A stretch of 64,000 nucleotides of DNA, from positions 650 through 64,649 of the forward strand of contig NZ_JNIE01000003.1 in assembly GCF_000702425.1 (NCBI RefSeq). Direction: 5' to 3'. The notes beneath the pieces were generated by a model, which made no database searches, had not been told where the DNA came from, and was given only the letters and a program-made list of their open reading frames with translations. The DNA comes from Thermocrinis jamiesonii (GTDB lineage Bacteria > Aquificota > Aquificia > Aquificales > Aquificaceae). Below, in pieces: positions 1 through 64,000 of this stretch; positions within the stretch are counted from its first letter, which is position 1; each line of letters opens with the position of its first letter. The position numbers and the translations under genes were made by a program.

Positions 1-438
1 CCTAATCTACCGTGTGGAGTTGAAAGTGCTGTATATACGTCTCAAGCATAGAAATTTCTTTAGCTAGTTCCTAATCTACCGTGTGGAGTTGAAAGCAAAA
101 CTTGAATATGGATTTAGCATTTTTAGAACTTCATGTTCCTAATCTACCGTGTGGAGTTGAAAGACATGAGATTTCTCCGCTTTTAATTTCAACTTTCTCT
201 TGTTCCTAATCTACCGTGTGGAGTTGAAAGAATTCATAATTACCCGGATCTACAACTTTCAATTCGTTTTCAAGTTCCTAATCTACCGTGTGGAGTTGAA
301 AGCTATCTTCTCACCTTTGTAGTAAGAATATTCGTTCTTGAGGTTCCTAATCTACCGTGTGGAGTTGAAAGAGCTTGAAAGCATGTTAAGACAGTTAAAT
401 CGGTTAAATGTTCCTAATCTACCGTGTGGAGTTGAAAG
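1..438 (+). CRISPR. CRISPR array A, leader-distal part, 7 repeats and 6 spacers
   Basis: Seven copies of a 29-bp repeat beginning GTTCCTAATC and ending GGAGTTGAAAG lie at 1-26 (cut by the window edge), 67-95, 135-163, 202-230, 274-302, 343-371 and 410-438. All visible copies are identical. Spacers are 38-43 bp. The 3' GTTGAAAG looks like the 8-nt crRNA handle of type I-B/III systems, so transcription should run left to right and the leader should lie off the left edge. The repeat resembles, from memory, that of Aquifex aeolicus. The type I-B cas genes start 1.3 kb downstream. A single extra copy of the same repeat lies at 16617-16645. Confidence 0.98.
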
Positions 439-532
439 TCGCTATGTATATATTCAGTCAAAAATCAAAAAAGCAAGTGTCAGATTTTGTAAAAAGAGGG
501 GGTTTATATAAGTATGAAGGAGGTATTAAAGG
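439..532. other. spacer between array A and first small gene
   Basis: About 94 bp of AT-rich sequence without repeats. The only clear signal is a strong Shine-Dalgarno (AGGAGGT, 518-524) for the small gene at 533. No convincing -35/-10 pair with normal spacing was found, so the downstream genes may be read from the array transcript or from a promoter not recognised here. Confidence 0.5.
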
Positions 533-670
533 ATGTTAGAGTTTATCTCTGGAATCGCTGTGATGATTGCGATCTCTAAAGGTGAATTTTGGATTGGAGC
601 TGTTACGGGATTTGTGGGAACAGCAATACTCTATAAAATTGCAGATAAGGTAATTACAAGGGGGCGTTAA
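533..670 (+). CDS. small hydrophobic protein, 45 aa, unknown
   Basis: ATG at 533 is preceded by AGGAGGT at a spacing of 8 nt. The 45-residue product starts MLEFISGIAVMIAI and is largely hydrophobic with a basic end (DKVITRGR), consistent with one or two short membrane segments. The stop at 670 is 2 bp before the next small gene, whose product starts with a similar MLEF sequence, so the pair may be a duplication. No family is recognised. It heads the run of genes that leads directly into cas7, so co-transcription with the type I-B genes is likely, but a role in CRISPR is only inferred from position. Confidence 0.6.
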   Translation: MLEFISGIAVMIAISKGEFWIGAVTGFVGTAILYKIADKVITRGR

Positions 671-672
671 AA

Positions 673-843
673 ATGTTGGAATTCGTCGGAGGGATGGTTG
701 CAACTGCTTTAGTTACTAGGAGTGTATTTTATCTGGGGGTCGCTGTAGGAGTTTCCGCATTTGTGGTATTCTCTAAAGGGAAAACAGTCTATAAACTCAT
801 ATCTAAATCTAAAAGCAAAAACAAAAACAAAAGGGAGAGTTAA
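673..843 (+). CDS. small membrane protein with Lys-rich tail, 56 aa, unknown
   Basis: The ATG at 673 follows the previous stop by 2 bp, with a G-rich stretch (659-663) that can act as ribosome binding site. The product starts MLEFVGGMVAT, has a hydrophobic segment around residues 18-34, and ends in a repetitive Lys/Ser/Asn tail (residues 41-56). This resembles a short single-pass membrane protein with a cytoplasmic basic tail. The next gene starts 2 bp after the stop, so it belongs to the same tightly packed unit. No homologue is recognised. Confidence 0.6.
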   Translation: MLEFVGGMVATALVTRSVFYLGVAVGVSAFVVFSKGKTVYKLISKSKSKNKNKRES

Positions 844-845
844 AA

Positions 846-1205
846 ATGGCTTATGTTTTTGTCTATGGGACCCTTCGCAATGGTGAGGTAAGACACGGGG
901 TTTTACAAAACTGCGAATTTGTGGGACTGGCTTATGCAGAAGGTTACGATCTATACTTGATATCCAACTTTCCTGGTATGGTGCCCGGCTCTGGCAGAGT
1001 TGTGGGAGAGGTTTATCGGGTTTCGGAAGAGAAATTCCAAAGGTTAGACCAAATAGAAGGCGCGCCATACCTATACAGGAGGGAGCTTATAAAGGTCAAA
1101 CTGGCTAATGGAGAAGAGTTAGAAGCTTACACCTACATATACAATCATTCGGTTGATGGGCTTGAAAAAATCCCGTCGGGTGATTGGAAAAAATTTTGGA
1201 GGTAA
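846..1205 (+). CDS. gamma-glutamylcyclotransferase-like (GGCT/AIG2 fold) protein
   Basis: The 119-residue product begins MAYVFVYGTLRNG. The YGTLR motif is the signature of the GGCT/AIG2 superfamily, whose members cyclise gamma-glutamyl groups of amines or peptides to 5-oxoproline. The family's catalytic glutamate is present as E71 in LDQIEGAPYLYRR. Length fits the small bacterial YtfP/AIG2 type. The gene sits between two tiny membrane proteins and a second GGCT-like gene in the leader region of the type I-B operon. The substrate cannot be told from sequence; the catalytic residues suggest it is active. Confidence 0.85.
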   Translation: MAYVFVYGTLRNGEVRHGVLQNCEFVGLAYAEGYDLYLISNFPGMVPGSGRVVGEVYRVSEEKFQRLDQIEGAPYLYRRELIKVKLANGEELEAYTYIYNHSVDGLEKIPSGDWKKFWR

Positions 1206-1210
1206 CAAAA

Positions 1211-1690
1211 ATGGTTCTATACTTTGCCTACGGTTCAAACATGAATTTGAGACAGATGAGTACAAGATGTGGGAACAGTTGGAAGAGGGTGGGAGTAGGC
1301 TATGTGGAAGGTTACAGATTGGTGTTTGATGGAAACTCAAGCAGATGGGGCGGAGGAGTAGCAAACTTAGTGCAGGATTCCACAAGCAGAGTTTGGGGAG
1401 TGCTGTTTGAGTTGGAAAGCTTTGAGTGTTTGGACCCATACGAAGGATATCCAGGTGTTTATGACAGAAAAGAAGTGTCCGTAGTTGTGCCACAGCTTGG
1501 ACAAGAATTAAAGGCTGTAGCTTATATAAGACCAGAGCCAGATGAAATAAAAAAGCCCTCAGAAAGCTACTTGAACACTATCATTGAAGGAGCAAGGGAG
1601 AACGGTTTGCCCGAGGATTGGATAAAATTCCTTGAAAGCCATAGGCAAATGTCAGATTATGAGAAAGAGAACTGTTTTATAAGAAAATAA
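1211..1690 (+). CDS. gamma-glutamylcyclotransferase-like protein, second copy
   Basis: The 159-residue product begins MVLYFAYGSNMN, the YGSN form of the GGCT signature. The catalytic Glu is E78 in LDPYEGYPGVYDR. An earlier in-frame ATG at 1184 is rejected because GGAGGT at 1198-1203 sits 7 nt before the ATG at 1211 and the family N-terminus begins there. It is longer than its upstream neighbour and closer to the classical GGCT/ChaC-like form, so the two are not simple duplicates. The stop is only 13 bp before cas7, so a shared transcript with the Cas genes is likely. Confidence 0.85.
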   Translation: MVLYFAYGSNMNLRQMSTRCGNSWKRVGVGYVEGYRLVFDGNSSRWGGGVANLVQDSTSRVWGVLFELESFECLDPYEGYPGVYDRKEVSVVVPQLGQELKAVAYIRPEPDEIKKPSESYLNTIIEGARENGLPEDWIKFLESHRQMSDYEKENCFIRK

Positions 1691-1703
1691 GGAGGTGGGA
1701 AAA

Positions 1704-2711
1704 ATGGAAATGAAAGAAATGAAAGGAATACTAACGCTAACCATCATAACCCAAAGAGCGACAAGCCTAAACTACGGGGAAAACATAGGGAATGTGTCTA
1801 TCCTCAAAAAGCTTTCTTTGGGAGATAACTCTCAAATAACTTACGTGTCTGATAAGGCGCTCAAGTATGAAATGAGGAAAAAAGGTAAAGAAGAAAAAGG
1901 TTGGAAATTGTTAGACGAGAAGGTAAAAGAGGTAATAGAGAATAAAAGGGATAAAGGCAAACTTGATGTGGATAGTTTCGGGAAGGAATTAATAAAGAAT
2001 TACGAAGAATTTGACCTATTCGGTGGGCTTTTGACGAATCTTAAAGGGGCAGATGGTAAAAAATTAGAGCTGTCTTATGGAGACAGCGTAAAAAGAACTG
2101 CACCCGTAAAGGTCACCTATGCCTATTCCATCTCTAAGTTCCAAGGAGACATGGACTTTATGAACAACATAGATGCATACAACAGATATATAAAGCACAT
2201 AGAACAAAAAGACGCCCAGGTTATAACTCAATCCGAACAGCACAGCGCTCATTACTACTACACAATAGCAATAGATTTGGATAGAATAGGAGTGTGGGAA
2301 GGAGAAGACCAATCGGAGGATGTTGTCTCATCTGAAGAAAAGGCAAATAGAGTAAAGGCTCTTTTGGACATAGTAAGAACTCTCTCAAGGCAGATAAAGG
2401 GACGGTGGGAAAATCTGTCTCCCATCTTTGTAATAGGTGGCATTTACAAGATAAAAAATCCGTTCTTTATGGGATGCATAGGTGCAAAGGAAACTGAAGA
2501 CGGAAAGCTAATTTTGGATACCAGCAGACTTATTGACTGTATGAACTTGATCCCTGAGGGGGAAAGGGAAAATACCCTTTGTGGGATACTTTCGGGATAC
2601 TTCGCCAACGAGCAAGAAATAAGAGAAAATCTCCAATGCAAAAGCGTAGGAGAGGTCTTTGAGGAGCTAAAGAAGAGGGTGGAGGAAGTTTATGCAGTGT
2701 CTAAGGCTTAA
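1704..2711 (+). CDS. cas7: Cas7 (Cst2/DevR family), type I-B Cascade backbone
   Basis: The 335-residue protein opens with LTLTIITQRATSLNYGE, typical of the DevR/Cst2 branch of Cas7, which polymerises along the crRNA spacer in Cascade. A GTG at 1695 is possible but GGAGGTG (1691-1697) is placed for the ATG at 1704. The C-terminus overlaps the start of the cas5-cas8 gene by 20 bp, indicating translational coupling. In related type I-B loci the large subunit precedes cas7; here it follows, fused to cas5. The family call rests on the N-terminal pattern and gene order. Confidence 0.85.
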   Translation: MEMKEMKGILTLTIITQRATSLNYGENIGNVSILKKLSLGDNSQITYVSDKALKYEMRKKGKEEKGWKLLDEKVKEVIENKRDKGKLDVDSFGKELIKNYEEFDLFGGLLTNLKGADGKKLELSYGDSVKRTAPVKVTYAYSISKFQGDMDFMNNIDAYNRYIKHIEQKDAQVITQSEQHSAHYYYTIAIDLDRIGVWEGEDQSEDVVSSEEKANRVKALLDIVRTLSRQIKGRWENLSPIFVIGGIYKIKNPFFMGCIGAKETEDGKLILDTSRLIDCMNLIPEGERENTLCGILSGYFANEQEIRENLQCKSVGEVFEELKKRVEEVYAVSKA

Positions 2712-4875
2712 ACTTTACACTCCCACGGGGATTTTTAAAAATCCGCTTTCCATAAAAGGTATAGAGGTCTATCCTCTTCCTCCCTACTCCACCATAATAG
2801 GTCTGATTTACAAGGCAATGGGAAGGAGGTGGGAAGGAGAGTCCTTCCAAATCTCCCTTCACGGAGACTACGAGGCAATATATAGGGATTATGTGTGGTT
2901 TAGGAAGTATAACTTTAAAGATAAAGTTTTGGAGAAGCTTCCTCTACAAGTTCCAATTTTGCACAACCTAAGATTGCTAATACACATAAAAGCTGAAGAA
3001 AAGCTTTTGGAAGAAATGGAAAAAGCCATAAAAGAGCCAAAAGAACTTCTTTTTCTTTCAGGCGGAGAGTATCCAGTAAAGGTGGAAGAAGTAAAAATAG
3101 TCCAATGTGAAGAAAAGGAAATACCCGAAGAGGACGCTATAAAGTTAAAGCACAATGCTTACGTGCCAAAGAAGATATTGGAAAAGGCCAGTGTTGATAA
3201 AAAAGGCGTGCTTTTTAGCCTTTCTTACTTTTACAAAAACTCCCAAAAGCCAAAAACATACTCTTGGATTGATGTTTATTACTTCCAAAAGGGAACCCAA
3301 ATCTACGGCTCGTTGATTTTTGATGAAGATGGCTATCCTGTTTTTTTAACTGAATCAGTAGGGGAAGAGCTAAAAAGACCCGAAGGAGAAGAATACGTAA
3401 AATTCTACGCAGGAAATTGGCTTATGGCAAGTGCTTGCGTTGGAGTTTTGAAGGTTTTGGAAGTGCAAGGACAAAATGTAGAAAATTTAGTGGAAGAAAA
3501 AACTTTAAGGATCCCAAAGGATTTGTGGAAGAAGCTACCGGAAATTTACGCAGACTATCTTTTGAAGGATAAAGAGGTAATTAATAAAAAGCTTAAAGAG
3601 GCTTATGAGGAATATAAAAATAAAAAGCAAAAGCAAAATAACAAAAATATGTTTGACCCTTATAAAATTCTTATATCTCCAAAACTTAGAGATTTTCACA
3701 GCAACAGTCCATTTACTAATCCATCGGTAAAGCATATATCTATAAAGGATGAGGATATAGAAGGGTTCATAAAAGATATAAACCAAGTTTCAGAAAAAGT
3801 CAAAGAAGCCTTCTTGAAAGACTGTGAAAAACTCAAGAAAAAAACTATAGAAACCTCCCAAACTTGCTTTTTCTGTCACGAAAGACAAGCAAAAAACTTT
3901 GTAGATGCCACGAGCTTTACTCCATTATTTGCTAGCCCAGACACTGTTAGAAATTTCATATGGGACCCTATACCAATCTGTAAAGAATGTGAATTTTTGC
4001 TTTATTTTACGAGCGTTGGATTTTATAAGTCAAATGGAAAGTATCTTTTTGTTTATATTCCCGATGATCTTTTGGAAACCTACAGACTGAACCAGATTTT
4101 AAGCACGCAAGAGGAAATAGAGCAAGAAAAGCTTGGAAGAGCGTGGAGCGTAATAAAGCATGTCTTAGAATTAGAAAAACAAAAGAGTAGTTGGATTTTA
4201 GAAAACATCTATTTTGTGGAAATTGAAAAGGTAGGAGACGCTACCGCAAACATATACTCCTTTCACATAAGCCCAAATTTAGCAGAAGCCATCAGTCAGT
4301 TGATTGACAAATATCCTAAAAACCTCCAGCACATATTTTCTGACTTTCTTTTTTACATCTATACAGGGAAGTCTCTTTATGAGTTCTTATTCCTTCTGCT
4401 GTCAGGATTTATCAAAAAGAAAAGTTATAAAAATTTAAAGGTTGAAACCATTGAAAGTAGAATAGTGCAAGCGGGCAAGAATTTGAAGTATTTAAGTAGC
4501 AATTTGCTTTTCTTTATAAACTTTCAGGAGGTGCTAAACATGAACGAACAAAAAGACTATACTAATTGGGCTTTTCGGGCAGGGAAAGAGCTAAAAGCAC
4601 TTTACAAAAAGGACCCAAGCACACAGAAAAAGCTTGAACCACTTACCTACAGACTCCTTGAAGCAATAAGAAGAAAAGACAAAGACTACTTTATCCAAAA
4701 CCTAATAAGGGCATACCTTGAGGTGGAAAAGGAAATTCCCTATCTCTTTAAGGAAGCCCTAAATGACAAAAACTTCAATATGATAGCCTATGCCTTTTTG
4801 ATAGGGCTAAACTCAGAAGAAGAGAGAGGAAAAGAAGATGAAACTAACAAGGGAGAAACTTCAGAGTCTGCTTAA
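2692..4875 (+). CDS. Cas5-Cas8 fusion, type I-B Cascade crRNA-cap and large subunit
   Basis: One continuous frame of 727 residues. Residues 1 to about 225 read as Cas5: the RAMP opening LRLKLYTPTGIFKNP, the VYPLPPYSTIIGL segment, FLSGGEYPVKVEEV and the closing FDEDGYPVFL. From about 232 the sequence becomes Cas8/Cst1-like: KFYAGNWLMASACVGVLKVLE, then a zinc-binding pair C392-x2-C395 and C430-x2-C433. The last 111 residues are helical and can be made separately from an internal start at 4540. Cas5 caps the 5' handle of crRNA and Cas8 recognises PAM. These are normally separate genes. The end overlaps cas3 by 38 bp. Confidence 0.85.
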   Translation: MQCLRLKLYTPTGIFKNPLSIKGIEVYPLPPYSTIIGLIYKAMGRRWEGESFQISLHGDYEAIYRDYVWFRKYNFKDKVLEKLPLQVPILHNLRLLIHIKAEEKLLEEMEKAIKEPKELLFLSGGEYPVKVEEVKIVQCEEKEIPEEDAIKLKHNAYVPKKILEKASVDKKGVLFSLSYFYKNSQKPKTYSWIDVYYFQKGTQIYGSLIFDEDGYPVFLTESVGEELKRPEGEEYVKFYAGNWLMASACVGVLKVLEVQGQNVENLVEEKTLRIPKDLWKKLPEIYADYLLKDKEVINKKLKEAYEEYKNKKQKQNNKNMFDPYKILISPKLRDFHSNSPFTNPSVKHISIKDEDIEGFIKDINQVSEKVKEAFLKDCEKLKKKTIETSQTCFFCHERQAKNFVDATSFTPLFASPDTVRNFIWDPIPICKECEFLLYFTSVGFYKSNGKYLFVYIPDDLLETYRLNQILSTQEEIEQEKLGRAWSVIKHVLELEKQKSSWILENIYFVEIEKVGDATANIYSFHISPNLAEAISQLIDKYPKNLQHIFSDFLFYIYTGKSLYEFLFLLLSGFIKKKSYKNLKVETIESRIVQAGKNLKYLSSNLLFFINFQEVLNMNEQKDYTNWAFRAGKELKALYKKDPSTQKKLEPLTYRLLEAIRRKDKDYFIQNLIRAYLEVEKEIPYLFKEALNDKNFNMIAYAFLIGLNSEEERGKEDETNKGETSESA
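4540..4875 (+). CDS. predicted Cas11 small subunit from internal start in cas8
   Basis: Inside the fused cas5-cas8 frame, AGGAGGTG at 4526-4533 lies 6 nt before an in-frame ATG at 4540 (codon 617). Translation from there gives a 111-residue, charged, strongly helical protein (MNEQKDYTNWAFRAGKELK at its start) ending at the same stop. In several type I-B, I-C and I-D systems the small subunit Cas11 is known to be made this way, as an in-frame internal product of the large-subunit gene. Size, helical character and the quality of the ribosome binding site all fit. Production of the protein is inferred, not shown. Confidence 0.75.
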   Translation: MNEQKDYTNWAFRAGKELKALYKKDPSTQKKLEPLTYRLLEAIRRKDKDYFIQNLIRAYLEVEKEIPYLFKEALNDKNFNMIAYAFLIGLNSEEERGKEDETNKGETSESA

Positions 4876-7018
4876 AGAACGTTGGGCAAAGGATGACGGA
4901 ACAACAATAAGGGAGCATACAGACAAACTTTTGGAAAACTTAGAAAAACTCAAAGAATATTACAAAGAAGAAATAGAGGAGCTAATACCAAAAGAGCTTC
5001 CATGTGAGCTAAGGGATAGATTTTGGGATATCTTAGAGCTTGCCTGCGAGTATCACGATTATGGCAAGATTCACTGTATGTTTCAGAAAAAAGTTGAAAA
5101 CAAAAACATAGAGCTGATAAAAGGGCTTCCGGAGGTAAAGCACAATCTTCTTTCGCCCGCCTTTGTGAATGTAAAAGACGAACTGACCAAAAAAATTGTC
5201 AGACTTTTGGTTTTACATCACCATCCTGTGGAAAGAGTATCAACAGAAGGTGTGGAAAGGGTTTTAAAGGAAGAGTTTGGCTTTGAGAAAAGTCCCATAA
5301 GCTTTTTGCTAAAAAAGGGGGAAATGGATTACTTAAGGGACGATATTGCAAGGAAGTTTGGACTTCCTGAAAAAGAATTAATTAAATACTACCGCCTTTT
5401 GAAGGGCTTGCTTCTTCGTATAGACCACGCAAGCAGTTCAAAGCAAGCACAAGAAGTTGAAGAAAAGCCCCCGGACGACACACTAAGTTTTGTAGATGAG
5501 TTTTTCAAAGGAATGAACATCAATCTCAACGAAATGCAAGTATTTATAAAAGAGAACAGGGATAAAAACCTTGTGGTTATAGCTCCTACCGGATCGGGCA
5601 AAACGGAAGCAGGCTTTATATATCTTCAGAGGAAAGGCTTTTTTATGTTGCCATACAGAGTTTCCGCCAATAGCATTTACACAAGGGCAGAGAAAATTTT
5701 TGGAAATTGTGCAGGACTTTTGCACTCAAGTGCATTAAACTACGTGCTTGAAAGAGATGAACAAAACGAAGACATTAAAAACAACAAAGAAGATGCTGTC
5801 TTTTTGAACTACTTCCTTTCCCGCAACTTTGCTAAACCTATAATCGTCTGCACCCCCGACCAGCTTATGCACTTTGTCTTTAGATACAAGGGCTTTGAAA
5901 AGTATTATGCAACCGCTCTCTATTCAAGGCTTGTTATTGATGAGTTGCAATCTTATGATCCTATCACCTTAGCCTTTATAGTAAAAGCTTTGGAAGTGTT
6001 AGCTCAAAACGGCGGAAAGTTTTTAGTTATGACCGCCACTTTCCCTGAGTTCTTGAAAGAAAGGTTTGAAGGTATGGGGGTAGAGTTTAAAGAGTTTAGC
6101 TTACAGCAAAAGCCTTATCACAATGTTAAGATCATACAGGGCACCATAGACAGTGGTATAGAAGAGATAGTAAAGCTTTCCCAAGAAGCCAAAGTGCTTG
6201 TGGTAGTAAATACTGTCAGAAAGGCAATTGAGCTAAAAGGGAAAATCCCTAACGCTAAGCTTTTGCACAGCAGGTTTATACTAAGGGACAGAAAGAAAAA
6301 AGAAAATGAGATAAAAGAGTTCTTTGATGGTTGGGAAAATGGCGTATGGATTACCACTCAGCTTGCGGAAGTGTCTTTGGACCTTGATGCGGACTACCTT
6401 TTTACAGAGCTTTCCACTGCAGACAGTTTGATTCAACGCATGGGAAGATGCAACAGAAGAGGACAAAAACCAACGAAAGAACCAAACGTATTTGTATTCA
6501 CAAATAATTGTTCGGGGATAGGTTCGGTGTATTACAAAGATTTGCACGAAAAAACTCTGCACAATTTAAAAGATGGAGCTTGGGATTGGAAATTTAAGTG
6601 GGAGCTTATGGAAAAGGTCTATTCGGAAAACGCTTTGAGAAATACTAAGTATTTGGAGAACTTTAATAAAGCTTACCGCTATATAACAAACCTCTGGGAA
6701 GGAACGGATAGCCTTACAATAAGCAAGTCCCAAGCGAAGGAGCTTTTCAGAGACATAGATGCAGTGCAAGTAATTCCCAAAGAGTTTGAGGAAGAAGTAA
6801 AAGGGCTATTGCAAAAGTGGGAAGAGGCAAAAGGAAACTTAGCAGAAAGAGTAAAACTACTAAGCCAAATCCTTGAATATAGCTTTTCTCTTCCTGTGTG
6901 GTCTTTGAAAGAGTTGGAAAAGCAGAGAATTCACGATAGGCTAAATATCTACTACGTGGAAGGAAACTATAGCAAAGACACAGGCTTTGAGCTAATAAGC
7001 TCTGCAGATACAGAGTGA
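4838..7018 (+). CDS. cas3: Cas3 nuclease-helicase (HD plus SF2 helicase)
   Basis: The 726-residue protein carries an N-terminal HD nuclease domain (H27, H73-D74 in CEYHDYGKIH, a later HHH cluster) followed by SF2 helicase motifs: Walker A APTGSGKT at about 249-256, DELQ at 368-371, MTATFPE, and motif VI QRMGRCNRRG near 533-542. It degrades DNA recruited by Cascade. The start overlaps the cas5-cas8 end by 38 bp, with GAGAGAGG just upstream of the ATG. All key residues look intact, so the type I-B interference module appears functional. Confidence 0.95.
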   Translation: MKLTREKLQSLLKERWAKDDGTTIREHTDKLLENLEKLKEYYKEEIEELIPKELPCELRDRFWDILELACEYHDYGKIHCMFQKKVENKNIELIKGLPEVKHNLLSPAFVNVKDELTKKIVRLLVLHHHPVERVSTEGVERVLKEEFGFEKSPISFLLKKGEMDYLRDDIARKFGLPEKELIKYYRLLKGLLLRIDHASSSKQAQEVEEKPPDDTLSFVDEFFKGMNINLNEMQVFIKENRDKNLVVIAPTGSGKTEAGFIYLQRKGFFMLPYRVSANSIYTRAEKIFGNCAGLLHSSALNYVLERDEQNEDIKNNKEDAVFLNYFLSRNFAKPIIVCTPDQLMHFVFRYKGFEKYYATALYSRLVIDELQSYDPITLAFIVKALEVLAQNGGKFLVMTATFPEFLKERFEGMGVEFKEFSLQQKPYHNVKIIQGTIDSGIEEIVKLSQEAKVLVVVNTVRKAIELKGKIPNAKLLHSRFILRDRKKKENEIKEFFDGWENGVWITTQLAEVSLDLDADYLFTELSTADSLIQRMGRCNRRGQKPTKEPNVFVFTNNCSGIGSVYYKDLHEKTLHNLKDGAWDWKFKWELMEKVYSENALRNTKYLENFNKAYRYITNLWEGTDSLTISKSQAKELFRDIDAVQVIPKEFEEEVKGLLQKWEEAKGNLAERVKLLSQILEYSFSLPVWSLKELEKQRIHDRLNIYYVEGNYSKDTGFELISSADTE

Positions 7019-7047
7019 AATGTAAGATAACCCGTTATGATGATTAC

Positions 7048-7764
7048 ATGCGGTTTAGGGTGAGGCTTGTTAGGGCTACGGAAGATAGTTTGCCTATAAG
7101 TTTAGATTACAGGAGAAGGTTTATATCCCTTTTGAAGAAAATCTTTGGAGAAGAGTTTGAGGAGGAAAGGCCAAAGCCTTACACCTTTGCGGTGTATTTA
7201 GGAAAAAGTGCAAAGATTGAAGGGGAGCATATAAAAGATGTGGAGGCTATAAACTTTAGATTTTCCACAGGAGATTCTGAAACTGCCATATCCTTTTACA
7301 ACGGAACGCTGAGGCTTATTAAAGAGAACTACCTTCACGATATGAACCCAAAGATTGGAAGTGTGTATTTTAGGATTGTGGATGTGGATGTTGAAAAAGA
7401 AAATGAACCTACGGGCTTTTTTAAGACGCTGTCTCCTGTAGTGGTGGAAAGGGCGGTAAATTCTAAAAATCCCAAAGAAAAGTATGCTACACCAAAGGAC
7501 AGAGATTTTATGTGGTGGCTTTTGGAAAACACTCAAAGGCGCTATAGGTCCATAGTTGGAAAAGATTTAGAATTAAAAACCTTTGAGTTTGAGCCAATAA
7601 GCATAAAGGAAGAGTTTATAAAACACTACGGAGGATATATCAGAAGCTTTTTGGGAAGGTTCAGACTTTACACAGAAAGCAAGGAGCTTTTAAAGTTTGT
7701 TTATCAGTATGGCTTGGGTGTCAGAACAGGACAGGGCTTTGGCTATTTGGAATGTATGGTATAA
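7048..7764 (+). CDS. cas6: Cas6 crRNA endoribonuclease, type I-B copy
   Basis: The protein has the Cas6 RAMP opening MRFRVRLV and the C-terminal glycine-rich loop YGLGVRTGQGFGYLE that contacts repeat RNA. It cleaves the pre-crRNA at the base of the repeat. The ATG at 7048 is chosen because the family N-terminus starts there (238 aa). A GTG at 7015 overlapping the cas3 stop as GTGA would add 11 residues and give translational coupling; neither has a strong ribosome binding site. A second, divergent cas6 lies at 8714. Confidence 0.88.
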   Translation: MRFRVRLVRATEDSLPISLDYRRRFISLLKKIFGEEFEEERPKPYTFAVYLGKSAKIEGEHIKDVEAINFRFSTGDSETAISFYNGTLRLIKENYLHDMNPKIGSVYFRIVDVDVEKENEPTGFFKTLSPVVVERAVNSKNPKEKYATPKDRDFMWWLLENTQRRYRSIVGKDLELKTFEFEPISIKEEFIKHYGGYIRSFLGRFRLYTESKELLKFVYQYGLGVRTGQGFGYLECMV

Positions 7765-7846
7765 TTCTATTTAGTCCCTTTGGGGAAGCTTGAGGGTCCT
7801 TTTGAGACCCTTGCCAAATTGACAACTGAATAGGCTTTGGGATCTC
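7765..7846. other. intergenic after cas6 with weak hairpins
   Basis: This gap separates cas6 from the convergent RHH gene. It contains an imperfect hairpin AGGGTC (7793-7798) with GACCCT (7806-7811), but no U-run follows on either strand, so it is not a convincing intrinsic terminator. Confidence 0.4.
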
Positions 7847-8038
7847 CTAAGGGAGGTGCTCCTCTGCCTTTACAACTCCACCATATTTTTCTCTGTATTC
7901 TTCCAACTCCTTTAGCTTTTGAACTATTAGCTCTCCCATAGATACTTTCTTTTTTATGGCTTCTATGCGTAAAGCTTGATGAACTTCGGGTGGTAATAAA
8001 ATTGTTGTTCTTACCGCTTTCTTCCTCTTGCGTCTCAT
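7847..8038 (-). CDS. ribbon-helix-helix DNA-binding protein, 63 aa
   Basis: The product MRRKRKKAVRTTILLPPEV is a classic ribbon-helix-helix start: a basic tail, a beta strand with alternating TTILLP, then helices QALRIEAIKKK and SMGELIVQKLKEL. Such proteins are dimeric repressors, often antitoxins. The frame extends 25 codons upstream, but that part is encoded by the direct repeats of the likely operator, so the ATG at 8038 is preferred. No toxin gene is adjacent. It sits between cas6 and array B, transcribed against both, which makes a regulatory role at this locus possible. Confidence 0.75.
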   Translation of the reverse strand: MRRKRKKAVRTTILLPPEVHQALRIEAIKKKVSMGELIVQKLKELEEYREKYGGVVKAEEHLP

Positions 8039-8071
8039 AGCTTTTAAATTTATGCTTTTATGCAAAAACAT

Positions 8072-8110
8072 AAAGTCATAATTATGTAATTGCACAAAGT
8101 CATAATTATG
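8072..8110. promoter_or_regulatory. tandem palindromic operator upstream of RHH gene
   Basis: Two identical 15-bp direct repeats AAAGTCATAATTATG lie at 8072-8086 and 8096-8110, 24 bp apart start to start. Each contains the perfect 10-bp palindrome CATAATTATG. Tandem short palindromes just upstream of an RHH gene are the usual layout of an autorepressor operator. The assignment to the RHH protein is inferred from position. Confidence 0.65.
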
Positions 8111-8222
8111 CACGATTGCTTAAAGCGTTGGGAGACAAGGACTTAAATTTGACAATAACACACTCAACTTTGCACGACCTCGGATTTTCGGAAAATAACC
8201 TTCATTTGCGAGGGGGACCCCC

Positions 8223-8271
8223 TTGACAAAATTATTGATTTACCTTATTTTGATTAAGGTGGTAAGTTGGG
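8223..8271 (+). promoter_or_regulatory. CRISPR leader and promoter of array B
   Basis: TTGACA (8223-8228), a 17-bp spacer and TATTTT (8246-8251) form a good sigma-70-type promoter ending 20 bp before the first repeat. The 49 bp from TTGACA to the repeat match 45 of 49 positions with the leader at 16568-16616, although that one precedes the other repeat family. An AGGGGGACCCCCT inverted repeat abuts the -35 on the left (8211-8223) and is absent at the second leader. Confidence 0.88.
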
Positions 8272-8649
8272 GTTTCAAGCCCACCGTGTGGGATGGAGAC
8301 TTAACCTTAATAGGCTCCTTGCTTGTATCTTCATACCAACTGTTTCAAGCCCACTGTGTGGGATGGAGACGTAAAGCTATCATACAAACCAAACGCCACA
8401 CCAACCATAAGTTTCAAGCCCACTGTGTGGGATGGAGACTTTAAATTATGTTCTTTAGCAATTCTCTCCAATTCTTCATATTTAAGGTTCTAAGCCCACC
8501 GTGTGGGATGGAGACACCTCGGCCTTAATCTTCTCGGGAGCGCGAACTTGTGTTTCAAGCCCACTGCGTGGGATGGAGACAGGGTTTTGGAAAGGATAAA
8601 GCGAGTTGCCTCATCCTCGTGTTTCAAGCCCACTGTGTGGGATGGAGAA
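8272..8649 (+). CRISPR. CRISPR array B, 6 repeats and 5 spacers
   Basis: Six 29-bp repeats starting GTTTCAAGCCCAC and ending GGGATGGAGAC lie at 8272-8300, 8342-8370, 8411-8439, 8487-8515, 8552-8580 and 8621-8649. The last has a changed final base, marking the leader-distal end. Spacers are 41, 40, 47, 36 and 40 bp. Copies vary at the loop (CGT, TGT, TGC) between CCCAC and GTGGG, while the 5-bp stem is constant; the fourth copy has CT for TC at positions 4-5. The repeat aligns with repeat A in the same orientation at 19 of 29 positions when the CCG variant is used. Confidence 0.97.
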
Positions 8650-8713
8650 AAGCTTTTAAGAGAAAGCCTTTAGGTTAATGAGCAAAAAAATACTGAATTA
8701 GAATATTATCTGT

Positions 8714-9466
8714 ATGCCTGTTTTGGTTGAACTTAGCTTTAGGTTAAAGAAAACCCCAGAGGTCTTATATCCTACGGATGTTCATGGACTGTTTTTTAGC
8801 CTTTTTGAGGAAAGCATAGCACAAAGACTGCACAAAGAAGCCAAAAAGCCCTTCAGCATAAAAGGTTTTTCCGTGAAAGATTCCACTCTTAGGCTTGAGC
8901 TTGCCCTTTTGGAGGACGGTCTTTATCCTGCTCTCATTCACAGCTACTACTTTCCCAAAGAGGGCTTACACATAAGGGGTATTCCCCTTAGTCCCACAAA
9001 GGATAAAGGCTTAAAAGAAAAGAAAGCTCTTAGCTATCAGGAGCTTTTGGAAACATTGCCCCACAAAAGGCTCCAAATGGAATTTGTTAGTCCCACTGCC
9101 TTTAACAGGTTTAAGTTTGACTATCCATTCCCCGAGCCTCACCTTATTTTTTCTAACCTTTTGAGTCGGTGGAACACCTTTTCGGAGTTTCCTTTGGAGC
9201 TTGCAGAGACAGAGGTTCTAAAGGGTTTGATGGTTTATGAGTTTGAAGGCTCTACCCAAGAGTTTATCATAGACCAAAGGCTAAAAAGGATAGGCTTTGT
9301 GGGAAGGGTGGGATTTCTTATAAAGGATCAAGAATTAGCCAAAAAGCTGTCTGTTCTTGCCCTATTTTCTAACTTTGCGGGCGTGGGCATAAAAACCACC
9401 ATGGGAATGGGAGTAGTCAAAACCTCTCTAAAAGGAGCCATCCAAAGGTCAGACCTCGTTGGTTGA
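8714..9466 (+). CDS. cas6: Cas6, second copy, beside array B and type III-A genes
   Basis: The 250-residue protein has a RAMP opening (VLVELSFRLKKTPEVLYPTD) and the C-terminal Cas6 glycine-rich loop FSNFAGVGIKTTMGMGVV. It differs strongly from the cas6 at 7048, including its longer internal region, so it is not a recent duplicate. It starts 64 bp after the last repeat of array B with no clear ribosome binding site, so expression may depend on read-through from the array. Its end overlaps the convergent csm5 by 50 bp. It probably processes crRNAs for the Csm complex or for repeat B. Confidence 0.88.
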   Translation: MPVLVELSFRLKKTPEVLYPTDVHGLFFSLFEESIAQRLHKEAKKPFSIKGFSVKDSTLRLELALLEDGLYPALIHSYYFPKEGLHIRGIPLSPTKDKGLKEKKALSYQELLETLPHKRLQMEFVSPTAFNRFKFDYPFPEPHLIFSNLLSRWNTFSEFPLELAETEVLKGLMVYEFEGSTQEFIIDQRLKRIGFVGRVGFLIKDQELAKKLSVLALFSNFAGVGIKTTMGMGVVKTSLKGAIQRSDLVG

Positions 9467-10532
9467 TCCTTCTGGTTTTGTTGGTTTCTTGCCTTGAAGT
9501 GTGTTGAGTTTCTCTAAAAAACCAGTCAAAAAGCCTATTATCCTTTTCTTTCAGAATTAGCAAAAGAGTTGTGCTCAAAATTCCCTCGTGCTTTCCTATT
9601 CTTAGCAAAACTCCATTGCCATTAAGATATCCTTTTAGACTCTCTAAGTGCTTTGCAGTATCTGGTCGGCGATTTTTAAAAAACTTAATTTCCTCGTCCA
9701 AAAGTTTTGAATAGAATTTTTGTGAGCATTCCCTCAAAAAGTTCCAAAAAGTGTCCTCATCAGAAAAGTATCTTCCAACTTCAGGAAGGCTTTCTACTCT
9801 TTTTAGTCCTTCATAAGCATTTTTGTTTATTTTTATCTCCACTTCAAGCTCTACGTTCTCTTTTATTGCTTCGCATGGGTATAGGGGCTTGTTGGAACCT
9901 AACAGTGTGGGAACTTCTACCCTAAGATACTCATAAGGCAAAGGTTGGCTATCTGGGATGAAGAGGGCCTTCATTATGTCAAACTGTGCATCCTTTCTTT
10001 CTTGTGAGTAAAAAACCATTCTTTCTAACTCCTTTTCTGCTTTATTTATCATTCTTTCTAATTCCTTTTTTGCTTTACTTAGTTTTTCTTGGTTTATTAC
10101 CTGTCTTGCGTTTAAAAGCTTTTTTACTTTATTGATAACAACATAAGGCTTTTCCATAAACCAAGCGCAAGCTATTAAATGTCTTATGGAACCCTTTAGC
10201 TCGCTACCAGGGACATAAGGACCTTCCAAAGTTTTTATAAACTCCTCCACCTGGGAGCTAATAAGGTTTCCGTTGATCTCAAGCTCGTAGTCAGGCTCCA
10301 AATTAAGATTGAAATTTTTCAAAAAGGTGGAAAGTCTAAGATCCCCTTGGTTTTTGAACCAAAGATAGGCGTTTGTCCTCAGCTGTGGGTTGGGTATCCT
10401 TTCAATGGCTGAAAGAATACGGTCAAACCTAAAGACCTTTAGCCTTCCTCCATCTACCAAAAACTCAAGACTTGAGATCCTCTCTCCGTTTCCTATGTGA
10501 ATGGGGGAAAGGGTTTTAACTCGCACCTTCAT
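9417..10532 (-). CDS. csm5: Csm5, type III-A effector subunit
   Basis: The 371-residue protein begins MKVRVKTLSPIHIGNGE, the characteristic opening of Csm5 (a Cas7-like RAMP capping the 3' end of the Csm filament), and contains the glycine-rich turn PYVPGSELKGSIRH. The ATG at 10532 is preceded by GAGGTGG 5 nt away; longer upstream frame is not part of the family. It is the last gene of the csm operon, 2 bp after csm4. The C-terminus overlaps the convergent second cas6 and is rich in charged residues. Confidence 0.9.
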   Translation of the reverse strand: MKVRVKTLSPIHIGNGERISSLEFLVDGGRLKVFRFDRILSAIERIPNPQLRTNAYLWFKNQGDLRLSTFLKNFNLNLEPDYELEINGNLISSQVEEFIKTLEGPYVPGSELKGSIRHLIACAWFMEKPYVVINKVKKLLNARQVINQEKLSKAKKELERMINKAEKELERMVFYSQERKDAQFDIMKALFIPDSQPLPYEYLRVEVPTLLGSNKPLYPCEAIKENVELEVEIKINKNAYEGLKRVESLPEVGRYFSDEDTFWNFLRECSQKFYSKLLDEEIKFFKNRRPDTAKHLESLKGYLNGNGVLLRIGKHEGILSTTLLLILKEKDNRLFDWFFRETQHTSRQETNKTRRINQRGLTFGWLLLERF

Positions 10533-10534
10533 CT

Positions 10535-11428
10535 TTACCACCTCGCAAAGAGTGGAAAACCTAAGCCGTATTGATAAACGGAAAGGATACCTTCCTTTAG
10601 CACTTCTTTTAGACTCCCATACCAATCTTTTTGATTTTTTACTTTAACCTGCGAGCCGGGTGTAAGGTAGCAGACAGTATTTTTCCAAACCCTTCTTGTT
10701 AAACCGTTTTCCACCGCTGATCTTTGAACCTTTAGATCGTAGTAACTCTCCTTTAGCTCAAAGTCTTTGTCATAAAAGCACTCAGAAATCAAAAAAGCCC
10801 TTGAGGTTTTGTTAGAAATAAACTTCTCTATTCCCTCTGGTGGCTCTGTCTCCTCAAGTCTATACCTTCCCATCCCTGTAGTTTTGTTTCCTCCAAGTTG
10901 GGAAAACTCAAGGCAAGCTTTAACTAAGGGCTCAAAGCTTTCGTCAAAAAACCTTACAAGCACACCAAAGGAAGGTAGCCAATAGGTGGGCTCGTTGTAA
11001 AGCTCTCCTCCTGTGGTGGTCATGGTAAGACGGTTTATAAAGGCATGAGGTATAACTTCCTGCTTTATTTCTTGCCTTAATCCTTCAAACATCTCCGTGG
11101 GTTCGCTTTCCAAAACCTTTTTAAACACTTCCCAACTTACCCATTTTAACCCTTTGAACTTTTTGTATTGCTTGTATTCCTCTGCATTTTTTGGAATGAT
11201 GGGTATAAAATGAATGGGTCTTGGAAAGATCCACAGCCCATTTTTCCAAGGCAAAGGTGCGGAAATTATAAAAGGTGGATCTCCTTCCTTAAACCTATTT
11301 AAAGTTTTCGAAAGTTTTTCTTCTGACTCAAGCCAACGGATGCCCCAACATATGGCACCAAAAATGGTATTGGTGGTGGGCACGCTCCTAAAGGCACTAA
11401 GAGGTCTAAAGACAAAAGCCTTAAGCAT
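10535..11428 (-). CDS. csm4: Csm4, type III-A effector subunit
   Basis: The 297-residue RAMP protein begins MLKAFVFRPLSAFRS, has the GGNKTTGMGRYRL segment and ends YQYGLGFPLF, a typical Csm4 C-terminus. Csm4 is the Cas5-like subunit that binds the crRNA 5' handle and docks Cas10. The ATG at 11428 overlaps the csm3 end by 8 bp; a GTG at 11440 is an alternative. Gene order between csm3 and csm5 supports the call. Confidence 0.9.
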   Translation of the reverse strand: MLKAFVFRPLSAFRSVPTTNTIFGAICWGIRWLESEEKLSKTLNRFKEGDPPFIISAPLPWKNGLWIFPRPIHFIPIIPKNAEEYKQYKKFKGLKWVSWEVFKKVLESEPTEMFEGLRQEIKQEVIPHAFINRLTMTTTGGELYNEPTYWLPSFGVLVRFFDESFEPLVKACLEFSQLGGNKTTGMGRYRLEETEPPEGIEKFISNKTSRAFLISECFYDKDFELKESYYDLKVQRSAVENGLTRRVWKNTVCYLTPGSQVKVKNQKDWYGSLKEVLKEGILSVYQYGLGFPLFARW

Positions 11429-12278
11429 TGAAAAGAGCACCCAGTTTTTGCTTTATGGTTTCGTAATCTTCAAGTATCTCCTGCACGGTGGGTTTTTCAA
11501 TTATTGGTTTTTCTTTGTTCTTTTCTCCAAAGTAGTATTCCTTTGGTCTTAGGATTACCCTTAGGTTTTCAAACCTGACTTTTCCAGAACCCCTTGAGCC
11601 ATATCCCCCAAGGTAATCATCCTCCAAGAGCCTCATACCCTCAAAGACCACTCTCAAAAGCTCAGGGTCTTGCTCTGCAAACAGATGAAAAGCCATCTCC
11701 CCAAAAAAGACAACACCTGCGGGCACCCTTTCCACCTTCCTTGGGTTTGCTCTGGAAGTAAGCCTGTTTATGGCGTTTTCTGTCTTTACCTCTGTGAAGA
11801 TGTTTTCACCCAAGATGTTCTTCAGCATCTGTAAGCTCTTCCAAGTGGGATAAGCATCAAAGACCCTTAGCCTTGGGGGTCCGGGAAGTTCCTCCAATGG
11901 CAAATTATCTAAAGTCTTTGCATCACCTGTGCCAAAGACTTTGCAAACCTCACACTTTCCACAAACGCAAGCCCTTCCTGCTTCTTCAACAATATTCTTG
12001 GCACTATGTATAGCTCTTTTAATCATGTCATCCACTCTTCCCTTAGCCCACTCCAAAAGAGACCTCATCTTGCCCTTCAAGGAAGAACCGGGTATGTAGG
12101 GAGCACCTTCGGGTAGGACGTTCCCTTCGCCGTCGTAGTTCTCTATCTCTGCCAAGGTCTTTATAACCGGGTTGTCCAATCCCCCTATTTCAAAGTTTTC
12201 CTTAGAACCTCCTACCCTCAAACCAGTTATTGCCTTCAGCTCATATCTAATTATTACAGTGCCTTTGTAAGAGAACAT
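11421..12278 (-). CDS. csm3: Csm3, target-RNA-cleaving backbone subunit
   Basis: The 285-residue Cas7-like protein contains IGGLDNPVIK with D35 at the position of the known catalytic aspartate of Csm3, PYIPGSSLKGKMRS, and a cysteine cluster CVCGKCEVC followed by KVFG, as in other Csm3 proteins. It should cleave target RNA at 6-nt intervals along the filament. Start at ATG 12278 follows AGGAGGT by about 7 nt; GTG 12287 is less likely. All key residues look intact. Confidence 0.93.
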   Translation of the reverse strand: MFSYKGTVIIRYELKAITGLRVGGSKENFEIGGLDNPVIKTLAEIENYDGEGNVLPEGAPYIPGSSLKGKMRSLLEWAKGRVDDMIKRAIHSAKNIVEEAGRACVCGKCEVCKVFGTGDAKTLDNLPLEELPGPPRLRVFDAYPTWKSLQMLKNILGENIFTEVKTENAINRLTSRANPRKVERVPAGVVFFGEMAFHLFAEQDPELLRVVFEGMRLLEDDYLGGYGSRGSGKVRFENLRVILRPKEYYFGEKNKEKPIIEKPTVQEILEDYETIKQKLGALFNA

Positions 12279-12291
12279 CACCCCCACCTCC

Positions 12292-12735
12292 TTAGGATTT
12301 CTTAGAGTAAGCTACCATAGCCATCAAAAGATCGTAAGCCTTCTCAAAAGCTTTTTTGCTCTTATTTCTTTCTATATTATCAAAAAGCCTGAACATAAGC
12401 TCTTTGAAATCTTTGTCCAACACGCCTCTCTTTGCTTGATACTCTAAAATGGCATAAAGCTTGTATAACTTTTTCAAAGCTTCTTCAACATTTTCGTCCT
12501 TCTTTAGTCCATCCCTTATCGCTTTGAACTCTTGAAAGACCTTTCTCAGTTGCACAGCTGTAATATTTATATCTTCTATCGCTTTCTTAACGTAGCCTTC
12601 TTCGGGATGGAAAATGTCCTTCTCAGAAAATTCGGCTATTGATTCATTACTAAGCTTTTCCTTTAACTTTTTTACATTTTCTGACTCTTTATCATTGTTT
12701 TTTTGTCTGTTCTGTTGTGGATTGTTTCTGCTCAT
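12292..12735 (-). CDS. csm2: Csm2, small subunit of type III-A complex
   Basis: A 147-residue, highly charged, helical protein with a polar Asn/Gln/Lys-rich N-terminus (residues 1-25) and the Csm2-like core KKLYKLYAILEYQAKRGVLDKDFKEL. Csm2 forms the inner filament that lines the target RNA. It lies 2 bp after cas10 and 13 bp before csm3, the standard operon position. Confidence 0.9.
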   Translation of the reverse strand: MSRNNPQQNRQKNNDKESENVKKLKEKLSNESIAEFSEKDIFHPEEGYVKKAIEDINITAVQLRKVFQEFKAIRDGLKKDENVEEALKKLYKLYAILEYQAKRGVLDKDFKELMFRLFDNIERNKSKKAFEKAYDLLMAMVAYSKKS

Positions 12736-12737
12736 CG

Positions 12738-15089
12738 CTACCCTCCTAAGTTGTTATTTATATAATGACTATTTTTTGTCTTTTCTGACATTCCTCTTGT
12801 TTTCATTAAAACAAGCTTTAAGATAAGCTCTGCGTAGTCTTTGATGTTATAGTTGTTTCCTGGGTCAAGTATTAGACTTTCAAGTTCTCTTTGTTGCTCT
12901 TCTTCTTTTATGTTTCTGTAGAGCTGATAGTAAAACATTGGATAAAACCTCATGCTTATTCCGTTGCCCCTTTTGTTTGCCTTCAAGAGAGTGTAAATCC
13001 TGTAAAGAAGTGTTCTGTGGTTAGGAGCATCAAAGTTTGCCAAAAAGCGCTTTAGTTCCTCAAGGGCATATCTAAACTTTTCCCAAGGAAGTGGTTCTTT
13101 CCAAAGGCTTATGCAGTTCTTTTCCACTTTGGCATGTTCCTTTTCCTGCTCTGCCCCATCTGCACTAAACCTTATGGGATAGTTAGGTCTTTGGAAGAAG
13201 ACTCCTGCAGAAAGGGTAAAGCACGGATTGTAGCAGGTATAGGCGCTAAAGTCCTTCTCGAGCTCTTTTGCTACTTCCAATGCAGTTTCCCAAGGTGCGC
13301 AGAAAAACAGGTCATCTCCTCCCGAATAGACCACATAAACTTTGTTTTTGAATTGCTTTTGCTCCAAAAGAGTGTTTATGTATCCAGAAAAGAACAGTTC
13401 CAAGCTTCTGCTTAGGGTTGCTACTCTGGAGAGAGAATAGTCCTTTTTTAAACCCTGCGAGAATATAAGCCCCAAATTATCCACATCCATCTTGACAAAA
13501 GCCAAAAGTTTGTAGCCCTCTTCCTCTTCTTCCACAAGCTCGTTAAAGTCCTTAACACTACCGTCTTCTTCCAAAGGAACGGTGTTTGCCAAAAAGAAAA
13601 AGCCGTCCGCTTTGTCCTCAAAGTCTGTGGAGTTTAGCAGTAACAGGGTGTCCTCTGGTAGAGTGTAGGCAACTTGATCTTTGGAATAAACGCTAACACC
13701 ACCTATATCCTCAAGATAAAGGTCTCCCATCTCAGGAGAAAAGACTACATACTCCGCCCTTGGAATTTTTGCTCCCACCTCTTGGAAAAGCTCGCACCAA
13801 TTACAAAACTCTTGGCTCTCTGGCTTTAGGTTGGTTTGACACGAAGGGCACACTTCGTAGTTATCGGGTCCAAAGGGGTTGGCTAATTTGTCAAAGTTTT
13901 CCAGTATGGTGGAGAACTTTTGAAATTTCTTGCGTCCTACCTCTTCGTAAAGCTCATGTATTTTCTCTCCCAGTGTGCCTACCCCTAAATCACTTCCCTT
14001 TAACCTTAACCAACCTAAGACAACCCCCAAGTGTCCCCCAAACTCTCTGACCAAAACCTCATCCACTTTCCTTTGTAGCTCTTCAAGTTTTTTCTCTATA
14101 CCCTCTTCGTAGCCAATTATAAGCTGGAACTTTCCACCGCCCGCATAGAGGAGATTTACCATAGGATATTCAAGTTCCTTCAAGAAAAATCTGCCAAGGA
14201 TTATGGGAAGCACAGAAAGGAAGAAACTTCTTCCTCTGAGCCTTTTTCCAACTCCCCTTATGTTAGAAAGTTGATATAAAAACCTTTGAATACCCGTTAT
14301 GTCCCCCTCAACGAGCAGAAATTCCACTGCGTTTAGCCCACCGTTAAGTCTCTCTTTGTTGTAGTCTGTCCAAAGGCTACTTACCAAAGCACTGGCAACT
14401 CTTAGGTGGTCAAAGAGGGATATGTCTGGAAAGTGATTGGTTCCCCTCTCTTTGTCGTAGGTAGAAGCGGGCACGCACCAAAGATATTTGTAAAGTAGAT
14501 AATAGAGCTTTGTGAGTGTCTTTTGTGGATCCTTAAAGTCAAGTTTGCTTAGGTGTGTTTTCAAAGCTTGAAGTAGGTCTTTATATTTTTGCACTCCAGA
14601 GGTCCCAATTTGACTGGCATCCTTTGGAAAAATAACCTCTTTTTCCAACTTCAAAGGCTCCAACTCGTATTCGTGTTTTTCTCCATCTAAGTAAGTTTTG
14701 GCGCATTCTAAATCTACCAAGCCGAAAATACTCTTTAGTCTTTTTTCCTCTTTTCTTTGGGTAGTTTGATCCACGCTTTGTTCTTCTCTTCTGCTCCTTT
14801 CACTGCTGGCACAGTGGTCTGCAATTTGTTGGGCTATGTGGTATAGGTTATTCGGCTCTGGATTGTGATGGTAGGCACCAGAAAGGATAAGCTCTTGCAC
14901 TTCTTGGCTTACTCCTTTCCTTTCCAAAAGCTCCTCTAAAAACTTATAAGAATACACCGCATGTGCATATTTGAACTTTCTCCTTTCTTCTTCTTCAGCC
15001 CTTTCTTCTCCAGCCCTGTCTATGAGCTTTCCTATGTCGTGAAGTAACCCTCCTATTGCAAGCCAACTCCTAATCTCTAACTTTTCCAT
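12738..15089 (-). CDS. cas10: Cas10/Csm1, cyclic oligoadenylate synthase and DNase of type III-A
   Basis: The 783-residue protein has an N-terminal HD domain (H17-D18 in GLLHDIGKL), a zinc-finger region (CPSCQTN and FCNWCELF), and the palm motif GGDD at about 590-593 in YVVYSGGDDLFF. The HD domain cuts single-stranded DNA and the GGDD palm makes cyclic oligoadenylate in this family. Both sites are intact. The start is ATG 15089 after a G-rich ribosome binding site; a TTG directly upstream is ignored. It is the first gene of a five-gene minus-strand operon. No CARF effector gene is near. Confidence 0.95.
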   Translation of the reverse strand: MEKLEIRSWLAIGGLLHDIGKLIDRAGEERAEEEERRKFKYAHAVYSYKFLEELLERKGVSQEVQELILSGAYHHNPEPNNLYHIAQQIADHCASSERSRREEQSVDQTTQRKEEKRLKSIFGLVDLECAKTYLDGEKHEYELEPLKLEKEVIFPKDASQIGTSGVQKYKDLLQALKTHLSKLDFKDPQKTLTKLYYLLYKYLWCVPASTYDKERGTNHFPDISLFDHLRVASALVSSLWTDYNKERLNGGLNAVEFLLVEGDITGIQRFLYQLSNIRGVGKRLRGRSFFLSVLPIILGRFFLKELEYPMVNLLYAGGGKFQLIIGYEEGIEKKLEELQRKVDEVLVREFGGHLGVVLGWLRLKGSDLGVGTLGEKIHELYEEVGRKKFQKFSTILENFDKLANPFGPDNYEVCPSCQTNLKPESQEFCNWCELFQEVGAKIPRAEYVVFSPEMGDLYLEDIGGVSVYSKDQVAYTLPEDTLLLLNSTDFEDKADGFFFLANTVPLEEDGSVKDFNELVEEEEEGYKLLAFVKMDVDNLGLIFSQGLKKDYSLSRVATLSRSLELFFSGYINTLLEQKQFKNKVYVVYSGGDDLFFCAPWETALEVAKELEKDFSAYTCYNPCFTLSAGVFFQRPNYPIRFSADGAEQEKEHAKVEKNCISLWKEPLPWEKFRYALEELKRFLANFDAPNHRTLLYRIYTLLKANKRGNGISMRFYPMFYYQLYRNIKEEEQQRELESLILDPGNNYNIKDYAELILKLVLMKTRGMSEKTKNSHYINNNLGG

Positions 15090-15106
15090 CAACCCCCCTT
15101 TGCTAT

Positions 15107-15135
15107 ATTATAATCGCCACCTTGATGACTTCCAA
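15107..15135 (-). promoter_or_regulatory. promoter of the cas10-csm operon
   Basis: On the minus strand TTGGAA (15135-15130), a 17-bp spacer and a perfect TATAAT (15112-15107) precede the cas10 ATG by about 17 bp. The same AT-rich core also reads TATAAT on the plus strand (15109-15114), facing the membrane-protein gene, so the two -10 elements overlap back to back. Confidence 0.65.
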
Positions 15136-16372
15136 GGTTGCTTTTCAAAATCTCTCATCGGGACATCAAGATTTTTCGAACAATCTTATGCCTATCGTTG
15201 AATTTTTAGTAAGTGAGCATATAATTACTTTTATGTATTATGTGTCAAAGATAACTCCTCTCTTTTTGTTTAAAGCGCTTATATTTCTTGGACTTTCCTT
15301 AGCCCTCAGGCATACTGACTGGCTTCTTTCTATAGTATTTTTACTCTACGGATTTATCGCTTCTACGCTGATCGGCGCTATGTATCAGATAGTCCCAAAT
15401 TCCCAAAGCAGAAAGCTTTATTTTCCCAAACTACCTTACTTGGTGTTTGTTCTAAACATCATAAGCCTTGTGCTTTTTTCCTTGAATAAAGGAGCATTAG
15501 CTTCTGGTGTTTTATTGCTCTCCTATATTTTGTTCTCTGCAAGTATATTCCTCACGATTAAAAACTGGAAACCTATAACAGTCAGGTTTCTTTCTGCTTC
15601 TGTGGTCTTTCTTAATCTATCTACAATATTTTTACTTTTGAGTCAGTTAAACTTGGTGCCTTTTAGACTTGCAGTTCATACTCTAACCCTTGGTGCTATG
15701 CTAAATGCAGTGTACGGTGTGGAATTGGCTTGGATACCCATGCTAACTATGACCACCCTAAACTTCAAGAAAGCCCTTAACCTCTTTTATGCAAAGCAGT
15801 TTTCCACCCTTTTTATTCTTGTATCCTTTTACATTACTACTCACAACCTTCTGATTTTTGCGTCTATAGTTGAATTTGCTGTAGCCCTGTTCTACTTAAG
15901 TCAGATATACAGCATTCTAAAGCAAAGGAGAATAAAAACCACCTTTCCAATCCCGGTTAGGTTCTTCATATTTGCTCTTTTACTACTCCCCTTTGGACTT
16001 TTTGTAGGATTTCTGATGTCCATATTCCCTGAATGGACACCAGCACTTTTGGAACTGCATTACAACCTTTTGATTTATGGCTTCACCGCCTTTACCATAT
16101 TCGGTGGAATAGCCCACCTTTTGCCAAGAATAATCTACAATTGGAAGTTTTCCGAGCGTCAAGGAGTATCTATTGGAGATTTCATAGATGAACCTTCTTT
16201 GCCCACTTTTTTTAAGCTTTCAGTGAGTTTATACCTTACATACCTTGTTTTAGACCTTCTACCAGACCCTGCCGGCCTTATTTCTTCTTTCATCTATATA
16301 GTATTATTGCTTTATTTCTTTAAGCTAACCTTCTTTAAAGCACTATCTGCGTTCCTATACCTTCGTCGGTGA
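15125..16372 (+). CDS. polytopic membrane protein, heme-copper oxidase subunit I-like or NnrS-like
   Basis: About 415 residues with some 10-12 predicted membrane helices. Recurring patterns such as [21 protein letters not shown] and [25 protein letters not shown], with histidines in membrane segments, recall the heme-copper oxidase subunit I-like and NnrS-like families, but no exact family can be fixed. The start is uncertain: ATG 15125 lies only about 10 bp after a plus-strand TATAAT and would give a nearly leaderless mRNA; ATG 15188 or 15233 are possible. The last codons overlap the relic of an argB 3' end on the other strand. Confidence 0.6.
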
Positions 16373-16418
16373 AAACTTCTAAAAGGATAGAGTGGGGGAG
16401 CCTTCCGTCTATTATATG
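16335..16418 (-). pseudogene. argB: relic of argB 3' end (N-acetylglutamate kinase)
   Basis: The minus strand encodes [20 protein letters not shown] then IGTQIVL and a stop at 16335-16337. This matches the conserved C-terminus of ArgB, where [18 protein letters not shown] ends the protein. Nothing of the rest of ArgB is present; upstream the frame joins directly to murA-like sequence. The segment overlaps the end of the plus-strand membrane-protein gene by 38 bp. Confidence 0.6.
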
Positions 16419-16548
16419 TGGAAAGACCCCCTCTAACACTATATCTCCGCCAGTGATAAAGCCTGCCATGGCCAAAGTCCCCGCTTCAATCCTACATATG
16501 AATGTATCCACCCTTTACGTTTATGGTTGTTCCTCCCTTTTCAAAAAC
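16419..16548 (-). pseudogene. murA: relic of murA (UDP-GlcNAc enolpyruvyltransferase)
   Basis: Minus-strand translation gives [13 protein letters not shown] in one frame and, after a frame change near 16493, [18 protein letters not shown]. The second stretch is the strongly conserved MurA signature (DRIEAGT..... ITGGD); the first fits the region just before it. Stops interrupt both sides. The fragment is joined in frame to an argB 3' end, so two unrelated gene pieces abut here. The solitary CRISPR leader begins 19 bp to the right. Confidence 0.55.
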
Positions 16549-16567
16549 CTACAGCCTCCTGGACCCT

Positions 16568-16616
16568 TTGACAAAATTATTGATTTGTCTTATTTTGATT
16601 AAGGTGGTCAGTTGGA
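16568..16616 (+). promoter_or_regulatory. second CRISPR leader and promoter
   Basis: TTGACA (16568-16573), 17 bp, TATTTT (16591-16596), then 20 bp to a CRISPR repeat. It is identical to the array B leader except at four of 49 positions. Homology starts at about the GGACCC just before the -35. Confidence 0.88.
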
Positions 16617-16645
16617 GTTCCTAATCTACCGTGTGGAGTTGAAAG
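16617..16645 (+). repeat. solitary CRISPR repeat, type A, directly after a leader
   Basis: A perfect 29-bp copy of the array A repeat in the same orientation, placed exactly where the first repeat follows the leader in array B. No second repeat follows, so there is no spacer by the usual definition. It is either an emptied or newborn array, or a single-repeat locus whose transcript carries the flank after 16646 as a spacer-like guide. Confidence 0.93.
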
Positions 16646-16748
16646 GTTCTCATGTTTTTCAGGTTGTTAGTTGAATATGTAAATGTCGTGGTTTCTTACG
16701 TGCTTATAGGAAATTGAAAAAAGTAAAGCTTAAAGAATACCATCACCT
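16646..16748. other. sequence after the solitary repeat, no gene seen
   Basis: About 100 bp without an open frame, further repeat, tRNA or clear terminator. If the leader promoter is active, the transcript passes from the repeat into this sequence. Confidence 0.5.
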
Positions 16749-17306
16749 CTACAAAAAGAGCGTTATCCCTGCCACTCCATAAGCTCCGTTTTTGTAGCAA
16801 AGCTTAATCTTCTCCCAAGTTATACCACCTAAGGCATATACGGGAATGCTAACCTTAGAAGAAACCTCTTTTAGATAGGAAAGGCCTAAGGGTTCTGCTT
16901 CTGGATGGGAGGAGGTCTTGAATATAGGACTTAGCGTTATGAAGTCCGCTCCTTCTTTTTGTGCATATATGGCTTCCTCTAAGCTATGGGCTGAATAGCC
17001 AACTATTAGATGAGGTGCTATCCTCTTTACCACGCTTGGAGGTAAGCCATTAGCGGGCAAATGCACGCCGTCTGCCGAAACCGCAAGGGCAATATCTACC
17101 CTGTCGTTTATAAAAAGCAAAGCGGAATACTCCTTTGTTATTTCCTTAACCCTTAGGGCAAGGTTGTAATAATCCCTGCCGGATTTATCCTTTTCTCTGA
17201 GCTGGACCATTTTAACTCCTCTCTGCAGGACTTTCCTAAGGGTCTGTTCAAAATTTTCTCCGTATTTGATCGGGTCTGTGATGGCATAAAGGTTAGGAAG
17301 GCGCAT
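16749..17306 (-). CDS. TenI/ThiE-like thiamine phosphate synthase family protein
   Basis: The 185-residue TIM-barrel protein has MRLPNLYAITD at the start, LFINDRVDIALAVSADGVHL and IVGYSAHSLEEA, all ThiE/TenI hallmarks. The phosphate-loop region reads LSPIFKTSSHPEAEPLGL, the SHP type seen in TenI-like or atypical ThiE proteins, not the T.TK type of the second homologue at 36409. The start ATG 17306 is chosen over a hydrophobic upstream extension that would overlap eno. It likely acts in thiamine synthesis, salvage or thiazole handling. Confidence 0.82.
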   Translation of the reverse strand: MRLPNLYAITDPIKYGENFEQTLRKVLQRGVKMVQLREKDKSGRDYYNLALRVKEITKEYSALLFINDRVDIALAVSADGVHLPANGLPPSVVKRIAPHLIVGYSAHSLEEAIYAQKEGADFITLSPIFKTSSHPEAEPLGLSYLKEVSSKVSIPVYALGGITWEKIKLCYKNGAYGVAGITLFL

Positions 17307-17320
17307 GCTTTCAGTGATAA

Positions 17321-18887
<1,567 letters not shown>

Positions 18888-18890
18888 AGG

Positions 18891-20201
18891 ATGATAGAAA
18901 GATACACTCGGAAAGAATTTAAAGAGCTTTGGTCAGACCTAAGAAAGTTTCAGCTTTGGCTAAAGGTAGAGTTGGCGGTTTGTAGGGCATGGCACAAAAA
19001 GGGGAAGATACCTTTGACTGCTCTGACCGAAATAGAAAAGCGCACAAAGGTGGATGAAAAGACCATTGAAAGGATCAACTACTACGAAAGAATATACAAA
19101 CATGACGTGCTTGCCTTTGTTTCCGCAATATCGGAACAGATACCAGAATATTCCCACTACTTTCACATGGGGCTTACATCTTCTGACGTGGTGGATACCG
19201 CCTTGGCTCTGCAGATAAAAGAAGCCCTTAGCCTTATTCTTCAGACTGTGGAAAAAATCCTCCAGAAGCTTAAAGAACTCGCCCTAAGAGAAAAGAAAAC
19301 TCTTATGATGGGTAGAACTCACGGGGTTCATGCAGAACCCATGACCCTTGGGCTCAAATTTTTAAGCTGGTATGAGGAGATGAAAAGAAACAAAGAAAGG
19401 CTCTTGAGAGCTTTGGAAAACATCTCTTACGGAAAGCTTTCTGGTGCGGTGGGAACTTATTCTAATTTGGACCCAGAGGTGGAAAGGTTAGCATTGGAAG
19501 AGCTTGGGCTAAAGGTGGAACCTGTTTCCACCCAAATTGTGCCAAGGGACAGACATGCGGAGGTAATGTGGGCTCTTGCCCAGACTGCCACTTCCTTAGA
19601 AAGGTTTGCCACTGAAATAAGGCACCTTCAGCGCACGGAAGTAGGAGAATTGCAAGAACCTTTTAAAGAAGGACAAAGGGGATCATCGGCTATGCCCCAC
19701 AAGAAAAACCCCATACATGCAGAAAGAATATGTGGGCTTGCCCGGCTCATAAGAAGCTATCTTATAACCTCTCTTGAAAACGTAGTTCTTTGGCACGAAA
19801 GGGACATATCCCACTCTTCTGCAGAAAGAATAATCCTACCGGACGCTACCACCGCTTTGGACTACATACTCAACCTTTTCCTTGAAATTTTAGATGGTTT
19901 AGTAATAGACAGGGAAAGGATGAAAGAAAACATAAACCTTTCCTTTGGGCTCTATGCTTCCTCAAAGATTTTGGTAATGCTTATGGAGAAGGGAGTGCCA
20001 AGAGACCAAGCCTACGAGATGGTCCAAAGGTGCGCCATGAAAAGTTGGAACGAAAAAATACCCTTCTATATCAGTCTAACAGAGGACGAAAAAGTTAGCC
20101 AGTATTTAACTCCAGACGAAATAAAAAAAGCCATAGATCCTTGGAGCTTTCTTCAGCATCTGGAAAACATATACTCAAGAGTTTTTCAGAATAACCTCTG
20201 A
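18891..20201 (+). CDS. purB: adenylosuccinate lyase
   Basis: The 436-residue protein has the fumarase/aspartase superfamily signature GSSAMPHKKNP, the catalytic-His segment GRTHGVHAEPMTLG, and HMGLTSSDVVDTALALQ. It catalyses two steps in purine synthesis (SAICAR to AICAR and adenylosuccinate to AMP). It starts 3 bp after ftsB. Length fits the family. Confidence 0.97.
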   Translation: MIERYTRKEFKELWSDLRKFQLWLKVELAVCRAWHKKGKIPLTALTEIEKRTKVDEKTIERINYYERIYKHDVLAFVSAISEQIPEYSHYFHMGLTSSDVVDTALALQIKEALSLILQTVEKILQKLKELALREKKTLMMGRTHGVHAEPMTLGLKFLSWYEEMKRNKERLLRALENISYGKLSGAVGTYSNLDPEVERLALEELGLKVEPVSTQIVPRDRHAEVMWALAQTATSLERFATEIRHLQRTEVGELQEPFKEGQRGSSAMPHKKNPIHAERICGLARLIRSYLITSLENVVLWHERDISHSSAERIILPDATTALDYILNLFLEILDGLVIDRERMKENINLSFGLYASSKILVMLMEKGVPRDQAYEMVQRCAMKSWNEKIPFYISLTEDEKVSQYLTPDEIKKAIDPWSFLQHLENIYSRVFQNNL

Positions 20202-20229
20202 GTTTTCTCATAGAAAACCATGCTTTTTA
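20202..20229 (+). terminator. possible weak terminator after purB
   Basis: GTTTTC (20202-20207), loop TCATA, GAAAAC (20213-20218) form a short AT-rich hairpin followed by CATGCTTTTT. The stem is weak, so this is a low-confidence call. Confidence 0.3.
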
Positions 20230-20245
20230 GATGGATATTAAAACT

Positions 20246-22186
20246 ATGAATAGACTAAAGACTGCAAGAAGTCCGTACCTTAGAAAATCAGCCAATCAAC
20301 CCATTGATTGGTATGAATGGTCAGAAGAAGCTTTCAAGAAAGCAAAGGAAGAGGATAAGCCTATTTTGCTTTCCATCGGGGGAGTGTGGTGTCATTGGTG
20401 TCATGTGATGGCTCATGAGTGTTTTGAAAACCAAGAAATCGCAAAGATAATAAACGAAAACTTCGTGGCCATAAAGGTGGATAGGGACGAAAGGCCAGAC
20501 ATAGACAGAAGGTATCAGGAGGTTGTTTTTGCTCTAACTGGTTCTGGTGGCTGGCCCCTTACTGTGTTTCTAACACCAGAGGGAGAAGCGTTCTTTGGTG
20601 GAACTTACTTTCCACCGGAGGACCGATGGGGCAGACCGGGATTTAAGAGCTTGCTTTTAAGAATCGCCCAGCTTTGGAAAGAGGATAAGGAAAGACTAAT
20701 AAATGCAGGGAAACACATATACCAGCTCATGGCACTTCAAAGTCAAAAATCCTACAAAGGAAACGTAGGAGAAGAGCTTTTAGAAAAAGGTATAAGCGCT
20801 ATACTCCTTTCCATAGATTACCAATACGGTGGGCTTGGAGATGCACCAAAGTTTCACCATGCAAAGGCTTGGGAACTTTTGCTATACAGGTATTTTTTCA
20901 CAAAGAACAAACAGCTTTTAAAAGTAGTTGAACTTTCCTTGGACGCCATGGCAAAAGGAGGGGTTTATGACCATCTTTTAGGTGGCTTTTTTAGGTATTC
21001 AACCGATCAAAGATGGATTGTGCCCCACTTTGAGAAAATGCTTTATGACAACGCAGAGCTTTTGCAACTTTACTCTATGGCCTATCAGATTCTACCAAAG
21101 GAGCTTTACAAGCGCACCGCAAAGGGCATAGTTGATTATTACAAAAAGGAAGCGACCGATCCAGAAGGAGGCTTTTACGCATCCCAAGATGCAGATATAG
21201 GCCTTCTGGACGAAGGTGGATACTACACTTTTTCCCTAAAAGAGCTTCAAAACATACTCTCGGAGGATGAGCTAAAAGTTGTAAAACTCTACTTTGACAT
21301 TGGGGAAAAGGGAGAGCTTCATCATGACCCTTCTAAAAACGTCTTGTTCATAGCCATGGAGGAGGAGGAAATTGCAAAGACTTTGTCCATGTCCATAGAG
21401 AGAGTAAAGTCCTTGCTTGAAAGCGCTAAGTTAAAGCTTTTGAAATACAGAGAAGAGCACAGAGAAAAACCTTTTATAGACAAAACGATCTACGCCAGTT
21501 GGAACGGGTTGATGTTGGAGGCTATGGCTTCTTACTACAAGGTTTTCGGAGACAGCTGGGCTAAAGACTTCTCCAAGAAAACTGCAGAGAGGATACTCAG
21601 GGAGCTATACAATGGCAAAGAACTAGAACATGCGCAAGGGGTAGAAGGTTTTTCCGAGGATTATATCTTTTTGGCAAGGGGGCTTTTGGCTCTTTTTGAA
21701 ATTACACAGGAGGACAGGTGGCTGAAGGCTTCCTTAGAGCTTACACTCAAAGCTATAGATAAGTTTTGGGATCAACAAAACTGGGGTTTCTTTGATACAA
21801 AGGAGCAAGGAAACGGACTTTTGAGCATTAGGCTGAAAAGTATTTCAGACACACCTACCCAATCGGTTAACGGCTCCGCTCCCTATTTGCTTTTGGCCCT
21901 TGGAAGTTTAACGGATAGAGCGGACCTAATAGACTTTGCAGAAAAGAACCTGCAAGCCTTTGCCAGACAAATAGAAGAAATACCCAACCTTTCCGCTTCT
22001 TACCTGATAAGTCTCTATGCCTACCTAAAAGGTATATACAAGGTAGAAACGGAGGAATTCTTTGAGCCTATGCTAAAAGCCTTTAGACCTTTCAAAGTGG
22101 TAATCAGAAAGCCTGTTAGAGGTCTTGTGGTTTGTGAAGGGAACACCTGTCAGATTTACGATGGTATGCCAGATTCCTTTTCGTAA
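20246..22186 (+). CDS. DUF255 thioredoxin-domain protein (YyaL/Spata20 family)
   Basis: The 646-residue protein starts MNRLKTARSPYLRKSANQ, followed by PIDWYEW, and carries CHWC at residues 49-52 (VWCHWCHVMAHECF), then VDRDERPDIDRRYQ and GGWPLTVFLTPEG, the complete DUF255 thioredoxin-like signature. The rest is an alpha/alpha six-barrel-like domain similar to sugar epimerases. The ATG at 20231 would add five residues; the family usually begins at the MNRL chosen here. The enzymatic role of the family is poorly defined. The end overlaps a convergent rhodanese gene by 31 bp. Confidence 0.88.
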   Translation: MNRLKTARSPYLRKSANQPIDWYEWSEEAFKKAKEEDKPILLSIGGVWCHWCHVMAHECFENQEIAKIINENFVAIKVDRDERPDIDRRYQEVVFALTGSGGWPLTVFLTPEGEAFFGGTYFPPEDRWGRPGFKSLLLRIAQLWKEDKERLINAGKHIYQLMALQSQKSYKGNVGEELLEKGISAILLSIDYQYGGLGDAPKFHHAKAWELLLYRYFFTKNKQLLKVVELSLDAMAKGGVYDHLLGGFFRYSTDQRWIVPHFEKMLYDNAELLQLYSMAYQILPKELYKRTAKGIVDYYKKEATDPEGGFYASQDADIGLLDEGGYYTFSLKELQNILSEDELKVVKLYFDIGEKGELHHDPSKNVLFIAMEEEEIAKTLSMSIERVKSLLESAKLKLLKYREEHREKPFIDKTIYASWNGLMLEAMASYYKVFGDSWAKDFSKKTAERILRELYNGKELEHAQGVEGFSEDYIFLARGLLALFEITQEDRWLKASLELTLKAIDKFWDQQNWGFFDTKEQGNGLLSIRLKSISDTPTQSVNGSAPYLLLALGSLTDRADLIDFAEKNLQAFARQIEEIPNLSASYLISLYAYLKGIYKVETEEFFEPMLKAFRPFKVVIRKPVRGLVVCEGNTCQIYDGMPDSFS

Positions 22187-22479
22187 TTCCACGTAAGAAT
22201 ACCACCTGCTAAGTTGTATGCTTCATATCCAAGATGTCTAAGCAGATAAGTAGCAAAGGCGCTTCTTTCACCGCTTCTGCAATAGACTATGATCTTTTTG
22301 TCCTTTGGTAAGCTTGAGTATGCAAACCTTAGTTCATCAAGAGGTATAAGTATGGAGTTGGGTATTCTTATTTGGACATGCTCCTGCGGTGTTCTCACAT
22401 CCAGTAGCAGGACGTTTTCTTTTTCTTCTTCCAAAAGCTTTTTTGCCTCTTCTGGCGTTAGCTCGGGCACCTGAAACAT
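22156..22479 (-). CDS. single-domain rhodanese-like sulfurtransferase
   Basis: The 107-residue protein has LLLDVRTPQEH and the active-site loop CRSGERS with C67 as the sulfur-carrying cysteine, then AGGILTW. Single-domain rhodaneses move sulfane sulfur between carriers. No signal peptide is seen, so it is cytosolic. It stands alone with a small gap to the HEAT-repeat gene upstream. Confidence 0.92.
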   Translation of the reverse strand: MFQVPELTPEEAKKLLEEEKENVLLLDVRTPQEHVQIRIPNSILIPLDELRFAYSSLPKDKKIIVYCRSGERSAFATYLLRHLGYEAYNLAGGILTWNYEKESGIPS

Positions 22480-22495
22480 AGCAGATTATTATAAA

Positions 22496-23554
22496 CTATT
22501 TCTGCCACTTTTCTTTATCGTCGCCAAAGTCTTGACCTGTAATCTTTTTTAAAGCTTTTACTACTTCTATCCGAAAGGAATCCTCTTTATCTTCTAACGC
22601 GCGGATCAAAAGCTCTACCACACTGGAGTCTTTTATCTTTGCAAGTGTTTGAACCGCTTTAATGCGAACGTGCGATAGCATCCAGCGTTCAAATATTAGA
22701 GATGTTAAAAGTTCTATTACGCGTGGATCTTTTATCTCCACCAAGGCTTTTGATGCTTCCTCAGAGACATAATCAGCAACATCTCCCAACGCATAGATCA
22801 GGGCTTCCACCACGCGCGGATCTTTTATACCCTTGAGAGCTTTTACCGCTTCCCAACGTAAATGTGGATTGCCCTTTTTTAAAAGCTGAATGAGCGGTTC
22901 TACTGCGCTGGGATGTCCTATCTTCCCAAGCGACCAAATAACTGCCCTGCGCACGTTTTCGTATTTGTCTTCCAAGGCAGATATTAGAGCCTTTACTGCA
23001 TCTGGATACTGAATATTTCCAAGGGCTTTGGATGCTTCAATGCGCACGATAAAGTCTTCGTCCCTAAGCGCATCAATAAGAGGCTTTACTGCGCGGGGGT
23101 CTTTCTGTTTTCCAAGGGCCTGAACCGCTGTCTTACGGACAGAGCGGTTCCCATCCTTTAGTGCATCAATTAGTAATTCCAACGCACGCGGATCATTTAT
23201 ATTTCCAATGGCTTCTGTGGCTATAGCGCGAACCAGCCAGTTGCTATCCTTTAGGGCGTAGGTTAGCGGTTCCAAGGCACGTGGATCCTTCTTTTTTGCG
23301 AGAGCGTGAGCTGCGTATACACGCACCTTTGGCTCCTTGTCCTTTAGCATTCCAATGATTGGTTCTACTGTGCGTGGGTCTTCTATACGACCAAGGGATG
23401 CAACCGCCTCACATCTCACCTGCTCATCTTGATCTCTTAGGAGATCAATCAAAGGTTCCACTGCGCGTATATCTCCTATCCACCCAAGGACATTTGCCAC
23501 TGCCATACGAATCCTTGGGTCCTTGTCCTTCAGTAAAGAGATCAACACATCCAC
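22496..23554 (-). CDS. HEAT-repeat (PBS lyase-like) protein, main part
   Basis: The 352-residue open frame consists almost entirely of about eleven 31-residue repeats of the type DPRAVEPLIDALKDxxxxVR..A..ALG, the PBS-lyase HEAT-like repeat. Such superhelical proteins act as binding scaffolds. The GTG at 23554 only begins the open frame: the same reading continues upstream without a start codon (KIYREKVSAILGLLSRDKS, then VQELSLKFLDAKGK) and joins an ATG-led segment at 23784 through a one-base frameshift. The true gene is therefore probably longer. Confidence 0.75.
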   Translation of the reverse strand: MDVLISLLKDKDPRIRMAVANVLGWIGDIRAVEPLIDLLRDQDEQVRCEAVASLGRIEDPRTVEPIIGMLKDKEPKVRVYAAHALAKKKDPRALEPLTYALKDSNWLVRAIATEAIGNINDPRALELLIDALKDGNRSVRKTAVQALGKQKDPRAVKPLIDALRDEDFIVRIEASKALGNIQYPDAVKALISALEDKYENVRRAVIWSLGKIGHPSAVEPLIQLLKKGNPHLRWEAVKALKGIKDPRVVEALIYALGDVADYVSEEASKALVEIKDPRVIELLTSLIFERWMLSHVRIKAVQTLAKIKDSSVVELLIRALEDKEDSFRIEVVKALKKITGQDFGDDKEKWQK

Positions 23555-23625
23555 TTTATCCTTCCCTTTTGCATCAAGAAACTTTAAAGATAGTTCTTGT
23601 ACGCTTTTGTCCCTGCTTAAAAGTC

Positions 23626-23784
23626 CTAAAATTGCAGAGACCTTCTCCCTGTAAATTTTCTTTCTCTTGAAAGGTCATCTTTTACGATCCACGTCGCAAT
23701 TTTAACCACTTCTTCATCTGATTTTTTCCTTAATATTACTCGTCTTAGCTTTTTTAGCTCTTCTGAAGAGTGTAAAAAACTCAT
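23626..23784 (-). pseudogene. N-terminal piece of the HEAT-repeat gene, frameshifted
   Basis: An ATG at 23784 opens a 52-codon frame beginning MSFLHSSEELKKLRRVILRK that runs into a stop at 23626. A shift by one base near the A-rich GAAAGAAAA run (about 23661-23669) would connect it to the HEAT frame below and give a protein of about 429 residues. It may be a natural mutation or a sequencing error. It is divergent to dksA, 20 bp away. Confidence 0.6.
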
Positions 23785-23804
23785 GCGGTTATAATTTAAT
23801 CTTT

Positions 23805-24170
23805 ATGCACCATTTAACTGAAGAACAGATTGCACAGATAAAGGAAACACTCCTTGAGCTTAGGAATAAGGTTTTAAGCTCTGCCCAAGAGCAGATAAGG
23901 GATCCATCTAACATCATCTTTGAAGGTGGGGACGAGATAGACAGGGCTAATGTGGAAACTGGTAGATACTTAAATCTTCAACGAATAAAAACCAGAGAGC
24001 TAAAGCTTTTAAGAAAAATAGATTATGCACTTTACAAGATGGATGTGGGCACCTACGGCATATGCGAAAGCTGTGGTGCTCCCATACCCTTTGAAAGGTT
24101 GATTGCAAGACCTGTAACCACAATGTGCATAAACTGTAAAGAATTAGAAGAGGAAAGGGAACATGAGTGA
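23805..24170 (+). CDS. dksA: DksA/TraR-family zinc-finger transcription factor
   Basis: The 121-residue protein has an N-terminal coiled coil and the DksA zinc finger with cysteines in [16 protein letters not shown] and [12 protein letters not shown]. DksA-type proteins bind the RNA polymerase secondary channel and modulate promoters, often with ppGpp. A TATAAT at 23790-23795 just before the start suggests a very short 5' leader. It overlaps the next gene by 8 bp. Confidence 0.9.
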
Positions 24171-25374
24171 AGAGTGGATGTTTCCAAGGGTTCAAAAGCT
24201 TCCAAAGTATGTCTTTAGTATGGTCAATGAGCTAAAGTATAAGCTGAGAAGGGAAGGAGAAGACATTGTAGATTTAGGGATGGGAAATCCAGACCTGCCA
24301 CCTGCAGAACACATAATAGAAAAACTCTGTGAGGTAGCAAGAAGGGATAACGTGCATGGATATTCCGCATCAAAAGGGATACCAAGGCTTAGAAAAGCTA
24401 TCTGCGATTTTTACAAAAGAAGGTATGGAGTGGAGTTAGACCCAGAAAGTCAGGCTATATTGACCATTGGTGCAAAGGAAGGTTACTCCCATCTAATATT
24501 GGCTATGATTGAACCTGGAGATTCGGTGATAGTTCCAAACCCAACCTATCCCATACACTATTACGCACCTATAATAGCAGGTGGAGATGCAATATCCATA
24601 CCTATAATACCTGACAACGAAGAAAGCTTTGAGGAACATTTCCTTAAGCGAGTTCATGATACTTTGCGATCCTCATACAGAAAGCCAAAGGCTTTGGTGA
24701 TAAGCTTTCCACACAATCCAACTACCCTATGCGTTGGAATAGAATTCTTTAAAGAGATAGTCAAATTGGCTAAGAGGGAGGAGGTTTGGGTTATACACGA
24801 CTTTGCTTACGCAGATCTTGGTTTTGATGGTTACACTCCTCCGAGTATTTTGCAAGTAGAAGGAGCAAAGGACATAGCGGTGGAAATCTATTCTATGTCT
24901 AAAGGCTTTTCTATGGCTGGTTGGAGAGTAGCCTTTGTTCTTGGAAATGAGATCCTGATAAAAAATCTGGCACACCTTAAAAGCTATTTGGACTACGGAG
25001 TCTTTACACCCATACAGGTAGCATCCATAATAGCCTTAGAGAGTCCTTACGAGATAGTGGAAAAAAACAAAGAAGTCTATCAAAAGAGAAGGGATGTGCT
25101 CGTGGAAGGGTTAAACAGGATCGGTTGGGAGGTAAAAAAGCCGAAAGGTTCCATGTTCGTGTGGGCACGAATACCTGAGTGGGTTGGTATGAATTCTCTT
25201 GAATTCTCTCTCTTTTTGCTAAAGGAGGCAAAGGTTGCGGTTTCTCCGGGCATAGGCTTTGGAGAATACGGAGAGGGCTACGTAAGATTTGCTCTTGTGG
25301 AAAACGAACACAGAATAAGGCAAGCGGTAAGGGGCATTAAAAAAGCTTTTCAAAAATTCCGTCAGGCGGTTTAA
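24163..25374 (+). CDS. class I/II PLP aminotransferase (AlaC-like)
   Basis: The 403-residue protein has fold-type I features: [34 protein letters not shown], and the PLP-lysine loop [16 protein letters not shown]. The closest pattern is the AlaC/aspartate aminotransferase branch common in deep-branching bacteria. Its exact amino donor is not readable from sequence. It overlaps dksA by 8 bp and abuts recR with no gap, indicating one transcript. Confidence 0.88.
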
Positions 25375-25989
25375 ATGTTCGAAGACTACTTTCCTAAGGT
25401 AATAAAAGACGCTTTGGAAGGGCTAACAAAGATTCCAACCTACGGGGAGAGAACATCCTCAAGGTTTGTTTATAACTTCCTTAAGCTGAACAAAGAGGAG
25501 AGGGAAAGGATTTTAAACAGTCTGATTTCTTTGAGTGAAGAAATAAAAACTTGCTCCGAATGTGGATTAATCTCGGATACGGACCCTTGCAGAATATGCT
25601 CAGACCCCAAAAGAAGCAAGAAATTTATATGCGTGGTGGAGGAATCTCAAGATGCATACGCTATAGAAAAACTGGAAAGATACACGGGAGTATATCACGT
25701 GCTTGGTGGCAGAATTGCACCCTTAGAAGGTATATCCCCTCAGGATCTGAACATAGACAAACTTTTTGAAAGAGTAGAAACCTATAATGCTAAGGAAGTT
25801 ATAATAGCAACCAATCCGAACTTAGAGGGCGAGGCAACAGCCAATTATCTTATAAAACTCCTAAAGAGAAGATTTAACAAACTGAAGGTCAGCAGAATAT
25901 CCCATGGGTTGCAGTTTGGAAGTCTCATAGAGCTGGCAGATGATCTTTCTTTGGAAAAATCTATAGAAAAAAGGACTATCTTTCCATGA
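25375..25989 (+). CDS. recR: recombination mediator RecR
   Basis: The 204-residue protein shows the RecR order: helix-hairpin-helix (IPTYGERTSSRFVYNFL), a four-cysteine zinc finger (CSECGLISDTDPCRIC), then a Toprim domain (ICVVEESQDAYAIE, ATNPNLEGEATANYL). RecR acts with RecF and RecO to load RecA on gapped DNA. The ATG directly follows the previous stop. Confidence 0.95.
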   Translation: MFEDYFPKVIKDALEGLTKIPTYGERTSSRFVYNFLKLNKEERERILNSLISLSEEIKTCSECGLISDTDPCRICSDPKRSKKFICVVEESQDAYAIEKLERYTGVYHVLGGRIAPLEGISPQDLNIDKLFERVETYNAKEVIIATNPNLEGEATANYLIKLLKRRFNKLKVSRISHGLQFGSLIELADDLSLEKSIEKRTIFP

Positions 25990-26695
25990 TAACCTGCTTA
26001 GTTCCTTCTCTGAGCAAGCTCACTATCCTTGGCACGCCTGAATTTAAATCAAAAGCATGCCCTTTGCCCAATAAAACAACTACTTTGCTGTCTTTTTCCT
26101 GTTCTAAAATTCTGACTATTTTCAAAGCCATTCCGTTGTCCCATGCCAACTGCACATCAAAAAAAATTTTTTCTTCTACAGGTGGGTGGTTTTTTAGGAA
26201 AGACTTTAGTCTTTCCCTTTCCTCTGGGGTGTGCGCATAGATGTTTTCAGGGAGAGATGGGTCCTTTACATTTTCCAAACCCTCAGATTTTATTTTCCTG
26301 ACCAGTTCAGTGGGTATGTTTATTGCGTATATCTTTATTCCCTTTTCTTTGGCAAATCTCCATATTGGTGCGTAATATTCCGGATTAAAGCCCCACCTTT
26401 TTCTGTATTCCGTTTTTTCCAACATCTCCTCCTCTGAAATTTTCCCAGAGATATACTCGTCCAAATATTTCTGAAAGGGTTGTTGGAACATTTCCATGGC
26501 TATCACTATTCTATAGCCTTCCCGATGTAGCTTTCTTATAACTTCCTCTTGGAATTTGTGATCCTGAATGTTGCCATGTTCTTCTGGCAGATAGATCACG
26601 CTCGCTTCCCTGCATGAGTTGGATGAAGAGGCCTTAAAAAGAACCAGACTAAGAATCATCAAAACTAAGCTCCATCTGAATAGCGTTTTCTCCAT
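25976..26695 (-). CDS. ChaN-like (Tiki superfamily) exported protein
   Basis: The 239-residue protein begins with a signal-like hydrophobic segment (residues 9-25), then carries VIYLPEEHGNIQDHKFQ, VIAMEMFQQPFQKYLDEY and VVVLLGKGHAF, the pattern of the ChaN/haem-binding-uptake family (PF04187), whose members bind iron or haem or resemble metalloproteases. The ATG at 26695 is used since the family starts after it; it overlaps rimI by 47 bp. It should sit in the periplasm or on a membrane. Confidence 0.8.
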   Translation of the reverse strand: MEKTLFRWSLVLMILSLVLFKASSSNSCREASVIYLPEEHGNIQDHKFQEEVIRKLHREGYRIVIAMEMFQQPFQKYLDEYISGKISEEEMLEKTEYRKRWGFNPEYYAPIWRFAKEKGIKIYAINIPTELVRKIKSEGLENVKDPSLPENIYAHTPEERERLKSFLKNHPPVEEKIFFDVQLAWDNGMALKIVRILEQEKDSKVVVLLGKGHAFDLNSGVPRIVSLLREGTKQVIMER

Positions 26696-27092
26696 CTGAA
26701 TAATAATATTTCCTTTCACCTATAATTTTAAAGTTAAGCGATTGATAAAGTCTTATAGCTCTTATGTTTGATTTTCTAACGTCCAGCAATACCCTTTTAA
26801 CCTCCGCCTTTAGTCTATTCAACACCTCCCTGAGAAACTCCTTGCCTATTCCTCTACCCCAATAATTCTTATCCACGCTAAAGGTCATTAAATGTGCCTC
26901 TTCTTCTATGATCCAAAAGATTGAGTAAGCTATGACCTTTCCGCTCATTTCCGCTACAAATTTTCTGGAATAAGGAAGTTTAAATTCCCTTTCAAATCCT
27001 TCCATGCTCCACGCATCTGTGGTAAAATTCTCCTTGTTTATCCTAAAAACCTCCGGTAGATCCTCTTTTTTCATTTCTCTAACTTCTAACAT
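26649..27092 (-). CDS. rimI: GNAT N-acetyltransferase, RimI-like
   Basis: The 147-residue protein has the GNAT fold: LMTFSVDKNYWGRGIGKEFL (acetyl-CoA-binding Q/RxxGxG/A equivalent GRGIGKE) and VLLDVRKSNIRAIRLYQSLNF, as in RimI, which acetylates the N-terminal alanine of S18. ATG 27092 is preferred over an upstream TTG. The 3' end overlaps the ChaN-like gene. Confidence 0.85.
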   Translation of the reverse strand: MLEVREMKKEDLPEVFRINKENFTTDAWSMEGFEREFKLPYSRKFVAEMSGKVIAYSIFWIIEEEAHLMTFSVDKNYWGRGIGKEFLREVLNRLKAEVKRVLLDVRKSNIRAIRLYQSLNFKIIGERKYYYSDGENAIQMELSFDDS

Positions 27093-27292
27093 CAACTACC
27101 TTCAAAGGCTATGGAAATTCTAAATTTTTTTATCTTTAAAAGCAAGTAAGTATAGCGGGCTCCACTCTGCCACCCATGGTTGTTGCATAGATGGAAATTA
27201 AGGCTCCTACGATTTCAGACTTTGTGTCTATCTCTCCTCTCTTTTCCATGATCTTGTATTATGATCTTCCGTACCTCCCCCTCCTCTATTTC
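27093..27292. other. intergenic region, no feature seen
   Basis: About 200 bp between rimI and the 3' end of the PhoX gene. It should hold the rimI promoter, and TATACT near 27151 on the minus strand is a possible -10, but no matching -35 is seen. No RNA gene or repeat was recognised. Confidence 0.4.
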
Positions 27293-37055: not shown

Positions 37056-37475
37056 TTAAAGATAGCCCGCCTCCACGCCTATGCAAGCGTTCCAAACAAC
37101 TTTTATTTTGTCCTTGTATTTTTCTATAACCTCCGGATTTTCACAGCCGGGTTGTAGCCACACGCACTTGGCACCTACCTTTATAGCTTGTTCAAAGATA
37201 GGCTCTATGTGAGCGGGATTTCTAAACACATTTACTATATCTATAGGCTCTGGCACCTCGTCCAACGAAGACAAAACCCTAATGCCCAGTATTTCCTGTC
37301 CAGCATACTTTGGATTGACAAAATAAACCTTATGCTTTCCTTTGTTTAAAACTCTCTCTGAAACATAGTAAGAAGGTCTTTCTGGGTCTGGGGATATGCC
37401 CACTACTGCGACAACCTTTGCATTTTTTAAAACTTCCAAAGCGTCATCTTGATGTGGATGGTGCAGTTCTTTCAT
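37056..37475 (-). CDS. CoA-binding domain protein (YccU-like)
   Basis: The 139-residue Rossmann-like protein has VVAVVGISPDPERPSYYVSE, VYFVNPKYAG and VWLQPGCENPEV, the CoA-binding domain seen in YccU and at the N-terminus of acyl-CoA synthetases. Function of stand-alone members is not established. It lies between gcvPA and thiE on the same strand. Confidence 0.88.
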   Translation of the reverse strand: MKELHHPHQDDALEVLKNAKVVAVVGISPDPERPSYYVSERVLNKGKHKVYFVNPKYAGQEILGIRVLSSLDEVPEPIDIVNVFRNPAHIEPIFEQAIKVGAKCVWLQPGCENPEVIEKYKDKIKVVWNACIGVEAGYL

Positions 37476-37483
37476 AAAAGAGA

Positions 37484-38806
37484 TTATATCATATTTCTCA
37501 AAGCTTCCAAAAGTTGGTCCATCTCCTCCTTAGTTCTCTTTTCTGTAACTGCAATCAGCAAGCAATCGCCGTAGCCAAACCTCCTCAAAGGTAAGCCAAA
37601 CACAAAGCCCTTTTCCAAAAGTTTTTGGTAAATCTCCTCTGCCCTCGGATGTTTTACTGGAAATTCCCAAAGGTGTTTTCCGGTGTATGGCACTTCAAAA
37701 CCAAGCTCTAAAAGCTTTTCCTTCAGATATAAAGCCTTTGACAAGCTCTGGATTGCAACTTCCCTGAAACCCTTTTTCCCCAAAAGGACCATATAAAGCA
37801 GATTCGCTAAAGCCATAAGATTTTGGTTTGTGCATATGTTAGAGGTCGCTCTTTCCCTTCTTATGTGCTGTTCCCTTGTTTGAAGTATTAGAGTAAAAGC
37901 GCGTTGGCCCTTTACGTCTTCTGCCAAACCCACTATTCTTCCCGGCATTTTTCTTACAAACTCTTTTCTGCTTGCAAAAAAGCCTACGTATGGTCCCCCA
38001 AAGTTTAACGGAACGCCCATCTGCTGTCCTTCTCCCACCACTATGTGAGCACCAAACTTGCCAGGAGGTTCCAAAATAGCCAAGGCTATTGGGTCTGCCA
38101 CCACTATCAACGGCACCTCGTAATGCTGGGCAAGCCAAGAAATCTCCTTTAAGGGTTCCACAAAACCAAAGAAGTTAGGATACTGAACTGCCAAAGCATG
38201 ACATGTCCCATCTTTTAGATGCTTTTCCAAAAGCTCTAAATCCACAGTTCCTTCATAGGTGAGGGGAACAACTTCCAAAATATCTTGGTATCCAAAAAGA
38301 TACGTCTTTACCACTTCTCTGTAAAGAGGATTTATCCCTTCTGTAAGGATAACCTTATTACCTTTGCCTTTAATAGCCCTTGCCATAAGCACCGCCTCTG
38401 CCAGCGCAGAAGCGCCGTCATACATACTTGCATTTGCTACTTCCATACCTGTCAGCTCGCACACCAGCGTTTGATATTCAAACAGAGCCTGAAGTGTCCC
38501 CTGAGAAGCTTCTGCCTGATACGGAGTGTATGCGGTTAAATATTCCCCCCTGCTAAGGATCTGCCATATGGCGGAAGGAATAATACGATCGTAAGCCCCT
38601 CCACCCACAAAATACACCAACGGTTTGTTTAGTTTTGCCAGCTCTCTAAAGTATCTTCTTAACTCCTCTTCAGACTTAGGCTCAGGAAGGTTTTCCGTTT
38701 TCTCCAAAAGGGATGGATCTATGTGTGAAAAAAGCTCTTCTAAGGAGGAAAGTCCTAAGGTGTTTAGTATTTCTCTCGTTTTTTCTTCTGAGTGAGGAAT
38801 ATACAT
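37484..38806 (-). CDS. gcvPA: glycine dehydrogenase (decarboxylating) subunit 1
   Basis: The 440-residue protein corresponds to the N-terminal half of glycine cleavage P-protein: MYIPHSEEKTREILNTLG, FVGGGAYDRIIPSAIWQIL, YTPYQAEASQGTLQALFEYQT and EGQQMGVPLNFGGPYVG. The PLP lysine is on subunit 2, which is elsewhere. It starts 1 bp after gcvH ends, so both are in one operon. Confidence 0.95.
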   Translation of the reverse strand: MYIPHSEEKTREILNTLGLSSLEELFSHIDPSLLEKTENLPEPKSEEELRRYFRELAKLNKPLVYFVGGGAYDRIIPSAIWQILSRGEYLTAYTPYQAEASQGTLQALFEYQTLVCELTGMEVANASMYDGASALAEAVLMARAIKGKGNKVILTEGINPLYREVVKTYLFGYQDILEVVPLTYEGTVDLELLEKHLKDGTCHALAVQYPNFFGFVEPLKEISWLAQHYEVPLIVVADPIALAILEPPGKFGAHIVVGEGQQMGVPLNFGGPYVGFFASRKEFVRKMPGRIVGLAEDVKGQRAFTLILQTREQHIRRERATSNICTNQNLMALANLLYMVLLGKKGFREVAIQSLSKALYLKEKLLELGFEVPYTGKHLWEFPVKHPRAEEIYQKLLEKGFVFGLPLRRFGYGDCLLIAVTEKRTKEEMDQLLEALRNMI

Positions 38807-39334
38807 CTACAGTTCCCTTTCTTCATACCTTAGATCTTCTTCTGGCAAAGCATCCAAAGATTCTTCAATGGTTAAACTTTCCTCTTCCGGAAACTGTAAG
38901 GCAATCCTTTCGCCTTTTTCTTCCAGTATTACCTCCGCAAGTATTTCCGCATACTCTTTGGGAGAGAGTAGGTCTTCCAGCTCGGACACATCTGCCATCT
39001 CCAAAACCGCTATCCACCCATCTTCGTAGGGAGACTCGTTTATTATAGCGGGTTCGTCGTTTAGAATGTCATTGACCTCTACTACCCTGCCGGACACCGG
39101 AGAATAAACGGGAGATACACTCTTTACGGATTCTAAGTTAGCCAATGTGTCTCCACTTTCAAACTCTTCCCCCACAGAAGGTAGATCTACATAAACTATA
39201 TCCCCCAGCTCCTTTTGTGCATAATCTGTTATACCCACCCAAGCTTTACCTTCCTTCACCAAAACCCACTCGTGGTCTTTTGTGTAATACCTGTCTGACT
39301 TCACCAAATATTTTCCTACAAACAAGTCTTCCAT
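38807..39334 (-). CDS. gcvH: glycine cleavage H-like lipoyl protein with acidic C-terminal tail
   Basis: The 175-residue protein has YYTKDHEWVLVKEGKAWVGI, LGDIVYVDLP and the lipoylation loop ESVKSVSPVYSPVSG with the target Lys. ATG 39334 follows AGGAGGT by 6 nt; an upstream TTG is rejected. H-proteins are usually about 130 residues; here an extra stretch of about 40 residues rich in Glu follows. It carries aminomethyl groups between P-, T- and L-proteins, or may be a lipoate-binding relative used in sulfur oxidation. Confidence 0.9.
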   Translation of the reverse strand: MEDLFVGKYLVKSDRYYTKDHEWVLVKEGKAWVGITDYAQKELGDIVYVDLPSVGEEFESGDTLANLESVKSVSPVYSPVSGRVVEVNDILNDEPAIINESPYEDGWIAVLEMADVSELEDLLSPKEYAEILAEVILEEKGERIALQFPEEESLTIEESLDALPEEDLRYEEREL

Positions 39335-39345
39335 CTTAAACCTCC

Positions 39346-39810
39346 TCAAAGTATTTCGTATTTTATCCCGTATTCCTGATATACCTCGTTAAGTATATCT
39401 TCAATGTTAGCCTCTGCGTTTCTGTATTTTTCCACAGTTCTTATTACATAATCAAGGTCCATAAGCTTAAGCAGAGCTACACCTTTTGATATTATATTCT
39501 TCTTGCCTGCACTTAGCAGCTTACCTAACTTTTCTTTTGTTAGCTTTTCAACCGGATCTATAACGAGCACATGATTACCCCTTAGCTTTCTAAGTCCTTT
39601 GTATAGTCCATAAATAAAGCTACCTTTTTCGTTGTTGATAAACACCAGCTCGGGAAACTTATCAAATAGATCTTTCATCTCAGAAGTTATAACCGCATAT
39701 ATACTGTCAGGTCCTATTACCCTGCTTAGCAAATTTACCTGATCCTCCAGATCCTTTATTAGGTCCTTCTTATTCAAAAGAGATCTGTAAAGGATTAGTA
39801 AAACCTTCAT
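39346..39810 (-). CDS. unknown protein, degenerate nucleotidyltransferase-like
   Basis: The 154-residue product shows VFINNEKGSFIYGLYKGLRK and GNHVLVIDPVEKLT, which loosely recall the sugar-nucleotide or MobA-type transferase fold, but the usual signature residues are missing. It is 11 bp upstream of gcvH on the same strand. No function is assigned. Confidence 0.55.
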   Translation of the reverse strand: MKVLLILYRSLLNKKDLIKDLEDQVNLLSRVIGPDSIYAVITSEMKDLFDKFPELVFINNEKGSFIYGLYKGLRKLRGNHVLVIDPVEKLTKEKLGKLLSAGKKNIISKGVALLKLMDLDYVIRTVEKYRNAEANIEDILNEVYQEYGIKYEIL

Positions 39811-39854
39811 TGCTATTAATTATAACGGTTTCCCTAAGATTAAAATATACACTT

Positions 39855-41663
39855 ATGGAAAGAAGTTACAGACCGATGGACATAGAAAAAAAATGGCAAG
39901 AGATCTGGGAAAGGGAAGGAGTTTATTCTGCTGAAGGCTCTGGCGATAAGTGTTATGTGCTTGAGATGTTTCCTTATCCTTCCGGTAGGATCCACATGGG
40001 GCATGTAAGAAACTACACCATTGGAGATGCTTTGGCTCGCTTTCTAAGGATGAAAGGTAAGAAGGTTCTTCATCCAATGGGATGGGATGCCTTTGGTCTT
40101 CCTGCGGAAAATGCAGCCATAAAGCACGGAGTGCATCCCGCTAAATGGACAAAGGAAAACATTAGCTACATGAAAAAACAGCTCCAGAGTTTGGGCTTTT
40201 CTTATGACTGGAGCAGAGAAATAGCTACATGTGATCCTGAATACTACAGATGGAACCAGTGGATTTTTATAAAGCTCTACGAAAGGGGACTGGTTTATAG
40301 AAAGGAAGCGGAGGTAAATTGGTGTCCAAACGACGAAACGGTTTTAGCAAACGAGCAGGTAATAGACGGCAGATGTTGGAGATGTTCCACGCCAGTAGTC
40401 AGAAAAGAAGTCCCCTCTTGGTATATAAAGATCACTGACTATGCAGAGAGACTTTTGGAAGACCTAAAACTCTTGGAGGGTAAGTGGCCCGAAAGGGTAA
40501 TTGTTCAGCAAAGGAACTGGATAGGAAAATCTGAAGGTGCTGTCCTTAAGTTCTTTGTGGGAGATATTCCCATAGAGGTTTTTACCACAAGGCCGGACAC
40601 GGTCTTTGGGGCTACCTTTGTAGTGCTTGCGCCAGAACATCCACTTACCTTAAGCTTGGCAAAGAAGGGTGGGAAAATAGAAGAGGTAGAGACTTTCGTT
40701 AAAAAAATGAAGAGCATGTCTTCCAGAGAAAGGGGAATACAGGAAGAGAAGGAAGGAGTGTTTTTAGGAGTTTATGCGGTAAATCCTGCCAATGGGGAAA
40801 AGATTCCAGTATGGACCGCAAACTACGTGCTTTACGAATACGGAACTGGCGCCATAATGTGCGTGCCTGCCCACGACCAAAGGGATTACGAGTTTGCCAT
40901 AAAGTATGGACTTCCCATAAAACCTGTCATAAAACCCCTTGAAGGGGAACCACCAAAGGATAAAGCTTACGAAGGTCCAGGTGTGCTTATAAACTCAGCG
41001 CATTTTGATGGTATGGATTCCCAGAGTGCAAAAAAGGCAATAACCCAATGGTTAAAGGATAAAGGACTTGGAGATTTTAAGACCACCTACAGGCTAAGAG
41101 ATTGGAACATATCCCGTCAGAGATACTGGGGAACGCCCATACCCATAATTTACTGCGAAAGATGTGGAATACTGACTGTGCCAGAGGACCAACTGCCCGT
41201 ATTGCTTCCAGAAAATGTCAGCATATCCGGACACGGCAATCCCTTAGCCCAGGTAGAAGAATGGGTGAATACCACTTGTCCAAAGTGCGGAGGTCCTGCC
41301 AAAAGGGAAACAGACACTATGGATACCTTCTTTGATTCCTCTTGGTATTTTCTAAGATTCTGCGACCCAAAGAACGAAAAAGAGATATTTGACAAAAATA
41401 AGGTAAATAAGTGGATGCCCGTGGATTATTACATAGGTGGGATAGAGCATGCGGTTTTACACCTTCTGTATGCCAGGTTTTTCCAAAAGTTTTTGTATGA
41501 CCTTGGTCTAGTCAAAGACGTTGAACCCTTCCAGAGGTTGATCACTCAGGGGATGGTTTTAAAAAGGTGGGTAAGTGTGGAAAAGTTCTTGGAGTTTTTG
41601 GGTTTGAGCCCAGAAGATTCCATAGAGAGCCTTAAGGCGAAAATCTCTGAGCTTACTCTTTGA
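39855..41663 (+). CDS. leuS: leucyl-tRNA synthetase alpha subunit (split LeuRS)
   Basis: The 602-residue protein holds the N-terminal catalytic half of LeuRS: EMFPYPSGRIHMGHVRNYT (HIGH), the CP1 editing domain with TTRPDTVFGATFVVLAPEH, and WYFLRFCDP. It ends shortly after LITQGMVLKRW, just before where KMSKS would follow. This is the Aquifex-type split, where the beta subunit with KMSKS and the anticodon-binding domain is encoded elsewhere. The upstream TTG start of the open frame is rejected in favour of ATG 39855, where homology begins. Confidence 0.95.
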   Translation: MERSYRPMDIEKKWQEIWEREGVYSAEGSGDKCYVLEMFPYPSGRIHMGHVRNYTIGDALARFLRMKGKKVLHPMGWDAFGLPAENAAIKHGVHPAKWTKENISYMKKQLQSLGFSYDWSREIATCDPEYYRWNQWIFIKLYERGLVYRKEAEVNWCPNDETVLANEQVIDGRCWRCSTPVVRKEVPSWYIKITDYAERLLEDLKLLEGKWPERVIVQQRNWIGKSEGAVLKFFVGDIPIEVFTTRPDTVFGATFVVLAPEHPLTLSLAKKGGKIEEVETFVKKMKSMSSRERGIQEEKEGVFLGVYAVNPANGEKIPVWTANYVLYEYGTGAIMCVPAHDQRDYEFAIKYGLPIKPVIKPLEGEPPKDKAYEGPGVLINSAHFDGMDSQSAKKAITQWLKDKGLGDFKTTYRLRDWNISRQRYWGTPIPIIYCERCGILTVPEDQLPVLLPENVSISGHGNPLAQVEEWVNTTCPKCGGPAKRETDTMDTFFDSSWYFLRFCDPKNEKEIFDKNKVNKWMPVDYYIGGIEHAVLHLLYARFFQKFLYDLGLVKDVEPFQRLITQGMVLKRWVSVEKFLEFLGLSPEDSIESLKAKISELTL

Positions 41664-41698
41664 TAATAATCATTGAAAGCCCAAAAATCTGTCTTAAA

Positions 41699-41719
41699 CT
41701 GTAGTTTATCTTACTACAG
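41699..41719. promoter_or_regulatory. inverted repeat overlapping the iscU ribosome binding site
   Basis: CTGTAGT (41699-41705) and ACTACAG (41713-41719) form a perfect 7-bp inverted repeat with a 7-bp gap. The right arm runs into AGGAGG (41718-41723), the iscU Shine-Dalgarno. It could be a repressor site or an RNA hairpin that limits translation. No assigned regulator. Confidence 0.5.
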
Positions 41720-41731
41720 GAGGTGTTTGAC

Positions 41732-42193
41732 ATGTTTGAATACAGCGAAAAGGTGCTTGATCACTTTTTGAACCCAAGAAATGTTGGTGTTTTGGAGGAT
41801 GCCAACGGAATAGGGCAGTGTGGGAATCCTGCCTGCGGAGACGCCATGTTGTTTACCATAAAGGTTAATCCAGAAACAGATGTTATAGAAGACGTAAGGT
41901 TTAAGACCTTTGGATGTGGTTCCGCTATAGCGGTATCCTCCCAACTTACCGAGATGGTAAAGGGCAAAACCATAGACTATGCACTTAACCTAACCTACAA
42001 GGACATTTTTGACGAGCTTGGAGGTCTTCCACCGCAGAAGATCCACTGCACAAACCTTGGATTGGAAACACTACACGTCGCCATAAAGGATTACCTTATT
42101 AAACAGGGAAGGCTTGAAGAAGCAGCACGAATTCCAGACTGTTACGAAGAGGAAGAAGAAGAAAAGACCGAATTTGAATTCCTGTCCCTATGA
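41732..42193 (+). CDS. iscU: Fe-S cluster scaffold IscU
   Basis: The 153-residue protein starts FEYSEKVLDHFLNPRNVG and has the three scaffold cysteines and Asp in NPACGDAM, FGCGSAIAVSSQLTEM and HCTNLGLETLH, plus the PPxK-like GLPPQKIHC contact. ATG 41732 is preferred over GTG 41723 because AGGAGG lies 8 nt upstream. It builds Fe-S clusters with a cysteine desulfurase. It starts a tight run of sulfur-trafficking genes. Confidence 0.95.
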   Translation: MFEYSEKVLDHFLNPRNVGVLEDANGIGQCGNPACGDAMLFTIKVNPETDVIEDVRFKTFGCGSAIAVSSQLTEMVKGKTIDYALNLTYKDIFDELGGLPPQKIHCTNLGLETLHVAIKDYLIKQGRLEEAARIPDCYEEEEEEKTEFEFLSL

Positions 42194-43236
42194 GTGGTAT
42201 AAAGGCCCTTGCCCTCCTTTCGGGAGGGCTTGACAGCAGTTTAGCGATTAAGCTTATACAAGAGCAAGGCATTCAGGTTTATGCCCTCCACTTTTACACA
42301 GGTTTTTGTATAACCGAACAAAAAAGAAGGCTCGGTATAAAAAGAGAAGATGGCTCACCATATGTGAATCCAGCTCTAAGGGCTGCAGTCCAGCTTGGTG
42401 TGCCTTTGGAGATCGTAGATATATCGGATGAATACTTTGAGGTGGTGTTAAATCCAAAGTATGGCTATGGGGCAAACGTAAATCCATGCATAGACTGCAG
42501 GATAATGATGCTGAGAAAGGCAAAAGAAATTATGCAGGAAAGAGGTTATCATTTTGTGATAACTGGGGAGGTCTTAGGGCAAAGGCCTATGAGTCAAATG
42601 TTTCCTACTCTTAGGTTAATAGAAAAGGAGTCTGGATTGGAAGGTTATATTTTAAGGCCCCTTTCTGCCAAACTTTTACCGCCCACCATTCCAGAAAATT
42701 TAGGTTGGGTAGATAGAGAAAAACTTCTTGGAATAAGAGGCAGAGGGAGGAAAGTGCAAATAGAGCTTGCCAAAAAGTACAACCTTGAATACGAACAACC
42801 TGCAGGAGGATGCTGTTATCTGACAGATCCAAACTACGCTCTAAAGTTCAAAGAGGCGTTAAGCGTGGAGGGAAGCATAACAAGGGAGGACCTTGTTCTT
42901 CTGTCCGTAGGAAGACATCTTAGATTACCATCTGGCGCAAAGCTCATAGTAGCAAGAAACGAAGGAGAAGTAAACTTCTTAAAGGGCTTTATCAACCGCT
43001 ACGGATATGCCAAAAGACAGGACAACAAAGGAACCCTTGTGCTCATAAAAGGATTGCCAACCGAAGAAGAGTATCCCACAATAGCTGGTGTGGTGTGCAG
43101 GTATTCCAAAAGGGAACCAGCGGAAGTGCTTATAAAAATCGGAGATAAGGAAATCTGCCTTTGGGCTGAACCATTAAGCGAGGAAATTTTAGAAAGTTTT
43201 AAAATAATAAAGGAGAAGGTCCATGGAGTTGAGTGA
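42190..43236 (+). CDS. PP-loop ATPase, ThiI/MnmA-like thiolation protein
   Basis: The 348-residue protein has the PP-loop ALLSGGLDSSLAIKL and cysteines in NPCIDCRIMMLRKA and EQPAGGCCYLTDP. It resembles ThiI- and MnmA-related tRNA thiolases but lacks a THUMP domain. The substrate is not determined. It overlaps iscU by 4 bp (ATGA) and the TusA-like gene by 14 bp, suggesting sulfur delivery within this cluster. Confidence 0.82.
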   Translation: MSGIKALALLSGGLDSSLAIKLIQEQGIQVYALHFYTGFCITEQKRRLGIKREDGSPYVNPALRAAVQLGVPLEIVDISDEYFEVVLNPKYGYGANVNPCIDCRIMMLRKAKEIMQERGYHFVITGEVLGQRPMSQMFPTLRLIEKESGLEGYILRPLSAKLLPPTIPENLGWVDREKLLGIRGRGRKVQIELAKKYNLEYEQPAGGCCYLTDPNYALKFKEALSVEGSITREDLVLLSVGRHLRLPSGAKLIVARNEGEVNFLKGFINRYGYAKRQDNKGTLVLIKGLPTEEEYPTIAGVVCRYSKREPAEVLIKIGDKEICLWAEPLSEEILESFKIIKEKVHGVE

Positions 43237-43474
43237 TATAAAGCCGGATGTAGTTCATGATGTGGTAGGGACATTCTGTCCAGTGCCTATATCAGAAACC
43301 GCAAAGATGATAAGGCAAATGAAAATAGGTCAGATTTTGGAATTGATAGCAGATGATCCTGGCGTGGTAGAGGATATACCTGCCTGGTGCAAAACCACCG
43401 GGCAAGAATTCTTGGGTCTTTACGAAGAGGACGGTGAGTATCATCTTTTTATCAAGAAAGTAAAAGAGTTATGA
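43223..43474 (+). CDS. TusA-family sulfur carrier
   Basis: The 83-residue protein has the TusA/SirA motif TFCPVPISETAKMIRQ with the CPxP cysteine, followed by DDPGVVEDIPAWCKTTGQE. Such proteins carry persulfide sulfur. It is coupled to both neighbours by overlaps. Confidence 0.9.
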   Translation: MELSDIKPDVVHDVVGTFCPVPISETAKMIRQMKIGQILELIADDPGVVEDIPAWCKTTGQEFLGLYEEDGEYHLFIKKVKEL

Positions 43475-43707
43475 AGGAAAGGGTGACCTTAGATACAAAC
43501 TTGAAGGAACTCTTAGAAAGGTATCCCGATATAAGAAACATACTGTGGGATTATGGTCTTAATAGGTTAGAAGAGGAAGAACTGCTTGACGTGGTAGCGG
43601 ATAAGCTAACAATAAAGGGTTTTTTTAGACTTATGGATTTGGATGAGGACGATCAGGGAAAAATTTGGTTGGAGATCCAAAATTTAATAAGAGAATCGGA
43701 GGAGTAA
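43471..43707 (+). CDS. DUF1858-like small protein without the redox cysteines
   Basis: The 78-residue protein LDTNLKELLERYPDIRNILW resembles the DUF1858/ScdA N-terminal helical domain, but the usual cysteines are absent. It overlaps the TusA-like gene as ATGA. Its place between sulfur-carrier and Nfu genes suggests a binding or adaptor role. Confidence 0.7.
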   Translation: MKERVTLDTNLKELLERYPDIRNILWDYGLNRLEEEELLDVVADKLTIKGFFRLMDLDEDDQGKIWLEIQNLIRESEE

Positions 43708-43708
43708 G

Positions 43709-43960
43709 ATGGAAAAGGAAAGATTGAAAGAAGTAGAAAATGTGTTGGATAAGATAAGACCAGCCCTAAAAGAGCATCATGGGAATCTAAGGGTGGTGGA
43801 TATAAAGGATGATGCGGTATATCTTCAGTTTGAAGGTGGATGCACTGAATGTCCCATCGTGGATGCTACGCTGAAGGATGTTGTGGATATTGCCCTTAAG
43901 GGCAATCTAAACTGGGTAAAGAAGGTGGAAATATCTGTTTCAAAACACAGTATTTTATGA
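43709..43960 (+). CDS. NifU C-terminal (Nfu) Fe-S carrier
   Basis: The 83-residue protein has the Nfu fold with NVLDKIRPALKEHHGNLRVV and the CxxC motif in GGCTECPIVDATLKD. Nfu proteins bridge a [4Fe-4S] cluster between dimers and pass it to targets. It complements IscU in the same operon. The end overlaps aroE as ATGA. Confidence 0.92.
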   Translation: MEKERLKEVENVLDKIRPALKEHHGNLRVVDIKDDAVYLQFEGGCTECPIVDATLKDVVDIALKGNLNWVKKVEISVSKHSIL

Positions 43961-44766
43961 ACATCTCCGGTAATACTTCCCTTTATGGAGTAGTGGGATA
44001 TCCTGTAAAGCACTCCCTTTCTCCCCTGTTTCAAAACAAGCTATTTGAGTATGTAGGTTTAAATGCGGTTTATGTTCCCTTTGAGGTAAAGCGGGAGGAG
44101 CTGAAAACCGCTTTTGAAGGTTTAAAAGCTCTGAATGTAAAAGGTATAAACCTAACCATTCCACACAAAGAGGCAATCGTTGATATGTTGGACTTTGTCC
44201 ATCCAGATGCGGAAAAAATAGGAGCGGTAAATACTGTTAAGTTTGGAGAAAGGACTGAGGGCTACAACACAGATTGGATAGGTTTTTTAAACAGCCTAAG
44301 GGAGACCGTTGGAGAGTTAAAGGGAAAAACAGTTTTGGTTTTAGGTGCAGGTGGTTCTGCACGTGCGGTTTTGTATGCACTGGAAAAGGAGAATGCTAAG
44401 GTTTATCTTTGGAACAGAACCAAAGAAAAGGCAAAGAAGCTTTCGGAAATTTTTAAATCCGAAACTGTTTCCTCACCTGAGGAGGTTTTAGACTCCGCAC
44501 ACATAATCGTAAATACCACCTCCGTAGGTCTAACAGAAGATTATTTGCTCTTTGACTATTCTCTTTTGAAGGAAGGTCAAGTGGTATTTGAGCTGATTTA
44601 CGGGAAAAACACCCTTTTGAAGGAGTGGTCTCAGAAAAGGGGTGCAGTATATCTGGATGGTCTTAAAATGCTGGTTTATCAGGGATTGGAAAGCTTCAGG
44701 ATTTGGACTGGGTGTAAGCCGAATCCGAAGGTTGCCTTTCAAGCTCTTGAAAAGCACTTAAAGTGA
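43957..44766 (+). CDS. aroE: shikimate dehydrogenase
   Basis: The 269-residue protein has YGVVGYPVKHSLSPLFQN, GINLTIPHKE with the catalytic Lys, TDWIGF, and the NADP-binding LVLGAGGSARAVLYAL. It makes shikimate in aromatic synthesis. Its 3' end overlaps the convergent hemH by 71 bp. Confidence 0.96.
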   Translation: MNISGNTSLYGVVGYPVKHSLSPLFQNKLFEYVGLNAVYVPFEVKREELKTAFEGLKALNVKGINLTIPHKEAIVDMLDFVHPDAEKIGAVNTVKFGERTEGYNTDWIGFLNSLRETVGELKGKTVLVLGAGGSARAVLYALEKENAKVYLWNRTKEKAKKLSEIFKSETVSSPEEVLDSAHIIVNTTSVGLTEDYLLFDYSLLKEGQVVFELIYGKNTLLKEWSQKRGAVYLDGLKMLVYQGLESFRIWTGCKPNPKVAFQALEKHLK

Positions 44767-45682
44767 GCTCTTTCAGAAGTTCTATATAAGTTGGATGGTC
44801 TTTCAAAGTAGGCACCCTTATAAACTCTTCCACTCCAAGCTCCTTTGCCAAGTTGTAATAAAGATAGTCCAGCTCGTAAAGGGTTTCAGAATGCTCACAA
44901 GTAAAAGAAACAGGTATGAGCACTATTTTCTTTTTTCCAGAAGTTATTAGTTTTTTCAAAAGCTCTTCTGTTTCTGGCTTTAACCACTGGGTTGGTCCTA
45001 CCTTACTCTGATAGCCCAAAGCGTACTCTACCTTAGGGAAATGCTCCATTATTAGCCTTACTGTCTCTTCCGTCTGATCTTTGTACGGATCTCCCCTCTC
45101 TATGACTTTAACCGGCAGACTGTGGGCGGTAAATAGAAAAAAGTATTCCTCTGGCTTTTTCACACTGGAAAGTATGTTTTCTACCATGGCCCTTATGTAG
45201 AGGGGATGGTTGTGATAGGACTTTATTTTGACTACCGGAAGGTTAAGCCCAAGTTTGCTGTATACTCTGTCAAACTCGTTGAAAGAAGAGCCGGTGGTTG
45301 TTTTGCTATATTGGGGATACATAGGAAGGAGTATAAAGCCCTTTGCACCCTCCTGTAGAGCTTCCTTTACCGCTTCCTCTATAAAAGGTTTCCAATATCT
45401 CATTGCTACCTTGACTATAAATTTTTCTGGCAGTAGTTTTTGAAGTGCTTTGGCTTGCATTTCCGTTTGTTCCCTTTGGGGAGATTTCCCTCCCATTAGC
45501 TCATAGTAATGCCTTGTTTTCTTTGCCCTGAACTTGGAGATAACAAAGGCAACAGGCTTTTGGATTAGCTTTGGGATCTCTATTATGTCGTGGTCTGAAA
45601 AAAGGTTGTATAAGAAAGGCTCAACCGCATCCAAAGAGTCGGGACCGCCCATATTGAGCAAAAGCACCGCAAATCTTTCCAT
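44696..45682 (-). CDS. hemH: ferrochelatase
   Basis: The 328-residue protein has VLLLNMGGPDSLDAVEPFLYNLF, YGLMGGKSPQ-like ELMGGKSPQREQTE, LPMYPQYSKTTTGSSFNE, FTAHSLPVKVIERGDPY with the catalytic His, and SFTCEHSETLYELD. It inserts iron in protoporphyrin (or coproporphyrin). It is separated from hisA by 5 bp. Confidence 0.95.
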   Translation of the reverse strand: MERFAVLLLNMGGPDSLDAVEPFLYNLFSDHDIIEIPKLIQKPVAFVISKFRAKKTRHYYELMGGKSPQREQTEMQAKALQKLLPEKFIVKVAMRYWKPFIEEAVKEALQEGAKGFILLPMYPQYSKTTTGSSFNEFDRVYSKLGLNLPVVKIKSYHNHPLYIRAMVENILSSVKKPEEYFFLFTAHSLPVKVIERGDPYKDQTEETVRLIMEHFPKVEYALGYQSKVGPTQWLKPETEELLKKLITSGKKKIVLIPVSFTCEHSETLYELDYLYYNLAKELGVEEFIRVPTLKDHPTYIELLKELTLSAFQELERQPSDSAYTQSKS

Positions 45683-45687
45683 AGTTA

Positions 45688-46392
45688 TTATTCTAATTCT
45701 TCCAGCTTTATCTTACCCTCGTAAATAGCCTTTCCAACTATCACTCCTTCCACCAAACCTTTCAATTTTTTAAGGTCCTCTATGCTTGATACTCCCCCGC
45801 TTGCAAGAACGGGCTTTTTAACAAATTTCTTAAACCTAAGGTAAGGTTCCACATCCACACCTTCCAAGGTGCCATCCTTTTCTACTACGGTGTAAAGATA
45901 GCCCCATATAGGCTTTTCATCGTAAAGTTTGGCAAGATCTTCGGGAGTATATAAACTGCCCTCTTTCCATCCCGCCACAGAAACCTTACCACCTTTGCTA
46001 TCCACCGAAAGAATTATCCTTCCTGGAAAGGAATCTAACATCTCTTGAAAAACCTCCGGGCTTTTAACCGCCACAGTGCCCACCACAAAAAGATCTATGC
46101 CTATCTCATCAAGAATTTTTAAAGCCTGCAATTCTCTCAGACCTCCTCCAACCTGCACAACACCAGAAAAAGCTTTTCTGATGTTTTTTATAACTTCCAG
46201 ATTTTTAAGAGTGTTACCAAAGGCACCGTCCAGATCTACCACATGGATACGCTTAAATCCAAAGTCTTCAAACAGCTTGGCAATTTCCTCTGGATTGTTG
46301 GAATAAACCTTAACCTTTTCCTCTTCCCCTTTGTATAATCTGACCGCCTTTCCACCTTTTAAGTCTATGGCTGGGATTAAAAAGTCCTTCAA
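45688..46392 (-). CDS. hisA: HisA, ProFAR isomerase
   Basis: The 234-residue TIM-barrel has FLIPAIDLKGGKAVRLYKGE, HVVDLDGAFG, QVGGGLRE and VLASGGVSS, all HisA hallmarks. The start is a TTG at 46392 preceded by GAGGT 6 nt away, with no ATG at the family N-terminus. It isomerises the fourth histidine-pathway intermediate. Confidence 0.95.
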   Translation of the reverse strand: MKDFLIPAIDLKGGKAVRLYKGEEEKVKVYSNNPEEIAKLFEDFGFKRIHVVDLDGAFGNTLKNLEVIKNIRKAFSGVVQVGGGLRELQALKILDEIGIDLFVVGTVAVKSPEVFQEMLDSFPGRIILSVDSKGGKVSVAGWKEGSLYTPEDLAKLYDEKPIWGYLYTVVEKDGTLEGVDVEPYLRFKKFVKKPVLASGGVSSIEDLKKLKGLVEGVIVGKAIYEGKIKLEELE

Positions 46393-46411
46393 AGCGTTAC
46401 CTCAGGCTTAC

Positions 46412-46681
46412 CTAACCTTGTTTTTTGTATAAAAATATTACCACCTTTTTTTCCTCTTTATTTTCCCTTATTGCACAGATGTGAGTAACTTCGGATGACT
46501 TTACATTTCCTACGTATCCAGTTTTCCTGTTGATAAAATACACTTTGTCTTTTGAGTGCTCTTCCTCGTTGTATTGGCAAATATCCTTCCTCTTCACCTC
46601 AACTAAAGCGCCTCTATACCCGTATATAATGCCAAGCAAAAAGGCTAAAACTTTATCAGTTTTTGTATCTATTTTCGTCAA
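46412..46681 (-). CDS. small unknown protein coupled to ftsZ, TTG start
   Basis: The 89-residue product TKIDTKTDKVLAFLLGIIYG continues with a basic, beta-rich sequence. It has no Met codon, but a TTG at 46681 overlaps the ftsZ stop (TTGA) and is preceded at 8 nt by AGGAGGAG, which is part of the codons for the Arg-rich FtsZ tail. Family not recognised. Confidence 0.65.
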   Translation of the reverse strand: MTKIDTKTDKVLAFLLGIIYGYRGALVEVKRKDICQYNEEEHSKDKVYFINRKTGYVGNVKSSEVTHICAIRENKEEKKVVIFLYKKQG

Positions 46682-47760
46682 ATTTTTCTCCTCCTGCGTA
46701 GATATGCGGGCAGTTCCTCTATATCGGGCTGAACAGGTTCTACCACAGATTCCGGCACCGCTTTTGGTAGTTGTTTTTGTTCCTTCTTTATAACACGAAA
46801 CTGTGTTTGCTGGCTTACATTTTCAAAATCCGTAGCAACAACCGCAACGCGCATAAAGTTTTCTTTGTTCTGCTCAAGTACTGCTCCGAATATAATCAGA
46901 GCATCTTCGTGTGCTTCTTCTCTAATTCTACTTATGGTCTCCTCTACATCTTTAAAGGCTACATCTTCGCTTACCCAAAGGGTAATAAGTAGTCTTCTTG
47001 CTCCAGAGACTGTATTCCCTTCCAATAGTGGGCTTGCTATTGCTTGGTCTACTGCAAATTCTTTTTTGTTATCACCCTTACCTTCACCTATACCTATAAG
47101 CGCTAGCCCACCCTTTTCCATAACCGTGCGCACATCCGCAAAATCTACGTTTATAAGAGCGGGAGTTACAACTATGCTCGTAATTCCCCTCACAGCCTTT
47201 GACAAAACATCATCCACCATCTTAAACGCATCCTTTATGCTAAAGTTTCTTTCTGCAATCTCCACTAACTTTTGGTTATTTATCACTATATACGTGTCAA
47301 CCACTTCCTTTAATCTTTCCAACCCCTCCAATGCGACCTGCAGTCTTTTTTGACCCTCAAAGTTGAAGGGCTTTGTAACTACCGCAACAGTAAGAATGCC
47401 CATATCTTTTGCCGCTTCCGCAATCACAGGCGCAGCACCCGTTCCTGTTCCTCCTCCCAATCCCACCGCCAAAAACAACATATCTGTGTTTCTGAGAATT
47501 TCCTTTATTTTGTCTATATCCTCCAGTGCTGCCTGTTCTCCGATCTCTGGTCTGGCACCCGCACCCAAACCTCTCGTAACCTTTTCTCCAATCTGTATTT
47601 TGTTAGGCACAGAAAGAGAAGCAAGATGCTGTACATCAGTATTTATAGCAAAAAGCTCCACACCTTCAATCATATCAAGATACATTCTGTTGACCGCGTT
47701 AGACCCACCTCCTCCAATTCCAAAAACCTTTATCCTCGTTGGATTTACCATATCCATCAT
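46678..47760 (-). CDS. ftsZ: cell division protein FtsZ
   Basis: The 360-residue tubulin homologue has IKVFGIGGGGSNAVNRM, the tubulin signature GGGTGTGAAPVIAE and the C-terminal binding peptide DIEELPAYLRRRRKI. It forms the Z ring. ATG 47760 overlaps the ftsA stop as ATGA after AGGAGGTGCT. It ends an ordered division cluster on the minus strand. Confidence 0.98.
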   Translation of the reverse strand: MMDMVNPTRIKVFGIGGGGSNAVNRMYLDMIEGVELFAINTDVQHLASLSVPNKIQIGEKVTRGLGAGARPEIGEQAALEDIDKIKEILRNTDMLFLAVGLGGGTGTGAAPVIAEAAKDMGILTVAVVTKPFNFEGQKRLQVALEGLERLKEVVDTYIVINNQKLVEIAERNFSIKDAFKMVDDVLSKAVRGITSIVVTPALINVDFADVRTVMEKGGLALIGIGEGKGDNKKEFAVDQAIASPLLEGNTVSGARRLLITLWVSEDVAFKDVEETISRIREEAHEDALIIFGAVLEQNKENFMRVAVVATDFENVSQQTQFRVIKKEQKQLPKAVPESVVEPVQPDIEELPAYLRRRRKI

Positions 47761-49007
47761 AGCACCTCCTTGAAGAAGGATTTTAATTTGTTCAACCAAC
47801 CAGTAAGTTTTATCTTACCCTCACTTTCTAAGTTTGGAGAATTTTGATAATTAACGGAATAACCATACAAAGGTTTCAACTTCAATCTAAGTAAACCCAC
47901 CGCTGTAGAGTAAGCTGGATCTTGGATCCTTTCCTTTAACCCAAAGACTCCCATAGGGTAGCCTATCCTAACAGGTAGGTCCAAATACCTTTCAAAAAAC
48001 TCCTTCAAACCTGCAAGCTTGGCAGAACCACCAGTTAGGACAACACCCGCATTTATTGTAGAAAGGTTTATTCCTTGAGCGTCTATGTATCCTAAAACAC
48101 TGTCTGTAATTTCTTCTAGCCTTATCTGTATTACTTCAGCTAAGCTTTTTTTACTAACCATAGCTTCTTTATCCTCACCCCTGGGCTTGATTTTAACCCT
48201 CTCTGACTCATTTACCAAATCGGATAGCGCAAAACCATGCTCCAGCTTTACTCTTTCTGCTTGTTCTACGCTTATCCTCATAAAATGGGCAATGTCTTTT
48301 GTTATACTGTTACCTCCTATGGGTATAGTTCCTGTTATTATGGGAGAGCCTTCAACAAAAAGGATAAAATCTGTAAGACCTGCACCAATGTCTAAAAGTA
48401 AAACCCCTTCTTCTTTTTCTTCTTGCGTTAGCACTGCTTCCGCGCTTGCCATTATGGAAGGGTATTTATCAGCTATATTCAGACCGCTTGATTTTACAGC
48501 TTTTTCAACATTTCTAAGAAGAGCAGTTCCTACTTTAACTATGTGCACCTCCGCAGTCAATTTAGATCCAAGAAGTCCTACCGGGTCAAGAACTCCTTCC
48601 TGTTCATCTAAGACAAACTTTCTTGGGATTGCGCTTATTATCTCGTAGCCTTCCTCCTTTGCTCTGGTTGTGGTCCTCTCTATAATTCTATCTATCTGAG
48701 TCTCATCTATTTCCACAGGTTGAGGGGATATATTTATAGTATCCTTTTCATTTTGACTTTTTAAAACGGTAGAAGAGATTCCAAGGTTTACTGAATTGAG
48801 TTTAACATCAGCCATTTCTTCGGCTTCTTTTACTGCACGTAATATGGATCCCACAGCTAAATCCAACCTTGTTATTTGTCCTTTCTCTATTCCTTTACTT
48901 GGCGCTTCACCTATACCTATAACGTGTATATCTCCGTAGTTATCAATTTCTGCCACCAGAGCTAAAATTTTGCTGGTGCCCAAGTCCAGAGAAGCTACAG
49001 TCTTCAT
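47757..49007 (-). CDS. ftsA: cell division protein FtsA
   Basis: The 416-residue actin-like ATPase has ASLDLGTSKILALVAE, GVLLLDIGAGLTDFILF, PIGGNSITKDIA and VVLTGGSAKLAGLKEF. The C-terminus ends WLNKLKSFFKEVL, an amphipathic membrane-targeting helix. It tethers FtsZ to the membrane. It lies 4 bp after ftsQ. Confidence 0.97.
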   Translation of the reverse strand: MKTVASLDLGTSKILALVAEIDNYGDIHVIGIGEAPSKGIEKGQITRLDLAVGSILRAVKEAEEMADVKLNSVNLGISSTVLKSQNEKDTINISPQPVEIDETQIDRIIERTTTRAKEEGYEIISAIPRKFVLDEQEGVLDPVGLLGSKLTAEVHIVKVGTALLRNVEKAVKSSGLNIADKYPSIMASAEAVLTQEEKEEGVLLLDIGAGLTDFILFVEGSPIITGTIPIGGNSITKDIAHFMRISVEQAERVKLEHGFALSDLVNESERVKIKPRGEDKEAMVSKKSLAEVIQIRLEEITDSVLGYIDAQGINLSTINAGVVLTGGSAKLAGLKEFFERYLDLPVRIGYPMGVFGLKERIQDPAYSTAVGLLRLKLKPLYGYSVNYQNSPNLESEGKIKLTGWLNKLKSFFKEVL

Positions 49008-49011
49008 GCCT

Positions 49012-49737
49012 TCATTCGCCCTCCTTTATAATAGCCATGCTCTCCGAAATCATAAGAACGTTTGTAGACTTCATTTCAAGTTTATTATAAACTTTTCTGA
49101 TTCTATCGAACATAGACAAGTCTAATTTGCTAATTGGGGGCAAGACTATCTTATTACTGGATATGTATACAATAGTGCTTCTATCAGTTACATATATCTC
49201 TTTTATTTTCGGGTCTATTTCTTTTACGAAATCTATAAAGGCCTTTAGATTAGGGAAGTGTTTTTTTATGTAATCAAAAGAAAAAGTATACACAACTGGC
49301 AATGGGCTTTCTATCGCTGGGTTATAAAAAAATTCACCTTTATGGTCAATTAGCAAAATATTAGTATCATGGACTACAGAAGCTATGGGTATTCTTTCTT
49401 GAACCTCAACGTAAATCTTAGCACCATCCAACCCTAAATCTCTTTTTATCTTTACTTGCTCTACAGAGTTTTTAGTAAGGTTATTGATCTCAGCCAAGAG
49501 TCTATCAGAGCTCAAAAACAACCAATTACCCTTTGCCGTTTGATAACAAGCTGAAGAAATAAGCTCTGGTGATACTGTTTGTGTTCCAACAACTTCAATT
49601 ACCTTTATCTTAAATAATGGTATTGTGTTTAAAGAGCTCGGTAAAAAGAATCCACCTAAAGACATAGCTATAAGCCATACAAAGGCTAAGGGATACTCAA
49701 GTCGAGCTTTCCAACTTATTTTCCCCTCCTCTTTCAT
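49012..49737 (-). CDS. ftsQ: cell division protein FtsQ/DivIB
   Basis: The 241-residue protein has a short N-terminal cytoplasmic part, a membrane helix (about residues 14-34), then a POTRA-like start IKVIEVVGTQTVSPELI and beta-rich domain with VQERIPIASV. Position between ddl and ftsA supports FtsQ. It links early and late divisome proteins. Confidence 0.88.
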   Translation of the reverse strand: MKEEGKISWKARLEYPLAFVWLIAMSLGGFFLPSSLNTIPLFKIKVIEVVGTQTVSPELISSACYQTAKGNWLFLSSDRLLAEINNLTKNSVEQVKIKRDLGLDGAKIYVEVQERIPIASVVHDTNILLIDHKGEFFYNPAIESPLPVVYTFSFDYIKKHFPNLKAFIDFVKEIDPKIKEIYVTDRSTIVYISSNKIVLPPISKLDLSMFDRIRKVYNKLEMKSTNVLMISESMAIIKEGE

Positions 49738-49746
49738 AACTCCGCT

Positions 49747-50613
49747 TTAACATATTAACATAGATATCATCAGCTTAAAGTCAATACCTTTTTTTCTACA
49801 AGCCATAGGAAATAAGCTTAGTTCTGTCATTCCAGGTATGGTGTTAATTTCAAGAACAAAGGGTCTGCCACTTTTGTCTACCCTAAAATCTACTCTGGAC
49901 ATGTCCTTCAATTCAAGGGCATTGTGGGCTTTTATAGCCAGATTCTCCAGCTCTTTTGCTAATTCTTCTTCTTCCAAAAACTCATACTCGCTCATACCCT
50001 TGGTATATTTGCTTTCGTAGTCGTATATACCCTTCTTTGGTTTTATCTCTATGGGTGGCAGTGTCTGCTGTTTTAGTATTCCTACGGTTATTTCCCTTCC
50101 CTCTATGAACTCTTCTACGATAGCTTTTTTTGTAATCTTCCATAATTCTTCCAAGGCTTTTTCTAACTCCTCTTGGTTATTTACCACAAAAAGTCCAACG
50201 CTTGACCCTTGATCGGAAGGTTTTACTACTGCGGGAAACCTATCCCATACGGGTTTTTCTCCATACCTTACTGCTATCCAATCCGGTGTAGGTATATTAT
50301 GAAATCTTAAAATCTTCTTTGTGGTATCTTTATCCATAGCTAAGGCACTACCGAGAACGCCAGAACCTACGTATGGGATGCCAAGAATGTCCAAAAGTCC
50401 CTGAATCCTTCCATCCTCTCCGTAGGGACCGTGCAAAGCTATAAATACTTTATCCGGCTTTATCTGTCTGAGCTTTTCGCATATTGAGTCCTCCAGGTCT
50501 AAGGCTATGGCTTCGTGTCCAAGCTCTTGCAAAGCCTTTAAAACCGCTTGGCCTGTTTTTAGCGAAATCTCACGCTCCGCAGACCTTCCACCCATAAGGA
50601 CTACTACTTTCAA
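49747..50613 (-). CDS. ddl: D-alanine--D-alanine ligase
   Basis: The 288-residue ATP-grasp protein has MGGRSAEREISLKTGQAVL, HGPYGEDGRIQGLLD, VKPSDQGSSVGLFVV and VLEINTIPGMTELSLFP. The start is a TTG at 50613 with GGAGGT upstream; the only nearby ATG would remove the first strand. It makes the D-Ala-D-Ala dipeptide, and alr lies nearby. It overlaps murB by 44 bp. Confidence 0.95.
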   Translation of the reverse strand: MKVVVLMGGRSAEREISLKTGQAVLKALQELGHEAIALDLEDSICEKLRQIKPDKVFIALHGPYGEDGRIQGLLDILGIPYVGSGVLGSALAMDKDTTKKILRFHNIPTPDWIAVRYGEKPVWDRFPAVVKPSDQGSSVGLFVVNNQEELEKALEELWKITKKAIVEEFIEGREITVGILKQQTLPPIEIKPKKGIYDYESKYTKGMSEYEFLEEEELAKELENLAIKAHNALELKDMSRVDFRVDKSGRPFVLEINTIPGMTELSLFPMACRKKGIDFKLMISMLIC

Positions 50614-51463
50614 TTAACCTTACCTCCTCCTCAAGCTCGATACCAAACTCTTCAAAAACCCTTCTTTTTGCTACATCAATAATTTTAATCACCTCTTCAA
50701 AGCTTGCCTTTCCTAAGTTCACAAGAAAGTTTGCGTGTTTTTCGGAAAATGCTATGTTTCCCAACCTGTAGCCCTTCATACCAACTTCCTCTAAAAGCCT
50801 ACCTGCGCTGTAGGAAGGTGGATTTTTAAAGGTAGAGCCAGCAGTTGGCACCTGAACAGGTTGGGTTTGTTTTCTCCTTAGCCTTATGCTTTCGTATTCC
50901 TGATATATTGGATAGTCTGCCTTTGGAAAAAAGAAAACCGCCTCTAAAACTATTCCTTTTTCAGGAAAAGGGGACCTTCTGTAGGAAAATTCTAAGTTTT
51001 CCCTACGTTCTTGCACAACTTCTCCGCTGTAAAGCATGAACTTTACGGACTTTAAATGGTTTGAAATTTCGTAGCCAAAGGCACCCGCATTCATAGCTAT
51101 TGCTCCACCTACTGTAGCAGGAAAGCCAGCGAGTTTGTATATACCCTCAAGGTTTTCTTTTAACCCAAGATCAACCAACGCAGTTAAAGGCACGCCAGCC
51201 TGCGCTATTACCTCCAAACCACAACCAATATCCCTTACTCTAAGGCCATTCAAAAACTTAGTGTTTATGACCATTCCGTAAAAGTCTCCAAATACAGTAT
51301 TTGCGCCTCTGCCAAGCACAAATATGGGTATATCTTCCCATTGGGATATGTTTATACATTCTTTTACATCTTCAAAGCTTTTGGGATAAGCCATAAACTT
51401 TGCCAGACCGCCAACCCTTATGGTGGTGTAAGCAGAGAGGGGAACATCCTTATAGAGCTTCAT
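50570..51463 (-). CDS. murB: UDP-N-acetylenolpyruvoylglucosamine reductase
   Basis: The 297-residue FAD protein has LSAYTTIRVGGLAKFMAYP, LAGFPATVGGAIAMNAGAFG, FSYRRSPF and AGSTFKNPPSYSAGRLLEE. It makes UDP-MurNAc. ATG 51463 is divergent to alr (17 bp apart). Sequence GLKENLEGIYKLAGFPA agrees with the short MurB type. Confidence 0.96.
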   Translation of the reverse strand: MKLYKDVPLSAYTTIRVGGLAKFMAYPKSFEDVKECINISQWEDIPIFVLGRGANTVFGDFYGMVINTKFLNGLRVRDIGCGLEVIAQAGVPLTALVDLGLKENLEGIYKLAGFPATVGGAIAMNAGAFGYEISNHLKSVKFMLYSGEVVQERRENLEFSYRRSPFPEKGIVLEAVFFFPKADYPIYQEYESIRLRRKQTQPVQVPTAGSTFKNPPSYSAGRLLEEVGMKGYRLGNIAFSEKHANFLVNLGKASFEEVIKIIDVAKRRVFEEFGIELEEEVRLIESSSPYGWKVCGA

Positions 51464-51480
51464 ATTAAAATTAAACCACA

Positions 51481-52497
51481 ATGTCGCGGAGCATCTTAAC
51501 CATAGACAGCAAAGCCCTTGAGTTCAACATAAAAAGTCTTTCAAAGTTTTCCAAAAAGCCAGTTATAGCGGTAGTAAAGTCCGATGCCTATGGAGTAGGA
51601 GTAAAACATATAGCAAAGATATTAGAAGGTATTAAAGAAGTGGAGTTTTTTGCGGTTGCCTGCGTGGAAGAAGGTTTGGAGCTGAGAGAGCTCGGTATAA
51701 AAAAACCTATACTTATTCTTGGTGGTGTGCTAAAGGGGGAAGAAAAGGCTATCAAGGAATACTCTCTTACGCCGGTAGTTTCCCACCCTGAACATTTAAA
51801 ACCTTTGGAAGGGCTAAACGTTCCTATTCATGTAAAATACGACACGGGGATGGGAAGGCTTGGCTTTTTGGAAGAAATCATAGATGATCCGAGAGTGGAA
51901 GGGGTTTTAACTCACTTATCTTCTCCCGCAGAGGAGGAATTTTCCAAAAAACAGATAGAAAAGTTTAAGAACATTCTCAAACATTACAAAAACGTCAAAT
52001 ACGTCCATCTTGAAAGCTCGGCAGGAGTCATCTATAAGGTCCCTTACGCTACTCACATAAGGGTAGGCCTTGCAATATACGGAGAAAAGCCCCTTAGTAA
52101 TTATCCTGTCCAGCTAACACAGGTCCTTAGTCTAAAGGCAAGGTTGATATCCGTAAAAAGGCTTCCAAAGGGATACTCCATATCTTATTCAAGAACTTAC
52201 AAACTTGAAAGGGATGCTTTGGTAGGTGTGATTGCCTTTGGTTATGCGGATGGGATGATGAAAAGCCTTTCAAACAGGGGTAAGGTTTATTACAAAGGTA
52301 AAGCCTTGGATATCATAGGAAACGTAACTATGGATATGACCATGGTAGATCTGACTGGGACTGACGCAAAGGTTGGAGATTGGGTGGAGATAGTGGGTCC
52401 GCATCAAAGCTTTACAGACCTTGCCAAGATGGCAGGAACCATACCTTACGAAATAATGTGCAATTTATCAAGGAGAATAAAGAGAGAAGTTTTATAA
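51481..52497 (+). CDS. alr: alanine racemase
   Basis: The 338-residue protein has the PLP-lysine motif AVVKSDAYGVGVKHIAKIL, YDTGMGRLGF, THLSSPAE and GNVTMDMTMVDLTG. It supplies D-Ala for Ddl. Divergent from murB; the gene pair covers D-Ala supply and peptidoglycan precursor synthesis. Confidence 0.96.
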   Translation: MSRSILTIDSKALEFNIKSLSKFSKKPVIAVVKSDAYGVGVKHIAKILEGIKEVEFFAVACVEEGLELRELGIKKPILILGGVLKGEEKAIKEYSLTPVVSHPEHLKPLEGLNVPIHVKYDTGMGRLGFLEEIIDDPRVEGVLTHLSSPAEEEFSKKQIEKFKNILKHYKNVKYVHLESSAGVIYKVPYATHIRVGLAIYGEKPLSNYPVQLTQVLSLKARLISVKRLPKGYSISYSRTYKLERDALVGVIAFGYADGMMKSLSNRGKVYYKGKALDIIGNVTMDMTMVDLTGTDAKVGDWVEIVGPHQSFTDLAKMAGTIPYEIMCNLSRRIKREVL

Positions 52498-52505
52498 TTA
52501 GGCTT

Positions 52506-53000
52506 ATGGCTGGTGTGTGGGAAGAGGCTTTGGTAGAAGAAGCAATATACTTGATAGCTCACTTAGCCCAAGCTGAACAGCACCTAATGGAAATAGAAGG
52601 AGAGACAAAGGTGGAAGACCTAATCCCTATAATAGACGAGCTGAGAAACAAAAGAAAGACGGTGGGGGATATCCTTTTTTCTACTCTGAAGATAGAAGGG
52701 GGAAAAGAAGGGGAAGAGTTCAGAAGCAAACTTGAAAGCCTTTGGTGTTCTCTGAAACACTTGGCTATGGCTTTGGTGCATTGCGATGAAACCACGGAGA
52801 AGTTAATAAGAAGGTTAGAATGTCATCTGCAAAGTGGGGATGACCAAAAGGCTCAGGAGCTTTCTAAAAGGATAAAAGAGCTATACGAAGTTAGACAGTC
52901 CATAAGAAATTTTATAAAAATGCTTCTTTTTGATGTTTCCCAAAAGCTAACTTCCACACCGCAAGTGAGGTGCAGAGAAGACCTATGTATAATGGAGTAG
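52506..53000 (+). CDS. helical protein of unknown function
   Basis: The 164-residue product MAGVWEEALVEEAIYLIAHL is almost all helical, charged, with an LMxIEGE segment and cysteines in VHCDETTE and VRCREDLC. No family is recognised. ATG 52506 is used, as the longer open frame upstream overlaps alr. It lies between alr and ubiD with very short gaps, so it may be co-transcribed. Confidence 0.65.
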   Translation: MAGVWEEALVEEAIYLIAHLAQAEQHLMEIEGETKVEDLIPIIDELRNKRKTVGDILFSTLKIEGGKEGEEFRSKLESLWCSLKHLAMALVHCDETTEKLIRRLECHLQSGDDQKAQELSKRIKELYEVRQSIRNFIKMLLFDVSQKLTSTPQVRCREDLCIME

Positions 53001-53003
53001 CTT

Positions 53004-54458
53004 ATGCCTTACAAGGATCTGAGGGAATTTTTAAAAAGGCTTGAAAGGGAAGGAGAACTGGCAAGGATAAAGCTTGAGGTTTCTCCTATACTTGAGATTA
53101 CAGAAATAACGGATAGGGTTTGCAAGATGCCAAAAGGAGGGAAAGCCCTTCTTTTTGAGAAAGTCAAGGACTACTCTATTCCAGTGCTTACCAACATGCT
53201 TGGCTCTGAAAAAAGAATAAAGCTTGCCCTTGGTTATGAAAGGCTGGAAGACATAGGTTGGAAGCTATACAAACTCTTAAGGCCAGAAATTCCCCACACT
53301 TTTTTAGAAAAGCTAAAACGCCTGCCTGAGCTTAAAAAGTTAAACGACGCTTTGCCCAAAACTGTAAAAGACGGTCCGGTTAGGGATGTGATAAAAAAAG
53401 ATAACATAGACATCTTAGAGTTTCCTATTCTTCAGTGCTGGCCAGAAGACGGGGGAAGATACATCACCTTTGGACAGGTGATCACCAAGGATCCAGAAAG
53501 CGGGATAAGGAACGTGGGGCTATACAGGGTACAGGTTTTGTCTCCCACAGAGCTTGCCCTTCATTGGCAAATTCACAAGGATGGAAATCACCACTATTGG
53601 AAGGCAAAAAGGTTGGGTAAGCGCCTTGAGGTCGCTATTGCCATAGGTGGAGATCCTGTGCTATCTTACGTGTCCTCTGCCCCTCTTCCGCCAGAGGTGG
53701 ATGAATATCTCTTTGCAGGCCTGATAAGAGAGGAGGGGGTGGAACTTGTAAAGGGTTTAACGGTAGATTTAGAATATCCAGCCTATGCGGAGATAGTCAT
53801 AGAGGGGTACGTGGATCCAGAGGAGCCTTTGGTGGATGAAGGTCCCTTTGGGGATCACACGGGTTTTTACACCCCGGTGGATAAATACCCAAAAATGCAC
53901 ATAACCGCCATACTCCACAGAAAGGACCCAATATACCTTGCAACCATTGTGGGAAAACCACCCCAAGAGGACAAATACATAGGCTGGGCTACAGAAAGGA
54001 TATTTTTACCTCTAATAAAGTTCAACCTGCCTGAGGTGGTAGATTATCATCTTCCCGCAGAGGGTTGTTTTCATAACTTCTGCTTTGTTTCTATAAAAAA
54101 GCGCTATCCGGGGCATGCCTTTAAGGTTGCGTATGCCTTGCTTGGTTTGGGTTTGATGTCTTTGACAAAGCATGTGGTGGTTTTTGATGAGGACATAGAC
54201 GTTCATGACTTTGCGCAGGTGCTTTGGGCTTGGGGCAACAACGTGGATCCTATCAGAGACGTGCAGATCCTAAAGGGTCCCATAGATGTTTTGGACCACA
54301 GCACCAACGAGGTAGGTTTCGGTGGAAAGATGATCATAGACGCTACATCAAAGTGGAGAAGTGAAGGCTACACAAGAGTTTGGCCGAAAGAAATAAGGAT
54401 GTCCGAGGAAGTAAAGAAAAAAATAGACGAGCTTTGGAATAAGCTTGGGTTAAATTAA
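53004..54458 (+). CDS. ubiD: UbiD-family decarboxylase
   Basis: The 484-residue protein has the UbiD order: YKDLREFLKRLEREGELARI, WPEDGGRYITFGQVITKDP, LHWQIHKDGNHHY, and ...DEGPFGDHTGFYTP with the catalytic EGPFGDHTG motif. UbiD uses prenylated FMN made by UbiX to decarboxylate aromatic acids, mainly in quinone synthesis. It starts 4 bp after the previous gene. Confidence 0.93.
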   Translation: MPYKDLREFLKRLEREGELARIKLEVSPILEITEITDRVCKMPKGGKALLFEKVKDYSIPVLTNMLGSEKRIKLALGYERLEDIGWKLYKLLRPEIPHTFLEKLKRLPELKKLNDALPKTVKDGPVRDVIKKDNIDILEFPILQCWPEDGGRYITFGQVITKDPESGIRNVGLYRVQVLSPTELALHWQIHKDGNHHYWKAKRLGKRLEVAIAIGGDPVLSYVSSAPLPPEVDEYLFAGLIREEGVELVKGLTVDLEYPAYAEIVIEGYVDPEEPLVDEGPFGDHTGFYTPVDKYPKMHITAILHRKDPIYLATIVGKPPQEDKYIGWATERIFLPLIKFNLPEVVDYHLPAEGCFHNFCFVSIKKRYPGHAFKVAYALLGLGLMSLTKHVVVFDEDIDVHDFAQVLWAWGNNVDPIRDVQILKGPIDVLDHSTNEVGFGGKMIIDATSKWRSEGYTRVWPKEIRMSEEVKKKIDELWNKLGLN

Positions 54459-54463
54459 TTGCC

Positions 54464-57546
<3,083 letters not shown>

Positions 57547-57553
57547 AAACCAC

Positions 57554-58531
57554 TTAGTCCCAAAAGAGGGGCATAAGGAAACTAAGGGACCTTTTCTCAA
57601 GGACTTCTTTTATAGATTCTTGATCGTATGCAAGCCCAACTATTTCTCTTTCAAGGTCCTTAAGCCCTAATCCGTTCAGCCTGCAAAACTTTACAGTTTG
57701 ACCTTCCACAATCATGCTGAGACTAACTTTCTTTCCTTCAACTTCCATATGTTTGTTTCTTAGGAAGATCCCTTCCCTTATTTTTATTAACCTGTGTTTT
57801 CTTCCTGTTTCCTCAAATAATACTTCTTCTGAGGTTAGTTCATCCTTTAGCTTGTTTGCCAGTTCCAAAGCTTCTTTTGGAATGTCCCAACAAGTTTCCA
57901 GCGGTAGAAGTTTTTTAAACTCAAATTCAAGAATGTCTGCCACCTCCCAAAAATCTGGTGCTTTTTCTTTCTCCCTTTCCACCCAAGTTAAGTTCTCATC
58001 CAATACTTTTTTAACAAAATCCTTGTTTGGCACTTTCAAAACCTCTGCCATAAGCTCTGTATTGAACCTTAGGAGAATGTTTCCAACAAAGACAAAAGCC
58101 TTGTGTATGTCTCCCGCACCTTGCCCGCTTATCTTTCTTTGGTTGCTTTTTACTACTATATCGTTGATAGGCTTGTATTCTACCTCCAAGCCCAACTTTC
58201 TGTAAGTCTCCAGGACCGGCTTAGAAAAATGTCTGTAAGCTTCTTCTACCCTAAAAGGTGCCAGACCTTTGGGAATTACAAGCTGATAAAAGACTTGGCC
58301 AGGTGCCAAAAGCACGGTTCCACCCCCTATTTCCCTTCTTATTACAGGAATGCCCAAAGACTTGATCCTTTGTAAGTCCAAAATTTCTTGAATGTTGTCA
58401 AAATAACCAAGGCTAACGTAGGTATCCTCTGGTTCTACCAAAATTAGTCCAAACATATCAAGCCTTGCACATGCATGAAACAAAGAAGTGGATAATAGAT
58501 TTCCAACCTTCCCCAACTTGTACACCTTCAT
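57554..58531 (-). CDS. lplA: lipoate-protein ligase A family protein
   Basis: The 325-residue protein has MFGLILVEPEDTYVSLGYF, the RREIGGGTVLLAPGQVFYQL signature, NDIVVKSNQRKISGQGAGDI with the catalytic Lys, and an extra C-terminal domain. It attaches lipoate (or octanoate) to GcvH-like proteins. Given the gcvH at 38807, it may serve that. It is convergent to the serine-protease-like gene. Confidence 0.9.
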   Translation of the reverse strand: MKVYKLGKVGNLLSTSLFHACARLDMFGLILVEPEDTYVSLGYFDNIQEILDLQRIKSLGIPVIRREIGGGTVLLAPGQVFYQLVIPKGLAPFRVEEAYRHFSKPVLETYRKLGLEVEYKPINDIVVKSNQRKISGQGAGDIHKAFVFVGNILLRFNTELMAEVLKVPNKDFVKKVLDENLTWVEREKEKAPDFWEVADILEFEFKKLLPLETCWDIPKEALELANKLKDELTSEEVLFEETGRKHRLIKIREGIFLRNKHMEVEGKKVSLSMIVEGQTVKFCRLNGLGLKDLEREIVGLAYDQESIKEVLEKRSLSFLMPLFWD

Positions 58532-58556
58532 CTTTGCATATAATTTACCTGAAACG

Positions 58557-59621
58557 ATGGAAAAAGAGAAGTTTTTTAAATACTTTCTGCTGGCAAGCAC
58601 TTTTGGACTTTTGCTGGTGGTCTTTTACATGCTTTTGCCTTTTCTTACGCCTATCCTATGGGCTTTAATCTTTTCATTTGTTCTTTATCCTATAAACTTA
58701 AAACTTAAAAATTATGTCAGATGGAGAACAGTTTCAGCTTTGATCCTAACCATTTTCGTGCTTTTGGTCATAGTGATCCCTTTTGGTGTTTTAGGTGCGA
58801 TAGTGTTAAATCAGGCTATAGAACTGTTGAGTAGGCTTTTGAACGTGGTTCAAAACCACAGCTATCAAGAGTATTTTCAAGAGCTGGTAAATAGACTGAG
58901 GTTGGAAAAGTTTGTAGAACAAGAAGATCTTAAAAGAATTTTGGAATATATAGAATCAGAAGAATTTAAGTCCATTGTTGGTAATCTGATAAGAGATCTA
59001 ACTCAGAGATTGCTTCAATTTTCTACAAGTATGCTCACTTCCGTTGGTTCTTTTCTTTTTAAAAGCTTTGTCTTTTTAATTACTCTCTTTTTCATTCTCA
59101 GAGACGGAGAAAAATTTGCCAAGTTTATTGAAAGGTTTATTCCCATGCATAGGGAAGATGTGTATGAGGTGTTCAACACAGTTTATAAAACTGTTTTGGC
59201 TACAGCTTATGGAGCGATAGCAGTGGGTATTGCACAGGGCATACTCTCTGCCATAGGTTATGCAATAGCAGGTATTAAGTATTATCCTTTGCTTGGCTTG
59301 ATTACGTTTTTTGCGTCCTTTGTTCCTCCCTTTGGTGCTGCGGTTGTGTGGGTGCCATCAGTGGTTTATCTTTTTTCTATCCAAAAATTCAAAAGTGCCC
59401 TTTTTCTTCTCTTTTGGGGTGTTCTGTTAGTTTCTTCAATAGACAATCTAATCCGTCCTCTTGTAATGAAGATAGGAATAAATATGCCTTATATTGTTCT
59501 GTTTTTTGCCATAGTTGGCGGTCTTATATCCTTTGGTTTTGTAGGCATATTCTTGGGACCTATAATCTTTACTGTGGTTTTCAGTCTGTTTTTGATATAC
59601 GAAAAAAGAATACTCAAATAA
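58557..59621 (+). CDS. AI-2E/PerM-family membrane transporter
   Basis: The 354-residue protein has about eight membrane helices and the family pattern LLPFLTPILWALIFSFVLYPI, IGINMPYIVLFFAIVGGLISFGFVGIFLGPII. Members have been linked to export of small molecules; the substrate is not clear. ATG 58557 is preferred because upstream open codons overlap the divergent lplA. Confidence 0.88.
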   Translation: MEKEKFFKYFLLASTFGLLLVVFYMLLPFLTPILWALIFSFVLYPINLKLKNYVRWRTVSALILTIFVLLVIVIPFGVLGAIVLNQAIELLSRLLNVVQNHSYQEYFQELVNRLRLEKFVEQEDLKRILEYIESEEFKSIVGNLIRDLTQRLLQFSTSMLTSVGSFLFKSFVFLITLFFILRDGEKFAKFIERFIPMHREDVYEVFNTVYKTVLATAYGAIAVGIAQGILSAIGYAIAGIKYYPLLGLITFFASFVPPFGAAVVWVPSVVYLFSIQKFKSALFLLFWGVLLVSSIDNLIRPLVMKIGINMPYIVLFFAIVGGLISFGFVGIFLGPIIFTVVFSLFLIYEKRILK

Positions 59622-59624
59622 CGC

Positions 59625-59873
59625 CTAACCTATGTAAAGGCGCTCTATAAAAGAGAGAATATCATCAAATAGTTGTTCTGCTGTTTGTTTATCATCCACC
59701 TTTATTATCAATCTTTCCACGCTATTAGTTTGAATGATAACATGGTTGTCCGAAAGTTCAATGCAGGCTATGTGGGTGTAAGGGATGGCAGTTTTTTTAT
59801 TCTTTGATTCATATACTATGTATCTATCCTCTAACCTAATGCCAAAGCTTTTGTATTTCTCTCCTCTCCTCAT
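59625..59873 (-). CDS. small unknown protein
   Basis: The 82-residue product MRRGEKYKSFGIRLEDRYIV has strongly beta-alternating sequence followed by a helix, resembling small PH-like domains. It overlaps the upstream methyltransferase stop as ATGA. No family recognised. Confidence 0.6.
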   Translation of the reverse strand: MRRGEKYKSFGIRLEDRYIVYESKNKKTAIPYTHIACIELSDNHVIIQTNSVERLIIKVDDKQTAEQLFDDILSFIERLYIG

Positions 59874-60457
59874 AATAAATTTTGTTTTAAAAATACAGCA
59901 TAGAAACCATAGGCATACTTTCCTATCTCTACCACTCTACCTACCCTTAATCCAGCTTCTTCCAAAATCATACCTACTTCCCATTCAGAATAAACTTCTT
60001 CGGGTGGTGGTCCTTTATCCCTCTCCTCTTTTTTCCAATCTATAAGCGCCAGATAGCCCATAGGTTTGCTTACCCGTTCAAGTTCTTTCAAAAATCTTAC
60101 GGGGTCCTCCAGCTCATGAAACACAAAAGCCATGTATACAAAATCTACCGTATTGTCTGGAAGAGGTATGTAATTTTCTTCGGACTTTAGGACTTCTACA
60201 TTTTTAAGCCCAAGCTCTTTAACCTTGTTTTTCGCATAATCTACTGCCTCTTGGCTTATGTCTATTGCGTATACTTTGCCTTGGTCTTGGACTAACTTTG
60301 AAATATAAGGTAGATAAAAACCTGCTCCAGTTCCCACGTCAAGAACTACCATGCCGGGCTTAAGGCTAAAGGTTTTTAGAACCTTTTCCGGATCAAAAAG
60401 ATTGAGTCTTTCTGGATCATCAAGCTTTTTTAGTTTTTCTGGATCAAACTTGTGCAT
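59870..60457 (-). CDS. class I SAM-dependent methyltransferase
   Basis: The 195-residue protein has motif I VLDVGTGAGFYLPYIS, motif II acidic KVYAIDISQEAV, and DFVYMAFVFHELEDPVRFL. This is the UbiE/Methyltransf_11 type; the substrate is not defined. It is divergent from a membrane-protein gene 17 bp away. Confidence 0.88.
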   Translation of the reverse strand: MHKFDPEKLKKLDDPERLNLFDPEKVLKTFSLKPGMVVLDVGTGAGFYLPYISKLVQDQGKVYAIDISQEAVDYAKNKVKELGLKNVEVLKSEENYIPLPDNTVDFVYMAFVFHELEDPVRFLKELERVSKPMGYLALIDWKKEERDKGPPPEEVYSEWEVGMILEEAGLRVGRVVEIGKYAYGFYAVFLKQNLL

Positions 60458-60474
60458 GGGTAAAATTATACCTT

Positions 60475-61095
60475 ATGAGGATAAAGCTTAGGTTGTATGA
60501 AATAAAAGACATAGATGAACTTGTATTCAAGCTATCTGGCATTGGTGTAAGCGTGGGGGATATATACAAACAGTTAGAAAAAGGAAGGGCAGATTTAGAA
60601 ATAGCCATAGATGAAAGCCAACTATCCAAAGTAAAATCCGCCATAGGAGACCTCTGCCAGTTTGAAGTTTTACAAACAAAGGAGAGTATTAACGCTGTGC
60701 CCTTTTTTCTGCTTGCAATACTTTGGCTGGACAGCACCTTTTTATACTTTTTGCTTAAGTTTTCCTTTCTTTCTCAGGACTTTAGCTATTTTTTAAGATC
60801 CATTTTTGGGTCCAGCAAGCTTGCAGAGATTTTTAAAAATCTAATAAGCCTTTTGGCTATAGTTGTTTATTACTTGGGCTTTATCCTTACTCAAGGCACT
60901 ACGCCTGTGGGAAAGCTTTTTAACTTGAAGATAGAAAAGGATCATAAATACTTTATCTTACTTTTTAGCCTTCCACTGGTTGCCTTTGGACTTCTTCAAT
61001 TTGGTCAAACTTTTATGAAGCTCTTGGGGCTGTTTATTTTAAGCCTTTGTTTGGTTCTTCCCTTCTACTTTAAAAGTTCTGTGAAACGTTTGTGA
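60475..61095 (+). CDS. membrane protein of unknown function
   Basis: The 206-residue product has a soluble N-terminal region of about 80 residues (RIKLRLYEIKDIDELVFKL) with an alternating beta/alpha pattern, then about four membrane helices between residues 80 and 200. No family recognised. It ends 92 bp before the pilin operon. Confidence 0.65.
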   Translation: MRIKLRLYEIKDIDELVFKLSGIGVSVGDIYKQLEKGRADLEIAIDESQLSKVKSAIGDLCQFEVLQTKESINAVPFFLLAILWLDSTFLYFLLKFSFLSQDFSYFLRSIFGSSKLAEIFKNLISLLAIVVYYLGFILTQGTTPVGKLFNLKIEKDHKYFILLFSLPLVAFGLLQFGQTFMKLLGLFILSLCLVLPFYFKSSVKRL

Positions 61096-61101
61096 AACAT
61101 C

Positions 61102-61129
61102 TTGATTTTTCCCAAAGCTTGCATAGAAT
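61102..61129 (+). promoter_or_regulatory. promoter of pilin operon
   Basis: TTGATT (61102-61107), 16-bp spacer, TAGAAT (61124-61129) give a plausible sigma-70 promoter for the first pilin, about 58 bp upstream of its ATG. Confidence 0.5.
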
Positions 61130-61144
61130 TTAACATAACCCAGA

Positions 61145-61156
61145 GGGACCGGTCCC
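61145..61156. promoter_or_regulatory. 12-bp perfect palindrome in pilin leader
   Basis: GGGACCGGTCCC lies in the untranslated leader about 16 bp downstream of the -10. It may be an operator or a small RNA structure. It is followed by a strong ribosome binding site AAGGGAGG and the pilin ATG at 61188. Confidence 0.45.
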
Positions 61157-61187
61157 GAAGGGAAAAACTTTAAGGGAGGTTTTAGCC

Positions 61188-61601
61188 ATGAGACAGCAGA
61201 AAGGTTTTACCCTCATTGAACTGCTGGTAGTCATCGCCATCATAGCCATCTTGGCATCCTTGGCAATACCGCAGTATATAAACTATCAAAAGAAAGCTAG
61301 GGTAAGCTCTTACGCAGAGCCAATAGCAAGAGGTTGTATTATGGATATTGCGTCTTGGTGTATGGAGAATCCTGGCACAAATGTTGATTTTAACAAAATC
61401 AAAAATTGTGGAAATGGCACTACAACTACTATTCCTACAGCTGGAGGAGATGTTACTCTAAAGCGTCCGGGAAATGTATCATGTGACGCCAATGGATATG
61501 CTGATGCCACAGTAAATGCAACCCTTAGTACCGCATCAGGTTTCGTTGCAAAGTGCTTCACTGCAAACCAATCCATCAAGTGCACTGTAGAGCAAGAATA
61601 A
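61188..61601 (+). CDS. type IV pilin 1, sequon- and cysteine-rich
   Basis: The 137-residue prepilin has the class III signal [19 protein letters not shown] with cleavage after G6 and E5 of the mature form. A hydrophobic helix precedes a globular domain with six Cys (pattern [11 protein letters not shown]... ) and four N-X-S/T sequons (GNGT, GNVS, VNAT, ANQS). The second pilin and an STT3-type oligosaccharyltransferase follow directly, so the mature protein is a good candidate for N-glycosylation. Pili would be built in the periplasm. Confidence 0.93.
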
Positions 61602-61612
61602 CTCTTATAGCT

Positions 61613-62047
61613 ATGCCTTTTTTTAACTCCTCCCCCCGCAAGGGGGGTTTTACTTTAATAGAGCTTTTGGTGGTCATTGCGATAATTGCTGTGCTTGCAT
61701 CTATAGCCATTCCTCAGTATTTGAACTACACAAAAAGGGCTCATCTTTCTTCCTATGTTCTTCCAATGGCAAGAGCTTGCATGGCTGATATTGCCTCTTA
61801 CTGTTCGGCAAATAATCCAAGCTCAGGGACGGAAACTTACTCTGTAATTGGAAACTCTACCTTCCCTAACTGCGTCGCAAACTACACCACCCCCGTAGGT
61901 ATGGTAACTGTGTCCGTAGAAGAAAACCCAGTTTGTAACAGTTCAGGAGAGCTTACTGCGGGAAGAATAGTAGCCTACTTTTCTCCAGACGGGCAAAAGG
62001 TTGTGTGCAAGGTTGATGTAAAGCCTTTCAAATGCTACATAGAATAA
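61613..62047 (+). CDS. type IV pilin 2, sequon- and cysteine-rich
   Basis: The 144-residue prepilin has leader [12 protein letters not shown] cleaved before [13 protein letters not shown]. The mature part is related to pilin 1 ([12 protein letters not shown] vs [12 protein letters not shown], six Cys). It has four sequons (LNYT, GNST, ANYT, CNSS). Its leader codons hold a perfect hairpin with U-run. The ORF could start earlier, but ATG 61613 gives a normal leader. The stop overlaps the oligosaccharyltransferase start by 16 bp, so the three genes are coupled. Confidence 0.9.
61632..61651 (+). terminator. terminator-like hairpin inside pilin 2 leader codons
   Basis: CCCCCC (61632-61637), GCAA tetraloop, GGGGGG (61642-61647) and TTTT form a textbook intrinsic terminator placed 31 bp after the pilin 1 stop and within the first 13 codons of pilin 2. 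It probably reduces transcription of pilin 2 and the oligosaccharyltransferase relative to pilin 1. Confidence 0.65.
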
Positions 62048-64000
62048 ACTGGGCTTTGGTTTTTGCTCTCGCTCTCTCTTTTGCTTTTTCCCTTTTGCCT
62101 CACCTTCTTGATATAAGGCAATTCTTCAAACATCAGGAAACTTTCTTTCTTGATGGAAAACCTTTTATACAAAATCCGGATGGTTATTTTTTTGGCAGGC
62201 TTGCCAAAGCTTTTGCAGAAGGTGTTCCCATAGAAGAAGATCCGCTTAGAAACTTTCCGGAAGATGGAATTAAATACAGATATACACCCCTTATTAGCGT
62301 AATATACGGCTTTTTGATGAAGATGACCGGTCTTCCCTTAGAGTGGGTTGGCTTTTGGTTTTCTCCGATCCTTGGAAGTCTTTTTGTGGTTCCTCTCGTT
62401 CTTCTTTGGCACAAGGTTGGTAATCTTTGGATAGGCTTTGCTGGTGCAGTCATCACTGCCTTATCTTCTGCTTACCTTATGAGGGTTTTTGTGCTGGATA
62501 TAGATACAGATAGCTTAAATCTTTTCTTTATCTTTTCCGTTGCTCTATTTTTGTGGCTTGCTTACCAAAACAAAAACCACTGGAAGGGATACGCCTATTA
62601 CAGCCTTGCACTGCTTTTTAGCTTTCTGTTTTATTGGTGGTATGCCCATCCTGAGTTTTTCGTCCTTTCCTTTTTAGGTTTTTGGCTTTTGACCTTTAAA
62701 AGCAGTAGATTTTTCCTTTTTTCCCTCTTTGGGTTTTTGGTGCTTTGGGTTGGGATCTCCTTTATGGCTGGTTATCCTGTGGGTTTTGATATTCTACAAA
62801 GGGTATTTATATACTTTGGTTTTAAGTTTCCTGTGATAGAGTCCCAAAGCATACCGGAAGTTATGAAAACCATCGGAGAGCAAGGAAAGGTTTCTTTTCT
62901 TAAAACCTCTGGCTTTTACTTCTCTTCTGAAATACCTTTTTACATAGCCTTAGTGTTTTTACCTGTATTTTTCATAAGGTATATAAAAGTTAATCTACTC
63001 CTTCTGCCCCTTTGGGTGCTTCTTTTGTTTGCCTTCTTGAAAGGCAACAACAGGCTTTATATGTATGTTAGCCCACTGCTTAGTATGAGCTTTGCTTACG
63101 CTGTGTTTTTTATTTCCCAGCTTAAAAACTATGTGGAAAAGCCCTATCTTAAGGCTTTTGTAGGCTATGCCTTTCCGGCTTTGATGCTTTTGATAGGAAT
63201 AAATTGGTTGAGTGTGTTGAGCAGGTTTCCCTCGCTTTTTATACAAAAGGAAGTAGTCCAAAGTATGATAGAACTTAAAAAATTCACACCGCAGGATGCA
63301 AAAATTTTGACATGGTGGGACTATGGCTACCCAATAGTCTATTATTCCCAAAGGACTGTCTTTCACGACGGTGGTTCCCAGTTTTCTGTAAAAACTCCCC
63401 TTATAGCTTACGCTTTGATGAGTGAAGAAGAAAAAGCTAACAGGCTGTTTGCTTGCGTTTCAAATCCAGCGCTCAATCTCAAGACCTTTCAGCAAGTAAG
63501 GGAATTGGGACTTTACACAGCCTTAAAAGAAGCTTCAAAATCCTGCAATCCTCCAAGAGTTTATAAAACTTACCTTCTCATCACCGAAGACATGCTTGAC
63601 AAAATTGGTGCCATATCTTACTTAGCCTTTGGGAAAAGCCAAAGTATCCTAAGACTTCCAAAGTGCGAGCCTCCTTACTGTGAAGATTGGATAAATCAAA
63701 GCTTTGGTCTTTATGTGCAAAAGTTTAATCAAAGCACCACGGAGTATGAGTTTAAAAAGGTTGTTGAAGTGCGAGGGCAAGAACTCAAAGAATACGCATA
63801 CAACAGACAGAAAGGCTTTGTTATCTACAGAGTGATTAAAGATGAAGGAGTGTATGCCTTTGCTGTGCCAGAAAACTTAGAAAAGTCTGCCTTGATAACT
63901 CTATACACTATCCGAAAAAACAGGGAGGGATTTAGACTGGTTTATGATAACTTCCCTTATGCGGTGGTGTATGAGATTACCTCATATAAACCGCCTCTAT
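62032..64000 (+). CDS. STT3/PglB-like oligosaccharyltransferase, truncated by window edge
   Basis: An open frame from ATG 62032 runs at least 656 codons to the window end with no stop. It begins with a signal-anchor helix and many membrane segments. Key residues: an acidic loop at D50 ([12 protein letters not shown]), an acidic cluster DIDTDSLN at 156-163, and the STT3 catalytic motif WWDYG at 428-432. This is the catalytic subunit type that transfers glycan to Asn in N-X-S/T. It overlaps the pilin 2 stop by 16 bp. The C-terminal soluble domain seems mostly inside the window. Confidence 0.88.

Follow-up and report, generated by a model that had tools for sequence, protein, structure and literature searches.

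Internal translation of the small Cascade subunit Cas11 from cas8b genes has been described in several systems. In Haloferax volcanii it was established by tagging, mass spectrometry and the substitution Met545Ala (PMC11899642), and an internal cas8b start is used for Cas11b in the type I-B system of Synechocystis sp. PCC 6714 (PMC11096372). The solved type I-B Cascade contains one Cas8, one Cas5 and three Cas11 subunits (PMC11096372). An internal Cas11 start has also been assigned in the Cas8b1 gene of the type I-B1 system of Thermotoga maritima, but no Cas11 was observed in E. coli (PMC13199841); presumably the site is silent there due to a poor ribosome-binding site or start codon. In Cas8b1 the internal start was previously a prediction that had failed in the sole heterologous test that we found, that of the T. 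maritima genes in E. coli. Fusions of Cas8 and Cas5 are known from the type I-F CAST of V. cholerae (PMC9938897) and from an incomplete I-C system (PMC10910872).

The window (the whole stretch of 64,000 nucleotides analysed here, from Thermocrinis jamiesonii) contains a type I-B operon with a single gene for Cas5 and Cas8b1 and a candidate start of Cas11 inside it. The following features were identified.

1704-2711, plus strand: cas7 (Cst2/DevR), immediately upstream of the fused gene (TIGR01875/TIGR02585)
2692-4875, plus strand: fused cas5-cas8b1 gene, 727 aa (TIGR01895 and TIGR01908 in one open frame)
2692-3345, plus strand: Cas5 part, about residues 1-218 (profile match 1-213; model 1-220 against solved Cas5)
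3391-4872, plus strand: Cas8b1 part, including a C-terminal helical domain of its own (TIGR01908; model 232-557 against 8H67)
3391-3393, plus strand: GAA codon where the ancestral cas8 start codon stood (alignment with unfused relatives)
4526-4533, plus strand: candidate internal Shine-Dalgarno (SD) box AGGAGGTG (sequence; anti-SD duplex -11.6; conservation beyond protein constraint)
4540-4875, plus strand: predicted nested cas11b, ATG at 4540, 111 aa, residues 617-727 (PADLOC Cas11b; helical bundle; standalone homologues in genomes G007 and G014)
4838-7018, plus strand: cas3, whose start overlaps the cas8/cas11 end in a different frame (TIGR01587, TIGR01596)
7048-7764, plus strand: cas6 (TIGR01877)

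The operon is of type I-B1, with cas7 (Cst2), cas5b, cas3 and cas6 accompanying Cas8b1/Cst1. The Cas5b profile TIGR01895 matches the fused protein with 1.7e-53, and the Cas8b1/Cst1 profile TIGR01908 matches residues 387-674 with 4.1e-37 (128 bits, the cut-off being 19.4). The two zinc-binding CxxC motifs of Cas8b1 (C392, C395, C430, C433) are nearly invariant. In the AlphaFold2 model, the Cas5 part aligns to Cas5 of solved Cascades with Z up to 12.9, and residues 232-557 align to Cas8b of the type I-B Cascade 8H67 with Z 9.1. The operon is flanked by two CRISPR arrays with differing repeats (window positions 1-440 and 8260-8650). The minus strand carries a type III (Csm-like) locus at about 9417 to 15092, and a second Cas6 was found at 8714-9466.

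The sequence-only reading had proposed an SD box and an in-frame ATG within the fused gene. Both are present: the SD box is separated by the 6-nt spacer CTAAAC from the ATG at 4540-4542, and the frame continues to the TAA at 4873-4875, encoding 111 residues that are modelled as a helical bundle, as had also been proposed. In the AlphaFold2 model the Cas8 core ends with the helix 603-616 and the C-terminal bundle opens with the helix 620-640, and the start is located between the two. The duplex with the anti-SD has -11.6 kcal/mol at the internal site versus -9.3 at the start of the fused gene itself; the values for the neighbours are -8.2 (cas3) and -13.5 kcal/mol (cas7), and the cas7 SD box is the same 8-mer, which occurs nine times in the window. 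The earlier estimate that the site equals any ribosome-binding site of the window was nearly right, as only three first ATGs of long ORFs have SD boxes stronger than -11.6.

An SD box of this strength precedes 2 of the 268 internal in-frame ATGs, the background set being the long ORFs of the window. One of the two is the ATG at 4540, and the other, at 57460, belongs to a strong internal SD-ATG pair (57443-57462) in a protease-like ORF (56665-57546). The latter site serves as a negative control: 30 relatives have the peptide EEV..LM almost unchanged, but the strong SD is present in only four of them, and since it is not conserved the site is evidently due to chance. The same could hold for the site in cas8, whose SD-like letters would then simply encode the conserved Q-E-V before a conserved Met with no internal initiation. 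Synonymous codon shuffling is compatible with this, yielding p about 0.04 for the gene of the window and less significant values for many of the relatives; the reason is that an SD is already favoured by residues such as Q-E-V or G-G. Since the shuffles of individual genes are weak, tests across clades and over codon columns were used in their place. The single site in this window is not distinguishable from chance, and it is the relatives that decide.

The comparison comprised 40 distinct Cas8b1 genes, each with an open frame of 400 aa or more, from 136 Aquificota genomes and one other record; broken or frameshifted copies (L092 and L093) were excluded from the conservation counts. An in-frame ATG 99-115 codons upstream of the stop codon is present in 39 of the 40 genes. 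An SD of -8.8 or stronger precedes 38 of these 39 homologous ATGs; among the other internal ATGs of these genes, 191 in number, it precedes none. The homologous ATG was selected by the best SD in a 23-codon window, which introduces a small bias, and related genes are non-independent samples. The exception (L052, Aquificota) has the ATG with a merely weak SD (-6.4). Absence of the site from close homologues had been named beforehand as the refuting result; SD and ATG are retained together throughout the phylum, in 38 of the 40 genes. A search of genome contigs with a single protein as the query yielded one relative only, and no relatives of the locus were found in viral contigs. The survey beyond Aquificota comprised three distant Bacillota genes from PLSDB records, and these provide leads only: near the equivalent position of Cas8b1, AAGGAG precedes GTG/ATG in Listeria, AAAGGAG precedes TTG in Acetoanaerobium, and a weaker GAGGA precedes ATG in Lactobacillus.

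Some further observations concern individual relatives. A decayed cas8-cas3 remnant (L092:2410-3190, G076:C40) still has an SD box and ATG, CAGGAGGAGTTAAAAATG, at the place of Cas11, and a stop codon follows soon after. In L069 (G119) and L072 (G117) the cas8 open frames of 574 and 640 codons contain no ATG upstream of the Cas11 start, and thus full-length Cas8 must start there at a non-ATG codon.

The peptides encoded by the SD box vary by lineage (FQEV/FQEE, IGG/VGG/FGG, FGGGS, LEGG/LEGR, LQKEET, SEEGKD, LKEGLN), and GGAGG begins at -13, -12, -10 or -9. Thus the SD is preserved by at least seven peptide solutions in two codon registers, contrary to what is expected if it only reflected a conserved peptide. 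Codon usage also argues against chance. In the clade with FQE (17 genes), 71 columns with degenerate codons are invariant in the protein; only 4 of them are restricted to one codon, and three of these four are the F-Q-E immediately before the start; CAG and GAG are invariant there, while three other invariant Glu columns mix GAA and GAG. In these alignments, the relatives of 57460 keep the protein without the SD, whereas the cas8 genes keep the SD without the protein. The pattern points to strong selection on the internal SD and ATG across the phylum, beyond the constraint on the protein.

The only Cas8b1 gene without the site (1 of 40) is that of G007, which has CAAGAAAGTCTAAACAAT in place of CAGGAGGTGCTAAACATG in the others. 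In the tree it is nested within a clade that has the site (support 98/96), and therefore the loss is derived. Two standalone genes were found between cas8 and cas3 of this genome.

L027, 3747-4052: standalone cas11-like gene, 101 aa, preceded by its own GGAGGTG
L027, 4042-4365: standalone cas11-like gene, 107 aa

Over 65 residues the 101-aa protein shares 66% identity with the internal product of the window, whereas its identity to the C-terminus of the Cas8 of its own operon is just 38%. The two tandem genes (L027:3747-4365, G007:C1) are clearly diverged from one another, and the second may encode a specialised small subunit or be decaying. Judging from these sequences, the small subunit of G007 has moved to its own genes, and the copy within Cas8 has lost its start and diverged. 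That the site is lost exactly where standalone copies of cas11 exist is not explained by chance, which in view of all of the above is a very improbable explanation.

A more distant split was observed in G014. Its second I-B locus (L132:581-7743, G014:C53) consists of cas6, a short cas8, a standalone 174-aa cas11b, cas7, cas5 and cas3. Here Cas8 stops short of the Cas11 domain, and the standalone gene follows (PADLOC, 1e-49). The other I-B locus of the same genome (L007) has the internal Cas11 start.

Standalone cas11 genes in G007 and G014 are homologous to the predicted 111-residue product, which is also matched by PADLOC models of Cas11b (1.7e-9 and 1.9e-6). Its predicted structure is a helical bundle with pLDDT 83.8. 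CRISPR small subunits and the C-terminal domains of Cas8b and Cas10 are prominent among its structural neighbours, with Z 4.3-6.9, which is modest for a helical protein. These neighbours include the I-A chain 7TR6_E (Z 6.9, rmsd 3.5, 86 aligned residues) and the end of Csm1, 9NO4_A (Z 6.7); residues 434-547 of the I-B chain 8H67_L match with Z 5.8. Foldseek alone gave no significant match for the small protein, and no significant homologue came up when the PDB was searched by sequence with the fused protein or with the Cas11 profile. As the fold matches are modest, it is chiefly the sequence profiles and the operon context that support homology to Cas11. The profile, the standalone homologues and, more weakly, the predicted fold support a Cas11-like product of the 4540 frame. 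Weak matches of the Cas11 profile were discarded, since this profile also falsely matches a NusB-like protein.

A conserved internal SD could also act on the full-length protein, either by pausing ribosomes at a domain border for folding or by coupling translation to the next gene. Indeed, the SD lies where the Cas8 core gives way to the C-terminal bundle, and the start of cas3 lies within the end of the fused gene. However, 39 of 40 genes retain the ATG, although pausing does not depend on an ATG placed at SD spacing. The site is retained in both observed gene orders, cas7-cas5-cas8-cas3 and cas6-cas8-cas7-cas5-cas3, and therefore it is not there to drive cas3: in the latter order cas8 is followed by cas7, which rules out coupling to cas3 as the general reason. 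Neither version accounts for the standalone cas11 genes of G007, and we regard both as extremely unlikely. In some relatives an unrelated gene with a signal-peptide-like N-terminus lies between cas8 and cas3 (L035:8452-9018, L034:9075-9876).

Proteolysis of Cas8 in place of initiation would be in line with the Cas8b fragments seen earlier in Clostridium thermocellum and Methanococcus maripaludis, first read as fragmentation (cited in PMC11899642). However, it leaves the constraint on the SD codons and the ATG without reason, and in Haloferax the small protein disappears upon the substitution Met545Ala (PMC11899642), so that this reading has hardly any probability left.

Comparison of the relatives thus favours a genuine internal translation start, with Cas5-Cas8b1 translated from 2692 and Cas11 started separately at 4540; we assign this reading a probability of about 0.93. 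The following scheme is proposed, in which the production of Cas11, the number of copies and the position in the complex are inferences. Ribosomes starting at 2692 would produce the Cas5-Cas8b1 fusion protein, one per Cascade complex. The stronger internal SD would recruit ribosomes independently, and these would start at 4540 and produce the 111-aa Cas11, which by analogy with the type I-B complex (PMC11096372) would be required in several copies per Cascade. Cas11 and the matching end domain of Cas8 would together make up the 'belly', in which the displaced DNA strand is held.

The fusion was found in five genomes. The fused genes are 71-94% identical and form one clade (support 100/100); therefore the fusion is not a sequencing error and probably has a single origin. 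A cas locus with 93-94% identity to that of this Aquificaceae window lies on a contig filed as Candidatus Calescibacterium nevadense (L026), possibly a misplaced contig or a recent transfer. In unfused relatives with the same gene order, the cas8 ATG is at the end of cas5 in a different frame, with an SD of -7 to -12.5, mostly strong. In all five fused genes the ancestral cas8 ATG and its SD are gone, the codon of the window at this position being GAA. We sought a separate Cas8 start near the junction of the five fused genes and found none, the best in-frame SD being -4.3 or weaker. By this comparison the fusion erased the start of Cas8 while that of Cas11 was kept; this is what one would predict from a need for equal amounts of Cas5 and Cas8 and an excess of Cas11.

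The suggestion that one gene serves three Cascade roles holds as a prediction, and the three roles are probable; the polypeptides, on the other hand, are probably two and not three, since Cas8 no longer has a start of its own after the fusion. Fusion was possible for Cas5 and Cas8, which are used 1:1, and a start of Cas8 alone would then be dispensable; Cas11 is used in excess, and its separate initiation would have to stay. It is quite likely that two starts serve three roles in this way, only the 1:1 subunits having been fused, and that G007 represents the opposite case, in which Cas11 escaped. The divergence of the inner copy in its Cas8 suggests release from the gene-within-gene constraint. 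The fused genes and G007 thus form a natural test of why a gene within a gene persists, namely for setting unequal subunit numbers.

Given strong selection across the phylum, Cas8b1 complexes rebuilt without free Cas11 are probably incomplete, and automatic annotation probably overlooks this subunit. The fused gene represents a compact I-B Cascade from a thermophile. A type I-B Cas5-Cas8 fusion with internal Cas11 was not found in the literature searched, whose coverage excluded most subscription papers, and therefore the mechanism is known and the gene architecture is new. Internal Cas11 starts in cas8b are already known; the location of such a start in a Cas5-Cas8 fusion is new, as are the test across the phylum and the relocation of Cas11 to separate genes.

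As in Haloferax and Synechocystis, the start is in frame in the 3' part of cas8b, and the predicted small helical subunit corresponds to the C-terminus of Cas8b. However, those genes belong to other Cas8b subfamilies and are not fused to cas5, and the Haloferax SD is degenerate (GGATG), whereas that of the window is strong. The Cas8b1/Cst1 family and the expected position of Cas11 are shared with T. maritima, where, in contrast, Cas5 and Cas8b1 are separate genes; the SD and ATG of the window are near ideal. The fusions in the I-F CAST and in the I-C system likewise combine Cas5 and Cas8 in a single polypeptide, but the present system is of type I-B, Cas5 comes first, and the gene contains an internal Cas11 start. 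Finally, the standalone cas11b of some I-B systems (PADLOC PDLC01193/PDLC01190; L132 in G014) encodes a homologous small subunit in an I-B operon; there it is a gene of its own beside a Cas8 without this domain, whereas the window has it nested within the large gene.
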